Shown here: one piece after another, positions 1 to 57,898 of the stretch
How the letters are laid out: each line of letters opens with the position of its first letter
Numbering within the stretch: position 1 is the stretch's first letter
Assembly (NCBI GenBank): GCA_011321845.1
Contig: DROQ01000080.1
Location: forward strand, 1-57,898
DNA length: 57,898 nt
Direction of reading: 5' to 3'
Source of the DNA: Planctomycetota bacterium
Lineage (GTDB): Bacteria; Planctomycetota; UBA1135; GCA-002748355
The notes under the pieces: model-generated
Seen by the model: only the letters and a program-made list of their open reading frames with translations
What the model was told of the DNA's origin: nothing
Database searches by the model: none
Program-made: the position numbers and the translations under genes

Positions 1-863
1 CAGAACTGAAAAATGGGTACTTCTTCACCCTTTCCGCGGAGAGGGTCTCCTCCGCGCGTGAAGTCAGCACCCAACTCCGAGTACTGAACCCCTGGTCCGG
101 AAACATGTCGGTCCCCCTCGTCTTCGATGGGAGGAACCTCCCCTTGCTTCAACCCCCCCGCCCCAAGAACATCGTCGTTACGGACCAGGAGATCTTCGCT
201 CTCACCCTTTCCCCCGGTAGGAATTTTCGCAAGGGACTCTATGTCCTGGATCGAAAAGGGGATCGGCTCTGGTCTTCCCACCCCCTCAAGCTTGGGTCGG
301 CAGACACCTTCATCGTTTCCGGCGACAAGGTCTTGATTCAGAGCGATTTTGGACGCAAACGCCCGGCATCCGTCCTGCCCCTTCTCCGCAAAACAGGAGA
401 GCGTGAATCTCGCATCCCCCTTGGAGTCCGGGCTTTTTCTCCCCAGACGGACCTTACCGGATCCATCCTGCTTCCAGGCAGCCCGGTCGTCTATCTCAGC
501 CAACATGCGTCCGGAACCGCTCTCACTCTGATCCAGTCCAAGAAAGGGCTCCCTTCCTGGGAGGTGCCCCTTCCCTCCCCCCCCGCCGATTTGGAGAGAG
601 ATCTTCAACGCGGTGTCCCTTTCTTCGGGAAAGACTTTGTCATGCTTGCATGGGAGCGGGATCGGGGGAGGCGTGGGCATCTCCACCTGGTGGGTTTCGA
701 TCGGAACAGCGGGAGAATTGTCCGACGCTTTCTCCTTCGCAAGTCGAGCTTCGTAGATTTAGCCGTCTGGAATGGGCATTTGATCGGCCACAGTTGGAGA
801 GAAACCTGGATTCGCGGCCCAAAGGAGCCGAAAAGGAAAGGGGGGAAAGATGAGGGAAAATAG
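1..863 (+). CDS. Beta-propeller-like protein, 5'-truncated by window edge
   Basis: The reading frame is open from the first full codon (base 3) through the ATG at 105, so the gene almost certainly starts before the window; the visible part is about 287 residues. Short segments such as LYVLDRKGDRLW and VGFDRNSGRIVRR resemble the blade repeats of PQQ-type or quinoprotein-like beta-propellers (weak similarity, judged by eye). No enzyme motif is visible. The stop lies 14 nt past an ATG at 850, and the following toroid protein is best started at 892, so the two are probably co-transcribed. It is likely a secreted or periplasmic propeller heading or continuing the envelope operon; the specific role is unknown. 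Confidence 0.7.
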   Translation, partial: ELKNGYFFTLSAERVSSAREVSTQLRVLNPWSGNMSVPLVFDGRNLPLLQPPRPKNIVVTDQEIFALTLSPGRNFRKGLYVLDRKGDRLWSSHPLKLGSADTFIVSGDKVLIQSDFGRKRPASVLPLLRKTGERESRIPLGVRAFSPQTDLTGSILLPGSPVVYLSQHASGTALTLIQSKKGLPSWEVPLPSPPADLERDLQRGVPFFGKDFVMLAWERDRGRRGHLHLVGFDRNSGRIVRRFLLRKSSFVDLAVWNGHLIGHSWRETWIRGPKEPKRKGGKDEGK

Positions 864-891
864 AATCTCTCGTTACGAAAAAGGAAAAAAA

Positions 892-2100
892 ATGAACTCC
901 AGTGGAACATGGGCTCTGCCCTTCCCTAGGCGATACCTTTCCCGGAAGAACGGAGCCTTTCTCCTTCTCCCCGGTTTGGGGACCGCTCTCGCCCTGTTTT
1001 TTTTCCTGCCCTCCGCCTCGGCCCAAAAAACCAAAGCAGCGACCCAAGGAACCACCGTCTCATCGATCGGGGGAGGGAACTGGGAAGTCACACGCGAGAT
1101 CCAGGAGGCCACGGACGCGGGCCTGGCTTATCTCGCCAAAACCCAAAACCCCGAAGGGTACTGGGCGGGCCATGTGGGGTACAAGATCAACAACAGCTAC
1201 CAACCCACCATGCGGGGCGCCGCCCATGTGGGAGTCACGGCCCTGGCCGCGATGGCCTTTATGGCCTGCGGAGAACTCCCCCAAAAGGGGAAATATGGGA
1301 AGGTTGTCGCCAAAGCCATCGACTTTCTTGCCGCCCACACGGAGGAAAATGGCTACATCACCCTGAACGGGACCCGGATGTACAGCCACGCTTTCGCAAC
1401 CCTGGCCCTCGCCGAAGTCTACGGAATGACCCGGGACCGCAGGGTCCACAAGGCCCTCCAGCGTAGCATCGACCTCATCGTCCAGAGCCAAAACAGGGAA
1501 GGGGGCTGGCGGTACAAACCTTTCGCACAGCAATCAGACATGTCCATCACGGTCTGCCAGGTCATGGCCTTGCGGGCCGCAAGAAACGCGGGGATTCGCG
1601 TCCCCAAGTCGGTCATTGAAAAAGCCGTCCGCTACGTGAGGAGCAGTGCCCGCCAACCAAGATCCTTTCGGGGACGGAGGAGATTCTCCCCCCGGTTCGG
1701 GAACGGAGTGTTCGCTTACCAGCGAAGAGCAGAGGCCCGGGCAACCTTCCCTCTTACCGCCGCGGGGGTCACCATCCTCTATGGAGCGGGAGTCTACAAC
1801 GACCCCCTCATCTCGCGTGGTTTGGACTACATGAGTTCGGAGGTGCGCCGTTTCAACAACCGCTGGGCGGGGCACTACTTCTTTTTCTATGGGAATTACT
1901 ATGCGGTCCAGGCCTTCTTTTTCGCTGGAGGCCGTAGATGGAAGAAATATTTCGACAGCGTCCAACGCCTTCTGCGGAGTTTGCAAGAACCCAATGGAAG
2001 TTGGGCCTGCGATATTGGGCCTGGGTCCAATTTTGGAACGGCTGTTGCTACCCTTATCCTGGCCATTCCCTACCGCTATCTCCCCATTATCCAACGTTGA
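892..2100 (+). CDS. Secreted prenyltransferase/squalene-oxidase-repeat (alpha-toroid) protein
   Basis: The ATG at 892 is preferred over the one at 850: AAGGA lies 6 nt upstream, and this start gives a sensible signal peptide (basic residues, then a hydrophobic stretch ending SASAQ). The mature part has repeated helical-hairpin signatures of the terpene-cyclase/prenyltransferase toroid fold, for example AYLAKTQNPEGYW and IVQSQNREGGWRY, followed by the block ITVCQVMALRAARNAGI. The DxDD acid motif of squalene-hopene cyclases is not seen, so cyclase activity is doubtful. A paralog closes the same operon (8042-9259) and shares the RAARNAGI block and the ending YLPI.QR. Such proteins are common in planctomycete operons with MoxR/BatA/DUF4175-type genes; their function is not established. 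Confidence 0.85.
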   Translation: MNSSGTWALPFPRRYLSRKNGAFLLLPGLGTALALFFFLPSASAQKTKAATQGTTVSSIGGGNWEVTREIQEATDAGLAYLAKTQNPEGYWAGHVGYKINNSYQPTMRGAAHVGVTALAAMAFMACGELPQKGKYGKVVAKAIDFLAAHTEENGYITLNGTRMYSHAFATLALAEVYGMTRDRRVHKALQRSIDLIVQSQNREGGWRYKPFAQQSDMSITVCQVMALRAARNAGIRVPKSVIEKAVRYVRSSARQPRSFRGRRRFSPRFGNGVFAYQRRAEARATFPLTAAGVTILYGAGVYNDPLISRGLDYMSSEVRRFNNRWAGHYFFFYGNYYAVQAFFFAGGRRWKKYFDSVQRLLRSLQEPNGSWACDIGPGSNFGTAVATLILAIPYRYLPIIQR

Positions 2101-2110
2101 CTAGGATCCA

Positions 2111-4531
2111 GTGCATCATTCCGAACCATCCACCGCTTTCACTCCCCTCCTGAGCAACCTTCGTCGGCGTATCAGGCGCCGCTTCTTGCTTCATGGTTTG
2201 GGCTGGTTCGCCACGGCTGTCCTGGGCCTTCTCCTCTTGGACTATGTTCTGGATCGCAGCCTCGACCTTCCCAGTCCGGTCCGAATCATCCTCCTCCTTG
2301 GGATGCTCACATATCTCGCCTTCGGATTTCGGAGGAGGATCCTCTATCCTCTTCGTGCCAGGCTCACTTGGACCGACCTCGCTCTCCTCGTGGAACGCCA
2401 GAGACCGGAACTCCACCAGGCTTTCATCACCGCCGTGGAATACGCGGGTCCCGAGGCCCATCCCCTCCGGGGAGTCTCCCCATCCATGGTGGACAAAGTT
2501 GTCCAGCAGGCCAGGGAACAGATCGCCGACTTCAATCCCGCCAGCGTCATTCGAAAAGACCGGACCCGGCGAGTCTGGGGACTCGCTTCGGCACTTGGCC
2601 TGCTCTTTCTCCTGGTCGGGTTTCAAGACGGAGAAGGCCTGCTCATCTGGGGGCAACGCCTCTTCGGGGCTTCCCTCTCCTATCCTCGCAGAACCTATAT
2701 CACCCTTCAGATTCCCAGATCTTCGGGAAACTATGAGCTAGAGATTCCCAACGAACCCGAAAAACCCATCCACATTCGTCTGGCGCGAGGCGCGGACCTC
2801 CCCATCCTCGCTCATGTCAAAGGCCTGGTTCCGGAAGCTGTGGACCTCGAGTTCCAATCCAAGAGCGGGACTGTTGAAACCATCCCCATGGATCCACGGG
2901 GAAACCGCCGCTTTCGCAAAGTCTTTCGACATATCCTGGAACCATTCCGTGCGAGGGCCATCGGGGGGGATTCGCTCCCTACGAGGTACTTGGAGGTCGA
3001 GGTCCTTGAACCCCCTGTCGCCTTCGATCTCCGAGTCCAGACCATCCCCCCCTCCTACACCAACCTCCCCGCGAGGCTGACCAGGGGAGGGTTGGTCCAA
3101 GCCCTCCCCGGAAGCAAGGTAAGAGTCTTCTTCCGTTGCGCTCAGCCTCTGAAAAAGGGAAGCCTTGAAATCGAAGAAGCCGGAAAGACCATCCCCATCC
3201 AGGAGCTTGGCGCCGAACAGGAGGGCATCCTCTGGCCATCCACAGCAAAAGGAACAAAAACCAAGTCCCCAGGCTCGACTGCCAAGAGCTGGAGCGCCAG
3301 CTTTGTCATGCCGGAGACACCCGATCGTTATCGGATCCATCTCTGGGCTCGAAATGGACTACGGGAGAGAGACAGAGAGAGCCACAGCCTCATTCCCAAA
3401 CCGGACCAAAGACCCAAGGTTCGGCTCTACAGCCCTGGAGCCGCCTTGTCCTCCATGATTCCGGGAGCCAAGTTCCCGCTACGCATCTTTTGCGAAGATG
3501 ACTTCGGCCTGACCAGGATCCAGATCCAAGCCCTCCTCGGAACCAAAGCAAAGGCCGCTCCCAGCATCCTCTGGGAAGCCGAAAACCATTCCGGCTCAAC
3601 CCGATCGCATCCCAAGGCCCCCCCCGAAAAAACACTCAAGGTTTTTTCCCTGCTTCGCCTCAAGACTCCCTCCAGTTACCTGCAACATGCAGAAAGAAAG
3701 CCTCGAGAGGGAGATCGCATCCTCTTCAAGCTCCAAGCCTGGGATGATCGAAGCCCCAACCCGCAAGCCTCGGAACAAATCGACTTTCGGATCGACCTCG
3801 TGGACAAGGAAGAACTCTTGAGACGGCTTCAGAGCCGGCTCCGAGAGACCCGCAGACGGGTCGAAAAAGTGCGTAAAATCCAAGCCGAGGAGAAAAGCAA
3901 ATTGACTCAGCTCCTTGGTTCCTTAGGAAAGGGTGAGACTGCGAACTCCTCGGACTCGAGCCAGGGCATCGGCTCGATCGAGATTGGACAAGAGCGCATC
4001 CAGGCCTTTCTCCACCGCATTCGTCAGACCCTGGCCGAAGTCACCGAAGCCCACCTCCTCAACGGCCTGGACAGCTCCCCGAGCGTCTCCACGGTTTTCG
4101 AGATGTACCGAAAACACTATTCGCAAAACCCCAAGGCACCATCCACAGACCCCGAGTTTCACCGCCTCCTCGCCAAGGCCCGCCGGAACGGTGAGCTTGG
4201 CCCCCTGGAACTTCTCGGCAAGCTCTCCGACATGTTCCAAATCGCCGAAGAAGCTCTGAGCCAGGGAAACAATCCTTGTCGGCAGGTCCTTTCCACGGCC
4301 CAGGCGGAAATATCCGGGAAGCGGATGAGGGAAGAATTGCAAAAAGCCCTCCTTCTCCAGGGGCGTATCCTGGAGGGCTTGGACAAACTTCTCTCTCTCC
4401 TGGAAGATTGGAATGACTACCAGGACTTGGTACGAATGACCCGACGGCTCCGGGATGCCCAACGGGACCTTCTCGAACGCCTGGACTCGAAACGGTCGAA
4501 CACGAAGAAACGAACCAGAAGGGAAAGATGA
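2111..4531 (+). CDS. DUF4175-like membrane protein with coiled coil
   Basis: It starts at GTG 2111 with AGGA a few bases upstream, 10 nt after the preceding stop. The 806-residue product has two close hydrophobic segments near residues 30-75, a third near 153-172, a long extracytoplasmic region with beta-rich, Ig-like stretches, and a charged coiled-coil C-terminal third (from about residue 560). Three N-terminal membrane segments followed by a large soluble domain and helices is the layout of DUF4175-type proteins. It overlaps the next gene by ATGA, indicating translational coupling. It is probably an inner-membrane anchor with a periplasmic domain working with the coiled-coil partner encoded next; the biochemical role is unknown. 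Confidence 0.75.
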   Translation: MHHSEPSTAFTPLLSNLRRRIRRRFLLHGLGWFATAVLGLLLLDYVLDRSLDLPSPVRIILLLGMLTYLAFGFRRRILYPLRARLTWTDLALLVERQRPELHQAFITAVEYAGPEAHPLRGVSPSMVDKVVQQAREQIADFNPASVIRKDRTRRVWGLASALGLLFLLVGFQDGEGLLIWGQRLFGASLSYPRRTYITLQIPRSSGNYELEIPNEPEKPIHIRLARGADLPILAHVKGLVPEAVDLEFQSKSGTVETIPMDPRGNRRFRKVFRHILEPFRARAIGGDSLPTRYLEVEVLEPPVAFDLRVQTIPPSYTNLPARLTRGGLVQALPGSKVRVFFRCAQPLKKGSLEIEEAGKTIPIQELGAEQEGILWPSTAKGTKTKSPGSTAKSWSASFVMPETPDRYRIHLWARNGLRERDRESHSLIPKPDQRPKVRLYSPGAALSSMIPGAKFPLRIFCEDDFGLTRIQIQALLGTKAKAAPSILWEAENHSGSTRSHPKAPPEKTLKVFSLLRLKTPSSYLQHAERKPREGDRILFKLQAWDDRSPNPQASEQIDFRIDLVDKEELLRRLQSRLRETRRRVEKVRKIQAEEKSKLTQLLGSLGKGETANSSDSSQGIGSIEIGQERIQAFLHRIRQTLAEVTEAHLLNGLDSSPSVSTVFEMYRKHYSQNPKAPSTDPEFHRLLAKARRNGELGPLELLGKLSDMFQIAEEALSQGNNPCRQVLSTAQAEISGKRMREELQKALLLQGRILEGLDKLLSLLEDWNDYQDLVRMTRRLRDAQRDLLERLDSKRSNTKKRTRRER

Positions 4532-7287
4532 AGAACTTGACACCCTGGCTCCTGAGCGTAGTTCTCCTCGGTGCCTTCACCGCCCCGCCCCTTCCCGCCA
4601 CCTCCCTCTTCCAGGAGAGAAATGAGCAGGAGGCACTCATTCGCCGGGCGGAACGTCTGCAGCGCCAGATGCAAAAGATGAAGGCCCGCTACCAGAAGGA
4701 GGGGAAAAAAGAATACGTCACCCTCCTGGAAGAAGGGCTTCGTTGGATTTCGGAGAGTCAGTTGATCCGAAAGATGAACGAGACCTCCCTTGCCATCTCT
4801 TCCAAAGAGCGCCGCTCCATCCAGGCAGCAAAGAACGTTCTAAAGGATATCGACAAGCTCCTCTCCATTCTTCTGGATCGACGCTCCATCGAAGACCTGG
4901 AAAAAGAAACAAAGGGGGTGGAAAAGCAGATCCAAACCTTGAAGCGCCTGCAGAAAAAGCAGGAACAGCTGAAAAAGGCCATGAAAAAGATCATGGACGC
5001 CTCCCGCACTCGGGAAGAGGCCCGGATCACCCAGGACTTGAAGGATTTGGCACAACAGGAGAGAGAAGAAGCCAGGAAGAACACTGCGAGAGCCGGCTCC
5101 CTTCAAAACTTCCTGGAAAAGGCCATGGACGAACTCAAACGCCTGGAGAGAGAGAACGAGGAGATCTCCAAGCAATTGGATCCAAACCAACCAAAGGGTA
5201 ACGAGGCCCTTGGAAGCAAAGCCGCCAACCTATTCCGGAAAACCCAAAAGGAGATCGCAAAACTCGAGTTCGCCCGAAGCCTCGAAAAGGCGGTGAAGGA
5301 TCTCTCCGAGCCAAGAAGTTCGTCCTCCAAGGCCCTCCCCTCCTCTCTGCGGACTGCACAGCGCCGCATGGAAGATCTCAGGGAAAACTACGCGGATGCC
5401 CTTCCTCCTGAGATGAAGAAAAGCTGGGATTCTCTCTTGTCCGCCATGAAACAGGGAGGGAAGCTCTCCCCCGAGACCCAGAAGAAGCTCCGAAACCTCC
5501 TGAAGGACTTCGACCAGATGGCCCGCGAGGATCGCAAGTCTCTCGCAAAGGAAACGGAGGACTTGGGTACCAAGACACAGCTCCCAAGGGCCAAAAAATC
5601 CCTGGGCAAAGCGGCCAAACATCTGAGGAAGTCCTCCCAGGATGTCTCCAAAAAAGAAGCCCTGCTCCAGACAGGCAAGGCTCTTCAGGAATTGATGGAT
5701 GCCATTGCCGCATCCTCACCACCGCCCATCAAGGAGCGGGCCCTGGAATTCCAGCGCCAGGCCAAAAGGCTCGCAAGCGGGCTCCAAGCCCAACAAGACC
5801 AGGCCCCCCAGCTTGGGGAGGAGCTTGGGAAAGCAGTCACCTCCCTCAAGAAAACCGAGGAAGAAGCTTCTCGTCTTACCAAGAAAAGCCCTGACTCTTC
5901 GGCCTCCCGTAACGCGGCCAAGGAGATTTCCAAGGCCTTGAAGCAGGCAAAGGCCTCTCTCCAGCGCTCCTTGGACCGTTTGAAGGAACGAGTCGCTGGC
6001 AAAGCCAGGGAAGCGGCCAGGGATCAGGCCAACTTGAATCAGCGGCTTGACCGGATCGCCAAACAGATCAAAAGGGCGCAGGAGGAGGGCAAGCTCTCCC
6101 CGAGCCAGGCCCAAGTCGCCGAAAAGAGCCTGAACAAGGCCCGTGGGGAGATGAAAAAAGCCGAGGCCAACCTCAACAACTCCTCTCCAGGCAAGGCGGC
6201 CCTCAATCAGAGCAAGGCCGCCGAGAGCCTGGAGAAGGCTGCCCGGGATCTGGCGAAAAACCGGAAGCTCGGTGAAAAGGGCAAAGCGGAAATGAATCGC
6301 CTGGCCAAGAAGCAGGAAGAGCTTGAGGAAGAGATTCTCCGCCTGGCCGAAAGAATCGACCCGAGAAAAAACGCTGGTGCCAGGCAGGCCCTGGAGGAAG
6401 CCGCCAAGGCCGCAAAAAGAGCCAAGAGGGCCATGAACTCGGGACGGATGGACAAGTCTCAGGAGGAACAGCAAAAGGCAGCCAAAAAACTCGAAGAGGC
6501 GAGAAAGAACCTCGAGAACGAAAGAGATCGGTATTGGCGCCTTCGCCAGGAGGAGTTGTTGTTCCGGATCGGGGAGGAGGTGGGAGTTCTGATCCGCAAA
6601 CAGAAGGAGCTGAGCAGAAAGACTCTCGACCTCGCTGGCGAGGCGGGAAACGCGGAGCGCCTTCCCCGGCGACTACGAACTCGCATTCGCGCCCTAGGGA
6701 GAGCCGAAAGAGAACTTGAAACACGAGCCCGCTTTCTGGCGGAGAATCTGAAAAAGGAGCAAACCCTCGTCTTCACCTTTGTTCTCGAATCCATTGCGGA
6801 TGATCTGGCTGAGATCGGCAGGATTTTCATGGCAAGACGCCCAAGCGTGGATTCGTTTGTTCAAGGGCTCCAAGCCGAAGTCCTAGCACGCCTCAGAATG
6901 CTCAAGGCATCCCTGGAGGAAGAACAAAAGAACAAGAAAAAGAAGAAAAACCAGAAACCTATGCAGGACAAACCCAACAGCAACCAGGGAGACCAGAAAC
7001 CCAAACTCGTCCCGGATGTCGCTGAGTTGCGAATGCTCAAGCGACTGGAACTCTCCACCAAGCAGAGGATCGATACATTCCTGCAATTGCAAGAATCCCT
7101 CCCCGGGGGACTCGGGGAGCTTGAAACCGACTCCTTGAAACGTCTTGCTCTACGCCATGCGAAGGTGTCGGACCTTTTCCGGACCTTCTTGAAAACGCGA
7201 GGGCTCCTCGACAGTCCTGATGGAGCGCATGGAAAGAAGGGCAAAAACACCAAGGAAGGAGTGGAAAAGAAGGAGAAGAAAAAATGA
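4528..7287 (+). CDS. Very long secreted coiled-coil protein
   Basis: The product has 919 residues. The N-terminus is a signal peptide (MKNLTPWLLSVVLLGAF, likely cut near PATS), and nearly everything after residue 30 is Lys/Glu/Ala/Leu-rich with heptad periodicity, including segments such as LEKAAKAAKRAKRAMNSG-type helices. Near residues 790-820 a Lys-rich hinge (EEEQKNKKKKK) separates the main rod from a shorter helical tail. It is coupled to its neighbours at both ends by ATGA overlaps (4528-4531 and 7284-7287). No catalytic motif is seen. It is likely a periplasmic rod or spacer that acts with the upstream DUF4175-like protein. Homologous rods are known in planctomycete operons but are uncharacterised. 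Confidence 0.85.
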   Translation: MKNLTPWLLSVVLLGAFTAPPLPATSLFQERNEQEALIRRAERLQRQMQKMKARYQKEGKKEYVTLLEEGLRWISESQLIRKMNETSLAISSKERRSIQAAKNVLKDIDKLLSILLDRRSIEDLEKETKGVEKQIQTLKRLQKKQEQLKKAMKKIMDASRTREEARITQDLKDLAQQEREEARKNTARAGSLQNFLEKAMDELKRLERENEEISKQLDPNQPKGNEALGSKAANLFRKTQKEIAKLEFARSLEKAVKDLSEPRSSSSKALPSSLRTAQRRMEDLRENYADALPPEMKKSWDSLLSAMKQGGKLSPETQKKLRNLLKDFDQMAREDRKSLAKETEDLGTKTQLPRAKKSLGKAAKHLRKSSQDVSKKEALLQTGKALQELMDAIAASSPPPIKERALEFQRQAKRLASGLQAQQDQAPQLGEELGKAVTSLKKTEEEASRLTKKSPDSSASRNAAKEISKALKQAKASLQRSLDRLKERVAGKAREAARDQANLNQRLDRIAKQIKRAQEEGKLSPSQAQVAEKSLNKARGEMKKAEANLNNSSPGKAALNQSKAAESLEKAARDLAKNRKLGEKGKAEMNRLAKKQEELEEEILRLAERIDPRKNAGARQALEEAAKAAKRAKRAMNSGRMDKSQEEQQKAAKKLEEARKNLENERDRYWRLRQEELLFRIGEEVGVLIRKQKELSRKTLDLAGEAGNAERLPRRLRTRIRALGRAERELETRARFLAENLKKEQTLVFTFVLESIADDLAEIGRIFMARRPSVDSFVQGLQAEVLARLRMLKASLEEEQKNKKKKKNQKPMQDKPNSNQGDQKPKLVPDVAELRMLKRLELSTKQRIDTFLQLQESLPGGLGELETDSLKRLALRHAKVSDLFRTFLKTRGLLDSPDGAHGKKGKNTKEGVEKKEKKK

Positions 7288-8045
7288 CAAGAACGCGGAT
7301 TCTCACTTTCCCGGCCCTCTTCCTCCTTCTCCCCCTTGGACCTTTCCTTGGGAGTTCCAAGGCGGCTGCTGTTCCTGTTTCCTCGTCCTACCTCCAAGGA
7401 AGCCAAGGTCCATCCGAAACCAAGGATCTCCTGAAAAAGATCCAAAAGGAAATGGCCCGTATCGACGAGTTGTTGAATCGAGCTGCAAGCAAGTCCCGCA
7501 AAACCTCCAGTTCCAGCTCCTCTTTTTCCAAGTCCTCCACCGGCAAAACCTCGTCTACCCAAAAAACCTCGGGGAGTAAGGCAGAAGTAAAAAAGCTCCT
7601 CAAGGAGAGCGCTGCCAGCAATGGAAAAGTCATCCAACTGATCGATCAACTCCTGGCCAAGGCCCAACGAGAGTCCTCCTCCTCCTCGAGCAGTCCCATG
7701 AAACCTCCCAAAAATTCAGGGAAACCCTCTGGGAAACAAAAACCCAAGCCGGACAACCGCGAAAACAACTCTCCTGATTTGCAGAAACAGCAGAAGGCAG
7801 GGAACTCGAAAAACCCCAAGGATCCCAAGGGCTCCAAAGAAAAAGCGAAGCTCTTGAAGGGGAACAAGAAGCCCCCTTCCGGAAAAACAGGAGAATCGAA
7901 CAACTCCAAGGGCTCCGGGCGTTGGGGTTTTCTCCCTCCCTACCTTCAATTCCTCTTTCGAAAGGGGGGAGCCCCAAAGGTACCAGGTAAATATGAGAAA
8001 TGGGCCGAGGAGTTCAACAGGAGCGTGGACCGGAAGAAAAAATGA
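7284..8045 (+). CDS. Secreted Ser/Lys-rich low-complexity protein
   Basis: The 253-residue product starts with a signal peptide (MTRTRILTFPALFLLLPLG, cleavage near SKAAA). A short helical stretch (KDLLKKIQKEMARIDELLNRA) is followed by poly-Ser blocks (SSSSSSFSKSS, SSSSSS), a second helix with LLKESAASNGKVIQLIDQLL, and a long Lys/Pro/Asn/Ser-rich region that looks disordered. The C-terminal 40 residues (GRWGFLPPYLQFLF, then YEKWAEEFNRSVDRKKK) are more ordered and could be a docking segment. ATGA overlaps link it to both neighbours. No family is recognised; the context suggests a small accessory of the coiled-coil/DUF4175 assembly. Confidence 0.8.
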   Translation: MTRTRILTFPALFLLLPLGPFLGSSKAAAVPVSSSYLQGSQGPSETKDLLKKIQKEMARIDELLNRAASKSRKTSSSSSSFSKSSTGKTSSTQKTSGSKAEVKKLLKESAASNGKVIQLIDQLLAKAQRESSSSSSSPMKPPKNSGKPSGKQKPKPDNRENNSPDLQKQQKAGNSKNPKDPKGSKEKAKLLKGNKKPPSGKTGESNNSKGSGRWGFLPPYLQFLFRKGGAPKVPGKYEKWAEEFNRSVDRKKK

Positions 8046-9259
8046 GCTTCTCCGGGAACCAAAAGCTTTCGCCAGGACGACTCGATCCATCCCTGCGGCT
8101 CTTGGCCTGCCTTGTTTTTCTTCCCTTTATGGGGACCGGCCTTTGGGCGCGGATCCTGCCTCCTCAAGCGCCGACCCGTATCCAAGAGTCTCCTCCCCCC
8201 CCCAAGCGGAGTCTCAAGAGCAGCCGGATCCCTCCCCTGCTCTCCCCAAGTCTCCTCACAAAGGCCAACCTCCTCGCCAAGGCAGCGGGAAAATCCTTAG
8301 CTGCGCTTCAGGGGCCGTCGGGCAAATACTCACTGAGGCAAACGGAACTGCCGGCTCCGGTGGCAGTCACAGCCCTCGCCTCACTCGCGCTGCTCTCCTT
8401 GGGCGAGCTTCCTGGCCGAACTCCCCTGGGTTCCCATATCGAAAAAGGAATCCGCTACCTCCTGGACAACCAGGACCGGAGCGGTGGGCCCGAGCACGGA
8501 TATATTTCGGATCCCTCCGACCGATACAGCAAAATGCATGGGCACGGTTTCGCCACGCTCGCGATGGCTCAGGTCCTGGGGCAACTTCCCCGTGATGAAT
8601 CTCCCCTCGTTACCCGAAAGGAATTGCGCCAGGCGCTCGTGGACGCCGTTCGACTCATCGAAAAGGCCCAAGACAGGACGGGAGGTTGGTATTACACGCC
8701 TTCTCCGACTGGCCACGAAGGTTCCATGACCATCTGCATGGTTCAGGCCCTGAGAGCTGCGCGAAACGCCGGGATCGCGGTGTCCATCGAATGCATTCAG
8801 AAGGCGGTCCGCTACGTGGAACGTTCTCAGAAACCGGACGGAAGCTTCCGATACCAACTCGGTTCCGAACGCTCCTCCCTGGCTCTGACCGCAGCCGCCC
8901 TCAGCACCCTGGATGCGAGCGGGCGGTACGACTCCAAGGCCTTGGCCAAGGGGCTCGAATTCATCCTCCAATCTCCCCAGCTACGAGGAGGACCCAAGGT
9001 ATTCCAACTCCTGGACAGAGAGGGGGGAGGACGCTTCCCCTTTTACGAGCGGCTGTATCTGGGTGAAGCCTTGTTCTTTTCCCGGGATCCCAAACCTTTT
9101 CGGCGCTGGTATGGCCTCTTCATCCGTCGGCTCGAAAAGACCCGGACCCCCGGCAAAGGAACGTGGAACTCCCGGCGTTACGGCGAAGCCTACGCGACCT
9201 CCATGAATCTGCTCACCCTGAGCCTTCCTTTTCAATACCTCCCCATCCACCAGCGCTGA
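8042..9259 (+). CDS. Secreted prenyltransferase/squalene-oxidase-repeat protein, paralog of 892-2100
   Basis: The ATG at 8042 overlaps the previous stop by ATGA; an alternative ATG at 8000 would add 14 residues from the upstream frame and is rejected. The signal peptide is followed by alpha-toroid repeats: GIRYLLDNQDRSGG, LIEKAQDRTGGWYY, then GSMTICMVQALRAARNAGI and YVERSQKPDGSFRY. These blocks and the C-terminus (SLPFQYLPIHQR) match the protein at 892-2100, showing an old duplication inside one operon. No DxDD cyclase motif is visible. It is the last gene of the plus-strand operon, with the convergent amidohydrolase ending 36 bases downstream. It is possibly a glycan- or protein-binding scaffold rather than an enzyme (inference). 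Confidence 0.85.
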   Translation: MSFSGNQKLSPGRLDPSLRLLACLVFLPFMGTGLWARILPPQAPTRIQESPPPPKRSLKSSRIPPLLSPSLLTKANLLAKAAGKSLAALQGPSGKYSLRQTELPAPVAVTALASLALLSLGELPGRTPLGSHIEKGIRYLLDNQDRSGGPEHGYISDPSDRYSKMHGHGFATLAMAQVLGQLPRDESPLVTRKELRQALVDAVRLIEKAQDRTGGWYYTPSPTGHEGSMTICMVQALRAARNAGIAVSIECIQKAVRYVERSQKPDGSFRYQLGSERSSLALTAAALSTLDASGRYDSKALAKGLEFILQSPQLRGGPKVFQLLDREGGGRFPFYERLYLGEALFFSRDPKPFRRWYGLFIRRLEKTRTPGKGTWNSRRYGEAYATSMNLLTLSLPFQYLPIHQR

Positions 9260-9294
9260 AGACCGCCCCCCCTCAGAAGTCCGGCTCTGGCCCC

Positions 9295-10998
9295 CTAAGG
9301 ACGTTGGTACACCAGTTCTCCAGCGATCAAGGTCGCAAGAACCTGGGTTTTGAGGACTGCTTCGGGGGGGATGGAAAGCAGGTCCCGGTCCACGATCACG
9401 AGATCCGCCTCCTGGTGGATGGCGATCCGCCCGCGAACGGCTTCCTCCCCCGCCGCAAAGGAAACCTCGGTCGTAAAAGCAGCCAGGGCCATCCTCGGGC
9501 TGAGAGCCTGCTCCTCCCTGAGAGGAGCGGAGAGGGGATCGTCGGGTGAGATGGTCGTCATGGCCGCAAAAAGTCCTCGAAAGGGGGAGACCGGTTCCAC
9601 GGGAGCATCGGAACCAAAGCAGACCCTCGCCCCCATCCTCAGAAGCGTCCCAAAGGCGTAGGCGCCTGCCAGGCGTTTTTCTCCCAACCTTTTCGCAGCC
9701 CAGCGCATGTCCGTTGTGAGGTGGGTCGGTTGCATGCTGGCGATCACTGCCAGCTTCTGGAAACGGGGAAGGTCCTCGAGGGAGAGGATCTGGGCGTGTT
9801 CCACTCTCGGACGTAACCTCTCCCTCTGTTCGGGGCTGAGCTTTTGCTGGTAAAGATCCAGAACGAGGCGGTTGGCACGGTCCCCGATGGCATGAACACA
9901 GGGCTGGAACCCTTCTGCCGCGCAGCTTTGGATCCAGGAGCCTAGAATGGAGGGTGGCGTGACCAACAGTCCCCGCGTCCCCGGCTGATCGGAGTAGGGT
10001 TCGAGGAGGGCGGCCCCTCGGGATCCTAGAGCCCCGTCGGCATAGAGTTTGAGAGCCCGGAAACGAATCTTGGCTCGGGGACCGGGATCGAAGATCGCCG
10101 GGAGCTTGTCAGCTTCCTTCGGCATCGAAAACATCCCATACACCCCGAGCTTCCAATCCCCTGAACGGACCAGGGATCGCAACAGGCCAAGCTCCAGGGG
10201 CGAGGCCCCCGCTTCATGGACCCTGGTGAGCCCCAGCTGTAGACAATGCTCCTGGGCTTTGAGCAACTGGCGTTTCATCGAGACCCCATCGCTCTTGGGG
10301 ATCACCCTCGAGACGAGGGTAACGGCTCGATCGAGAAGGACTCCCGTTGGCTCGCCGGAGGCATCCCGAAAAACCCTTCCCCCCTCCGGGTCCTTGGTTC
10401 CAGCGGTAATCCCCGCAAGCTCCATGGCTCTCTGGTTTACGAGAGCCGCGTGTCCTCCCACTCTCCTCAGGAGGACAGGGTTTTCGGGAAAAGCCCGGCT
10501 GAGTTCCTCGTGCGTAGGCATCTTTGCCGGATCCCAGAGGGTCTGATCCCATCCCCTACCAAAGATCCAGCCTCCCTTGGGGACCTGCCCCACCCCCTTT
10601 TTCAAGCGGGCGATCACCTCTCCCAGACTGCGGCTCCCTCGAAGATCGATGTTCTCCAGCGAAGCCCCGAGACCAAGCAGGTGAAGATGGGCATCCTGGA
10701 AACCGGGAAAAAGATAGGCACCGGGATACTCCAAGATCCTTGTCTTGGTACCCCGAAAGCGAAGGACAGCCTCTGGGGAACTGACAGCCAGGATCTTTCC
10801 TTGGGCGAGTGCGAGGCCGACTCCTCCCGAAGCAAAGTCCTCGCCCAGGCTGGGCGCCCCCTCGACGAGAATGATGGTGGAGGCAGTAGGAAGGCGCTGG
10901 ACACCGGAGACTTCCCCCTCGGGTTGGTCCCTGTGGGAAACCAGGCAGGCTCCGAGAAACAAGAGGAGGGAGAGAGGCGCGACAAGGTATGGTTTCAT
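9295..10998 (-). CDS. YtcJ-type amidohydrolase lipoprotein
   Basis: This is an amidohydrolase_3 family metal-dependent hydrolase. The hallmark motifs are in order: the HxH of DAHLHLLG, HAIGDRA, VEHAQIL, and FGSDAPVEP near the C-terminus. The N-terminus MKPYLVAPLSLLLFLGAC is a lipoprotein signal with lipobox LGAC, so the enzyme is probably anchored to a membrane facing the periplasm, which is less usual for this family. The length (567) is normal. Family members hydrolyse amides, formamides or related C-N bonds; the substrate cannot be told. It lies 39 nt after the di-haem propeller gene and is probably the last gene of that operon. Confidence 0.9.
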   Translation of the reverse strand: MKPYLVAPLSLLLFLGACLVSHRDQPEGEVSGVQRLPTASTIILVEGAPSLGEDFASGGVGLALAQGKILAVSSPEAVLRFRGTKTRILEYPGAYLFPGFQDAHLHLLGLGASLENIDLRGSRSLGEVIARLKKGVGQVPKGGWIFGRGWDQTLWDPAKMPTHEELSRAFPENPVLLRRVGGHAALVNQRAMELAGITAGTKDPEGGRVFRDASGEPTGVLLDRAVTLVSRVIPKSDGVSMKRQLLKAQEHCLQLGLTRVHEAGASPLELGLLRSLVRSGDWKLGVYGMFSMPKEADKLPAIFDPGPRAKIRFRALKLYADGALGSRGAALLEPYSDQPGTRGLLVTPPSILGSWIQSCAAEGFQPCVHAIGDRANRLVLDLYQQKLSPEQRERLRPRVEHAQILSLEDLPRFQKLAVIASMQPTHLTTDMRWAAKRLGEKRLAGAYAFGTLLRMGARVCFGSDAPVEPVSPFRGLFAAMTTISPDDPLSAPLREEQALSPRMALAAFTTEVSFAAGEEAVRGRIAIHQEADLVIVDRDLLSIPPEAVLKTQVLATLIAGELVYQRP

Positions 10999-11037
10999 CG
11001 AAGCCCATCATAGGGGGAAAGAAAGGGGCATGCGCCC

Positions 11038-14000
11038 CTATTCGATCCGGATCCTCTGCCAGCCTCCCGTCGATAGGCCTCCATCTTCTTGGAGAATCCA
11101 AACCCAATGCTTGTTCCAGCGAATGGGGTCGAAGCTGCCCTTCTTGGGAGGCTCCGGGAGGCGCCCTTCCCGGGCAGCGGCCACTCCGGGAGCGAGCGTC
11201 CCACCCAACATGAGGGTGTAGGTCCATTCCGGCTTCATCTCAGCCGCGGTTTCGTAGATGGGTCGGCCATCCCGGGTCTTCCTCCCACTTGGATAGAGTG
11301 GAAGAACGAGGGGGAACAGATTCTTGAAGTTCTTATGGGGTGGAGGACTTTTGGGGTCGGTCGTCGTAAAAAGCAGTAGCTTGGCTCCCGGCCTCAAATC
11401 CTTGGCGGCGACCCGGAAGCGTCGGGGGGCTTCGTGCCGAAGCCGCTGAAGCCCAAAGCCGGGTGAGTCCTGGAGGAGACCAAGCTGCATGACCCGCAAG
11501 GCCTTGAGGGAAACGGGTTCGGGAACCTTGGTGCTCGTCCCCGAATAAACCCCCTCCCAGACAAAAGCCTTGGGATGGGTCTTGGGGCCGGGGATCCAAT
11601 TCTTGTCCAGGAGAGGGACCTGGGTCCAGGGCGATGCAACCGGCATCGGCAGCAGTTCGATTCGAGATGCGGGCGGCCCCCTCAGGATGCTCGCTCTCCC
11701 CGAGGGAGCGGCCACTCTTCGGGCACTTCCCAGTGGGGTCTGCAAAAAGACGAGGCGGTCGGACGAAGCCCGAAGAAGTCCCAGGAGTGCGGCCCGTCCC
11801 AAAACCTTCCCTCCCGGTTCCGTCCGGTAGCTCCCCTGCAGAGGATCAAACCAGAATCCAAGCTCCTTTCCTGCCAGCAAGGCATGGACCGCGAGACCCG
11901 CGTCGGCGCTCCGCGTCTTCCCTTCGAAGAGGTCCAGCATAAACCTGGTCCCCGGAGAACTCTCCTGCCCCGGCGCAACGGTCCAGGAAAGCCCCACGCT
12001 GGGCGCGATGCCCGTATCAAATTCCCGAAGGAAGCGCGCGATGGCGTCCAGCTTGTTCTTCTCCTTCTTCAAGAAATCATGGGCGAACCCGAACTGGGTA
12101 AAGTCCACGATGTCGGCCTGGGCACCGCTGTTCCCGAGACCGAACTCATTGGTTGTAATCTTGGAAGTCTGGAAGGGATCAAAAATCCAGCGCGCCTCCT
12201 TGGCTTGCAACCCCCTTAGATGGGGGGTCTCGATCACCTGGGGGATCCCCCCCAGGGAAAAGGAAGTCAGGCGATTGTTGCTCCCCGCAGGAAGAGAATG
12301 ACACTGCACACAGGAGCGGCCCGCCGAACGAGCTTCGGCCACATTGGTCAGCGGGTCCCTGAGAGCCCGGGTGTGGAAAAGTTTGAGCCCCAAGAGCGCC
12401 CCGGAGCCATCCTCGGCGTCCTTCGCCCCGAAGGAGCCGCTGTACCGCCGCTCGATGGGTTCATCCGGATTCGGTGGGAAATGAATGGAGAAGGAGAACT
12501 CCTCGAAAACCCGCATCGAGGGAATCGGGATCCCCCTGGGCCGTTGGCCGGGAGGGGCGAGGTTTTTCATCCCCATCAGGCCCACGTAAGCGGCATTGAA
12601 AAAGGAGAGATCGGGCCGATCCCCACGCCAATGGAGAGGGTTGTTGGTGAAGAGCCGTTGTCCCAATCCTTGGACTTCGGAGGTCGCGAGCCCTTGCATG
12701 CTCTGGGTGACTTTGACCCCCTTTCGGAAGGGATATTTCTGCTTGATGGAGAGGATCCGCTGATCGGTGACCCCGTCCACCAACTGTGGATTGAACTGCT
12801 CTGCGCCGGAGGGACTCCCGGCACTCAAGTCCCAACCCAACCCGTCACTCCTTCCGTCAATGTGGCAACTCGCGCAGGCGTCGAACCCGTTCCCGGAGAG
12901 CCCCGCGTCGTAAAGAAAGCGCCTCCCCTTCCTGATATAAGGAGGGGTGGGATCGTTTTGGAGCGCCCGGACCCGAAGCACCTTTTCGCTGACAGGGTCC
13001 ACTTCGGCAATGGAATTGTCCAGACGGTTCATCACATACAAGCGATCCCCCGGGTCGCCGGGAACCCCGGGGATCCCATAACGAAGAGCCAGGCCGCGAG
13101 GCCCGGCCATGGGGTTCCCACTGCCCACAGCCCTGGGCACCGAAAACCCGCGGACTTTCCATTGGGCAGCGGAGGCCTGGCCAGGCAGAACCACCCCAAT
13201 CCGGTCCCGGTGGAAGGCTGCCACAAAGATCTTGACCGCCCCACCCTTGGGCTCATAGACCTGGATCCCCATGGGGTGCGCCAGGGATTCCTGATAGGAA
13301 ACAGGCTTGCCCAGGCTGCTGAGGTTCAGATCCCTGGTCTCCACGCTGACCTTGGAGGTTCCAAGCCCCCGGATTCGATGCAGGAGACTCTTCACAAAAC
13401 CGGTTGGGGCAGCGGCGACCACCGGCTCGGAAACCCTCTGGTTCTGAGCGTCCCAGGCGATCACCCAGAGATCACCATTCTTCTGGAAGGCCATCCCCGT
13501 TTTGCAGGTCCCCAACCCACCCAACATGGAGGCTCTCCGTGTCTTGAAGTCAAAGCTCCAGAGATCGGAATCATGCAACCAGGAATGTCCCCCCAGGAAC
13601 CCGAGGACGTGGAGGTTTCCCTGGGGCCCCATGGCCATGAAACGAGGATGCCTTAGAGCCTGGGTCGGATTCTGAAAGGAGTCCAGGAGCGGGATCCTTT
13701 CGCTGTACCCGGGAACAACGGGAAGAAGAGACTTGGCCTGGACCCAGGCTAAGGCGTTCCGCGTGTTCTTGGTGACGAAGAGGGTCTTTCCGTCCGAGGA
13801 AGGCAGTACCATCATCGGCTCGTCCCCCACATAGACCGTCCGGTCCACCCGCGCTCGAAGTGCCTTGGTCAGGGGATCTCTTGTGAGCAGGATCCGGGTC
13901 ACCGAGTCACCGAGCATGTCCGCGGTGTAGGCGACTCCCCTCACAGGGTCATAGCTGACCGAAACCGGCCTGAGACCAACCGGGACTCTCGCGAGAAACC

Positions 14001-14190
14001 GGAGCCCACGAACATCGTAGATCTCCAAGCGATTGTCGGGGGTGTTGCAGGCGAGGACCACGTCCAATCCCCCGACCCGGGCCACCACGATCGGAGCCAC
14101 CTGGGGGATCTCCAAGTTCAAAAAGGAGTCGCGACCCTGGGCTGCGCAGAGGGAGGAGACAAGAAGAAGAACAAGAGATGAAAAGCGCAA
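11038..14190 (-). CDS. Beta-propeller di-haem cytochrome (YVTN/cytochrome c peroxidase-like)
   Basis: The chosen start is TTG at 14190: GGAGG sits 4 nt upstream and the signal peptide then begins immediately (LRFSSLVLLLVSSLCAAQG). An ATG at 14283 would overlap the upstream gene by 53 nt. The first ~400 residues look like a YVTN-type propeller (for example GLRPVSVSYDPVRGVAYTAD). Two CxxCH haem sites follow, CASCH at about residues 439-443 and CVQCH at about 627-631, with a HWRGDR block between them as in planctomycete cytochrome-c-peroxidase-like proteins. The C-terminal ~300 residues are unassigned. The protein is secreted and about 1050 residues long. Electron transfer or peroxidase activity is plausible, not shown. 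Confidence 0.85.
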   Translation of the reverse strand: MRFSSLVLLLVSSLCAAQGRDSFLNLEIPQVAPIVVARVGGLDVVLACNTPDNRLEIYDVRGLRFLARVPVGLRPVSVSYDPVRGVAYTADMLGDSVTRILLTRDPLTKALRARVDRTVYVGDEPMMVLPSSDGKTLFVTKNTRNALAWVQAKSLLPVVPGYSERIPLLDSFQNPTQALRHPRFMAMGPQGNLHVLGFLGGHSWLHDSDLWSFDFKTRRASMLGGLGTCKTGMAFQKNGDLWVIAWDAQNQRVSEPVVAAAPTGFVKSLLHRIRGLGTSKVSVETRDLNLSSLGKPVSYQESLAHPMGIQVYEPKGGAVKIFVAAFHRDRIGVVLPGQASAAQWKVRGFSVPRAVGSGNPMAGPRGLALRYGIPGVPGDPGDRLYVMNRLDNSIAEVDPVSEKVLRVRALQNDPTPPYIRKGRRFLYDAGLSGNGFDACASCHIDGRSDGLGWDLSAGSPSGAEQFNPQLVDGVTDQRILSIKQKYPFRKGVKVTQSMQGLATSEVQGLGQRLFTNNPLHWRGDRPDLSFFNAAYVGLMGMKNLAPPGQRPRGIPIPSMRVFEEFSFSIHFPPNPDEPIERRYSGSFGAKDAEDGSGALLGLKLFHTRALRDPLTNVAEARSAGRSCVQCHSLPAGSNNRLTSFSLGGIPQVIETPHLRGLQAKEARWIFDPFQTSKITTNEFGLGNSGAQADIVDFTQFGFAHDFLKKEKNKLDAIARFLREFDTGIAPSVGLSWTVAPGQESSPGTRFMLDLFEGKTRSADAGLAVHALLAGKELGFWFDPLQGSYRTEPGGKVLGRAALLGLLRASSDRLVFLQTPLGSARRVAAPSGRASILRGPPASRIELLPMPVASPWTQVPLLDKNWIPGPKTHPKAFVWEGVYSGTSTKVPEPVSLKALRVMQLGLLQDSPGFGLQRLRHEAPRRFRVAAKDLRPGAKLLLFTTTDPKSPPPHKNFKNLFPLVLPLYPSGRKTRDGRPIYETAAEMKPEWTYTLMLGGTLAPGVAAAREGRLPEPPKKGSFDPIRWNKHWVWILQEDGGLSTGGWQRIRIE

Positions 14191-14230
14191 GAGCCCTCCA
14201 GGAGGATAGAACCGAAAGGAGGTCCCGATT

Positions 14231-15214
14231 TTACCCCAATTCCTCTCCCGCGTCCTCAAACAGGTGTCCGCAATGGAGTTCATGTCCAGGGGTGAGAATC
14301 ATTCTCGAGACAGCCCCTTGGCGGTCCACGACGGTGCCTGGAAAGACCAAAGAATCCTGGATCCGGATGGGGTGCCTGACTTCCACTCCATCCATGAGGA
14401 TGGAATTTTGAAGTTCGCAACCCTTCGCGAGCGTCACCCCATCCCCGACGATCTCCTTCAATCCTCGGGTCTTCAAAAAGTGCAGGTTCAAAGCCAGCAG
14501 ATCACAGGGGAAGGAAAGATTCAGGTCCTCGCGCACGACCTCAGACGCCTCAACTCTCCACCCATCCTCGATGAAGATCTGAATCGCGTCGGTAATTTCA
14601 TATTCGTCCCGCATCGCTGTGCGCGGAGTTCGCCTGACCGCATCGAAAAAGGCGGGTGTAAAGAGGTAGAGACCGCATCCCTTGAGATCGGTCCGGGGGT
14701 GACGAGGCTTTTCGATCACCCGAGTCACCGAGCCATCGGCCCCCAGGTGCACCACAAAGTTGCGCATGATGGCCGAAGGATCCGACTCCTTCTTGACCGC
14801 GAGGACACCAGCGGTCCCGCCCCGTGTCCCGTCCCCGATTCTCCCCACCATGTCCGAGAGGTTTTCGGTTTCGAAGAAAATATCCCCCAGGAACAAAAAA
14901 AAGGGACGGTCCACGTGTCGCTCCAAGCGCCCCAAGGCATGAGCGATCCCCAAGGTCTCCTCCTGTTCCACATATCGGATGTTCACTCCGAGCTGGGAAC
15001 CATCCCCAAGGCAACGAACGATCTCAAAGCCCAGATGCCCAATCACGAGGATCAGGTCCCTGACCCCAAGGTCCCTAAGGGCCTCGATCTGGTGTTGGAG
15101 GAGAGGTTTCCCCCCAATGGGAAGAATGGGTTTGGGAAACTTTTCGGAAAAAGGCTGCATGCGCGTCCCTTTTCCGGCGGCCAAGATCACACCAAGAAGG
15201 TCCTTTCCTTCCAC
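14231..15214 (-). CDS. Sugar-phosphate nucleotidyltransferase (RmlA/GlmU-N-like)
   Basis: The N-terminal signature LLGVILAAGKGTRMQPFS with FPKPILPIGGKPLL is the nucleotide-binding and activator motif of NTP:sugar-1-phosphate nucleotidyltransferases, which make NDP-sugars from sugar-1-P and NTP in the cytoplasm. The middle part has LGDIFFE, matching the metal-binding Asp, and the C-terminal ~80 residues resemble a left-handed beta-helix (GVTLAKGCELQNSILMDGV). Start chosen as GTG 15214 (or GTG 15217), with GGGAGG just upstream; the frame is open to a GTG at 15292 but those extra residues are unlike the family. It sits between the FG-GAP lipoprotein and the cytochrome gene. The sugar specificity is undetermined. 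Confidence 0.85.
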   Translation of the reverse strand: MEGKDLLGVILAAGKGTRMQPFSEKFPKPILPIGGKPLLQHQIEALRDLGVRDLILVIGHLGFEIVRCLGDGSQLGVNIRYVEQEETLGIAHALGRLERHVDRPFFLFLGDIFFETENLSDMVGRIGDGTRGGTAGVLAVKKESDPSAIMRNFVVHLGADGSVTRVIEKPRHPRTDLKGCGLYLFTPAFFDAVRRTPRTAMRDEYEITDAIQIFIEDGWRVEASEVVREDLNLSFPCDLLALNLHFLKTRGLKEIVGDGVTLAKGCELQNSILMDGVEVRHPIRIQDSLVFPGTVVDRQGAVSRMILTPGHELHCGHLFEDAGEELG

Positions 15215-15292
15215 CACACTCCTCCCGCTTCCGGCTTCAAAAGTAGGGGAACAAGTCCCACTGTTCCGGTCCCGAAGAACCGGAACGGGCAC

Positions 15293-17506
15293 TCATTTGG
15301 ACTTGTTGAGATAGAGGCTCACCCGGGTCGTGTAGAGACTGGAGAGGACCAAGTCACCCAGACCATCTCCATCCACATCCCCCAGGTCGGCCGAGGCCGC
15401 TTTGTAGGTTCCAGCGAAGCGCGTAGCCTTGAAGCCACCCTTGCCATCCCCAAGGAGGATGAAGAAGTCCGAGCTGTCGGCATTGGTCACCAGGATGTCG
15501 GCGAGCCCATCCCGGTTCAGGTCCTTGGCCATTAGAGCTGTTGGACCCTGGCCGACCTTGATGGACTGCTTTTGGAATCCGTTTCCCCCTGCCAGGAGAA
15601 GGCTCAGCTCATTGCCACCGAGGTTGCTGACGATCAGGTCGTCTCTTCCATCTCCATTAAAATCCGCGGAGCGTAGGTAGTTGGGGAGGTTTCCGACGGG
15701 GAGGTCCATTCCCAGCTTGAAGCCACCCTTGCCGTCTCCATAGAGGATCGAAACGGTCCCAAGCTTGTAGCGGGAGACCGCCAGGTCCGCCTTTTGATCC
15801 CCGTTGAAATCCTTGGAGAGGATGCTGAGGGGTCCCCCCTTGAGGGGAATAGGTGGGAAGGGAGCCGAAAAACCAAAGCCCTTCGCGCTGCCTTTGAGAA
15901 TCCAAACCTGATCCCCTCCATAGTCGGCCAAGGCCAAATCATCGAAATCATCCTCGTCGAAACGCCCGGTAACGATCTCGAAGGGCCCCGCTCCTCCCTT
16001 GAAGGGAGCCTGGTTGATGGGTGGAAACAGGTCGAAGTCAAAGGATCCCGGAGTGGACTTGTTCAGAAGGAATCGCAGCCCTCCAGAGACTGCGATCACA
16101 ATGTCCACCTTGCCGTCCTTGTTGAAATCACCCTTGCCGAGGTCCCCGGGGAGTTTCCCGACATTGTATTCCTTGACTTTCTCGAGCTTGCCGGTCTTGC
16201 TTCCTTGGAGAATGGCGACGATCCCCGCCTTACGATCGCTGACCGCCACATCGGCGTAACCATCTCCATCGAAATCCGAAGAGACCAGGAAGATGGGCTC
16301 CTTCCCGCCCGTGGCGAAGTTCTCGGAGCCGAGTAGCCCCTTGTTCCCCAGGCCACGGATCCATGAGATCTTTTGTGAGTCCAAACCACTTGTCAGGACG
16401 TCCAGATGGCCATCTCGGTCCAAGTCCACAACCCGGCACTGGGTGGGAATCCCCGAGGTTCCGAATTGGCGCTCGGGTCCAAAGACCCCTCCACTTTTTC
16501 CAGGGAGGAAGCCGATCGCAGGACGGTCCAGGAAGGCGACGACGATGTCAACCAACCCATCTTCGTTCACATCCCCAAGGTCGGCATAGACGGGATCCCC
16601 GTCCACGTCCAGAGTCTTCCCCGCGAGGAAACTCCCTTTACCGTCTCCAGGGAAAAGGGAGAGATTGCCCGAGCCGTAGTTGGTCACCAGCAAATCCAAG
16701 ATCCCATCCCCAGTGAGATCCTTGGCGTCGATCTTGACCGGCCCCTTCCCCAAGGTGGAGAACATCTTGCGGGAGCTGGCCACGAATCCCTTGGAGGAGC
16801 CGAGCCAGGTGATCACCTCGTTCCGCGTGAGATCCGTTCCCGCGAGGTCCAGGAAACCATCCTTGTTCCAATCCCCCACGGCCACGGCGTTGATCTCAGC
16901 CTTGGTTCCCGCCGCAAGGTCGGCCGGCGCGAGAAAAGTCGCCCCTTGGGACAAGAACACCCGGAGCACCTCCCCCCGATTGGCCCCCAGGGCGAGATCC
17001 ACCCGGCCGTCCTTGTTCAGGTCGGCCGCCAAAAGGCCTGCGGCTCCTTTCCCGACAGAAAGACTCTTGCTGTCTTCCTTGAGCTGCCCCTGGCCATTGT
17101 TTCGAAGGATCCGGATCCAGCCTTTGGCTGGGAAGAGGCAGGCCAAATCCTGGTCCCCATCTCCATCGAAGTCCCCCGAGACCACTTCACCCGGCTCCTC
17201 CACATAGGCGAGGGACGTCCCAGCCTTCAAAGACAGCCGAGCGGGGCTGGAGGCGATGGCTACGAGCAGTTTCCGCGATGAAAAGCTCGTAGCGACAAGG
17301 TCCAAGACTCCGTCTCCCGTGAGATCCGCAGTGGCCAGGGCCCGTAAGCCGGAGACCCCCATCTCGAATTCTTGACGGGTCTGGAATTGGACGGAGCCGA
17401 GGGTGACGTTCCCCCCTCCTCCACCACCGCCCCCACCGTTGTGGCAGGAACTCAGTGCGAAACTCAGGAAGGAGGCAGTGCAAAAGGCGAAAAATCGGGC
17501 GTTCAT
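15293..17506 (-). CDS. FG-GAP/VCBS-repeat lipoprotein (14 repeats)
   Basis: MNARFFAFCTASFLSFALSSC is a lipoprotein signal with lipobox LSSC, followed by HN and nine consecutive glycines, a flexible tether. The rest of the 737 residues is about 14 repeats of the calcium-binding FG-GAP type, each with a core like D-x-D/N-x-D-G-x-x-D-L/I (for example SGDFDGDGDQDLACL, AADLNKDGRVDLALG, LGDVDGDGLGDLVLS), which would form one or two beta-propellers. Two repeats (GRFDEDDFDDL, KDFNGDQKADL) have altered calcium loops. It is probably exposed at the cell surface and binds ligand or mediates adhesion. It is the first gene of a four-gene minus-strand operon; a 16-bp palindrome lies just before its ATG. Confidence 0.9.
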   Translation of the reverse strand: MNARFFAFCTASFLSFALSSCHNGGGGGGGGGNVTLGSVQFQTRQEFEMGVSGLRALATADLTGDGVLDLVATSFSSRKLLVAIASSPARLSLKAGTSLAYVEEPGEVVSGDFDGDGDQDLACLFPAKGWIRILRNNGQGQLKEDSKSLSVGKGAAGLLAADLNKDGRVDLALGANRGEVLRVFLSQGATFLAPADLAAGTKAEINAVAVGDWNKDGFLDLAGTDLTRNEVITWLGSSKGFVASSRKMFSTLGKGPVKIDAKDLTGDGILDLLVTNYGSGNLSLFPGDGKGSFLAGKTLDVDGDPVYADLGDVNEDGLVDIVVAFLDRPAIGFLPGKSGGVFGPERQFGTSGIPTQCRVVDLDRDGHLDVLTSGLDSQKISWIRGLGNKGLLGSENFATGGKEPIFLVSSDFDGDGYADVAVSDRKAGIVAILQGSKTGKLEKVKEYNVGKLPGDLGKGDFNKDGKVDIVIAVSGGLRFLLNKSTPGSFDFDLFPPINQAPFKGGAGPFEIVTGRFDEDDFDDLALADYGGDQVWILKGSAKGFGFSAPFPPIPLKGGPLSILSKDFNGDQKADLAVSRYKLGTVSILYGDGKGGFKLGMDLPVGNLPNYLRSADFNGDGRDDLIVSNLGGNELSLLLAGGNGFQKQSIKVGQGPTALMAKDLNRDGLADILVTNADSSDFFILLGDGKGGFKATRFAGTYKAASADLGDVDGDGLGDLVLSSLYTTRVSLYLNKSK

Positions 17507-17514
17507 TCGGTGTC

Positions 17515-17530
17515 TCTCTTGGCCAAGAGA
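17515..17530. promoter_or_regulatory. Perfect 16-bp palindrome before the FG-GAP gene
   Basis: TCTCTTGGCCAAGAGA is its own reverse complement. It ends 8 bases upstream of the ATG at 17506 and so lies where the ribosome-binding site and leader would be. It could be a repressor operator or a small hairpin that affects translation. Only the symmetry is seen; no regulator is known. Confidence 0.4.
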
Positions 17531-17708
17531 AAAGAGAAAGATGAAACAAGGAAATGCAACAAGAAATAGGGAATAAAAGGACAGCCCCGAACCAGGTGCA
17601 TTCAGAACCGCATGAATTCTACCACGTTTGGAATCCTCTGCAACAAAAGGAGTTCCAGCCCTTTTTTACAGGAGGAAAAGGAAGAAAAGCCTCCTCACCA
17701 AGGAGAAG

Positions 17709-18455
17709 TCAGCTCTCCATCCCAGGCAGGGAAGCCTCTTCCTCATAGGACCTGAGGCCCCGCGGAGGTCCCAAAAGGACTTGCCCTAACAGAAGGATTT
17801 TGGGATCCACCCCCTCCAAGCCTCCCGCTTGGACCCCTTCACTCCGCCCCCATTTGGAGGAGTGGTCCGATGCCAACTCCATCTGATCCAGGGATGAATC
17901 GAAAACAAGGTCCCCACCCTGCCCGGCAAAGGCCTTGGACTCCCGGAAATCTCCGAAATCGGGCATGGGCATATTCCCTGGGGAGGGGATCCCGCCGGCA
18001 GTGTTCTCCCGGGAGAACACCGAATCCTTGCCCCATTCCCCGCCCTCCAGGGTTTCTTCGCCTTGGAGCACGGGAATGTCCACCCTCAGGGGGGAAGAGT
18101 CAGAAGGAACAACCCTTTGGTCCGCCTCCCGAAACCGCTCGGGAATCTCCATCTCCTCGGAATGAAGCCCCTCACCCTTTGCTTCAAGCGGAGGAGGCGA
18201 GCTACGCTCGGGATCCTTGACCAGATCTCGGAGAGCCTTCATCCAATCCTGCTCGCCCTCCCCCCCAGAGCTGGAACCTTGGGAATCCGGAGTTCCGGAA
18301 TCCTGGCTCCGATCCTGCGGAGGAGGAGCGGTTCTTCTCGGGATCCTCCTCCTCGTCTCCTTCTTCCTGGGCTTGCCCATCTCGAAGAAAGAGAGAAGGA
18401 TCAAAACCGTGAGGACCGGATGTTCCAGCAACCAATTGAGGATCTCTTGCATCAA
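17709..18455 (-). CDS. Small membrane-anchored protein downstream of floA
   Basis: The 248-residue product has one N-terminal membrane segment (LNWLLEHPVLTVLILLSFF) followed by a strongly basic patch (GKPRKKETRRRIPRR), which suggests a cytoplasmic C-terminus, then a long acidic, Gly/Ser-rich, low-complexity tail. No domain is recognised. It begins 37 nt after the floA stop and is probably co-transcribed with nfeD and floA, so it may be a lineage-specific partner of the flotillin microdomain (inference). The frame has two adjacent ATG codons at the start (18455 and 18452); either may be used. Confidence 0.7.
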   Translation of the reverse strand: MMQEILNWLLEHPVLTVLILLSFFEMGKPRKKETRRRIPRRTAPPPQDRSQDSGTPDSQGSSSGGEGEQDWMKALRDLVKDPERSSPPPLEAKGEGLHSEEMEIPERFREADQRVVPSDSSPLRVDIPVLQGEETLEGGEWGKDSVFSRENTAGGIPSPGNMPMPDFGDFRESKAFAGQGGDLVFDSSLDQMELASDHSSKWGRSEGVQAGGLEGVDPKILLLGQVLLGPPRGLRSYEEEASLPGMES

Positions 18456-18492
18456 CCCTCCTCGGATCCTTCTGCTGGGTTCATGATTCCCA

Positions 18493-19566
18493 CTATCCCC
18501 GCTTCTCGGGTCCCTTGGGACCGGAGGACCCCTCCCCCTTGCCGCCGAACTTGTCGCGCATATGCGTATCCGCCTCGATATTCTTCAAACGGAGATAGTC
18601 CATGACACCGATCCGCCCGCCACGGAAGGCTTCGGCGATCGCGAGTGGGACCTCGGCTTCGTTCGCGACCACCTTGGCCCGGTTGGCCATCACCTCCGCC
18701 TTCATTTCCTGCTCCCGGGCCACTGCCATGGCTCTTCGCTCTTCGGCCTTGGCCTGGGCGATCCTCTTGTCGGCCTCGGCCTGGTCCGCCTGGAGCCTTG
18801 CCCCGATGTTCTTGCCGATATCGACATCGGCGATGTCGATCGAGAGGATCTCGAAGGCCGTCCCCGAATCCAGGCCCTTGGCGAGGACGGTCTTGCTGAT
18901 CAGGTCCGGATTTTCGAGAACATCCTTGTGGGAATCGGAAGAGCCGATGGTCGACACGATCCCTTCTCCGACTCGTGCGATAATCGTCTCTTCTGTAGCG
19001 CCCCCGACCAGGCGGTTGATATTGGTCCGGACCGTCACTCGAGCCTTGGCAAGGACCTGGATCCCATCCTTGGCCATGGCGGAGACCTCGGCCTTGCCCC
19101 GTGAAGTATCGGGGCAATCGATGACCTTGGGGTTCACACAGGTCCGGACGGCTTCGAGGACATCTCGTCCCGCCAGGTCGATGGCCGCGGCCCGCTTGAA
19201 GTCGATGTCCAAACCCGCCCGGTCCGCCGCGATCAGGGAGCGAACGACGTTGACCACGTTTCCCCCCGCAAGATAGTGCGCCTCGAGATCGTTGGTCTCG
19301 GCCGGGACCCTCGCCTGGACCGCGGAGACCTTGGCCCGGACCACCACTCCCGGATTGATCTTGCGAAGGCTCATCCCCACCAACTGGAAGAGAGAGATGC
19401 CCGCCTTGGAGAAATAGGCCTGAATCCAGAGGTTCAGGTATTTCATCAAGACGATCACCAGGATCAAAAGAACAAGCAGCAGAAGACCTAGCGCGAGGAA
19501 CCAGAAATTGTTGGTTCCACCCGCCTGAGCCAGGATCGCTAAGAACTCCATCGACATCATCATCAC
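18493..19566 (-). CDS. floA: Flotillin-like protein FloA
   Basis: This is the SPFH-type flotillin of bacteria (YqfA/FloA). It has an N-terminal membrane hairpin ([22 protein letters not shown]), then a SPFH-like domain beginning near [19 protein letters not shown], and a C-terminal coiled region rich in Ala/Glu ([21 protein letters not shown]) that drives oligomerisation. The length (357) is close to that of B. subtilis FloA. FloA forms membrane microdomains and usually works with an NfeD protein encoded next to it, as here. The start overlaps the nfeD stop by ATGA at 19566; a run of in-frame ATGs follows, and the second is better spaced from GGGAG. Confidence 0.95.
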
Positions 19567-21632
19567 TCCCTTTCGGCTTGGGTCCGTTCATCCCCAGGCG
19601 AATTCTTCTTTGGAATCTGTTCTACCACAAGTTGGGACATTTCCACTCTCAAGACTCGCACGGGGAGACCCGCATCCAGCATTTCCCCTCGAGTCATCGC
19701 GTCCCATCGGATCCCGTCGATTTCGATGGTTCCCGAGGGCCTGAGCGGGGTCACCGTTTTACCCTCCTTCCCCACGAGCGCGAGGAGTCCCTCATCGCGA
19801 GGGAGAGCTTTTTTGGGATCGAAACTTGGACCACTCAAGAGAAACGCCTTTCCGATCCGGGTGGTGGGGAAATAGCGAAAAGCGAGGAAGAGGACCAGGG
19901 GAGCGGAGATCAGCACCCCCAACAAGAAGGTCAGTCCCACTCCCATTCCGTGCTCGAAGGAAAAGAACACCGTGGAGACCACCAGAACGCCTGAGAGGAT
20001 ACTGAGAACCCCGAAACTCGGAAAAAACACCTCCGCAGCCATCGCCAAGAGCCCCAGAAACAACAAAAAGAGGAGGAAGGGGATGCTGATGAGTCCTCCC
20101 TCCGCTTCGGACGCCGGAGTCACGAGGACCCGGTTTCCTTCTACCTTGATCACCTGGAGGAGACAGCCCTTTGGGATGAAGCGGCCATCGGTGACCACAT
20201 CGACAGGCTCACCATCCACTTCCATCTTTCCGGCTGGACGAAGGTCGGTGAGAGCCTGGCCTCGCTTGCCAAGGAGGTTCGCATGGCTCTTTTCCTGGGT
20301 CGCAGCGTTGGAATAGGCCTCCAAGGGACGTTCGGGCTCCAGGAGTATGGAGTTGAAGATGGGGATTTTGGGGAGAAAGCGGGAAACAAGCATCAAGAGC
20401 CCCACCCCGCCGAGAATGGACAGGAGAAGCCCCCAGAGGTTCCGGGTCAGGTACTCCGTTTCCCAAGGGTTTTCTGGAAGGCCGAAGGGTTGGAGGGAGA
20501 GGAAAAGGGCGATCACGATGGCGAGAAAGCCCCCGATCCCGGCAATGAGGGTCCCAGGAATGAGAAAGAGTTCGACCAGGATGAGCCCGACTCCAACGCC
20601 AAAGAGGAGGATCTCCGTCCATTCCGCCAGCCCCACGAGCCAGTTCCCTCCAAAGAAGAACAGGAAGCAGAGGACCGCCAGAGCCTCGGGAAGACCTGTT
20701 CCGGGAACCTTGATCGAAACCATGACCATGAAGAACCCAGCCACCAGCAGCAGAAAACGGATCCGGTAGAGGAAGCTCGCAAGCTCCTCGGACCAATTGG
20801 GCAAGAGGGTCTCCTTTTCCTCGGGACCGATCCCAAGCTCCCTCAAAAGGCCCTCCAGGTCCTCCACGACACCCTCGGACAACCCCAGGCGCAGAGCTTC
20901 GGAAGCGGTCAGGGTTAAAGGCCTGGGCTCCAGGACACGGTCCTCGAGCACCTGGAACTCTCCGGTTTTCAACGATTTCATCTGCTCGGTACTCATAAGA
21001 CGGGTACGCGTCACCCCATCTTTGCCCCGATACCTCAGCTCATGCAGCTCCATGGAAGGGTCCACCATGGCCTCCGCAAGCAGGGCCACCCGATCCCCGT
21101 GATGGGAGGCGAGGCTGCGGACTTGGGCCCGGACCGCGGATATATATTTTTTTCGGACCTCTTTTTCCACCTGGTTCAGGATCCCTCCAAAGAACACAGG
21201 GGTCGCGGCCCCCATGGTGGCCCCTTCCCGCATAAAGATCCTGTTGCATCCCAGGGCGATGACGGCCCCCGCGCTCAGCCCCTGGTTGCGGATATAGGCG
21301 ACGGTGTCCACTCCCTTTTCCCTGAGGTTCTTGAGAAGGGTCAGGATCTCGTCCATCCGAGCCTTGGAACCGCCGGGGGTGTCGATGTCCAAGATGAGCC
21401 GGGAAAACCCCGAGGAGACCGATCTCCTCCATGCCCTCCGGACCAGGGCCACCATACGGACGTCGATTTCCCCGTGGACTTCGACGACCATGGCCCTCTC
21501 TCCCTCCTGAGCCCTGTTCCCCTGGACCTGGGAAGCCGCGGCGCCAACCCCAAACAAAAGGGTGAGTAGGAAGATGATCAAGAAAAGGGGTTTTTGGGTC
21601 ATACCAATCCAACCGAACCAGGACGATTCCAT
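19563..21632 (-). CDS. NfeD-family membrane serine protease with duplicated C-terminal module
   Basis: This is a long-form NfeD. The N-terminal signal is followed by a ClpP/SppA-like protease domain with DTPGGS near residue 84 and the nucleophile in [11 protein letters not shown] (Ser120); Lys161 or Lys162 lies at the spacing of the catalytic Lys in archaeal 1510-N. Membrane helices start near residue 290. A C-terminal OB-like NfeD domain occurs twice: [21 protein letters not shown], then four or more further membrane helices, then [21 protein letters not shown]. Family members normally have one. It probably cleaves or regulates membrane substrates with FloA, encoded next. An alternative start is the ATG at 21602. 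Confidence 0.9.
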
Positions 21633-21840
21633 CGTTTCGCGTTCCCGAAGAATCCCCGGGAGAGGTCACCCCGGAAAAACCCTCACCCTGCCGGGAACGA
21701 GCTTTCCGAGGAATGCACAGAGCATCATCCCCCCTAAGCCGACTTGGTTCGAGCAGATACCCAGAAAAATCGGACTCACCTGCCTCCGTAGAGCCCTTGA
21801 GATTGGGGATAAAGGCCCCCCGGTTTCCCTTTGAACTTTG

Positions 21841-21857
21841 ATCGGAAAGTTTCCGAT
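21841..21857. promoter_or_regulatory. 17-bp perfect palindrome in divergent promoter region
   Basis: ATCGGAAAGTTTCCGAT has 8-bp arms around a single central G. It lies in the 249-bp gap between the divergent nfeD and HEAT-repeat genes. A poor promoter-like pair flanks it on the plus strand (TTGAAC at 21831, GATACA at 21855, 18 bases apart), so a protein bound here would block that promoter. The symmetry is seen; the operator role is inferred. Confidence 0.45.
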
Positions 21858-21866
21858 ACATGACCC

Positions 21867-21873
21867 AAGGAGG
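21867..21873 (+). promoter_or_regulatory. Strong Shine-Dalgarno that decides an ATT start
   Basis: AAGGAGG is followed, after 8 bases, by ATT at 21882, which is in frame with the HEAT-repeat gene. No ATG, GTG or TTG lies at a suitable distance in that frame; the next usable codon is TTG at 21930, which has no ribosome-binding site. An in-frame TGA at 21861 limits the start from upstream. Confidence 0.5.
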
Positions 21874-21881
21874 AAGGGACG

Positions 21882-23453
21882 ATTTCAACCGAAACCATTC
21901 CAAAGATCCACATCGGGACCGCCACCAAATTGGTGCAGTCCTTTCAGGCTGCGATCGAGGCCCACAGCCTAGGGGTAGAGGATCGCCCACGGCTCAGGGA
22001 GTCCCTCGCGGAAGATTTCTTCCATCGGCTCCAAGCCATCAACCGACAACGACCCTTTTTCTCCCTCGAGATCGAACAGAAGGGATTTTCGGTCGATGGG
22101 CGCTTCTTGAAGGGGGGGAAAGAGATTCCGGACCTCTCCTCGTATCTCTTAGGCCAGGGGATTCGGACGATCACCTTCCACGCCGGAGTCTCCAGAAGAA
22201 CGGTCCTGGATCTGATCGGGATCCTTGGGTCCGCCCGCTCCATGAGTGAGAGTTCCAGCTCTCCCTCCAAATGTCTCTGGGCCCGGGTACTCGCGCACTC
22301 TCTCCCAGGGATTTCGGTTCGGATCCTTCAGGACCTTCCCCCAAAAACCCAGTGGAACCCCTTCCTCTCGGATCGTGAGACCCAAAGAGAGGAAGAGGGC
22401 ATCCATGGAAGAGCATCGGAGATTCAGCGCCTCATCCGCACCGAGGAACATCGGGTCCTCCCCCTGGAGTTGGGGATCGCCCTACTCTCCGACTTGGTCT
22501 CCAAAGAGGCCGGGGAGCAGTGGGAGGAGGAAGAAACCCGGGAACTCGAGGCATGCCTTTCCCACCTCATCCAAGAGAAGAAAATCCGGGAGACCCTGCA
22601 TCTCCTGGACCGGGCGGATCAATGCCTCCCTCGGGACCAGAAGCCCTTCAAGATTCTGACCGCCTCCTTCGATCGGGCCATCGATGAGACCTATTTAAAC
22701 GAACTGCTCGCCGTTCTACCACCTTCCCCGGACCCTTCGATCGCGGCTTTTCTCTTGCGGATCGGCCCAAGGGTCGCCCCCATCCTTTTGGGAGCCCTGT
22801 CCCGCTCCCGCACACCGGCTCTCCACGCCTTGCTCGAAACCTTGGTCCAGGTGGATCCCACACCCTTCTTGCAAACGTTGAAAGAGAGCGACGACCCCAA
22901 TCTCCAGGAGACGGCCCTCGAGTATTTGATCGAGACCCCCACTCCCATCCCCACCCCCCTCCTCCGCTCCTTGGCCAACTCCGAGACCCCCTCCCTCCGG
23001 ACCCGAAGCGTGGAAGCCCTCTTCCGTTTCGGAGAAATCGAAGAAGAAGAAGCGCTCCACCTCACTGAGGACCCCATCGAATCCATTCGGATCCAAGCCC
23101 TGCTTTGGCTAAGCAAAAACCCCCTCTCCTTCCAAAACCTCGAAGCCTTCCTGCTCGATTTCAGCAGCCGGGAACGAGGGATGGGAATCCGCGAGCGAAA
23201 AGCCGCCTTCCAGGTCCTCGCCGCCGCCTCAGGGAAAGAATCCCCCCAAGTCCTGGACCCGTGGATCCACCAATCCAAAATGCCCTGGCGCAGAAAAACG
23301 GATCGGGAGAACCAAATCTGTGCCATTCAAGCCCTCGGCACCCTCAGCCACTTGGGCGAAATCCGGGATTATCTCGAAAAACTTCTGCTTTCCTGCCCTC
23401 CCCACCTCTGCGTTTGGGTCCAAAAAGCCTTATCCGACAGCCAGGATCCTTGA
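21882..23453 (+). CDS. HEAT-repeat protein, probable ATT start
   Basis: From ATT 21882 the product is 523 residues; a conventional start would be TTG 21930 (507 residues). The N-terminal ~110 residues include SLEIEQKGFSVDGRFL and LLGQGIRTITFHAGVS, a pattern seen at the front of bacterial HEAT and HD-type signalling proteins. The C-terminal two thirds are helical repeats of HEAT type (FLLRIGPRVAPILLGALSRS; DPNLQETALEYLIETPTPIP; TPSLRTRSVEALFRFGEIEE). It has no signal peptide, so it is probably cytoplasmic and binds other proteins. It is transcribed away from nfeD. The function is unknown. Confidence 0.75.
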   Translation: MSTETIPKIHIGTATKLVQSFQAAIEAHSLGVEDRPRLRESLAEDFFHRLQAINRQRPFFSLEIEQKGFSVDGRFLKGGKEIPDLSSYLLGQGIRTITFHAGVSRRTVLDLIGILGSARSMSESSSSPSKCLWARVLAHSLPGISVRILQDLPPKTQWNPFLSDRETQREEEGIHGRASEIQRLIRTEEHRVLPLELGIALLSDLVSKEAGEQWEEEETRELEACLSHLIQEKKIRETLHLLDRADQCLPRDQKPFKILTASFDRAIDETYLNELLAVLPPSPDPSIAAFLLRIGPRVAPILLGALSRSRTPALHALLETLVQVDPTPFLQTLKESDDPNLQETALEYLIETPTPIPTPLLRSLANSETPSLRTRSVEALFRFGEIEEEEALHLTEDPIESIRIQALLWLSKNPLSFQNLEAFLLDFSSRERGMGIRERKAAFQVLAAASGKESPQVLDPWIHQSKMPWRRKTDRENQICAIQALGTLSHLGEIRDYLEKLLLSCPPHLCVWVQKALSDSQDP

Positions 23454-23614
23454 ACCTAACTGGAAATCCCCCAGAATCCCGTCCGTATCCCGGATCATCC
23501 AAAATCAGGAATCATGCGGGGTAGGGAACCCAAACCCCGCTTTGGGGAGATTTGGCAAGATCCTTCGATTCAAACGATTCAAGAGGTTCCATCCAAAGGA
23601 GCAGGGAGAGAAAC

Positions 23615-24352
23615 ATGAGCGCAAAGATCAAGAGCAGCGAACGGACCGACCGTGTCCTGATTCGCCCATGGCCCAAGGTGGTCTTTTTCTATCCCACCAT
23701 GGTCTTCTGTCTGGTCGCCTGGTTCTTGTCCTCACTCTTTCCCAAGGTGGAAGGCTTGTCCCAGTCCCTCGGCCTCTTCTTCATGATCATCTTTTTCGTC
23801 AACCTCCTGGTCTTCGCTTTCGACTTCAATCGAATCAAATCCATCACCCTCATCTTTGGGATCATCGCCATTGTGTTCGCCCTGGTTTGGGCAAACTCGC
23901 AATGGGGCATCTGGTCCTCGATCCAGGAACTGGTGAACAAAATCGACATCCGCATGAACACCCAGTTCTATGGGTTTCTCTCGTTCATCTTCTGCCTGGT
24001 CTTTGCCATGGTTTTCCTGAACACCCGGTTCAACTACTACGAAATCAATCGGAACGAAATCCTCCACCACCACGGCTACCTCGGAGATATCAACAGGACC
24101 CCGACAACGGCCATGCGGATGCAGAAGGAGATTTACGATCTCATGGAGTACGCCCTCCTGAGATCCGGGAGGCTCATCTTTTATCCCGCGACTTCCCGTG
24201 AGGCCATCGTGATCGACAACGTCCTCAAGGTGAACCAGATAGAAGACCGGATCAAAAAGTTGCTCTCCAGCGTTTCAGTTGCGGTTCACAACTCTTCCTC
24301 GACCGAGGTCGCCGGAGGAGAAGAGGGATCCCCTCCCCCACCCCAAATCTGA
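23615..24352 (+). CDS. Conserved multi-pass membrane protein with soluble C-terminal domain
   Basis: The ATG at 23615 is preceded by AGGGAGAG at a good distance; an earlier start at 23552 would add 21 unrelated residues. The 245-residue protein has about four membrane helices in the first 135 residues (VVFFYPTMVFCLVAWFLSSL; ITLIFGIIAIVFALVWANSQ; FYGFLSFIFCLVFAMVFLN), then a cytosolic part: YYEINRNEILHHHGYLGDI, ALLRSGRLIFYPATS, IEDRIKKLLSSV. The second part has the strand-helix look of a bacterial PH-like domain (inference). It is monocistronic and convergent with the zinc peptidase. The role is unknown. Confidence 0.75.
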   Translation: MSAKIKSSERTDRVLIRPWPKVVFFYPTMVFCLVAWFLSSLFPKVEGLSQSLGLFFMIIFFVNLLVFAFDFNRIKSITLIFGIIAIVFALVWANSQWGIWSSIQELVNKIDIRMNTQFYGFLSFIFCLVFAMVFLNTRFNYYEINRNEILHHHGYLGDINRTPTTAMRMQKEIYDLMEYALLRSGRLIFYPATSREAIVIDNVLKVNQIEDRIKKLLSSVSVAVHNSSSTEVAGGEEGSPPPPQI

Positions 24353-24368
24353 AAGCCCCAGCTGGGGG

Positions 24369-25100
24369 TCAATCGTCTCCACTTCCCCCCATGATCAACA
24401 TGAGCCAATAAGCCAGCTCGGCCAAAGCAGTAAGGGCCGCAGCGACATAGGTGAATCCGGCCGCGTAGAGAACTTTTTTTACGGCGGGCATCTCGTCCGC
24501 CGCCACCATGCCCGAGCCTTCCAGGATGCGGAAAGCCCGCCGGGAGGCGTCGAACTCCACCGGCAAGGTCACAAGATGAAAGAGCACGGCCATTCCAAAG
24601 CCGATGACCCCAACCCAAAGAGCCGCCGCCCCAAGGGGTGATCCCCGCAACCCTCCCAAGAGCATTCCAATGAGAAACATGGGCATGGCCAGCCTGCTCC
24701 CCAGTCCCACGATGGGAACCAGGCTGGCCCGCGCTTCCATGGGTTTGTAGTTTTCGGCGTGCTGGAGAGCATGGCCGCATTCGTGCGCGGCAACCGCGAC
24801 CGCGGAGGGCGTCCGGCCCGTCAAGATCTCCTGGGAAAGTCTCACCGTGCGGTCCTGGGGGTCGTAATGATCCATCAGCATCCCCGGAACAGACTCGATT
24901 TTGACATCCCTCAAGCCCGAAGCCTGGAGAATCATCCGTGCAACCTCCAGACCCGAGAGCCCGGAGCGAAGGCTTCCCTTGTTGTACTTTTCAAAGGTCC
25001 CCTTGACCTTCCAGTTGGCCCACATCGCCAAAAGGAGAAAGGGACCGACGAACAAGAAGTAGCGGGGATCGAAGAAAAGGAACGCGATGAAATCCGGCAT
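24369..25100 (-). CDS. YugP-type zinc metallopeptidase, membrane-bound
   Basis: The ATG at 25100 has AGAGGAG 5 bases upstream; the in-frame ATG at 25154 gives a poorer N-terminus. The 243-residue protein has the zinc-binding motif HECGH at residues 106-110 and a likely glutamate ligand in LPVEFDASRRA, and membrane segments at residues 14-30 and in the C-terminal half, matching the neutral zinc metallopeptidase (YugP, DUF neutral Zn peptidase) family. Family members are membrane proteases of mostly unknown substrate. It is convergent with the membrane protein at 23615; the stops are 16 bases apart around CCCCAGCTGGGG, a short palindrome. Confidence 0.9.
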   Translation of the reverse strand: MPDFIAFLFFDPRYFLFVGPFLLLAMWANWKVKGTFEKYNKGSLRSGLSGLEVARMILQASGLRDVKIESVPGMLMDHYDPQDRTVRLSQEILTGRTPSAVAVAAHECGHALQHAENYKPMEARASLVPIVGLGSRLAMPMFLIGMLLGGLRGSPLGAAALWVGVIGFGMAVLFHLVTLPVEFDASRRAFRILEGSGMVAADEMPAVKKVLYAAGFTYVAAALTALAELAYWLMLIMGGSGDD

Positions 25101-25197
25101 AGACTCTCCTCTGCCCGAAAAAGTGGGAATACATAGGTGGCCCATGCACGTCATTCAAGACACCAAACTCCCAGAAAAACTTAGATGGGGTTCGGCG

Positions 25198-26895
25198 CTA
25201 AAACATGCCGTGGATCCGGCCCTGGGCATCGATGTCGATACGGGTTCCACCCGGAGTTCTTCCCAGGCCCGGCATGGTCATGACCTTGCCTGCGAGGGGA
25301 TAGACAAACCCCGCTCCTGCAGCCAGACGGATATCCCGGATGGGAAAGACATAATCCCTGGGACGGCCCTTTCGTTTGGGGTCATGGGAGAGGGAGAGAT
25401 GGGTCTTGGCCATGCAGACAGGCAGCGTGGAGAAACCTTGGTTCGAAAGCCTCTCCAATTCCTCCTGGACTCCTTCCTCATACTCGACTCCGGAAGCTCC
25501 ATACATGGAGGTAGCAAGGATTTCGATCTTTTCCTGGAGGGTCGCCTCGAGGGGATAGAGGAAACGGAAATCAGCCTCACCCGATTCGGAGGCCCGAACC
25601 ACCGCCTCGGCGAGTTCCTCCGCTCCCGCACCCCCCTTCTCGAAACATTCCGAGACGACCGCGTCGAAAGCGCCAAATTCCCTGGCCCGCGAGAGGATGT
25701 GTTCGATCTCGGTCGAGTGGTCCCCGGGAAAGCGGTTGAGACAGACCACGACGGGGACCCCATGGCGCCGCACATTGCCGATCTGAGCTTCCAGGTTGCA
25801 GATGCCTTCCTCGATGGAATCCAAATCCTCTTGGAGAAGCTCGGCGGGGAGGGGGTTGCCCGGGGCAATCTTGAAGCGACCGGAGTGGGCCTTGAGAGCC
25901 CTCACGGTGACGACAAGGACGGCGGCGTCCGGTTTCAACCCGGATTTGCGACATTTGATGTTGAAGAATTTTTCACAGCCCATGTCCGCTCCGAAGCCCG
26001 CTTCTGTGACGACATAGTCCGAGACCCGGAGGGCAATGCGGTCCGCGAGGATGCTGGAGTTTCCATGGGCGATGTTGGCAAAGGGTCCCGTGTGGACAAA
26101 GGCCAAGGTCCCCTCGAGGGTCTGCATAATGGTCGGTTGCACCGCATCCCTCAAGATGGCGGCCATGGCCCCCGCGGCTTTCAGGTTTTCGGCGGTCACA
26201 TTCTCTCCCTTCGAATTCTGCCCCACGACGATGCGCCCGAGCCGCTCCCGCAAATCCAGGATCCCATCACAAAGTCCCAGGATGGCCATCACCTCGGAGG
26301 CTGAGGTGATGTCGAAGCCCGTCCTCCGGGGCACCCCGTTTCTTTTCCCTCCCAGGCCGATTTCGATCTCCCGAAGCGCCCGGTCATTCATATCCACGAC
26401 CCGACGGAAACTGAGCCGTTCCGGACTCAAATCATGGGGGTTGTCCAAAAGGAGACTCGTGTCGGCGAAAGCGGCAAGAAGATTATGAGCCGCGGCGACC
26501 GCGTGAAAATCCCCAGTCAGGTGGAGGTTGAAATCCTCTGGGGGAATCACCTGGCTGTATCCTCCCCCCGCGGCCCCACCCTTGATTCCGAACACCGGCC
26601 CCATGGAAGGCTGTCGGATGGTGCAGGTGGCCCGCCTTCCCAAGCGGTTCAGGCCCAGGGAAAGCCCCACTGTAGTCACTGTCTTGCCCTCCCCCAAGGG
26701 CGTAGGAGTCACCGCGGTGACCACAATGTATTTTCCCATGGGGGAACTCTTGAACTTTTCCAAAACGGCCAGATCGACCTTCGCCTTGTGATGGCCATAG
26801 GGAACAAGGTCTTCCTCGTCGAACCCATAGGGAGCCGCCACTTCCCCAATCCGAGAGAGCTTCACGCTTCGAGCAATTTGTAGATCATCCATTGG
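25198..26895 (-). CDS. fhs: Formate--tetrahydrofolate ligase
   Basis: It makes 10-formyl-THF from formate, THF and ATP in the cytoplasm. The N-terminus DLQIARSVKLSRIGEVA and the ATP-binding PTPLGEGKTVTTVGLSLGL are typical, as are the conserved blocks GAAGGGYSQVIPPEDFNLHL and AHGNSSILADRIAL. Chosen start: ATG 26895 (565 residues, close to the family's usual ~557), with AAAGG upstream; the earlier in-frame start at 26931 adds 12 unlike residues. It is a single gene by spacing; neither neighbour belongs to one-carbon metabolism. Confidence 0.97.
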   Translation of the reverse strand, partial: PMDDLQIARSVKLSRIGEVAAPYGFDEEDLVPYGHHKAKVDLAVLEKFKSSPMGKYIVVTAVTPTPLGEGKTVTTVGLSLGLNRLGRRATCTIRQPSMGPVFGIKGGAAGGGYSQVIPPEDFNLHLTGDFHAVAAAHNLLAAFADTSLLLDNPHDLSPERLSFRRVVDMNDRALREIEIGLGGKRNGVPRRTGFDITSASEVMAILGLCDGILDLRERLGRIVVGQNSKGENVTAENLKAAGAMAAILRDAVQPTIMQTLEGTLAFVHTGPFANIAHGNSSILADRIALRVSDYVVTEAGFGADMGCEKFFNIKCRKSGLKPDAAVLVVTVRALKAHSGRFKIAPGNPLPAELLQEDLDSIEEGICNLEAQIGNVRRHGVPVVVCLNRFPGDHSTEIEHILSRAREFGAFDAVVSECFEKGGAGAEELAEAVVRASESGEADFRFLYPLEATLQEKIEILATSMYGASGVEYEEGVQEELERLSNQGFSTLPVCMAKTHLSLSHDPKRKGRPRDYVFPIRDIRLAAGAGFVYPLAGKVMTMPGLGRTPGGTRIDIDAQGRIHGMF

Positions 26896-27089
26896 GTGCA
26901 CCTTTGATGCGGAAACGAAAAACGGGGCCATGAGGAGGGGGGCTTACTCGATCTCTTGAAGCAACCCGGCCTTCGACCTTCTATACTGGGACGCTGTCTC
27001 CTCAGGTTCAAAAAAGAGAAAGAGAAATCCAAGAAGCGAGTCCAAATGAGCGCGGAAGCATAGGCAGGCGGGGCCTTGGATTCTTCCTT

Positions 27090-28712
27090 TTGTTCCCCCT
27101 CGCCCTTCTTCTGCTTTTCCCCTTGCTGCGGGAAACCCCTCCTCAAGCAGGTCAAACACCTCCCAACTTGCAAAAAAACTCCACCACGGCTCCCTCAATC
27201 CTCCCTCCCAGGAAGTCGGTCGTCCAGGAGACTGTTTCAAAACACCCTGGATCCAGGTCGCCGTCCCCCCTCCCACAAAAAGGCAAGGGAGGGCTGATCG
27301 GCGAGGTTCGAGACCTTTTCGAACGCCCCATCCCCGGAGTGCACATCCGAGTCCACCTTGGGGGAAAACACGGCGAGTCCCTCCTCACGAACAGCGATCC
27401 CCAAGGGCGCTTCCGACTCCCCCTCGACTTTGTCGGCCCGCTCTTCCTCTTTGCCAGCCATCCTGATTTCGCCCCCCAAAAAAAGCCCCTTTTCCTCGAC
27501 CGCAAAGACCCGAATTCCTGGCTCCGGGTCCCCAAGATCACCCTCCTGTCCGGCCGGCGCCTGGCCTTTCAGTTTCGGAATCCCGGTGGAAATCCCCTGG
27601 CCGGGGTGCGGGCCTTTCTCCAGGAGAAACTGGGCACAGATCGGGGTCCCTTCCAGGACCCACCCAAGGAAGCCACCAGCGACCCCTCGGGGAGAGTCCA
27701 GTTTCTCGGCCTCCCCCCCGACTCCAAGGACAGCGAATTCCAGCTCCAGATCCTCCCCCCGCCACCTTACATCCCCACCCTCCTTAAAAGCTGGCCTCCA
27801 AGCCAAGGGGGGACACCCATTCCAGTGACCCTCCTCGAGGGTCTCAGCCTCCGCGGGAGGGTCGAGGACTCCTTTGGGCGGCCTTCTCCCAAGGCCCAGG
27901 TTCGCCTCCTCCCCCTTGGGTCGTCCTCCCCACCTCCCCCCAGCAAAGCCCAGATCCAAAGCGAAGGTCGCCGCCCCCCCTCGCGGACCAGCCCCACAGA
28001 GCGGTCCCCCCTCCCCTCCCAGGTCCGCTGCGATGCGCAGGGGCGCTTTTTTCTCCAGGGGCTCCCCAGAGGTCCTTGCCAAATCCTGGCCCACCCTCAT
28101 TCCCTCCCCCCTCGGGTCTGGATCAAGCAACGAATCGAGCTTCCGTTCCAAGGGTCCCTTCTACTCCGGCTTCCCAAGGGAGGGAGGCTGGAGCTTCGCC
28201 TCCCGGCCCATCTCCCCTTTACCTCCTTCGGCTTTCTCAGATCCACCGACGGCCGCAACTGGCGGGAAACCAATGGGGATATCCCCATCCCCTCCCATCC
28301 TCCCTCCTCCCTGACCCGGGACCAACTCCCCCGGGAAACCCTCCGACTTCGCCTCCATAACCCCCAAGGATTCCATTTCACGACCCACAACTTGGACTTC
28401 GAGGCGCGGGAACGGATCCCTCTGGATTTGAGCCCCCTCCTGGGCGCCAGACTCAAGGGCCGGATCAGGGGGGTGGCAAAACCCCGCAAAGGAGGGGCGC
28501 TCCAGATCCGCCTGCTTTCCACGGACCCCAAGATCCAAGCACTGGGAAGGATAGAAAGGAATATTTGCCGAATCGAGATCCAAGAAGACGGCAGCTTCCA
28601 GCTTGGGCCGGTCCCAGCGGGAAGATATGAGCTTCGATGGGGATCCCATACCCTGGGGAGCGTCCAACTTGCTCCTGGGGGAACCATCGAGAAGAGCTTT
28701 TCTCTTCCCTGA
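27090..28712 (+). CDS. Surface protein with carboxypeptidase-regulatory-like repeats; start unclear
   Basis: The only conventional start near the beginning is TTG 27090, but it falls inside what looks like one hydrophobic signal segment: the upstream codons (about 27051-27089) would add GRRGLGFFLL, and the frame stays open for more than 100 bases upstream without an ATG or GTG. The true start is therefore unresolved (rare start codon, or frameshift). The body has several beta-sandwich repeats like GLIGEVRDLFERPIPGVHIR, SLRGRVEDSFGRPSPKAQVR and LKGRIRGVAKPRKGGALQIR, the pattern of carboxypeptidase-regulatory-like (CarboxypepD_reg) domains. The DNA is strikingly C-rich. It is a paralog of the type encoded at 28881. 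Confidence 0.75.
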   Translation: MFPLALLLLFPLLRETPPQAGQTPPNLQKNSTTAPSILPPRKSVVQETVSKHPGSRSPSPLPQKGKGGLIGEVRDLFERPIPGVHIRVHLGGKHGESLLTNSDPQGRFRLPLDFVGPLFLFASHPDFAPQKKPLFLDRKDPNSWLRVPKITLLSGRRLAFQFRNPGGNPLAGVRAFLQEKLGTDRGPFQDPPKEATSDPSGRVQFLGLPPDSKDSEFQLQILPPPPYIPTLLKSWPPSQGGTPIPVTLLEGLSLRGRVEDSFGRPSPKAQVRLLPLGSSSPPPPSKAQIQSEGRRPPSRTSPTERSPLPSQVRCDAQGRFFLQGLPRGPCQILAHPHSLPPRVWIKQRIELPFQGSLLLRLPKGGRLELRLPAHLPFTSFGFLRSTDGRNWRETNGDIPIPSHPPSSLTRDQLPRETLRLRLHNPQGFHFTTHNLDFEARERIPLDLSPLLGARLKGRIRGVAKPRKGGALQIRLLSTDPKIQALGRIERNICRIEIQEDGSFQLGPVPAGRYELRWGSHTLGSVQLAPGGTIEKSFSLP

Positions 28713-28880
28713 CCCGAGGACAGGCTATGCTTCTCCCAAAGTTTCTCTCGGAGGATTCACGACTTCGAACCATCCGGGTAAAAAGCGGGCCAAAACAATC
28801 CAGCCAAGGAAGGAAGATCTCGCGGACTCGTCCGTCCATAGTCCCTGCTTCCCCCTGGGCCTCCACTTATTGAAATCTCT

Positions 28881-30908
28881 ATGAAAAACCTTCTCGTTGT
28901 CCTTTTTATTCTCCTCGTTGGATCTGGACTTTTCCTCGCTTTTGGAAGTGACCTGTTCCATTCCACCCCAACTCCCCAAGGCCAGGGAGATCCCGAACTC
29001 CCCACTCTGGACAAGAACGATCAGAACCCTTCGGAAATCGACACCAAGGGGATCGAAATCGAGCCCAAATCCCAGGGGAAGAAAACGGAAGAACAGAAGG
29101 CAGCCCAGGGTCGAAGCGAGCGCACGGAGTTCAAGCAACCTGAACATCCTCAAGGTGTCCGCGGTCGAGTGATCTCCTTCCTTGGACAGCCTGTCGCCAA
29201 GGCCAAGGTCTACCTTCTCAAGGAGATCCCCCCCACGGATATGATCCGCCTTCTGGCCATGATGCAGCAGGGGAGCGGGATCCGTGCTCAAATCGTTTCC
29301 GAGACCCGCACGGACGCCTTGGGACGTTTCACCCTCCGCGCCCCGGCGACCAAAGGGGAAGCGGGTTATGAGGTCCACATCGTGGCTCCCAAGATGAAGA
29401 TCATGCGGAAGAAGCTTCGGCTCCTTCCCAAACACTGGGAGGACCTGGGACTCATCCGGCTCGAACAGGGCAAGACCCTCTTCGGGCAAGTCCGCCAAGA
29501 AAAAACCAAGACTCCGATTCCCGGCGCAACGGTCCTGATCCGGCTCACCCAAATGAATGTTCTCGTCCCTACCCCCGGCTTCGAAGACGGAATTCCCGCC
29601 AAAACGGATTCCCTGGGTCGCTACGAGGTTTCGGGGCTCCCTGACGGCCCCTTCGAGGCCAAGGCCTTCGCGCGCGGCTTCGGGACCATCATCAAGCCCG
29701 ACATCGCCTTCACCCACAACGAAAAACGCCTCCAACAAAACTTCGATCTCCCTCGGGGATACGAGATCGAAGGCTGGGTCGTGGACGCGGACGGCAAGCC
29801 CATTCCCCGGGCTTCGGTCGAGGCCATCCCCTTTTCCACCCAAAACCCCACGAGGGGGACCGATCGGACGGACCAGGATGGGCACTTCGCCATCCTGGGA
29901 TTGGCCTCGGGCCAGTACATGATCAAGGCCGAAGCAAGTGGCTTCGTCACCACCGAGAAGAAACCCGTCAAGGCTGGAGACAAGGAATGCCAAGTCGTCC
30001 TGGAGCGGCAGAGCAGCATTCTCGTTCGGGTCCTATCCAAAAGGGGAAGCCCCGTACGCAACTACAGACTCGAGGTCAAGACCTGGTTCGAAGGCCAGGA
30101 AGGATATGGGAAATCCCAGATTCCCCCCGTCGAAGTGCGCGGCGCCAAGAAGGGAACCTACGAACTCTCCGGCCTCAACCCGGGCAACTATGTCCTCCAG
30201 GCCGAATCCCTGGACTACGCCAAGTCCTTCAGCCAGAAGTTCCGCATCGCGGGGAACAGCACGGATCCCCGCGAAATCGTCATCCACATGAGTAAGGGGG
30301 GCAGCATCAAGGGACGGGTCGTCGACCTCCAGGGTCGCCCTGTGGCAGGAGCGTCCGTGAGATCCCTGGACAACAGTTTCCAGGACAACCCCCTCACCCG
30401 GATCTTCGCCACGATGATGACGGTCAACGTCTCCCAGAAATCGGTCGTCACCGATCGCAAGGGAAACTTCACTCTCAAGCTGATGACGCCCGCGACCTAC
30501 CAGATCGAGATCAACCACCCCGCCTTCTCCAAGACCTACAAAAAGGACATCGTCGTCAGGGACGAGCAAGTCACCCATGTAGGAAACATCCTCCTGCGCA
30601 AGGGGGGGAGGGTCGAAGGCATTGTCATCTACAAGGGAGCCCCCCTCGCGGGTGCCAAGATCTCGCTCAGCGGGCGAGTGGGAGACCCCAAGAAACCCCA
30701 GATGGTCTACGAGAACGTATTCGCGGACGCCAAGGGGCGGTTCAAGATTCCCCGCTCCCTCCCGGCGGGCGACTATGAAATTCAGGCCTCCCGGACCAAC
30801 CTCGCAAACCCCATTCTGGCAATCGCCGACATCCAGCGGAGCACCACGCATGTGGTCGTCAGGGATGGCCAAACCACCCGGGTCCGTGTGGAGATCAAAA
30901 GCCAGTAG
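28881..30908 (+). CDS. Secreted protein with multiple carboxypeptidase-regulatory-like domains
   Basis: The N-terminus MKNLLVVLFILLVGSGLFLA is a membrane or signal segment, followed by an acidic linker. The rest has about six beta-sandwich repeats, each starting with a G-x-V-x-(D/S)-x-x-G-x-P-V/I-A/P-G-A pattern: RGRVISFLGQPVAKAKVYL, EGWVVDADGKPIPRASVEAI, KGRVVDLQGRPVAGASVRSL, EGIVIYKGAPLAGAKISLSG. Some repeats contain RTDQDGHFAILGLASGQY, typical of these domains. They are structural modules common in surface proteins of Planctomycetota and Bacteroidota. No clear Shine-Dalgarno is seen before the ATG. It follows a protein of the same type in the same direction 168 bases upstream, so the two may be co-regulated. 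Confidence 0.88.
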   Translation: MKNLLVVLFILLVGSGLFLAFGSDLFHSTPTPQGQGDPELPTLDKNDQNPSEIDTKGIEIEPKSQGKKTEEQKAAQGRSERTEFKQPEHPQGVRGRVISFLGQPVAKAKVYLLKEIPPTDMIRLLAMMQQGSGIRAQIVSETRTDALGRFTLRAPATKGEAGYEVHIVAPKMKIMRKKLRLLPKHWEDLGLIRLEQGKTLFGQVRQEKTKTPIPGATVLIRLTQMNVLVPTPGFEDGIPAKTDSLGRYEVSGLPDGPFEAKAFARGFGTIIKPDIAFTHNEKRLQQNFDLPRGYEIEGWVVDADGKPIPRASVEAIPFSTQNPTRGTDRTDQDGHFAILGLASGQYMIKAEASGFVTTEKKPVKAGDKECQVVLERQSSILVRVLSKRGSPVRNYRLEVKTWFEGQEGYGKSQIPPVEVRGAKKGTYELSGLNPGNYVLQAESLDYAKSFSQKFRIAGNSTDPREIVIHMSKGGSIKGRVVDLQGRPVAGASVRSLDNSFQDNPLTRIFATMMTVNVSQKSVVTDRKGNFTLKLMTPATYQIEINHPAFSKTYKKDIVVRDEQVTHVGNILLRKGGRVEGIVIYKGAPLAGAKISLSGRVGDPKKPQMVYENVFADAKGRFKIPRSLPAGDYEIQASRTNLANPILAIADIQRSTTHVVVRDGQTTRVRVEIKSQ

Positions 30909-30938
30909 GGAACCCCAGGCCTCCAGCCCTATGGCCGG

Positions 30939-32714
30939 TTATGCGATCGGGGAATGCGCGATCGGCACGGGTTCCTTGGGGAAGCTGAGGACAAAGGTCG
31001 TCCCCTTCCCCACCTCGCTCTCCACATGGACATCCCCCCCATGGCCTAGGATGAGCTGCCGAACGATGTAGAGCCCCAGGCCCGTCCCGGAGGTTCCACT
31101 CGTGTTGCTGCCCCTCGAGAATTTCTCCCAGATCTTCTCCTGCGAGTCCTCTGGGATTCCGATCCCATTGTCCTCGACCGAGATCTCGATGCGATCCCCA
31201 AGGTCCTTTCCATAAATCCTGAGGATGCCTCTCTCCTTGTTGGGATCCATATAGCTCGCCGAGTTTCCGATCAGGTTCATGAAAATCTTCAGCAAGGCTT
31301 TCATATCGGCCTTGATCACGGGGAGGGCTTCGACTCGAACCTGGATGCCCTGGTCCTCGATGAGGAAGCGGAGCCTCCTCAGAATCGTCCCCATGAGGAC
31401 CATGAGATCCACTTCTTCGAACTCGAAGTGCATTCCGTCGTAGTCCAGCCTCGAGGACTCCACGATGTCATCGATCAGCTCCTGCATGTACTCCACGGAC
31501 TCCGAGGCGTTCTTCAAGGCTTCGGCTTGCGTGGGTTGCAGCTCTCCCAAGTGCCCCCCAAGGAGGAGACTGATCACCGTTTTGAACACCGTGAGGGGTT
31601 TCTTCAAGTCATGGGAGATCAGCTGGTTGACCTCGACCAACTCCCGGTTCTTGCGTTCGACCAGGGCCTTGTACTCGGACAGATCCGAATACAGCTCCGC
31701 CAGCTCGAGGTTGGATTGAACCGCCTGCCCGAGGAGGGTGTGTTCTTCGTCCCCAAGGATCCCGGACTCGGGCTTCTCCAGCCCTTCTCCCTGCCCTGTT
31801 CCCTCCTGGGGCGGTTCTGCCTCGACAGGTTCCTTCCCAGGGTTTTCTTCGGAATCCGTTTCCTGGGGAACGGCAATCTGCGGCGTATCCTCCTGGAGGG
31901 TCTCTTCTTCAGGAACTTCCTCTTGAGCCGCCTCCCCTTGGGGCCTTCTTTCACCGGCAGCCTCGAGGGGATTGTCCTGATCCGAAACCTGCAGGTCCAG
32001 GAGCACCCCCGCACCCAGAGGAGCCTCATCGACCTTGGGCTCTTCCGCTGCGGGAGCGTAGGCAAGGATCCTCTCCCTGGCTTTCAAGGCGATGGCTTCG
32101 GGGGCTTCACCTTCCTTCTTACCGAGTCCGTACTGGCGGACCTTGTCCTCTACGAGCTGGGCTGAAGCCTGGGCGAAGGCTTCCAAGACACCCTGTTGCT
32201 CGGTGGCGATCGACGGAAAGGTCTCCACATCCCGGAAGCGGTATTTCTCGATCATCTCTTCGACCGAGAGGGTCCCGGGCAGATCCATTTTGTTGAACTG
32301 GATCACAAGCGGAATCCTGGTCCAATCCAGCCCGTTCAGATCCAGGTTCTCCTTGAGGTCCTCGATGGCCCTGAGGTTGTCCTCGATCCGATCCTCCTGG
32401 GAATCCACCACCAGGACCACCGCATCCGCCCCCGAGAGGACATACCGCCGCATGACGACATACTTGGGTTGGCCGGGAACCGTGAATCCCTGGATCCGAA
32501 TTTTGAACCCATCCACTGTCCCCAGATCGATCGGAAGGAAGTCGAAAAGGAGGGTCGCATCCTGCTCGGTATTGATGGAAACCAGCTTGACCTCGTCCTT
32601 GGGACAGAGAAGGTTATGCACCACCTTGAGACTGGTCGTCTTCCCACCTAGGCCCACTCCGTAGTAGACGAGCTTGGCGTTGATCGTTTTTTCAGCGAGA
32701 TTGATGAAGCCCAT
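30939..32714 (-). CDS. MglA-type small GTPase fused to a histidine kinase
   Basis: Residues 1-~215 are an MglA/Ras-like GTPase: P-loop GVGLGGKTT (19-27), switch region TEQDATLLFDFLP, TVPGQ (78-82) in place of DxxG as in MglA, and NKMD (141-144). Residues ~230-320 are an acidic, low-complexity linker. Residues ~330-580 are a histidine kinase: a dimerisation helix with LISHDLKKPL (His368), N-box MNLIGNSA (Asn484), G1 DNGIGIP and G2 SGTGLGLYIV. There is no signal peptide and no membrane segment, so it is probably soluble. MglA controls polarity and motility in other bacteria and is normally a single-domain protein. No MglB or response regulator is encoded beside it. Confidence 0.9.
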   Translation of the reverse strand: MGFINLAEKTINAKLVYYGVGLGGKTTSLKVVHNLLCPKDEVKLVSINTEQDATLLFDFLPIDLGTVDGFKIRIQGFTVPGQPKYVVMRRYVLSGADAVVLVVDSQEDRIEDNLRAIEDLKENLDLNGLDWTRIPLVIQFNKMDLPGTLSVEEMIEKYRFRDVETFPSIATEQQGVLEAFAQASAQLVEDKVRQYGLGKKEGEAPEAIALKARERILAYAPAAEEPKVDEAPLGAGVLLDLQVSDQDNPLEAAGERRPQGEAAQEEVPEEETLQEDTPQIAVPQETDSEENPGKEPVEAEPPQEGTGQGEGLEKPESGILGDEEHTLLGQAVQSNLELAELYSDLSEYKALVERKNRELVEVNQLISHDLKKPLTVFKTVISLLLGGHLGELQPTQAEALKNASESVEYMQELIDDIVESSRLDYDGMHFEFEEVDLMVLMGTILRRLRFLIEDQGIQVRVEALPVIKADMKALLKIFMNLIGNSASYMDPNKERGILRIYGKDLGDRIEISVEDNGIGIPEDSQEKIWEKFSRGSNTSGTSGTGLGLYIVRQLILGHGGDVHVESEVGKGTTFVLSFPKEPVPIAHSPIA

Positions 32715-32867
32715 GGATGGTTCTCATAAGTGGCAAAAGCCTTCTCAGGCCTCGGGGCTTCTGGGAGAACGCACCAAGGAAGGCCGCCGAGCGAGGAAGA
32801 CACAAATGGCTCTTCCTTTGATCGGCCATGGGATGGGCGCAACGTGAAAAAAGTTTGCCCGAATCCC

Positions 32868-32906
32868 CGGCTTTTCCGCCCAGGAGGACTCTGGATCCCG
32901 CCGGGG
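32868..32906 (-). terminator. Possible terminator after the HEAT lipoprotein gene
   Basis: CCCCGGC and GCCGGGG can pair (7 bp) around a loop of roughly 28 bases that may fold further; a run of six T on the minus strand follows about a dozen bases beyond. The long loop and the displaced T-run make this uncertain. Confidence 0.3.
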
Positions 32907-34637
32907 TTAGAAGAATTCCCAGAGGAAATTCCGCACTCGGGCCGCGAAGGGCTCGGGATCCCCTTGGGGAGGGGCCTTGCTGAGCTTTTTGAGCCTCGCC
33001 CAATCCGGGAAATCCAAAGCCTCTTTGAGGTATCCCAGGACCTGGACCCTCTCCCGGGTGGGGGCATGGGGGTTGTAAAGGACCTTTTCGCGGAAAAACC
33101 TGTGGATCTTGCTCCTCCGGGCGAGACCCTCGGCGTCGGAGGAAAGCGCAGCCAGATCGGCCAGAGCCCCGAGGAGGTGGCTCCGACGAAGGGAGTCCCC
33201 CTTGAGTTGTTCGTAAAGCGGCATCAAGCGATCCTCGCTCCCGGGGATGTTGGCCATCATGAGAGCCGAGTAGCTGACAGTGTCGATCCCGTTCTTCCTG
33301 GAGATCCAACGGGGAGGAGAGCGAAAAACCCGCATCAGGGCGGGAATACTCCGGGGGCTCCGGAGGTGGCCCAGGGCCTGGAGCAGAGGCCTGAGCCCCT
33401 GGGTCCCCTGCCCGATCCGCTGGATCCGTTCCTCCAGGATGGGGACAATTTCGGCAATCCTCGCCTCGATGCAGAGGTCACGGAGGAGCCGGAACTTGGT
33501 CCCCGTAGCCTCGCGCAGTTCCCCCAGGACCTCCCCGAAAATTTGGGTCTTGCGCCCTCTGAGGGCGCGGAAGGCACCCCGTCGGACGCTGAGATCCGGG
33601 TCCGAGGCAAGGACCTCGAGGATGGAGGTGCTGCGTTCCCCCGGGATCCTGGCGAAGAAGCCGGTGACCGCGCCCCGGACCAGAGCCTCCTTGTCCCCCG
33701 CCAGGACCTCGATCTCCCGGATGGATGCCTCGGGATCCCGCTCCGCGAGGGCGTTGATCAAACCCGCCCGAAAGGCCGGATCCTTGGCCCGCTTCAGGGC
33801 CTGGAGCAAATAGGCCCTCCCCTCCTCGCCCCCCGAGCGGTGCAGTTCCATGGCCACCACGGCCCGGAGGTTCTCGGGGAAGGCGAGGATCTTGCCTCGC
33901 AGGGTCGCCAGACTGAGTTCGGGACGTTCGGCGCGCTTCAAAGCGTCCAGAAGCTCAGCGTGCAGCCCGCTCAGCCGCTCGGGGGCCACCCGGCCGTCCA
34001 GGATCCCGCGGAAGAATCGCGCCGTCAGGCCAGGCTCCCCTCGCCTGGCCAGGATCCGGAGCACAAGGCCCTGGCCGCTTGGGGAGAACGTGGCAAAGCC
34101 CTTCATCAAGAGCAGCACCGTGGTCCGATCCGCGCACTGGACCAGCGCCCGAAGAGCGTCCGTCCGCACCCCTGGATGGGAGTGGTCCAGGGCCTTGCGC
34201 AGAAAGGGAGAAGCCTCCTCCTCAGCCCGGTCTCCCAGGATTTGGATCACATTGCGAAGGGGAGCGGTATCGGGGTTTCCCAGCAACTGCTTCTGCCCGT
34301 AGCGCAGCAGGGCTTCTCTGAGTTCCGGCTCCTTGGAGCGGGCGCAGAACCCCTTGGCAAACCTCCATGCCCTTGCTGTGGTGTTGCCGCTGACCTTTTC
34401 CACCACCCTCTGGATGGCCTCGCTCTTGGAGAACTTGTAGGCCTCATGGGTAGCCGGGGATGGATCCAAAACAGGCATGAGCGCAAATTCGGGCTCTTTG
34501 GGGCCGTCCCCCGGCCTTTCGCCAGAACCATGCTCGCCCCCGTTGCAGGCCAAGAGCCCGAGGAGGACCAGGGAGAAAAGAAGCGGGACTCGGATCTTGC
34601 GTTTCAAAAGCACCCTTGATCTAGAGAGGAAAGGCAC
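32907..34637 (-). CDS. HEAT-repeat lipoprotein
   Basis: The N-terminus has a basic stretch and a hydrophobic core ending LLGLLAC, a lipobox, so the 576-residue protein is probably membrane-anchored. The body is helical repeats of the HEAT type (ILGDRAEEEASPFLRKALDH; HPGVRTDALRALVQCADRTT; DPDLSVRRGAFRALRGRKTQI; GHLRSPRSIPALMRVFRSP). No catalytic motif. The start is GTG 34637; GTG 34613 is an alternative and would shorten the n-region. It lies after the TolC-family gene (gap 34 nt), so the two are probably co-transcribed. It is likely a protein-interaction scaffold of the cell envelope; the function is unknown. Confidence 0.8.
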   Translation of the reverse strand: MPFLSRSRVLLKRKIRVPLLFSLVLLGLLACNGGEHGSGERPGDGPKEPEFALMPVLDPSPATHEAYKFSKSEAIQRVVEKVSGNTTARAWRFAKGFCARSKEPELREALLRYGQKQLLGNPDTAPLRNVIQILGDRAEEEASPFLRKALDHSHPGVRTDALRALVQCADRTTVLLLMKGFATFSPSGQGLVLRILARRGEPGLTARFFRGILDGRVAPERLSGLHAELLDALKRAERPELSLATLRGKILAFPENLRAVVAMELHRSGGEEGRAYLLQALKRAKDPAFRAGLINALAERDPEASIREIEVLAGDKEALVRGAVTGFFARIPGERSTSILEVLASDPDLSVRRGAFRALRGRKTQIFGEVLGELREATGTKFRLLRDLCIEARIAEIVPILEERIQRIGQGTQGLRPLLQALGHLRSPRSIPALMRVFRSPPRWISRKNGIDTVSYSALMMANIPGSEDRLMPLYEQLKGDSLRRSHLLGALADLAALSSDAEGLARRSKIHRFFREKVLYNPHAPTRERVQVLGYLKEALDFPDWARLKKLSKAPPQGDPEPFAARVRNFLWEFF

Positions 34638-34671
34638 GGACGTAACGTTCTTCGGTCGATTCGCCCCGAAA

Positions 34672-36249
34672 TCATGATTTCCGCTCCCTTCCTCGGGTCG
34701 AAGGGCGGGGGAGAACGGAGCGGGGGCTCAGAGTTCCCAGGATGGACTGGAGCTGGAACCAGGAGCTGCGGTAATCCAGGCGGGCCTTGAGCAGACGGGA
34801 ACGGGCGTCGGAGAGTTCCTGGATCCGGCGCTGCACCTCGAAGGCGGTGGTGGAATCCAGGTTCAGGCGGATCCGTTCGGTCTCCAGATTGGCCTCGGCC
34901 AGTTCCACCGAGTGCCGGGCCGCGTCGATCGTCTTCTTTTGCGCACGCAGGGTCCGGTAGACATTGCGCAGATCCTTGGCAAGGTCGATCTCAAGAACCC
35001 GCAGGCTGCGCCTTGCCTTTTCCAGTTCGAGGCGGGCCTTGCGAAAGGAAGCCTTGGCCGCGAGATTCCCGATGGGGATCTCGAAGGCGAGTTGCAGGCT
35101 GTAGTCGGGGAAGGCGAAGCCGAAGACATCCTCCTGGTACTTGGAAGTATCGTCTCGGATCGCGTCGCTGGAGACACTGCCACTGAGGTCCAGCTTGGGA
35201 TAGAGATCCCAGCGGGCCTTCTGCTCTTGGAGAATCGCCTTGGACACTCGGTCCCTCCCCGCCTTCAGATCCGCCCGCGTACGGCGGGCCTGTTCCAGGG
35301 CCTTAGGGAAGGGAGGGAGGACCAGGGCGGCGTCCGCTTCTCCAAGCTCCTCCGCGGGGATCAAGACCACCTCCCAGTCCTCGACCTCCCGAAAGGGCAG
35401 GATCAGGCGTTTCAACTGGTCCTCACTCTCCAGGATGGCGTTCTCGGCGAGGATCAACTCCTCCTCCTTGCGGGCCACGTCGGCCTGGTCGGCGACCTTG
35501 TCCTTGGTCGCCAGTTCCCCAAGGCGGATCTTGCGCTCCGTGCGCCGAAGCTGCTCCCTTGAGATCTCCAGGCTCTGGTACTTGACCCGGTAATCTTCCC
35601 GGACGAAGACCAGCTCGTAGTAAGCCTCGGCGATCTGCTGCAAAACCGTCTGCACCCGGCGCTGGAAGTCGCGTTTGGAAGCCCGGACCTCCAACTCAGC
35701 CTCCCGGTAGTCCGCGAGAACACTGCCTCTCCAGCCACCTCGCAGAAGGGGCTGGCTCGCGCTCAGCTTGACCTCGCCAAAGAAGAAGGTGGAGGGAAAG
35801 GCGAAAGGAGAGTTGACTTTCTGGTTGATGTAGCCGGGTGAAAACGCCAGCTCCAGGGTTCCGCCCGTGTCGAAGGTCTTCCTGGCTCCGATGTTGAGGT
35901 TGTAGGTTTTGGCCACCGAGCTGGGCTGGAAGGTGCTCCGGGCGGGCGACTCCGAGCGGGACCAGGAGGCCTCCACGAAAAAGGCTGGATCGAAGACCGC
36001 ACGAGTCTGGTCGAAATTCTGGCGGGCGATCCTGCTTTCCAACCGGGAAACCGCGAGGTCCTGGTTTTCCAGGGTTCCCAGCTCAAAACACTGTTTGAGT
36101 CCAAGCCGCAGACGCTTCCCCGGCCGCTGGTCGGTGGGGAGGAGAATCTTCTTCTTCGCCCCTTGGGACGGGACTTTCTGCTGTCCTGGAAGGCAGGAAA
36201 GGGCGAATAGAACCGAGCATAAAACCTTGTACAAATTGCGTCTCCTCAT
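34672..36249 (-). CDS. TolC-family outer-membrane efflux protein
   Basis: The 525-residue product has an N-terminal signal (YKVLCSVLFALSC, possibly a lipobox) and the paired long-helix architecture of TolC: two alpha-helical regions rich in Ala/Arg/Glu/Leu (ADYREAELEVRASKRDFQRR; LRRTERKIRLGELATKDKV; ARLELEKARRSLRVLEIDLA; SVELAEANLETERIRLNL) separated by beta-strand parts. TolC-type proteins form trimeric channels for export. No inner-membrane pump or adaptor is encoded nearby, so its partner must lie elsewhere. Both neighbours run in the same direction. Confidence 0.88.
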   Translation of the reverse strand: MRRRNLYKVLCSVLFALSCLPGQQKVPSQGAKKKILLPTDQRPGKRLRLGLKQCFELGTLENQDLAVSRLESRIARQNFDQTRAVFDPAFFVEASWSRSESPARSTFQPSSVAKTYNLNIGARKTFDTGGTLELAFSPGYINQKVNSPFAFPSTFFFGEVKLSASQPLLRGGWRGSVLADYREAELEVRASKRDFQRRVQTVLQQIAEAYYELVFVREDYRVKYQSLEISREQLRRTERKIRLGELATKDKVADQADVARKEEELILAENAILESEDQLKRLILPFREVEDWEVVLIPAEELGEADAALVLPPFPKALEQARRTRADLKAGRDRVSKAILQEQKARWDLYPKLDLSGSVSSDAIRDDTSKYQEDVFGFAFPDYSLQLAFEIPIGNLAAKASFRKARLELEKARRSLRVLEIDLAKDLRNVYRTLRAQKKTIDAARHSVELAEANLETERIRLNLDSTTAFEVQRRIQELSDARSRLLKARLDYRSSWFQLQSILGTLSPRSVLPRPSTRGRERKS

Positions 36250-36324
36250 TTCGAGCCATCATGACCCTTGCCCTACGGGATCGCTCCGAAAACTCTCAGA
36301 ATTGTGGGAAATCCCAGAGAGGAT

Positions 36325-37761
36325 TCAACGCCCGCCCAAGTAGGGAGCGAGATAAACCGTCTGAGACAGGAGGAGAATCGAGGCTTCGCGGAGCGAAGCC
36401 GGAGTCGCTCCGGCGATGAGTTTGCGAAGGGCGCCTTCGAAGCGCGCCCAGCCCCGTTTGGGAGGAAAGAGGCTCCAGGAGAGGTGATAGAGGGTCGTGC
36501 TGTCGGTCCCCAGCCAGCTTGGGTTCCGCTCGAAGAAGACCAACCCCTTGCGGATGGCCTCGGGGTCCACCAGGTCCCCATAGCCGAAAAGGAGGGCCGC
36601 CCGGGCGTGGACGCCCTTGTACCCCTTGGCGTGCGTCCTCAGCAAGAGGTGCTGGAGGAAGGCCTGGCGCAGCCGGTTCGCCGCCTCGGGAGGGGCCGAG
36701 AGCGCGGGCGCAAGCCGCAGGAGAAGCCCCGCTTCGGCCAGGGCGCCCAAAGGGCTGGCCCAGGTGCCCAAAAAGTTCTTTGCGCCGGGGGAGGAAAGCC
36801 GCTCGGCCCCTTCCCGGGCCCGCAGTCCCTCCGCCTGTTCCCGGGTAAAACGACGCAACGCTTCCGAGAGAACCCGTACCCGTCGGCCATTGGTGATCAG
36901 CGCTCCCTCGAGGTAGGCGCCCAGGGCCACCGCCAAGGAAGGGCCATGAAGCCTCGGAAGCCATCTCTCCGTCCGGTCCAGCAGCTTCCGCACCCAGGCG
37001 GCGTGTGGGCCGCGCCGGGTCGTGGACCCGGAGGCGAGGAGGGCCTTGAGGGCCAGGGAACAGTCCTCCACCTTCTGGTAAGGGGGGACCTCCTTCCCGT
37101 CCTTCTCTTCCAATTCCTGCTCGCTCGATTCCAAAAAGCCCACCAGCGCCTTTGCGAGGACTTCAATGCGCCTGCGGCTGCGGGAATCGAGCCCCGAGGC
37201 GCGCCCCCCCATCACCGAAAAGACCGAGCCCGCCCGCCTCCGAAGCAAAAACCGCAGCATGCGAAGGTCGTTGTTGGAGTGGATCCAGGAAAGCGACTCC
37301 AAGGGGTTGCTCGGCAGGGCGGTGCTCTTCTCGAGCCGCTCGCGCACCGGCGGAGCCTTGGTTCCCAGAGCCGGGCCGGCTTCCCCGGGTTCCCAAGGAA
37401 TCGCTCTTTCCTGAAGCCTGGAGAAAAGCCCGAGGAACAAGAGGAAGGCCCCCATCAACAGGACCAGACCAAGCCCCAGGCGGAGAAAGGCAGAGCGCCC
37501 AAGGGCCAGTTCCAGGTTCCACAGGTACTTCCACGCCCCAAGGTTCCGTTCCAGCCGCCGGTCCCGCCGAAGGGCCCGGGCACGCACAACTGTAGCCACC
37601 CGTTTGCTGGGTCGCAGCGACTCAAAGGCCTCCAGTTCGGGCAGAAGGTCCTGGAGCTCCCCCGCGAGTTCCGGGTCCTCCCGAAAGAGGGGCGAGCCAC
37701 CCAGGCCTTCGGGGCCAGGCTGTCCCATCGCGTCGCTGCTCTTGTCCTCGGGGGGCATCAT
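36325..37761 (-). CDS. Single-pass membrane protein next to an ECF sigma factor
   Basis: The 478-residue product has a charged N-terminal region (about 110 residues, including ELAGELQDLLPELEAFESL and RVATVVRARALRRDRRLERN), one membrane segment (LRLGLGLVLLMGAFLLFLGLF), and a large, helix-rich C-terminal domain outside (for example SRRRIEVLAKALVGFLESS). It follows the sigma gene by about 100 bases, and the layout (cytosolic N-domain, one helix, extracytoplasmic domain) fits an anti-sigma factor, though the usual zinc-finger anti-sigma HxxxCxxC motif is not present. The identity as anti-sigma is an inference from position only. Confidence 0.7.
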   Translation of the reverse strand: MMPPEDKSSDAMGQPGPEGLGGSPLFREDPELAGELQDLLPELEAFESLRPSKRVATVVRARALRRDRRLERNLGAWKYLWNLELALGRSAFLRLGLGLVLLMGAFLLFLGLFSRLQERAIPWEPGEAGPALGTKAPPVRERLEKSTALPSNPLESLSWIHSNNDLRMLRFLLRRRAGSVFSVMGGRASGLDSRSRRRIEVLAKALVGFLESSEQELEEKDGKEVPPYQKVEDCSLALKALLASGSTTRRGPHAAWVRKLLDRTERWLPRLHGPSLAVALGAYLEGALITNGRRVRVLSEALRRFTREQAEGLRAREGAERLSSPGAKNFLGTWASPLGALAEAGLLLRLAPALSAPPEAANRLRQAFLQHLLLRTHAKGYKGVHARAALLFGYGDLVDPEAIRKGLVFFERNPSWLGTDSTTLYHLSWSLFPPKRGWARFEGALRKLIAGATPASLREASILLLSQTVYLAPYLGGR

Positions 37762-37869
37762 TTACTTGTCCTTCGGTCCAGGTTGCTTTGGTTCAGATCC
37801 ACTCGCTTCGGCTTCTCCCCCTTTTCTCCAACCAGCCTCATCGTCACGGGCCAAGGGTTCCTCTCGGAT

Positions 37870-38601
37870 TCAGGCTCCCCCCGCCTCGCGTCGCGGAGGC
37901 GCTTCCTGCTGTTCGACGAGCAAGCCCTTGAGCGCCTTGACCGCGTTGTGCATCCGGGACTTGACGGTCCCCACGGGGATCTCCAGCAGTTCGCTGATCT
38001 CGGGATAGGGAAGCCCCTGGTAGACCGCCAGCTCGAAAACCAGGCGGTGCCCCTGGGTAAGCCTTTCGAGTGCCCGGCGCATGCGGACCTTTTGTTCCTC
38101 CTCGACCATGTCCTCCAGCACGCTGGGTTGGTCGGCCTCCACACTGGCTCGCAGGGGCTGCTCCTCCTCCCCGTTGGCCGCATCCAGGGAGTAGAGCCGG
38201 GGCCGCGGTTTTTTGGAACGGTAGTCGTCGATCCAGAGGTTGGTGGCGATCCGGTACAAGAAGGTCGAAAAACGACCACGGGCCTGGTAGCGGTGTGCAC
38301 TGCGGAGCAGCCGCAAGAAAACCTCCTGGGTGAAGTCTTCGGCACGGCCCTGGTCCCAGCAGAGACGATAGAAAAAGCGCATCAGGGGGGCTTCGAAGCG
38401 CTCAACGATGACATCGAAGGCCCTGGGGTCCCCTAGCCGAAACCGCTCCATGAAATCGGGGGAACTCTCCTCGGGGAAGGATGCGCCGGCCTCCACTCCC
38501 GCGCTCCCCTTCTTCTGGGAACCTTCCTCAACCCCCTTGGGGGGCCTTGGGGACCAGCCCTTCGCGTTTCGGCTGGAGTTTCGTGGAGAGGGTTTCGGCA
38601 T
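37870..38601 (-). CDS. ECF-type RNA polymerase sigma factor
   Basis: Region 2 is clear: GDPRAFDVIVERFEAPLMRFF, CWDQGRAEDFTQEVFLRLL, then FSTFLYRIATNLWIDDYRSK. Region 4 has LTQGHRLVFELAVYQGLPY followed by ISELLEIPVGTVKSRMHNAV, the -35 recognition helix. The 243-residue product is longer than most ECF factors because of a Ser/Lys/Pro-rich N-terminal extension of about 50 residues. It runs in the same direction as the membrane protein at 36325, a candidate partner. It is probably a transcription regulator for an envelope response (inference). Confidence 0.93.
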   Translation of the reverse strand: MPKPSPRNSSRNAKGWSPRPPKGVEEGSQKKGSAGVEAGASFPEESSPDFMERFRLGDPRAFDVIVERFEAPLMRFFYRLCWDQGRAEDFTQEVFLRLLRSAHRYQARGRFSTFLYRIATNLWIDDYRSKKPRPRLYSLDAANGEEEQPLRASVEADQPSVLEDMVEEEQKVRMRRALERLTQGHRLVFELAVYQGLPYPEISELLEIPVGTVKSRMHNAVKALKGLLVEQQEAPPRREAGGA

Positions 38602-38656
38602 AAGGTTCGATTCTACCCAGGATTCAGTTCGGCAACGCAGAGTCCTTGGGGATGGT

Positions 38657-39163
38657 TCAATCTTTTTTCAGAACTCCCCATTCCCTGGGGATCCTATCGG
38701 CCCAAGCCCCGCTCAGGACAAGACGGAGGCGCCGCTCCCCCTCGCTGACATGCTCGATGTGGATCACCAGGAAGTCCTCCGGCAGTTTTTCCCGCAATTT
38801 TTCCCCCCATTCCACGACCAGGACACCCTCCTCGGCAAGGCGGGCCTCCAACCCATCCTCGAGAAAATCCGCCGTCCTCCCCTCGAAGTAGGCGTCGAGG
38901 TGCAGGAGGGGCACCGGGCCCTCGTATTCCAGCATGAGCATCCAGGTGGGGCTGCGCACCTCCTCCGGCTCGTCGATCCCCAGCCCCCGGGCGAGTCCCC
39001 GCACAAAACAGGTCTTGCCCGCCCCCAGCTCCCCCACCAGCGAAATCCCATCCCCCGCCCGAAGCAGGACACCCAATCTTTGGCCGAAGGCCTCGGTCTC
39101 CTCGGGCGAGCGGCTCTCGAGGACCAGCTCGGGGGACGCCTTTCCAGATTCATGGCAGTTCAT
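38657..39163 (-). CDS. tsaE: tRNA threonylcarbamoyladenosine biosynthesis ATPase TsaE
   Basis: The ATG at 39163 (GGAGG upstream, 14-nt overlap with thiL) gives a 168-residue protein, normal for TsaE; the longer open frame (start 39349) only adds shadow sequence from thiL. It contains the Walker A motif GELGAGKTCFVRGLARGLGI, the conserved SPTWMLM..Y region (SPT motif) and LLHLDAYF. TsaE is an ATPase that works with TsaB and TsaD in making the t6A base of tRNAs. TsaB and TsaD are not encoded here. It is the last gene of the thiE-thiL run. Confidence 0.95.
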   Translation of the reverse strand: MNCHESGKASPELVLESRSPEETEAFGQRLGVLLRAGDGISLVGELGAGKTCFVRGLARGLGIDEPEEVRSPTWMLMLEYEGPVPLLHLDAYFEGRTADFLEDGLEARLAEEGVLVVEWGEKLREKLPEDFLVIHIEHVSEGERRLRLVLSGAWADRIPREWGVLKKD

Positions 39164-40097
39164 GCAGATAGCCCTCCTCCCGAAGCCGGATTCGAGTCCC
39201 GTCCTCCCGCAGGAGGAAGAGGCCAGGCTCGGGACAAACCCGGCCGATAGGCCTTCGTAGAATCCTGGAAAAGCTCCCATCCCCCTCCAAGCGCTTGGAT
39301 GCCCGGGCCGAAAGTCCCAGACAAAGTTCGAAGTCTTCCCCATCCCCAAGGGCGGCGGCCAGGGCTCCCATGGCTCCCCTGGCCAGGGGAGAGCGCCGGG
39401 CCGAGGGATGCAGGGGCAGCGCCCCCTCGAAAAGCTCCGCGCCGAGGCATGGCTGTCCCAGCCTGGCGGAGGAGGCGCGAAGCATGCGGGGAAGGTCGAG
39501 GGCCAGGCCGTCGGAGAGGTCGATCATGGCGTGGAGGGGGAAGCGCTGGGACAGCTTCTGCGCGAGGTCCAGCCGGGGCTCCACGCGGAGGTGGCGCCTG
39601 GTGGAAGGCGCCCCGCCGAGCGGGCCAGTGACGTGCAGGACATCCCCCGGCCTCAGGCCATCACGGGGGATCGGGCGGCCGGGGCAGCGCCCCAGGGCGG
39701 TGAGGCTGAACACGGAGGGACCTTGGATCCCGGCCACGTCCCCCCCGACCCAGCGGCCCCCGAAACGCCGCACCTGCCTGTCCACCGCCCGGTACAGCGC
39801 GCAGCGCCGCCGGTAGGTCCAGCCCGGCCCGAAAACGAAGGAGACCAGCACCTCCTCGGGCAGCGCGGCCATGGCCGCAAGGTCTGAAAAATTCCGCCCC
39901 ACCAGCTTCTGCCCCAGGTCCCTGGGGGAATCCGAGGGCAGAAAATGCCGCCCCTCCACCACCGGGTCCATGGTGGCCACCCGGACCCCGCGCCCCCTGG
40001 CGGCTCCCAGCACGGCCGCGTCATCCCCCGGCCCGAGCAGTCCCCTGCCACCCAAGAGCTTGGCCAGGTAGGCCAGGTCCCGCTCCTCCCCCTTCAC
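39150..40097 (-). CDS. thiL: Thiamine-monophosphate kinase
   Basis: ThiL phosphorylates thiamine phosphate to thiamine pyrophosphate. It starts at GTG 40097, overlapping the previous stop by GTGA with GGGGAAGG upstream, giving 315 residues; a start at 40154 would add a shadow of the upstream gene. Motifs: the AIR-synthase-type GPGDDAAVL near residue 24, TMDPVVEGRHF, and DLSDGLALDLPRML and DGEDFELCLG near the C-terminus. It sits directly after the signal-peptidase-like gene and just before tsaE. Confidence 0.95.
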   Translation of the reverse strand: MKGEERDLAYLAKLLGGRGLLGPGDDAAVLGAARGRGVRVATMDPVVEGRHFLPSDSPRDLGQKLVGRNFSDLAAMAALPEEVLVSFVFGPGWTYRRRCALYRAVDRQVRRFGGRWVGGDVAGIQGPSVFSLTALGRCPGRPIPRDGLRPGDVLHVTGPLGGAPSTRRHLRVEPRLDLAQKLSQRFPLHAMIDLSDGLALDLPRMLRASSARLGQPCLGAELFEGALPLHPSARRSPLARGAMGALAAALGDGEDFELCLGLSARASKRLEGDGSFSRILRRPIGRVCPEPGLFLLREDGTRIRLREEGYLHELP

Positions 40098-40606
40098 CTT
40101 GCCTTCCCCAGGGCGAAGAGCACCCGAAACTGCACCTGCCGGCGCGAAATCCAACCCAGCCGGCGCGAATCCGCGAAGGGCGCCCCAAGGTCCTCGTTGA
40201 GCAGAAAATACCTGCCCTCCGGAATGCGCCCATAGACCCGCAGGCTCCTGGGATCCAGCTCGGCCGGCAAGGGGATGGGAGCCCCTTTCCTGTCGAGGAG
40301 CTGGACCTTGTCCCCCACGATTCGGAGCGTCTCCCCAGGCAGGCCCCGCACCCGGCTGAAGGCCACCCCCCCGTCGCGCCCCTGGAACAGCACGACCCAG
40401 TCCCGCTGCAGGCGCTCGGGCGGCTTCCGGTCGATCAGATGCCGCTCCCCCGGGATCAGAATGGATGGCACCGCCCGCATCCCGGGATGGTCCAGCTTGG
40501 GGATGCGGAACCTGCGAAACACAAAAAAATAGAGGAGGAGGGCCATGGCCCCCAGCACGTACCAGCTCAGGCGCCGCATGCGCCTCGCGGCCTCCTGCAC
40601 CTTCAT
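40094..40606 (-). CDS. Signal peptidase I (S26)-like protein lacking catalytic residues
   Basis: The ATG at 40606 (AGGAG upstream) gives 170 residues; the earlier start at 40702 only adds residues shadowing thiE. There is one N-terminal membrane helix (residues 14-32), then the S26 fold: PSILIPGERHLIDR matches the ...PS-[SMxPTL]-xxGDH... region but lacks the SM nucleophile segment; FSRVRGLPGETLRI has Ser-Arg where the catalytic Lys is normally found (KRVVGLPGD); and a C-terminal DSR motif is kept (FADSRRLGWI). It therefore looks like a pseudo-enzyme. It overlaps thiL by GTGA and starts 4 bases after the thiE stop. Confidence 0.8.
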   Translation of the reverse strand: MKVQEAARRMRRLSWYVLGAMALLLYFFVFRRFRIPKLDHPGMRAVPSILIPGERHLIDRKPPERLQRDWVVLFQGRDGGVAFSRVRGLPGETLRIVGDKVQLLDRKGAPIPLPAELDPRSLRVYGRIPEGRYFLLNEDLGAPFADSRRLGWISRRQVQFRVLFALGKAR

Positions 40607-40610
40607 CCCA

Positions 40611-41264
40611 TCAGCTCCTGTTCCCCAGCAGCTCCCGGAGAGCGCGCACGAATCCACCGGGATCCCCGCTCGCCAAGGGACCTCGCATGAAGGCGAGCCC
40701 ATGCACCCCTGTCTCCAGCACCTCCGCAGCGTTGGACGGCAGGATCCCCCCCAGGGCGATCACCGGCACGTTGGACAACTCCACCAGGCTCCGGAGCCCG
40801 AAGAGACCCAGGGGCGGGCGCGGCGGCCCCGCCGACTTCCGCACCGGGAACACCGGGGACGCAAACACGTAATCCACCTCCCCCGCCAAGGCTTCGCGCA
40901 GCTCCTCCTCATCGTGGACCGAGGCCCCGATCCGCAGCTGCGAGCCCACCGCCTTCCGCGCCACGGCCGGCGGGAGCGAGGTGCGCCGCAAGTGCACCCC
41001 GTCCGCCTCGCTCGCCAGCGCCAGGTCCAGGCGGTCGTTGACCATCAACCAACCCTGGGACGCAGGCAGGATCTCCCGGCAACGCGCCACCGCGGGCAGC
41101 AGGTCCCGGGGAAAGGAGTGCCGCTCCCGGAGCTGAAACCCGTCCAGCCCTTCCCGCACGCAGGCCGCGAGCCCTTGGTACAACTCCTCGGACAAGCCCT
41201 CGCCGGGACTGATCCAAAACAAGCTCGGGACCCCGTTCACCGCCTCCTGTTTCTCCACGCTCAA
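40611..41264 (-). CDS. thiE: Thiamine-phosphate synthase
   Basis: ThiE joins the thiazole and pyrimidine phosphates to form thiamine phosphate. Motifs of the TIM-barrel family: GFQLRERH, MVNDRLDLALASEADGVHL, IGASVHDEEEL, VFASPVFPVRKS and IALGGI. Length 217, normal. Start at TTG 41264, overlapping the upstream stop by TTGA; GTG 41258 is an alternative. Together with thiL downstream it forms the end of thiamine pyrophosphate synthesis. No other thi genes and no TPP riboswitch are visible here; the gene is coupled to the XPB partner gene before it. Confidence 0.95.
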   Translation of the reverse strand: MSVEKQEAVNGVPSLFWISPGEGLSEELYQGLAACVREGLDGFQLRERHSFPRDLLPAVARCREILPASQGWLMVNDRLDLALASEADGVHLRRTSLPPAVARKAVGSQLRIGASVHDEEELREALAGEVDYVFASPVFPVRKSAGPPRPPLGLFGLRSLVELSNVPVIALGGILPSNAAEVLETGVHGLAFMRGPLASGDPGGFVRALRELLGNRS

Positions 41265-43327
41265 CCTGTCTTCTGACTGGGGGAACTCTTCTCCGGCCCC
41301 TTCTTCGCCTTGGCCGGCAGGACCAGGTAGAAGCCTAGATCCCGAAGCATCCCACGGAAGTCCCCCAGGCGCACGTTCTTTTGGATCTCCAGTTCATTGG
41401 GGCTCGGTCGTTCCCCCGTCAATTCCCGCACCCTCGGGTGTTCGAGGAGCTTGTCGATCATTTCGGGCTTGCGCGCCCGCAACCTCCGCTCCCCGCTGAG
41501 GACCAAGAGCCCCGCGCGGTCCCCCCAGTCCTGCAGGCTGAAGAGCACGTTCTGGGGCAGCTGCACGCGGCAGCGATCCGTCAGGACATCCAGGATCTCG
41601 GCGATGCCCATCCCGTCGGCCAGGGCAGAGCGCACCGACTCCTCCGTGATCTGGAAGCGGTAGACATGTTCCGCGCTCGTCCGCGTACTGAAGCGGTCCA
41701 GGCTGTGCACCAGCTCGAAGGCGTCCTCCTCCGGAAAGAGCAGGATCTCGAAGTCGGGGTTGACCACCAGCGTCGAGCGTCCCCCCTCGCCGGGCGCGTT
41801 GGAGAGCAGCGCCGCCCCCAGGCGGGAAAGGCGCAGAGACTGCGGGATCGAAGACTCCCCGCTGTAGCCGAAGTCGACAATGCCCAGCATGTGCAGGCGA
41901 TGCCGGACCCAATGGAAGAGGTTCCAGATCAGTTGGGACTGATCCTCCAACACCAGAAAACAACCCTGCTCCCGCAAGTCGTCGAAATAGGCTTCCACCC
42001 CCAGCCCATCGAGCTGGGTCATGTAGCTGTTGCGGGCCAGGTGCGGCAGGAACATGGCCTCGTACCAGTGCCCTGGCTCCAGCCTCCGGAGCAGCCGCAG
42101 GAGGATCCGCCGCAGCCGGACCTGGTGGAAGGGATCGCCCCCCGAGCTACCGTCCTCGATGGCGAAGGCGAGGAGCAAGCGGAGCTTCTGGATCAGCTCC
42201 ATTTCCTCGAAATTCCGCCCCGCCTCCGAGAGACGGAAGGTGCGTTCTCCGGTCGGTTCGATCAGACGCTTCTGCCGGCAAAAGCGATAGAGAAAGCGGA
42301 AGATCCGCTGCGGTTCCTCCCCGGCCTCGTCGGTCACCAGCCGGGCCATGATGCGCTTTTCCGTGGCTTTGAAGATCTCGCCTTTGACTGTGAAGCGCAC
42401 CCCGTTCTCGTCCACATAGCGCAAAAAGCGCATGACGTTGGTCGCGATGTCCACCCCCGCGGCCACCACCTTCTCGGGCTCCGCTCCTTTCCTGCGAGAG
42501 GAATTCTTGAGATAGACCAGGGTGACCTCCTGGAAGATCCAGAGCGCCTCCTCGTGGAACTCCATCCCGTAGCGCCGGAAGTCGAAGTGCCGCACGGTCC
42601 CGAGCAGGGACTCCTCCAGCACCCGCCGCAGCGCCGCACTGTCCGCGAAGGCCCCCTCCCCTCCCGGGGTCTTCTCGGCCAGCGACTTGGGGAGGATGCC
42701 CCCGTAGCGTTTCAACGCCAGCTCCACCAGCTCCCGTACCTTGGGATCGAGCCGCCGGATCCTCGCGAGCACGGCGTTGGGCATGAGGAAGAGCTTGTAG
42801 GCCTGGCGCGCGTGCTGCAGCGCCTTCTCCTCCTGCCCCTCGTGGAAGTGTTTCTTCTGCAGGTAGTCCTTGAGCGTCAGCGGTCCCTGGGGTTCACGCG
42901 AAGGGAGGGCCCGGCCCCGGAGCGTCCTCAGGACTTCAGCCAACTCCCGCGGCAGCACCCAGGCAACCTCCCCGCGGTCCGCCACTCCGCTGCTCACGGT
43001 CTCGAAGACAAAACCCTGCGCCACCAGGCGTTTGATCGCAAGTTCCGCCGAGCTGGTCGGTGTCCCCTGGTCCTCCCCCACCCGTACCAACTCCCGGTGT
43101 CCCGCCCCAAACCCGGGTTGATCCAGGAGGTAGTCGAGCAGGACCTGGGTCAGGCCGTCGAAGTAACTCTGGATCTCGGCCACTCCTTCCTCGTCCTGCA
43201 TCCTGGCCAGGATGGCTTCAGCGTCCAGGTCTTGCCCCTCGGCTCCGCCACCCCAGGCGCGCACGATGCGCTCACGCTCACTCTCCTCCAACGCGGCGAA
43301 GAGGTCGTGGAATCTCTGTTCCCTCAC
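41261..43327 (-). CDS. XPB-associated protein with helicase C-terminal-like domain
   Basis: The open frame extends to 43891 but its first part is only a shadow of the helicase gene; GTG 43327 overlaps the helicase stop by GTGA and gives 688 residues. The C-terminal part contains LVVNPDFEILLFPEEDAFEL, LDRFSTRTSAEHVYRFQITE and GMGIAEILDVLTDRC, the pattern of the Helicase_C_3 (XPB/Ssl2 N-terminal-like) domain. A protein of this family is encoded beside bacterial XPB in Mycobacterium (Rv0862c next to Rv0861c). It has no Walker motifs of its own. It is probably a partner of XPB in DNA repair; the exact role is unproven. Confidence 0.85.
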   Translation of the reverse strand: MREQRFHDLFAALEESERERIVRAWGGGAEGQDLDAEAILARMQDEEGVAEIQSYFDGLTQVLLDYLLDQPGFGAGHRELVRVGEDQGTPTSSAELAIKRLVAQGFVFETVSSGVADRGEVAWVLPRELAEVLRTLRGRALPSREPQGPLTLKDYLQKKHFHEGQEEKALQHARQAYKLFLMPNAVLARIRRLDPKVRELVELALKRYGGILPKSLAEKTPGGEGAFADSAALRRVLEESLLGTVRHFDFRRYGMEFHEEALWIFQEVTLVYLKNSSRRKGAEPEKVVAAGVDIATNVMRFLRYVDENGVRFTVKGEIFKATEKRIMARLVTDEAGEEPQRIFRFLYRFCRQKRLIEPTGERTFRLSEAGRNFEEMELIQKLRLLLAFAIEDGSSGGDPFHQVRLRRILLRLLRRLEPGHWYEAMFLPHLARNSYMTQLDGLGVEAYFDDLREQGCFLVLEDQSQLIWNLFHWVRHRLHMLGIVDFGYSGESSIPQSLRLSRLGAALLSNAPGEGGRSTLVVNPDFEILLFPEEDAFELVHSLDRFSTRTSAEHVYRFQITEESVRSALADGMGIAEILDVLTDRCRVQLPQNVLFSLQDWGDRAGLLVLSGERRLRARKPEMIDKLLEHPRVRELTGERPSPNELEIQKNVRLGDFRGMLRDLGFYLVLPAKAKKGPEKSSPSQKTG

Positions 43328-45027
43328 CCTTCTACCCCCTCCCGGCCGGCCCGCCACTCTTCGATCCTGTATCCATACCCTTGCTCCGCGAGAAAACGCT
43401 GCCGTTTGGCTGCGAAATCCTGATCCACGGTCCCCGCACTGACCAGGGCGTAGAACACCGCCTCCGACCCGTCCGACTTGGGCCTGAGGATGCGGCCCAA
43501 GCGCTGCGCCTCCTCCTGCCGCGAACCAAAGGAACCCGAGACCTGGATCGCCACGTTGGCGTCCGGGAGGTCGATCGCAAAGTTGCCCACCTTGGATACC
43601 CCGAGGACGCGCAGCTCTCCCTTTCGAAACGCCATATAGAGCTTCTCCCTTGTCTGGGTGTTGGTCTTGCCTGTGATCATGGGGATCCCCAGGCTTTCCC
43701 GGATTTCCTCGAGCTGGTCGAGGTATTGCCCGATGATGAGGACACGGTCTCCCTGATGGGCCTGGACCAGGTCCTTCAGGGCCGCGAGCTTTTGCGGGTT
43801 CGTCGAGGCCAGGCGGAAGGCGTTGCGCGGCCCCGCCTGGAGGTAGCGCCGCCGCTCTTCCCCCTCCAGAGGCACCCGGATCTCCACACAACGGGCTGTG
43901 GCGATGTGGCCTCCGCTCTCCAGCTCCCGCCAGGGCACGTCATAGCGTTTGGGACCGATCAGGGAAAAGACCTCCGTCTCCTTGCCGTCCTCCCGCACCA
44001 GAGTCGCCGTCAGCCCGAGCCGGCGCCGCGCCTGGATCTCCGCCGTCGCCCGAAAGACCGGGGCCGGGAGCAGATGGACTTCGTCGTAGATGAGCAGGCC
44101 CCAGTCCCGGTCACGGAAGAGATGGAAATGCTCGAACTCCCCCTCCTTCTCCTTGCGGTAGGTCAGGATCTGGTAGGTCGCGATCGTCACCGGCCGGATT
44201 TCCTTGCGTTCCCCCGTGTATTCGCCGATGTCCTCCTCGCTGAGCGTCGTCTTGTCGAGCAATTCGCGCTTCCACTGCCGGACCGCAACCGTGTTCGTCG
44301 TCAGGATCAGGGTCCAGGTCTTGAGCAGATCCATCACGCCCATTCCGACAATGGTCTTGCCCGCGCCGCAGGGGAGGACGATCACCCCGCTGCCCCCCGT
44401 GGCGGCCCCTCCCGCATAAAAGAGCCGCGCAGCCTCGCTCTGGTAGGGCCGGAGGGCGAAGGCTCCGCCCTCCCGCCTCTCCTTCCGCAGGCCGAAGCCC
44501 GGCAGCTTCGCCCCATCGACATATCCGCCCAGGTCCAGGACCGGATAGCCCAGGGCGATCAAAGCCTGCTTGAGCAGCCCCCGGTCCCCCTCGCGCACCA
44601 AAAAGCCCCCCGCCGTTCCATCCTGGAGGTAGGGGGAGACCGACTCGGCCCCTGCCAGCTCCCCCAGCAGTTCCTCGTCCTCCGAGCGAAGGACCAGGAG
44701 ATCCCCCTCCCGCAGCAGCCGGAGCAGGCCAAAGCGCCGGTACCAGTCCTTGATCTCGGAAACGAGATTCGGCGGCAGGGGAAAGCGGCTCCGCGCCGCC
44801 AGGCCCTCCAGGATCTCCTCCAGCCCCATCCCGGCTGAGGCGGCGTTCCAGATGGACAGCGCCCCGATCCTGAAAAAATGCACATGCTCCGGGGCCTTTT
44901 CCAGCTCCGCGAAGCGCGCCAAAAAGTTCCGCGCCTCCTCGAAACCGGGCGCGGCCACCTCCGCCAGCACGGACCGGTCCCCCTGAACGATCAAACAGGG
45001 TTCATTTGAGGCTGTCTTTCGGTCCAC
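43324..45027 (-). CDS. XPB/RAD25-type DNA helicase
   Basis: This is a superfamily 2 helicase of the XPB type. Motifs: Walker A VLPCGAGKTIVGMGV, motif II DEVH (LLIYDEVHLLP), motif III GLTATLVR, and motif VI QRLGRILRPK near the C-terminus. The N-terminal ~180 residues include a damage-recognition-like part (FFRIGALSIWNAASAGMGLE). 567 residues, close to bacterial XPB. In eukaryotes XPB opens DNA in TFIIH; bacterial forms are DNA-dependent ATPases and helicases with poorly known roles. The start is GTG 45027, without a clear Shine-Dalgarno. It is the first gene of the compact six-gene minus-strand operon ending with tsaE. Confidence 0.93.
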   Translation of the reverse strand: MDRKTASNEPCLIVQGDRSVLAEVAAPGFEEARNFLARFAELEKAPEHVHFFRIGALSIWNAASAGMGLEEILEGLAARSRFPLPPNLVSEIKDWYRRFGLLRLLREGDLLVLRSEDEELLGELAGAESVSPYLQDGTAGGFLVREGDRGLLKQALIALGYPVLDLGGYVDGAKLPGFGLRKERREGGAFALRPYQSEAARLFYAGGAATGGSGVIVLPCGAGKTIVGMGVMDLLKTWTLILTTNTVAVRQWKRELLDKTTLSEEDIGEYTGERKEIRPVTIATYQILTYRKEKEGEFEHFHLFRDRDWGLLIYDEVHLLPAPVFRATAEIQARRRLGLTATLVREDGKETEVFSLIGPKRYDVPWRELESGGHIATARCVEIRVPLEGEERRRYLQAGPRNAFRLASTNPQKLAALKDLVQAHQGDRVLIIGQYLDQLEEIRESLGIPMITGKTNTQTREKLYMAFRKGELRVLGVSKVGNFAIDLPDANVAIQVSGSFGSRQEEAQRLGRILRPKSDGSEAVFYALVSAGTVDQDFAAKRQRFLAEQGYGYRIEEWRAGREGVEG

Positions 45028-45273
45028 GTTCTTGGGCCATTTCCGGGGTGGGAGGAAGGCAGAAGTTCAAAGAAAGGCAGAACATCTTAGCCAGCCCACC
45101 CCATCCAGGCCAGAGCCCAAGCATCAAGAAGCCGAAATCCACTTCGCATGGAGGAATTGCCGACATCCTTTTCTTCTTCCAGGCATCCCTCCCCAAACTG
45201 GACCGGGCCCTATCACTCCTCCCCGGATTCTTCCTTATCCCCGGGCAAGTTGGGGGCAAAGCCGGACATGCTG

Positions 45274-46290
45274 CTAGCGAACCAGGAAATGCTGCCGCCT
45301 GCCGACCCGCTCACGCCAGTAGCCCAGCAAGTCCGCCATGGTCTTCTCGAAAGGAATCTCGGGTTTCCAGCCGGTGTGCTCCCGGAACTTGGTTGTGTCG
45401 GGGACCTGAAGGTCGGCATCGATGGGCCGAAGGCGGGACTTCTCTACGACCACTTCGATGTCCTCCCGAGTGGAAAGGGAGAGCAGGTGGTCGAGCATGT
45501 CCCCCACCGTACAGGAGTAACTTCCTCCGATGTTGTAATACGCCCCAGGGACCGGGTGCACCGTGACCAGCATGTGGTAGGCACGCACGGCATCCCGCAC
45601 ATCGGACCAGGTCCGCATGGAGTCCAAGTTTCCGACCTTGAGAACCGGGGGAATCAACCCCTCTTCGATCATCGCGATCTGCTTGGCGAAGGTCGACTCC
45701 GCGAAGACGTCGCCCCGTCGGGGACCGGTATGCGTAAACATTCGCGTGGTCATGACGCAGAGGCCATAGGCCTCCCCATAGAAGCGCCCGAGCAGATCCG
45801 TCCCCACCTTGGAAATGGCGTAGGGCGAGGCCGGATGGAAACCCACCTCCTCATGGATAGGCAGGTGTTCCCGGGACACCCTTCCGAAGACCTCGGAGGA
45901 GGCGCAGACGTGGACCACGGGCTGGAGCCCCGAGTGCCGGATCGCCTCCAGGACATGGGCCGTTCCGATGATGTTGGTCTGCAGGGTCTCGAGCGGAGCG
46001 TCGAAGCTCGTCTTGGGATAGCTCTGGGCCGCCAGGTGGAACACATAGTCCGGCCGGGCCTCCCGCAGCGCAGCCTGCACGCTGGCGTAGTCGTTGAGAT
46101 CCCCGTAACCGAGGAAGAAGCGGTCCCTGGCGTTCACCCGAGGGAGCAGGTGCTCCACATTGCTGAGGTCCTCGTTCCAGCGCAAAAACCCATGGATGTC
46201 CCAGTCCGTGTTCTCCAGGAGGTAATCCACCAGGTGGGAGCCGACCATTCCGGTCACCCCCGTAATCCAACACCGCGCTCTCTCAGGCAT
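45274..46290 (-). CDS. GDP-mannose 4,6-dehydratase-family NAD(P)-dependent SDR enzyme
   Basis: The ATG at 46290 (GGAGGGG upstream, 8-nt overlap with the previous stop) gives 338 residues. The Rossmann motif is GVTGMVGSHLVDYLL, the catalytic YxxxK is YAISK within HPASPYAISKVGTDLLGRFY, and the segment SSEVFGRVSREHLPI is typical of the GDP-mannose 4,6-dehydratase group, which makes GDP-4-keto-6-deoxymannose for deoxy sugars. The exact substrate (GDP-mannose or another NDP-sugar) is not certain. It follows an RmlC-like epimerase, so the pair probably supplies a modified sugar for surface glycans. Confidence 0.88.
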   Translation of the reverse strand: MPERARCWITGVTGMVGSHLVDYLLENTDWDIHGFLRWNEDLSNVEHLLPRVNARDRFFLGYGDLNDYASVQAALREARPDYVFHLAAQSYPKTSFDAPLETLQTNIIGTAHVLEAIRHSGLQPVVHVCASSEVFGRVSREHLPIHEEVGFHPASPYAISKVGTDLLGRFYGEAYGLCVMTTRMFTHTGPRRGDVFAESTFAKQIAMIEEGLIPPVLKVGNLDSMRTWSDVRDAVRAYHMLVTVHPVPGAYYNIGGSYSCTVGDMLDHLLSLSTREDIEVVVEKSRLRPIDADLQVPDTTKFREHTGWKPEIPFEKTMADLLGYWRERVGRRQHFLVR

Positions 46291-46798
46291 AGCAGCCCCT
46301 CCTGTCCCGCTCGGAAAGAATCGGATCGTCCACCGGCCAGGCAAAGTTCCAGGCAGGGTCGTTCCAGGCGATCGTGAACTGCCTCCCGGGCACGTAATGG
46401 CTGTCCTGCTTGTAGAAGTAGACCAGGACCTCCGACAGAGCCAAAACCGAGTTGCCCACCCCCTTGGGAATCAGGAGCTGCCGACGGTTCTCCCCGCTCA
46501 GTTCGAAGGCCTCCCAGCGCCGGTAGGTCGGCGACTCCTCCCGGTTGTCCGCAAGGATGGCGTAGCCCTCCCCGTGCAGCACTGTCACCAGCTTGGTCGT
46601 CTCGTAGTCCCCGTGGATCCCTCGCAGGACACCCTTCTTGGAGACCGAGAGGTCATCCTGGACCCACTCGATCTCTCCCGCCACCTCGGCATAGGCCTCG
46701 GTGTCGAACAGCTCCACGTAGCGCCCCCGATGGTCCGTAAAAACATCGGGAACGATCTCCATCACGCCCGCAAGGCTCGTCTCTCGCACTTGGATCAT
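46283..46798 (-). CDS. RmlC-like dTDP-sugar 3,5-epimerase (cupin)
   Basis: The 171-residue product has the RmlC pattern: DHRGRYVELFDTEAY, the conserved VLRGIHGDYETTKLV segment carrying the catalytic His, and LIPKGVGNSVLAL. dTDP-4-dehydrorhamnose 3,5-epimerases are about 180 residues. Some members of this cupin family are 3-epimerases or act on other NDP-sugars, so the exact reaction is not certain. It is overlapped by the dehydratase gene and they form an operon. A 275-bp gap separates it from the divergent secreted-protein gene at 47074. Confidence 0.88.
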   Translation of the reverse strand: MIQVRETSLAGVMEIVPDVFTDHRGRYVELFDTEAYAEVAGEIEWVQDDLSVSKKGVLRGIHGDYETTKLVTVLHGEGYAILADNREESPTYRRWEAFELSGENRRQLLIPKGVGNSVLALSEVLVYFYKQDSHYVPGRQFTIAWNDPAWNFAWPVDDPILSERDRRGCYA

Positions 46799-47073
46799 GC
46801 CCTTGCTATCGACCGTTTCCCGCCATTCCCTTAGAGACCCACCAAGGGAGAGGGAGAGCGAGCCCCCGAAGGAGAAAGAGAGAAAGAATTTGCAGGAAAA
46901 ATCAGAATAATTCCGACCCGGATCGTTCTTCAGGCATTCTTACCAATTCGGATGTTTTTGGGTAGGGAGTCCATTCCTTCCCGTGCCCCCCCTGGGGTTT
47001 TCAATCCCGGAGAATCCTTGGGGGAGGAAGGTTCCTGACCTCGAAACTTGGCTGTCTTCCAAGGAGGCCTTCG

Positions 47074-47859
47074 ATGCGCTTTTTCTTCTCCTTCTCCCTT
47101 TCTTTATTCGCCCTTCTCCTGCAACCATCCCCCGCCCAGGCCCAGAACTCTTCGAACCTTTTGCGCTGGAACGCCTGGCAAAAGGTGAACGGGCAGTACC
47201 TGAAACAGGTCAAAATCACCAAGACCCATTTGTACTTCGTCCCCTACTACAACAATGGGTTCCAAAAGAAGACCACAGGCTGGAAGCAGGTCTTTACTGT
47301 TCCACAGGCTGGCTACTACCAACTGCATTTTCGGGGAGTGGGTGGATTGACAGGAAAGTTCAATCTCCAAATCAGTCTTGGGGGGAGCACCAGATTCCTC
47401 TCCGCCGACAATTGGAAAATTTCGAAAACCTATTTCCTGAAAAAAGGATCCCAGACCCTGACCATTCTCTCCGATACTTCCAACCTCCTCGCTGATTCCA
47501 TGATCTGGGAACAACCCCAGATTCTCCCCGTCACTCGACCTACCATCGAAGTGGATCGATTGGATTTTGGTTCTCTCGGGGCCAAGCTCATCCTGGAGAC
47601 CAAGTCCGGAAACATCATCCTCATGGGACTACGTCCCTTGAAAAAAGCTCTTTCCATCCCCGGTTTCGGACTAGGGCTCTTGCTGGACCCCAAATCCCAA
47701 ATCTTCCTTTTGGGTTCCACAACAACTCCGCCTCTTCGACTGTTCTTCGCCCGCGAAGTCAAGGTTCTCAAATCGATTCCCAAGGTCTACTTCCAAGCCC
47801 TTTCCTTGAAGCCCGCCCAGCTTGGCTCTCTGACTTGGGTGCAATACAAGAATCTTTGA
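47074..47859 (+). CDS. Secreted protein of unknown function
   Basis: The ATG at 47074 follows AAGGAGG at 47061-47067, a strong ribosome-binding site. The product (261 residues) starts with a signal peptide (MRFFFSFSLSLFALLLQPSP, cleavage after AQA) and is mostly beta-rich. The C-terminal third (GLGLLLDPKSQIFLLG ... VYFQALSLKPAQLG) resembles a tail seen on many planctomycete secreted proteins; this is similarity by eye. No catalytic residues. It is divergent from the epimerase and probably exported to the surface or medium. Confidence 0.7.
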   Translation: MRFFFSFSLSLFALLLQPSPAQAQNSSNLLRWNAWQKVNGQYLKQVKITKTHLYFVPYYNNGFQKKTTGWKQVFTVPQAGYYQLHFRGVGGLTGKFNLQISLGGSTRFLSADNWKISKTYFLKKGSQTLTILSDTSNLLADSMIWEQPQILPVTRPTIEVDRLDFGSLGAKLILETKSGNIILMGLRPLKKALSIPGFGLGLLLDPKSQIFLLGSTTTPPLRLFFAREVKVLKSIPKVYFQALSLKPAQLGSLTWVQYKNL

Positions 47860-48486
47860 TTCCTGGGAGGGAGTGCCCCCCCTTAAAGAGAAACCCGGTG
47901 CATCCAAGACCCCCTTTCCCTTGAATCACAGGGCTAAGAGTGGAGCAGTGCTGTCCGAGATCATCCGCCCCTCTCTCCGAACCCCCCTCCATTCTCTGTG
48001 GAACCCGCATTCTAGGTTCAAAACTCCACCATACGAAATCAGGTACCCCTTGCCTGGAGGCCAAGTTTTTGGTCCCCAGCATTACCATATGGGCGATGAA
48101 GGAAAAGCGATCTTGGACAGGCCTGGGAGTGGAGAGGCTCCTCCGAAATCGAGGCGGGTGGGATCAGGGTTTCTTCCCAGACCCGTACTTTGGTCATCTT
48201 GGTCCTGCTCTTCCTTACCCCGGGGATGCTCTTTTCGCGAAGCGAAGAAAGTCGACGGAACCCTGGGCCTGACCAATGGGGAAAAGCAGAGTTGCGGTTG
48301 AGCCTCCCTTTGCCCTAGAAGGAGAAGGTACGGCCAAAGGCCGGCTCCCCGCAATTCCTTGGATCCTCCCGTCTGGTGGATCCCGTGAAAAACAGCGTGG
48401 CCATCCTCCCTCCCTGGCTCCAGACCCTCAAGAACCCATGACAAGGGGACGATAGATGGGGAAAAAGGATCTCCTTTTCCCCGCCA
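47860..48486. other. 627-bp gap holding repeat copy A and a possible gene remnant
   Basis: No convincing complete gene is seen. Bases 47945-48127 are repeat copy A. After it, one plus-strand frame from TTG 48190 to a TAG at 48316 encodes a hydrophobic segment like a signal peptide (TLVILVLLFLTPGMLF) followed by about 25 polar residues; it has no good start or Shine-Dalgarno and may be the remnant of a secreted protein. A T/C-rich stretch precedes the DUF4254 gene at 48487. Confidence 0.5.
47945..48127 (+). repeat. Repeat copy A, 168-bp core with terminal inverted repeats
   Basis: The core runs from TGTCCGAGAT (47952-47961) to ATCTTGGACA (48110-48119): 10-bp ends that are inverted copies of each other with one mismatch. 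Copies B and C at 51.8-52.1 kb match it throughout without large gaps and in the opposite orientation, with the same GCAGTGC before and GGCCTG after. An internal reading frame (LSEIIRPSLRTPLHSLWN) is also similar in the other copies. Confidence 0.8.
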
Positions 48487-49083
48487 ATGACGACCTTCCC
48501 AAAAAACAATAAATTGCGACCTCTCTGTGAAAGGATTTTTCAGCAAATGGAGAGATGGCACGAGGAAGGGAAAGAGTTCTTCCCCGCCCCCTTCCCATCC
48601 GGTGTGCCCAAGACCCTTGCGGCCTGCCTTGAAAAGCTGGCCTACCACAACTTTCATATCTGGCATTATGAGAATTACGGGCGCTCCGAACAGGACCACC
48701 TCGTGGTCTTCGGTTGGCAAGGATGCCAGGAAAACAACAAGGAAAGGAACCTCACGATCAATGCGATCGATGACTTGATCCGTCCCCACTACCGAAAAGG
48801 AGTCCCTTTTCATTCTGAAACTTTGGGTTCGCTCCTGGACCGGGTCACAATCCAGTACCTCAAATACTTATATATGAGAAGAGGGAATCCCCTCCTCGGT
48901 CCCCAAATCCTGGAGAACATCCTGGCCCTGATCGATTGTGGCCAAGAGTTGTTGGACCAAGTCTTCGCGGGAAAGATCCGCTGCCTGGAGCTTCCACGCC
49001 TCAAGCACTACTTCTTTGAAGAAAGGAACCAGGGTCCGACCTCACTCCCCGAGGTTCACGAAGGGATGGACTCCGGGACATGA
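48487..49083 (+). CDS. DUF4254-family protein
   Basis: The 198-residue product shows the DUF4254 pattern: LAYHNFHIWHYENYGRSEQD, then ERNLTINAIDDLIRPHY, and FHSETLGSLLDRVTIQYLKY, the SETxGxxxDRL..LK signature. DUF4254 genes are often found with glycosyltransferases in lipopolysaccharide-type clusters; their biochemical function is unknown. No signal peptide, so cytoplasmic. No clear Shine-Dalgarno before the ATG. It overlaps the next gene by ATGA (49080-49083), so translation of all three genes in this operon is coupled. DNA here is lower in GC than the neighbouring cluster at 52-57 kb. Confidence 0.85.
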   Translation: MTTFPKNNKLRPLCERIFQQMERWHEEGKEFFPAPFPSGVPKTLAACLEKLAYHNFHIWHYENYGRSEQDHLVVFGWQGCQENNKERNLTINAIDDLIRPHYRKGVPFHSETLGSLLDRVTIQYLKYLYMRRGNPLLGPQILENILALIDCGQELLDQVFAGKIRCLELPRLKHYFFEERNQGPTSLPEVHEGMDSGT

Positions 49084-49904
49084 TTCGCCTCTACCTCTAC
49101 AACAACTACCATGCGGGGGACCAGGTGTTCACCCGTCCCCTTTACCGTGCCCTTCTCGCATCCCAAAAGTACGAAATCTGGATCGGGATTCATCACAATC
49201 ACCGCAGCATCGTGGAGGATTTGGAAGAAGAAGGCGCCCATCTCGTGGTCAGCGACTACGAGGATCGCCTCCCCAGCCCCCAATGGGATCTTCGCTACGA
49301 CTGCCCCCCAACCTGTCTTCCGATCACGACCTGGCTCGGCACTTACGAGGACACCTTGCAACACAATTGGGCCCATCTCGTCACCGTTTTTGATCGCCAG
49401 CTCAGCCGCTACGGTCTCAGCCACCCTCCCATCCCCATCCGCCCAGTCCCCATGGTGGATTTCCGCCCCCTTCCCTCTCTCCCTCCCCTTCCCTCTCCCT
49501 GTGTCTATCTCGACAATTCCACAACGAGATCGGGGCAATCCCACTTTGTTTTTGATGAGAGAGTCCTCGCAGAGACCTTTCCCGAATGTCACTTTCTCTG
49601 CACAGCACCACCTAGGCACAGTGCCAGGAACCTCCTGGATGGCTCAAGCCTGAACCTGCGAGAGCTTTCCCTCCTAAGCGATTCTTGTCTTGCCATCCTC
49701 GGAAAAGGGAGCGGCCCCTTCTGCTGCACCTACACCGAGGTCAACCGATTCAAGCCCCGGGCCATGTGTGGATTTCGATGGGAAGCCTTTGAAGCGTTTT
49801 GGGACTATGAGGGCAACCCCCTGAAATTCTTGGATTCCATGGAAGAGGTTCTCCAGTTTGTGCACCAAAGCCTGAGCCCCAGCCCACAAATCGCCCAAGC
49901 ATGA
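49080..49904 (+). CDS. GT-B-like putative glycosyltransferase (paralog of 53830-54696)
   Basis: The 274-residue product begins LYLYNNYHAGDQVFTRPLYRALLAS, the strand-loop-helix with G-D seen at the start of GT9/heptosyltransferase-like GT-B proteins, and ends with GKGSGPFCCTYTEVNRFKP, where the second nucleotide-binding domain would carry a Gly-Ser-Gly loop. It shares LYNN, DYEDT and NRFKP with the protein at 53830, so they are clear paralogs. Glycosyltransferase activity is an inference. It is coupled by ATGA to both the DUF4254 gene and the FkbM gene. A role in surface polysaccharide or glycan synthesis fits the context. Confidence 0.7.
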   Translation: MIRLYLYNNYHAGDQVFTRPLYRALLASQKYEIWIGIHHNHRSIVEDLEEEGAHLVVSDYEDRLPSPQWDLRYDCPPTCLPITTWLGTYEDTLQHNWAHLVTVFDRQLSRYGLSHPPIPIRPVPMVDFRPLPSLPPLPSPCVYLDNSTTRSGQSHFVFDERVLAETFPECHFLCTAPPRHSARNLLDGSSLNLRELSLLSDSCLAILGKGSGPFCCTYTEVNRFKPRAMCGFRWEAFEAFWDYEGNPLKFLDSMEEVLQFVHQSLSPSPQIAQA

Positions 49905-51214
49905 CAACCATTCCCCGAGCCATCCCTACTCCGAAGAAAACCCCGGCTCCAAGCCCAATCGGATCCCCCGACCTGTCCCGAGCCGAATTCCTGGGAACGG
50001 AGCAGGCCTTCGACTGGTTTTCCATACCACAGGGTTTCTGCGCTTTTCCAAGTCTTCCCCTCCACCTGGATCTATCCCCGGAAGAACGCTCAGAGATACT
50101 GATCTTCTTCCACCCCGATTTGCAGGGATTGAAGAGGGGAATTCAGCTCTACTTACGAAGCCTCCCTGACCTTTCCCAGGCCCGAGCCAAGCTGACCGAA
50201 GCCTGGACACCCTCCACTTTTGAACCGTTGACCCATCTGGGCCCCCAGCTCTGTTCACTTCGCCATGCCCTGGTTCAAACCTACAACTGGTTTCCGCATT
50301 CCATTGGAGTCCTGGACTCCCTTGCGCTTTGCGCCTTTGCCCTGAATCGGTGGGAAGAAGGGCTCTTTCATCTCAGGAAAAGCATCGATCTCTGCCAAAA
50401 CCCCGCAGAGTCCCTTCTCATCCTCGCCAACGCCTTGAAAACCGAAGGGAAAGAAGTTGAGTTCCGGTCCTACCAAGAAAAAGGTCTCCGGCTCCAACGC
50501 CGAACCGCCATCCGGAAAAACCTGAGCACCGTGGGCGAACACGTTCTATGGGACAGCCCCGAAGTCTGCGAGCTGGTTCGAGGCGTCATCCAAGTGGGGG
50601 CAAACGTCGGAGACGAAGTCCAGGCCTTCTCCAAGATCGGGATCCCCCACCAGTGCTATTTCGAAGCTCTTCCCTCCGCTTGGGAACAGCTCCAGAAGAC
50701 CCTGGAAAGCGTCGACCATGAACGGTTCCAAGTCCTGAGCTTCCCCATCGCCCTGGGAAACAGAGTGGGCCAGCTCCCCTTCTTCGAGGGCCAGCACAGC
50801 GGAAACAGCAGTTTTTTAGACCTCGCCCCCAGTCGATCCAAAAGCCAAGAAGGGAACGTTCACAAGAGAACGATCCAGGTCCCCGTGGAAACCCTGGACC
50901 ACATGGTCGAGCAAGGAAAGATCCCCCTGGAGAACTACAATCTTCTCTTTTTGGATGTCCAAGGTTATGAGCACGAGGTCATCAAGGGAGCAAGGAAATC
51001 CCTTCCCTGCATCGATTTCATCGTTCTCGAAGTGAGCTACACCGAGATCTACGAGGGAAATCCTCTCTCCCAGGAGACCCGGAGTTTCCTCGAAGGTCTA
51101 GGTTTTCAACGCTACAAAGAAGCCCCGGGTCACTACCCTGAACAGGGCGATGCCATCTACATTCGAAAAGGTTCCAAAGTGGCCAAGGATCTTCGGATCA
51201 ACCTCTACTCCTGA
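49901..51214 (+). CDS. FkbM-family methyltransferase with TPR-like N-terminal region
   Basis: Residues ~100-195 look like TPR-type helical repeats (LDSLALCAFALNRWEEGLFHL). The C-terminal ~220 residues are a class I methyltransferase of the FkbM type: GVIQVGANVGDEVQAF is the SAM-binding glycine loop, RTIQVPVETLDHMVEQGKIP and LFLDVQGYEHEVIKGARKSL are the FkbM blocks. FkbM-type enzymes methylate sugar hydroxyls. The same architecture occurs in the large protein at 54693-56807. The start overlaps the preceding stop by ATGA. No signal peptide. It is the last gene of the three-gene operon; a long gene-poor stretch follows. Confidence 0.85.
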   Translation: MTTIPRAIPTPKKTPAPSPIGSPDLSRAEFLGTEQAFDWFSIPQGFCAFPSLPLHLDLSPEERSEILIFFHPDLQGLKRGIQLYLRSLPDLSQARAKLTEAWTPSTFEPLTHLGPQLCSLRHALVQTYNWFPHSIGVLDSLALCAFALNRWEEGLFHLRKSIDLCQNPAESLLILANALKTEGKEVEFRSYQEKGLRLQRRTAIRKNLSTVGEHVLWDSPEVCELVRGVIQVGANVGDEVQAFSKIGIPHQCYFEALPSAWEQLQKTLESVDHERFQVLSFPIALGNRVGQLPFFEGQHSGNSSFLDLAPSRSKSQEGNVHKRTIQVPVETLDHMVEQGKIPLENYNLLFLDVQGYEHEVIKGARKSLPCIDFIVLEVSYTEIYEGNPLSQETRSFLEGLGFQRYKEAPGHYPEQGDAIYIRKGSKVAKDLRINLYS

Positions 51215-51309
51215 TTGGGAAAACAAGGGCGTGGTGGAAGTGGCATCATCCCTCCTACCGGGTCCGGATCTCCTTTTGCTTGGGGACTCCTCCCGAATGA
51301 ACGAGAGTT

Positions 51310-51684
51310 TCATCGACCAGGCCCCCCGGGGGTCGAGAGGATGCCATCGCCCATGATGGTGGGGAGGTCGGCAATCTTTTCGTGTGGAGGGGGATTTGCA
51401 TCTCCTCGGCCGGCTGCCTCCCATCAAGCCCCAGGAAAACCCGGCTGGGGATCAACCGAAATCCGAAGGGTTCCGCCTTTTGAGGATTTCCAAACATCGA
51501 TGAAGTCCACGCGAAGCCGGCTCCAGGAACGATTTCGCAATCCCTCCAAAACAGGAATCATGGCGATGCAACTAGCCCATGCGTCCGAACCAAACTCCAC
51601 CTTGCGGATCATCGGCTTCTCTGCCCGGGCCGCCAGCTTGGGAGGGGCCTCCGAAGGCCCCTCTTCCTTGCCTCGTAAAGCGCA
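51310..51684 (-). pseudogene. Frameshifted thioredoxin-like gene remnant
   Basis: One minus-strand frame reads VEFGSDAWASCIAMIPVLEG and LRVDFIDVWKSSK, matching the strand, the active-site region and the second strand of thioredoxin-fold proteins. The homology then continues in a different frame as PFGFRLIPSRVFLGLDGR, which is the cis-proline part of the fold, and a third frame supplies the likely end (DLPTIMGDGILSTPGG then TGA at 51312-51310). The active site has WASC, so the first Cys of CxxC is missing. An in-frame TAG at 51685 cuts off the N-terminus with no start codon. The gene is therefore broken by at least two frameshifts and truncated. Confidence 0.65.
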
Positions 51685-51763
51685 CTAGGCGAAGGCCCCC
51701 ATCACTGCCAGTCCAACCAAAATCCAGACCCCATTCCTATTCCTGCATGTTTACCCCAACTCA

Positions 51764-51941
51764 GGCAGGTCCAAGATAAGTTTTCTCTCATGGCCCAGAC
51801 TTGATTCTGAAGCCCCAAAACCTGGATGGCAGAAAAGGGGAACCTGAATTCGAAAGGTGGAGTTTCGGCTTTTGAATGCAGATTCCAAAGTGAATAGAGG
51901 GGGGTTCGGAGAGAGGGGCGGATGATCTTGGACAGCACTGC
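51764..51941 (-). repeat. Repeat copy B, 167-bp core
   Basis: The core runs 51768-51934 on the minus strand, from TGTCCAAGAT (read in the repeat's direction) to ATCTTGGACC, with one base changed in the terminal inverted repeat. The inside, starting with CATCCGCCCCTCTCTCCGAA, is very similar to copy A. It is followed at once by copy C, separated only by a 16-bp linker. Confidence 0.8.
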
Positions 51942-51944
51942 CCC

Positions 51945-52125
51945 CAGGCCTGTCCAAGATAGCTTTTCCAAAACTGTCCAAACGTAAGCCTGAAAACCAA
52001 ATACCTGGAAAGAAGACAAGGGGAACTTGATTTCGAAAGGGCGGGTTTTGGGATTAGGATGCAGGTTTCAGCGGGAATTGGAGGGGTTTCGAGAAGAGAG
52101 CTGAATTATCTTGGACAGCACTGCA
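51945..52125 (-). repeat. Repeat copy C, 167-bp core, tandem to B
   Basis: The core runs 51951-52117 with perfect 10-bp inverted ends (TGTCCAAGAT / ATCTTGGACA). It is more diverged from A and B internally but has the same length. B and C have a period of 183 bp, with linker GCACTGCCCCCAGGCC (51935-51950). All three copies lack a transposase or other obvious gene. Confidence 0.8.
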
Positions 52126-52351
52126 CTGCCCCCAACTCGTCGAATATCCGGAACGATCCTTGGCGGCTCCCCCCGGAAAGGGTAGACATGCTTGTCTGCT
52201 TTTGCAAAAAAGCCAATCTTTAGTTCTGCCAGCAAATCGTCACGGGGAAGGGAGGGAACCGGACTCAAAATCCTGCGCGGACGTATTGTGCGCAGCCGAA
52301 CTGGCTCTCCCAGAAGGGCGACAACAACACATTCCCATCAGGACCACCACC

Positions 52352-53833
52352 TCAAAACCCTGCACGGCGGAAAAGGCTCTCCCAGAAAACACGGGCGTTG
52401 TAGAAGGTAACGGCTTTTCGATGCCCGGCGAGGGCGATGGCGGCTCGCTCCTCCTCGTGCTCAAGGTAGTAGCGCGCCTTGGCCATGAGGTCGTCGAAGT
52501 CCCGGAAGGACACGAACTCCTTGCCAGGGATAAAATAGGTGGAGACGTAGGGGTTGAGGTCGCAGAGGAGCATGGCGCCGCAATGGGTGATCTCGAAGAT
52601 GCGGCCCTTGAGCTGCTTTACGCGATCCTGGGTGAGGGCGAGGGAGATCTTGGAGCGCTGGAAGAGCCGGGCGTATTCGGGGACGCTGCGGATCAGATCC
52701 GGGTCGACGGCACTGGTCGGAATGATATGGATGTCGAGATCGGCCTGGGCCTGGAGTTGGACGATCAGGTCCTTGCGCTGCTGGAGGTGGCGGAGTTCTC
52801 CGACGAGGCTGAGGCCCAGGTCGCGTTCGAGGCCGGGGTCGTGGAAATAGGCAGGGTTTTTCGGGGTGAAAATGGGCCAGGAGTTGGGCAACTCGAAATC
52901 GTTGCCGTCGAGGATGACGTTGATGTCGGAGACTTCGGCGTATTCGGGTTTGGGGTCGCTGGTCTTTTTATCCAGCCATATGTAGACGATCTTGCTGCCA
53001 GCGGCTTTGGCGGCCTCGAGGAGGGCGACACTGGGGTTGGCGGGGCTGTGGTAGTGGTAGGTGCTGACGATCAAATGGTTCTTCACGCCGGGGGGAGGGC
53101 TGAGGTCCTCGAGACGGAGGGGGCGGCCCTGGTGGTGGTATTCGTCGTAGAAGACGAGGCTGTGGCCGGCGAGGCCGCTCTGCTCGAGGGGATGGACGAG
53201 GTTGTCGAGGTTGATGGAGAGGCCGGACTTCTCATAGCCGTGGGCGTATTTCTCGATGCAGAAGGTGACGTGGATGGGCTCGGGCGGGCGGAGGAAGAGG
53301 GCGCGGCCTCCTTCCAGCTCGAGGACCTGGTGACGGTAGCCGGGAGCCCAACGCTGGCACTGGTCGGCGAGGGCGGTCAGGAGGGAGGGGCTGCCCTCGG
53401 GCTCGAAGAGAACCAGGCCCCCCTGGCCCCGGGGAACATAGAAGAGAGCCTGACGGAGGGCTTCGAGGCTGGTTCCCCTGGCGTGGAAGAAGTAGAGGCA
53501 GCGCTCCGCGCGCAGGCGGCGGCGCCAGTCGGCCAAGACGCGGCCGGGGGGGCCTTGGACCAGGCGCAGGCGGGAAAGGGGGAGGTCCTGGAGCTGGGTG
53601 GACAGGGCGCGCAGGGTCTCGGGCCGGCCGACGGCCACGAGGACCTGGGGGAGGAGTTCGGCCAGGGCGCGCAGCTCGGCGGCGTTCCCTCCACCGAGGC
53701 AGACGGCCTGCTCCAGCCCCAGCTCGCGGCAGTAGGAACCCAGCTCCTCGGAAAAAACGGCGTCCAGGAGGGAAAGGTCGGGGGGGGAGCCTTCCTTGGA
53801 ATTGGGAGGAGAGGGAAGCATGGGAGGATTCAT
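52352..53833 (-). CDS. CgeB-like putative glycosyltransferase
   Basis: The ATG at 53833 overlaps the previous stop by ATGA and gives 493 residues; the frame extends further upstream only as a shadow of the GT-B-like gene. The C-terminal ~280 residues resemble the CgeB/Glyco_trans_1_2 group: FEITHCGAMLLCDLNPYVST, FIPGKEFVSFRDFDDLMAKA and RYYLEHEEERAAIALAGHRK. The N-terminal ~160 residues (AVCLGGGNAAELRALAELLP) look like a separate degenerate domain, perhaps related to SAM-binding folds. It has no signal peptide. It is the last gene of a high-GC operon for surface glycan synthesis or modification. Confidence 0.8.
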   Translation of the reverse strand: MNPPMLPSPPNSKEGSPPDLSLLDAVFSEELGSYCRELGLEQAVCLGGGNAAELRALAELLPQVLVAVGRPETLRALSTQLQDLPLSRLRLVQGPPGRVLADWRRRLRAERCLYFFHARGTSLEALRQALFYVPRGQGGLVLFEPEGSPSLLTALADQCQRWAPGYRHQVLELEGGRALFLRPPEPIHVTFCIEKYAHGYEKSGLSINLDNLVHPLEQSGLAGHSLVFYDEYHHQGRPLRLEDLSPPPGVKNHLIVSTYHYHSPANPSVALLEAAKAAGSKIVYIWLDKKTSDPKPEYAEVSDINVILDGNDFELPNSWPIFTPKNPAYFHDPGLERDLGLSLVGELRHLQQRKDLIVQLQAQADLDIHIIPTSAVDPDLIRSVPEYARLFQRSKISLALTQDRVKQLKGRIFEITHCGAMLLCDLNPYVSTYFIPGKEFVSFRDFDDLMAKARYYLEHEEERAAIALAGHRKAVTFYNARVFWESLFRRAGF

Positions 53834-54696
53834 CGCAGGGCGACCTCCCCTTCCCCCGGACAGGCGGGAAAGACGGACTGCAGCAGATCCACCAGCTCGT
53901 CCATGTCGCGGACATACTCGGTGGGGTCGCCAGGGTAGGGATAGAAGCGCGCGATCTTCCGCGCGTCGTAGCCGCAGAGAGCCTTGGGCTTGAAGCGATT
54001 GGCCTCGGTCAGGGTCAGGGCGAAGGGATCGAAGGTCCGCCCCAGGAGGAAGTCGCAGCCCTCGCTGAGCAGGCTGCACTCGAGCGGAGAGAGATCCGAG
54101 ACATCGATGAGGTTGCTCCATTCTTGGGGCGGAGCCTGGGTGCAGAAGAAGCGCAGGTCGGGAAAGAGCCGGGCCAGGCGGGGGAGATCGAAGAAGAAGC
54201 GGCAGCGACCGTCGCGGGTCCGGCGCAGCTCGATGTAGACACCCGGCTTCGGACCCTCCCCCGCGGAAGGGGCGAGCAGAGCCTGGACCCGCGCCGAAGG
54301 GGACAGCCTTCGCAGGTCCAACAAGGGGATGTCCTCCTCGTCGAAGGGGAGGTCCAGGGCGATCCCATGCTCCTCCATCCGCCGGCGGCAGACTTCCAGG
54401 ACGAACTCGTAGGAGAAGAAATGGGTGTCCTCGTAGTCGCCCAGGTTCATCGAGAGGGGCAAGGAGTCCGGGGGGCAGAGATAGGCGAGGTCGATAGGCG
54501 CCCCGTCGGCCAGGCAGTGGTAATCGCTGATCCAGAGTTCGGCCCCCAGGTCCCGAAGGTCGGCGTAGAGATCGGCCCGATTCCGGCAGACCCCGATCTG
54601 GAGCTGGAAGCTGCCCGCCTCCAGGAGTTTGCGGTAGAGGATCCGGGAGAGCAGAAGGTCCGCCAGCCCGCCGTTGTTGTAGAGAAAGAGCTTCAA
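53830..54696 (-). CDS. GT-B-like putative glycosyltransferase (paralog of 49080-49904)
   Basis: It starts at TTG 54696, overlapping the previous stop by TTGA, with GGAGG at a good distance. The 288-residue product begins LFLYNNGGLADLLLSRILYR, and ends LTEANRFKPKALCGYDARK, matching the protein at 49080 in the LYNN, DYEDT and NRFKP regions. The fold looks like GT-B (GT9-like); donor and acceptor are unknown. It is encoded between a double methyltransferase and a CgeB-like glycosyltransferase, in the opposite direction to its paralog. Confidence 0.7.
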   Translation of the reverse strand: MKLFLYNNGGLADLLLSRILYRKLLEAGSFQLQIGVCRNRADLYADLRDLGAELWISDYHCLADGAPIDLAYLCPPDSLPLSMNLGDYEDTHFFSYEFVLEVCRRRMEEHGIALDLPFDEEDIPLLDLRRLSPSARVQALLAPSAGEGPKPGVYIELRRTRDGRCRFFFDLPRLARLFPDLRFFCTQAPPQEWSNLIDVSDLSPLECSLLSEGCDFLLGRTFDPFALTLTEANRFKPKALCGYDARKIARFYPYPGDPTEYVRDMDELVDLLQSVFPACPGEGEVALR

Positions 54697-56807
54697 ACCG
54701 CCCTCCTTCGCCGCTCCGGCATCGGGCGCCGCGTCCTCCGAAACAGCGCCTCCCCCCAGAGTCCCTGGGGTCCCGGCTCATAGGCCCGGAGCCAAAAGCC
54801 CCGCTCGTCGAGGTAGAGGCGCAGCTCTTCGGGCTCGGGGGTCCCCTCGAAGAGCGGCGCGAAGAAGACCTTGCAGCGGATGAGATCCACGCCCTTCAAA
54901 AATTCCTCCGCGCCCTTGAGGACCTCCAGCTCCCGCCCGCCCGCGTCGATCCAGAGCAGGTCCAGGCCCTCGGCCGGGAGGACATCCTCGGCCACCAGCC
55001 CATCGAGGCTGCGAACCGGCACCGGGATGGCCTCCACCTGGGCCAGGCCCTCCCTCCCACGAAAGGGCGCGGCCAGCTCGGCCAGCGAGCTGCTCCAACC
55101 CCGCAAGCCGCGCAGGAGGCGGCCCTCCGCCGGAGCGGCCCCCACCGCGCAGGCCAGGATAGGGTGTCCCCCTTGGATCTTTTCCCGGGCACGGGGGTCG
55201 GGCTCGATGAGGACCTGGGGGAGGCCGAGGCGGTCGAAGGCCCCCACCTGCGTCCCCGAGCCCACGCCCACCTGAAGCACCCCCCCGATCCCTGCGAGGA
55301 ACTCGGGGTAGGACCAGAGCATGCTTCCGCGCAGCTCCTCGCGGCAGATCCGCCCCACTTCGCTTCGCCGCAGCGCGGCCCGCACCTCCTCCAGCAGCTC
55401 CCGCCCCAAGACTTCGTCCCGGAGGACCTCCATCGCCACCCGGGCCAAAACCTGGATCAACTCCTGCTCGTGGTAGTTGCGCCGCAGCACCTTGCGGAGC
55501 AGAAACCATCCCTCCCTCGGCCTGTCGGCGAAGAGCATGAAGGTCCCGAGGACCAGCCCCAAGCGCGCCGAGTGGTGGTAAAGGTGGTAGGAAGGCAGCA
55601 GCCGCTCCCGCAAACCGGGGAGCCCCCGCACAAGCTCCGCGCCCAGCGACTGCGCCTCGTCGAGCCGCCCCTCCGCCAGCAGCCCGCGGCAGCGCCCCAG
55701 GGCCTCCTCCGCCCGCACGAAGTCCCGCACCAAAGCCCCCAGACTCTCCCTTCCCTCCCCCCAGAGCACCAGGGGATAGGCGTCCCGGTCGATCTCCCTC
55801 GGATCGAAGTCCCCACCCGGCACCGCGAACAGCCCCCCCTCCGCCGCGTGGATCGAAAACCCCTCCAGCTCCTCCAGCAGCCGCGGCGACCCGGATACCG
55901 AAGAGGACCCCACCAGCCGAGATTCGCCCGGCCGAGACTCCGGTGGCCTAGCCTCCCCCGGCCGAGACTCCCCCGGCTGAGACTCCGACGGCTGAGACTC
56001 CCGCGGCCCCCCTTTTCCAGACTCCACCGGCCAAGGCTCCCGTCGCCACCCATTTCCAGCCCCCCCCGGCCGAGGCTCCGCGGGGCTTCCTTCTCCGACC
56101 TCTCCCCTCCCAAGCTCAAGCGCCACCACCCCCCGCGCCCACTCCTCCCGCATCTCCTCGCTCTGCTCGTAGTAGAGGATGGCCCGGTCCGCATGAAACA
56201 CCCCAAGCCGCGCCTCCCTCGGGAGCAGGTAGTCCCTCTCCAGCTCGAACAAAAAGCGCCCCACCCCCAGCTCCTCCCGGCGTCCCGCAAAGGCCTGGCT
56301 CCCATCGCAAAAAGCCACCAGCCCCCCCACCCGAACCAGCGGCGCGTAACCCCTCCAGTCCCTCAAGAACGCCCCATAGGACTCCTCCCCATCCAAGAGG
56401 AGGACATCCACCTCCGGCAGCAGCTCCCGCACGCGCTCCCGCGTCGCAGCCTCCCCCGGATCCCCCACCAGGATCGTCTCCCGCGCAGGATCCAGGCCCT
56501 GGTCCTCGAGGTAGGCCCGGACCCTTCGCTCCTCCCGCTCCACCGTCACCAGCCGCCCCCCGAGCAGGCTCAGCGCATAGTGCATCCCTCCGTGCCTCCC
56601 CAGCCCGACCTGGAGCACCCTCGCCCCCAGCCCCCGCCGCAGCAGAAGCCCGAAAAAATCCTCGAGCACCGACCGGACCTGGGCCAGGGCCGGGTCATAC
56701 TGCCCGGCCCGCTGGGAGTTGTGGTAACCCACCCCCCGCCTCTCCGGCCTCGCCATCACCCAGGCGTCCACCTCCGCCAGGATCTGCTGGCATTTTTCCT
56801 CGCTCAT
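54693..56807 (-). CDS. Double methyltransferase: class I domain plus C-terminal FkbM domain
   Basis: The start chosen is ATG 56807 (AAAAGG upstream), giving 704 residues. Residues ~60-200 are a class I SAM methyltransferase (RVLQVGLGRHGGMHYALSLL; DVLLLDGEESYGAFL). Around residues 255-315 the protein has a run of Ser-Arg/Gln-Pro-Gly-Glu repeats (SQPGESRPGEARPPESRPGE), which looks flexible. A TPR-like helical part follows, then a C-terminal FkbM domain (GVLQVGVGSGTQVGAFDRLG; LDLLWIDAGGRELEVLKGAE). The TPR-plus-FkbM half parallels the protein at 49901. Both modules probably methylate glycans. It overlaps the next gene by TTGA. Confidence 0.85.
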   Translation of the reverse strand: MSEEKCQQILAEVDAWVMARPERRGVGYHNSQRAGQYDPALAQVRSVLEDFFGLLLRRGLGARVLQVGLGRHGGMHYALSLLGGRLVTVEREERRVRAYLEDQGLDPARETILVGDPGEAATRERVRELLPEVDVLLLDGEESYGAFLRDWRGYAPLVRVGGLVAFCDGSQAFAGRREELGVGRFLFELERDYLLPREARLGVFHADRAILYYEQSEEMREEWARGVVALELGRGEVGEGSPAEPRPGGAGNGWRREPWPVESGKGGPRESQPSESQPGESRPGEARPPESRPGESRLVGSSSVSGSPRLLEELEGFSIHAAEGGLFAVPGGDFDPREIDRDAYPLVLWGEGRESLGALVRDFVRAEEALGRCRGLLAEGRLDEAQSLGAELVRGLPGLRERLLPSYHLYHHSARLGLVLGTFMLFADRPREGWFLLRKVLRRNYHEQELIQVLARVAMEVLRDEVLGRELLEEVRAALRRSEVGRICREELRGSMLWSYPEFLAGIGGVLQVGVGSGTQVGAFDRLGLPQVLIEPDPRAREKIQGGHPILACAVGAAPAEGRLLRGLRGWSSSLAELAAPFRGREGLAQVEAIPVPVRSLDGLVAEDVLPAEGLDLLWIDAGGRELEVLKGAEEFLKGVDLIRCKVFFAPLFEGTPEPEELRLYLDERGFWLRAYEPGPQGLWGEALFRRTRRPMPERRRRAV

Positions 56808-56938
56808 GCCTTTTCGTCGCTGTCCCTGAGACTCTTTCCTAAACTCGAGAGAGGGCAAGACCCCATCTCATCGGCCTTTCCCCTCATCGGCACTCTCCGC
56901 TCCCGCCTGGAGCGATTCCCCTTCCAAAAGGAACGCGC

Positions 56939-57481
56939 ATGAACCTCCTCGACCTCTGGTTCCCCATCCTCATGGCCGCCGTCTTCGTCTTCGTCGCCAG
57001 CACCTTCCTCCACATGGTCCTGCCCTGGCACCGCGGCGACATGAAACAGCTCCCCGACGAAGACCGAGTCTTGGACGCCCTCCGCCCCATCCCCCCCGGC
57101 TCCTACATGTTCCCCTTTTGCTCCGACATGAAGGCCCTGGACACCCCCGAGATGAAGGAGAAGTACCCGCGCGGCCCCGTCGGCCTCCTCACCCTCCTCC
57201 CCCCCGGCCCCCCCAAGATCCCCAAGTCCCTCCTCCAGTGGTCCCTCTACATCCTCCTCGTCAACCTCGTCGTCGCCTACCTCGCCAGCCTCCACTTCGG
57301 CCCCCAAAGCAAGGAAGGAATCTTCCGCTTCACCAGCACCGCCGCCCTCCTCGCCTTCGCCCTCGGCGAACTCCCCAACTCCATCTGGAAGGGCGCCCCC
57401 TGGCCCACCACCCTGAGGTTTGTGGTGGATGGGGTCGTCTACGCCCTCGTCAGCGGGCTAGCCTTTTTCCTGTTTTGGTAA
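56939..57481 (+). CDS. Small conserved membrane protein
   Basis: The 180-residue product has an N-terminal membrane segment (LWFPILMAAVFVFVASTFLH), a short soluble loop with LPDEDRVLDALRPIPPGSYMF, and two or three helices after residue 100 (SLLQWSLYILLVNLVVAYLA; STAALLAFALGELPNSIWK; FVVDGVVYALVSGLAFFLFW). It is not assigned to a named family. It is divergent from the double methyltransferase (132-bp gap, no clear promoter). No clear Shine-Dalgarno; codon use is extremely C-ending, as in the neighbours. Confidence 0.7.
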   Translation: MNLLDLWFPILMAAVFVFVASTFLHMVLPWHRGDMKQLPDEDRVLDALRPIPPGSYMFPFCSDMKALDTPEMKEKYPRGPVGLLTLLPPGPPKIPKSLLQWSLYILLVNLVVAYLASLHFGPQSKEGIFRFTSTAALLAFALGELPNSIWKGAPWPTTLRFVVDGVVYALVSGLAFFLFW

Positions 57482-57493
57482 AAAGGAGTCCTC

Positions 57494-57898
57494 CTACTTC
57501 CGGTCCACGAGGGTCATGGTGACCTGCTGGTTCATGTCCTTGAGGTTCATTTGGATGAAACGCAGGGCTCCATCCTTGAGGTCGTAGCCGAGGATGGTCT
57601 GGTAGGAGCCGGAGGGGTGCCTCTCGATCAGGACGCCTAGTTTTCCCAGGTTGCCTTGTTGGATGGCGTAGGTGAGGGTGGATTTGAGGACGGGGTCGGT
57701 GTCGAGGACGCCCTGCTTCATGGTGTTCAGGACCTTGGGGGGGATCCAGAGGCCTCCGACCTTGTAGGGGGTTTCGAAGAAGAGGCTCTTGTCCGAGGAC
57801 AGGGGGATCCCGAGTTGGTTTTTTAGGGTCTTGATGGTCATGGTCCCTAGGTGGAGTTTGCCTTCATGTTTTTTGAAGTCGAAGACCATCTCTCGGGG
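57494..57898 (-). CDS. Protein of unknown function, 5' end outside the window
   Basis: The frame is open from the right edge (57898) to the stop at 57494; ATG 57889 may be internal, since PRE precedes it in frame. The visible part (about 134 residues) is a mixed alpha/beta sequence with VFDFKKHEGKLHLGTMTIKT and LGKLGVLIERHPSGSYQTIL. No signal peptide is visible because the start may be missing, and no family is recognised. A short inverted repeat with a T-run follows the stop on the minus strand (AGGA-GGAC-TCCT then TTTT), a weak terminator candidate. Confidence 0.6.
   Translation of the reverse strand, partial: PREMVFDFKKHEGKLHLGTMTIKTLKNQLGIPLSSDKSLFFETPYKVGGLWIPPKVLNTMKQGVLDTDPVLKSTLTYAIQQGNLGKLGVLIERHPSGSYQTILGYDLKDGALRFIQMNLKDMNQQVTMTLVDRK

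Follow-up and report, generated by a model that had tools for sequence, protein, structure and literature searches.

A conserved planctomycete fusion of an MglA-type GTPase to a histidine kinase, without the known off-residues of either half

The planctomycete window analyzed here, the whole stretch of 57,898 nucleotides, encodes a genuine and conserved fusion of an MglA-type GTPase to a histidine kinase, and the known off-residues of both halves, the arginine finger of the GTPase and the Thr/Asn of HisKA, are missing in all 22 fusions compared. Conservons already offer a known case of a histidine kinase and an MglA-family GTPase that function together, as separate proteins. A search confined to the open literature yielded no description of an MglA–kinase fusion, so that wide prior description of the architecture, named in a first-pass annotation of this DNA as grounds for refutation, was not found there. 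The 2014 survey of MglA proteins set aside sequences longer than 240 aa, and fusions would therefore have been missed in it (PMC4316618).

The source genome is a draft of 4.16 Mb in 268 contigs. The fusion gene occupies 30939-32714, as first annotated, and lies on the minus strand, with its ATG at 32714, a stop ending at 30939 and no stop over 591 codons (591 aa); stops interrupt the frame on the plus strand. The Arf-like, HisKA and HATPase_c domains expected from the first reading were all recovered above the curated Pfam cut-offs (28.3, 42 and 98 bits, respectively). The MglA-like G domain (residues 1-195; 32130-32714, minus), assigned from the Pfam Arf domain, MglA structures, residue counts and the tree described below, carries GVGLGGKTT (G1), T54, TVPGQ (G3) and NKMD (G4), with Ala at residue 53. 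In sequence searches, the N-terminal 194-195 residues matched the M. xanthus MglA crystal structure (PDB 5ymx, E 3e-47) and the C-terminal 230 residues matched HK853-type kinases (E about 5e-29). When the AlphaFold model was compared by structure, it likewise pointed to MglA (TM-score to target 0.80-0.85) and to HK853; the model is a monomer, its confidence is moderate (pLDDT 67, pTM 0.39), and it is uninformative on domain contacts.

Between the two halves lies an acidic linker (residues 223-321; 31752-32048, minus) that begins with a recurrent L-x-L-x-V-x-[DE]-like motif; the disorder first read from its letters agrees with a prediction covering about 100 residues (pLDDT about 30), with its pN/pS and with its lengths in relatives. 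A signaling helix follows (residues 322-367; 31614-31751, minus; supported by the model and by alignment conservation) and is continuous with the DHp helix. In the model a single helix spans residues 322-385 and leads into the DHp helix, an arrangement shared with other soluble kinases, so the kinase half probably dimerizes and autophosphorylates normally. HisKA (residues 364-424; 31443-31625, minus) provides the phospho-acceptor His368, the acidic D369 and K372 at the phosphatase Thr/Asn position, and HATPase_c (residues 470-581; 30972-31307, minus) provides N484, D515 and GTGLGL. The protein ends in a tail conserved in the alignment, PKEPVPIAHSPIA (residues 579-591; 30942-30980, minus), whose 13 residues are identical in the genus sister and whose HS-containing form occurs in 20 of the 22 fusions. 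Reading of the open reading frame and the Pfam search recognized no sensor domain besides the G domain. PADLOC gave a single match (28 bits), which covers the HATPase region and corresponds to a generic ATPase fold, and membership in a defense system was rejected; a search for RNA families in the window was also negative.

The same uninterrupted frame is present in relatives. A second genome of the genus shows an identical frame layout at 84% identity (record L005), and full-length, stop-free fusions were found in three families of the order, f1 (the window's family), f3 and f6. Phylogenetic spread, a check proposed with the first annotation, extends to 38 of 154 genomes of the order that carry the G-domain lineage of the fusion (8 of 8 in f1, 1 in f3 and 29 in f6); the lineage is absent from all listed members of f8. 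The aligned set comprised 22 full-length fusions, including open reading frames extracted from 21 relatives, every one of which has Met at the aligned start (21/21). An assembly or sequencing error that joined two genes, such as a frameshift removing a stop between them, has in its favor that the genomes are draft assemblies and that in one of them (G005) the halves sit on separate contigs. More than 20 genomes preserve the gene as a single open frame, and its starts align at one Met; this conservation refutes a frameshift or assembly join, and we put the chance of such an artifact as close to nil.

The two ends and the middle of the protein have evolved very differently. Raw pN and pS were used against the genus sister, since synonymous sites are saturated, in place of NG86 dN/dS; pN was 0.034 in the G domain, 0.039 in the helix plus HisKA, 0.064 in HATPase and 0.346 in the linker, with pS ranging from 0.70 to 0.81 (0.346/0.807 for linker pN/pS). 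The low pN at both ends and the high pN between them therefore point to strong purifying selection on the GTPase and kinase domains and to a linker that is much freer to change. Among the fusions, inter-domain spacing ranges from 94 to 181 residues.

Residue numbering of the fusion coincides with that of M. xanthus MglA, and residues T54, T78, Q82, H368 and D369 are each invariant (22/22), as is the TVPGQ of G3. Residue 53, the arginine-finger position of MglA, is Ser in 13 fusions, Ala in 8 and Gln in 1, never Arg. The G domain first described as complete is thus so in GVGLGGKTT, TVPGQ and NKMD but not in its arginine finger. During catalysis MglB positions this intrinsic arginine of MglA toward the nucleotide (PMC6876712); the residue is essential in Group 1 MglA and conserved in all Group 1 members of the 2014 survey, while Groups 2-5 have Thr in its place and GTPGQ as G3 (PMC4316618). 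TVPGQ without the arginine fits neither signature. Like Group 1 proteins (M. xanthus and T. thermophilus MglA, SofG), the fused G domain has TVPGQ, T54, T78, Q82 and the same fold, and it is about 41-44% identical to M. xanthus MglA over 190 residues; unlike them, it lacks Arg53, is joined to a kinase instead of forming a single domain under 240 aa, has no MglB gene coupled to it or nearby and falls in a clade separate from the organism's own mglA. It differs from Groups 2-5 in having TVPGQ for GTPGQ, and Ala, Ser or Gln where those groups have Thr for Arg.

A change at residue 53 in 22 of 22 fusions would also be expected if hydrolysis were wholly lost and the G domain had become a static scaffold, for example for dimerization. 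The invariance of Q82, T78, T54, the P-loop and NKxD across the clade, together with low pN, argues instead for retained nucleotide chemistry and makes such a pseudo-GTPase very improbable. The lost arginine finger could be compensated by another residue, such as K84 next to Q82, or by a partner. Every fusion has Lys84 (window 32463-32465, minus), two residues past Q82, and Lys is also the common residue there in the sister subfamily (PGQxKY), where M. xanthus MglA has Phe; Lys84 might partly replace the arginine.

In the kinase half, the phospho-acceptor His and its acidic neighbor, both required for kinase activity, are kept in all 22 fusions, as is each position of the N, G1 and G2 boxes; together with the Pfam scores, these features mark an orthodox HisKA kinase. 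As in HK853/PhoR/WalK-type kinases, HisKA and HATPase_c are combined with every kinase box, and no kinase matches better in sequence than HK853, which also ranks among the top structural matches. Unlike those kinases, the fusion has no PAS, GAF or other recognized sensor, and the His+4 position, which carries Thr or Asn in bifunctional kinase/phosphatases, is Arg in 15 fusions and Lys in 7. The complete HisKA/HATPase core claimed at first reading is therefore present as to His368 and the N, G1 and G2 boxes and lacks the Thr/Asn phosphatase residue, which is found at His+4 in all 22 other readable H-boxes of the same genome. Loss of the Thr/Asn in CrdS, HK1190, HK4262 and HK853 abolished phosphatase activity and left kinase activity (PMC3510030). 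By sequence, both domains of the fusion are intact for binding, with the P-loop, Mg threonine and catalytic glutamine on one side and the ATP-binding boxes, His and acidic neighbor on the other; from the absent off-residues we infer slow GTP hydrolysis and a missing phosphatase. Lys or Arg at His+4 predicts the lack of phosphatase activity without proving it, and HDL-type kinases are a varied group.

The reading that we tentatively prefer, at slightly less than an even chance, is that of a soluble orphan kinase whose output is biased by the nucleotide state of its G domain, the MglA-like GTPase standing in for the usual sensor domain. The G domain would bind GTP and hydrolyze it slowly, and would therefore remain GTP-bound until a GAP, GEF or other partner acts. 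Its nucleotide-dependent switch surface would then favor or block the autokinase by contact with the kinase core or through a shared partner. Either route is more plausible than a rigid push, which is unlikely across an inter-domain stretch of about 100 disordered residues whose length varies. The first-pass annotation had proposed that the GTPase directly gates the kinase; gating is the most plausible reading, and GTPase/kinase pairing is also seen in adjacent genes of Myxococcota-type genomes, but its direct transmission through a disordered, fast-evolving linker of 94-181 residues is doubtful. The kinase would phosphorylate an unlinked response regulator without being able to dephosphorylate it, and signal termination would therefore have to occur elsewhere than in the fusion kinase. 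Rather doubtful in our estimate is a single-chain latch, in which both reset reactions have been removed together and GTP loading would be converted into lasting, one-way phosphorylation reset only by outside factors.

The long, variable and disordered linker would also suit a mere tether: the G domain, when loaded with GTP, would bring the kinase to a partner or a place in the cell, and kinase activity would be independent of nucleotide, as in the annotation's other suggestion that the GTPase places the kinase in the cell. Myxococcus MglA-GTP works by localized partner binding (PMC6876712; PMC7668184). As expected of a portable unit, members of the subfamily are also found as stand-alone proteins and in combination with GAF or GAF-kinase. 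We nonetheless consider such targeting unlikely, as these bacteria have no known partner or site and the retained Q82 and T54 suggest that nucleotide cycling matters, which tethering does not strictly need. Loss of the arginine finger alongside invariant nucleotide-binding motifs, with no dedicated MglB in the searched genomes and no other sensor domain found, could alternatively describe a G domain with slowed hydrolysis that reports the GTP:GDP (or ppGpp) ratio, and thus growth state, to the kinase. Small GTPases, however, bind nucleotide tightly and are normally blind to pool ratios without a GEF, and we judge a pool sensor quite unlikely.

The origin of the G domain was traced in a maximum-likelihood tree of 64 G domains, in which the 22 fusions form one group with support of 100/100 and are joined, again at 100/100, to a planctomycete subfamily from other families. 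The organism's own mglA, flanked by two mglB genes, is a separate gene in another region of the tree. Origin from this polarity mglA was rejected on the difference in clade, and the polarity GTPase invoked in the first annotation gives way to a G domain that, by its placement, represents a distinct planctomycete sister subfamily. The sister subfamily occurs in several builds: stand-alone (L096, L097, L099, L100, L105, L106, L110, L112), with GAF (L101), with GAF-HisKA-HATPase (L098, L103, L104, L108 and L109 by Pfam; L107 and L111 by kinase profile; L115 divergent) and with a kinase but no detected GAF (L114). Two f33 proteins (L101:3067-4683 and L102:3236-4852, minus) combine an MglA-like domain with a C-terminal extension and have no kinase; GAF was detected in the extension of L101 and not in that of L102, and these proteins are perhaps the nucleotide-sensing half without an output.

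Physical coupling of GTPase and kinase recurs outside the window's lineage, as GAF-kinase fusions in other families and as gene pairs in three Myxococcota-type MAGs. The planctomycete MglA-GAF-HisKA-HATPase fusions share with ours the sister GTPase lineage and a C-terminal histidine kinase, which in their case may be an independent acquisition; they differ in that the seven typical members (L098, L103, L104, L107, L108, L109 and L111) have GAF and keep both Arg53 and Thr at His+4. The double loss is therefore tied to the window's lineage; Arg53 by itself is also altered in L110, L112, L114 and L115. In the three MAGs (L007, L008, L009), mglA is followed by an adjacent PocR-HisKA-HATPase gene. 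These loci couple an MglA-type GTPase to a HisKA kinase as the fusion does, but in two genes, with a PocR sensor domain and with arginine and threonine kept; a tblastn impression that they were distant fusions was discarded, the genes being separate though adjacent. The genes overlap by 4 bases, on a crude choice of start, in L007 (2513-4713) and L009 (7995-10099), which looks like translational coupling. Conservons (AGPS) of actinobacteria encode the CvnA histidine kinase, CvnB Roadblock, CvnC and CvnD GTPase as four separate proteins (PMC4316618, PMC13343842). They resemble the fusion in treating a histidine kinase and an MglA-family GTPase as a unit, whereas the fusion is one chain from a single fused gene, not an operon of kinase, Roadblock, CvnC and GTPase genes, and has no Roadblock gene nearby. 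The route of GTPase–kinase communication in conservons, with four proteins involved, is poorly understood; a one-chain version, with sister lineages in which the off-residues are retained, opens the question to a simple in vitro test. GAF, kinase and ion-channel partners also present MglA-type domains as portable regulatory modules well beyond cell polarity. The ion-channel case is a 933-aa protein (L118:1746-4544, minus; G163) in which an MglA-like domain that keeps its arginine finger is joined to pentapeptide repeats and an ion-channel domain.

Neither expected partner, MglB or an orphan response regulator, was found beside the fusion. Roadblock matches were absent from its contig in the window's own genome and in 21 relatives; in the fusion-bearing relatives they always lay on another contig, mostly flanking a separate mglA, and MglB was rejected as a partner. 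G004, a genome at 93% completeness, retains the fusion but yielded neither a separate mglA nor any Roadblock match, apparently having lost its polarity module. With the Roadblock matches on other contigs and none in G004, the fusion seems to have no need for MglB, which fits the loss of the arginine at residue 53. At G000:C135:19326-24177 (L117), two histidine kinase genes enclose a third Roadblock (MglB-like) gene, and a receiver gene follows downstream; a third Roadblock match that lies apart from mglA is likewise present in G001, G007 and G053. No receiver domain was detected in 20 neighborhoods of the fusion (up to about 10 kb on each side) or in the 58-kb window, with a profile that found 30 of 30 positive-control loci. 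The kinase is therefore an orphan, and its partner cannot be named among the 37 receiver matches of its own genome.

In f1 the fusion follows a conserved run of genes, all on the minus strand in the window: an ECF-type sigma factor (37870-38601), a 478-aa single-helix membrane protein (36325-37761; possibly an anti-sigma factor, by position only), a TolC-type outer-membrane efflux protein (TolC/OEP; 34672-36249) and a predicted HEAT-repeat lipoprotein (32907-34637) that is conserved beside the fusion. In f6 it is preceded by a two-domain ABC ATPase and a secreted protein of ~440 aa. No gene common to the f1 and f6 contexts was found, and neither context therefore gives the function of the fusion. 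The ~440-aa protein (L056:7738-9045 and f6 orthologues), directly upstream of the fusion, has no Pfam match and on visual inspection looks like an inactive M16 peptidase. Two adjacent plus-strand genes of the window (27090-28712 and 28881-30908), which converge on the fusion gene, encode proteins with carboxypeptidase-regulatory-like repeats, the second of which is kept beside the fusion in f1. Elsewhere in the window, a minus-strand gene at 15293-17506 encodes a 737-aa FG-GAP repeat protein with eight stretches.
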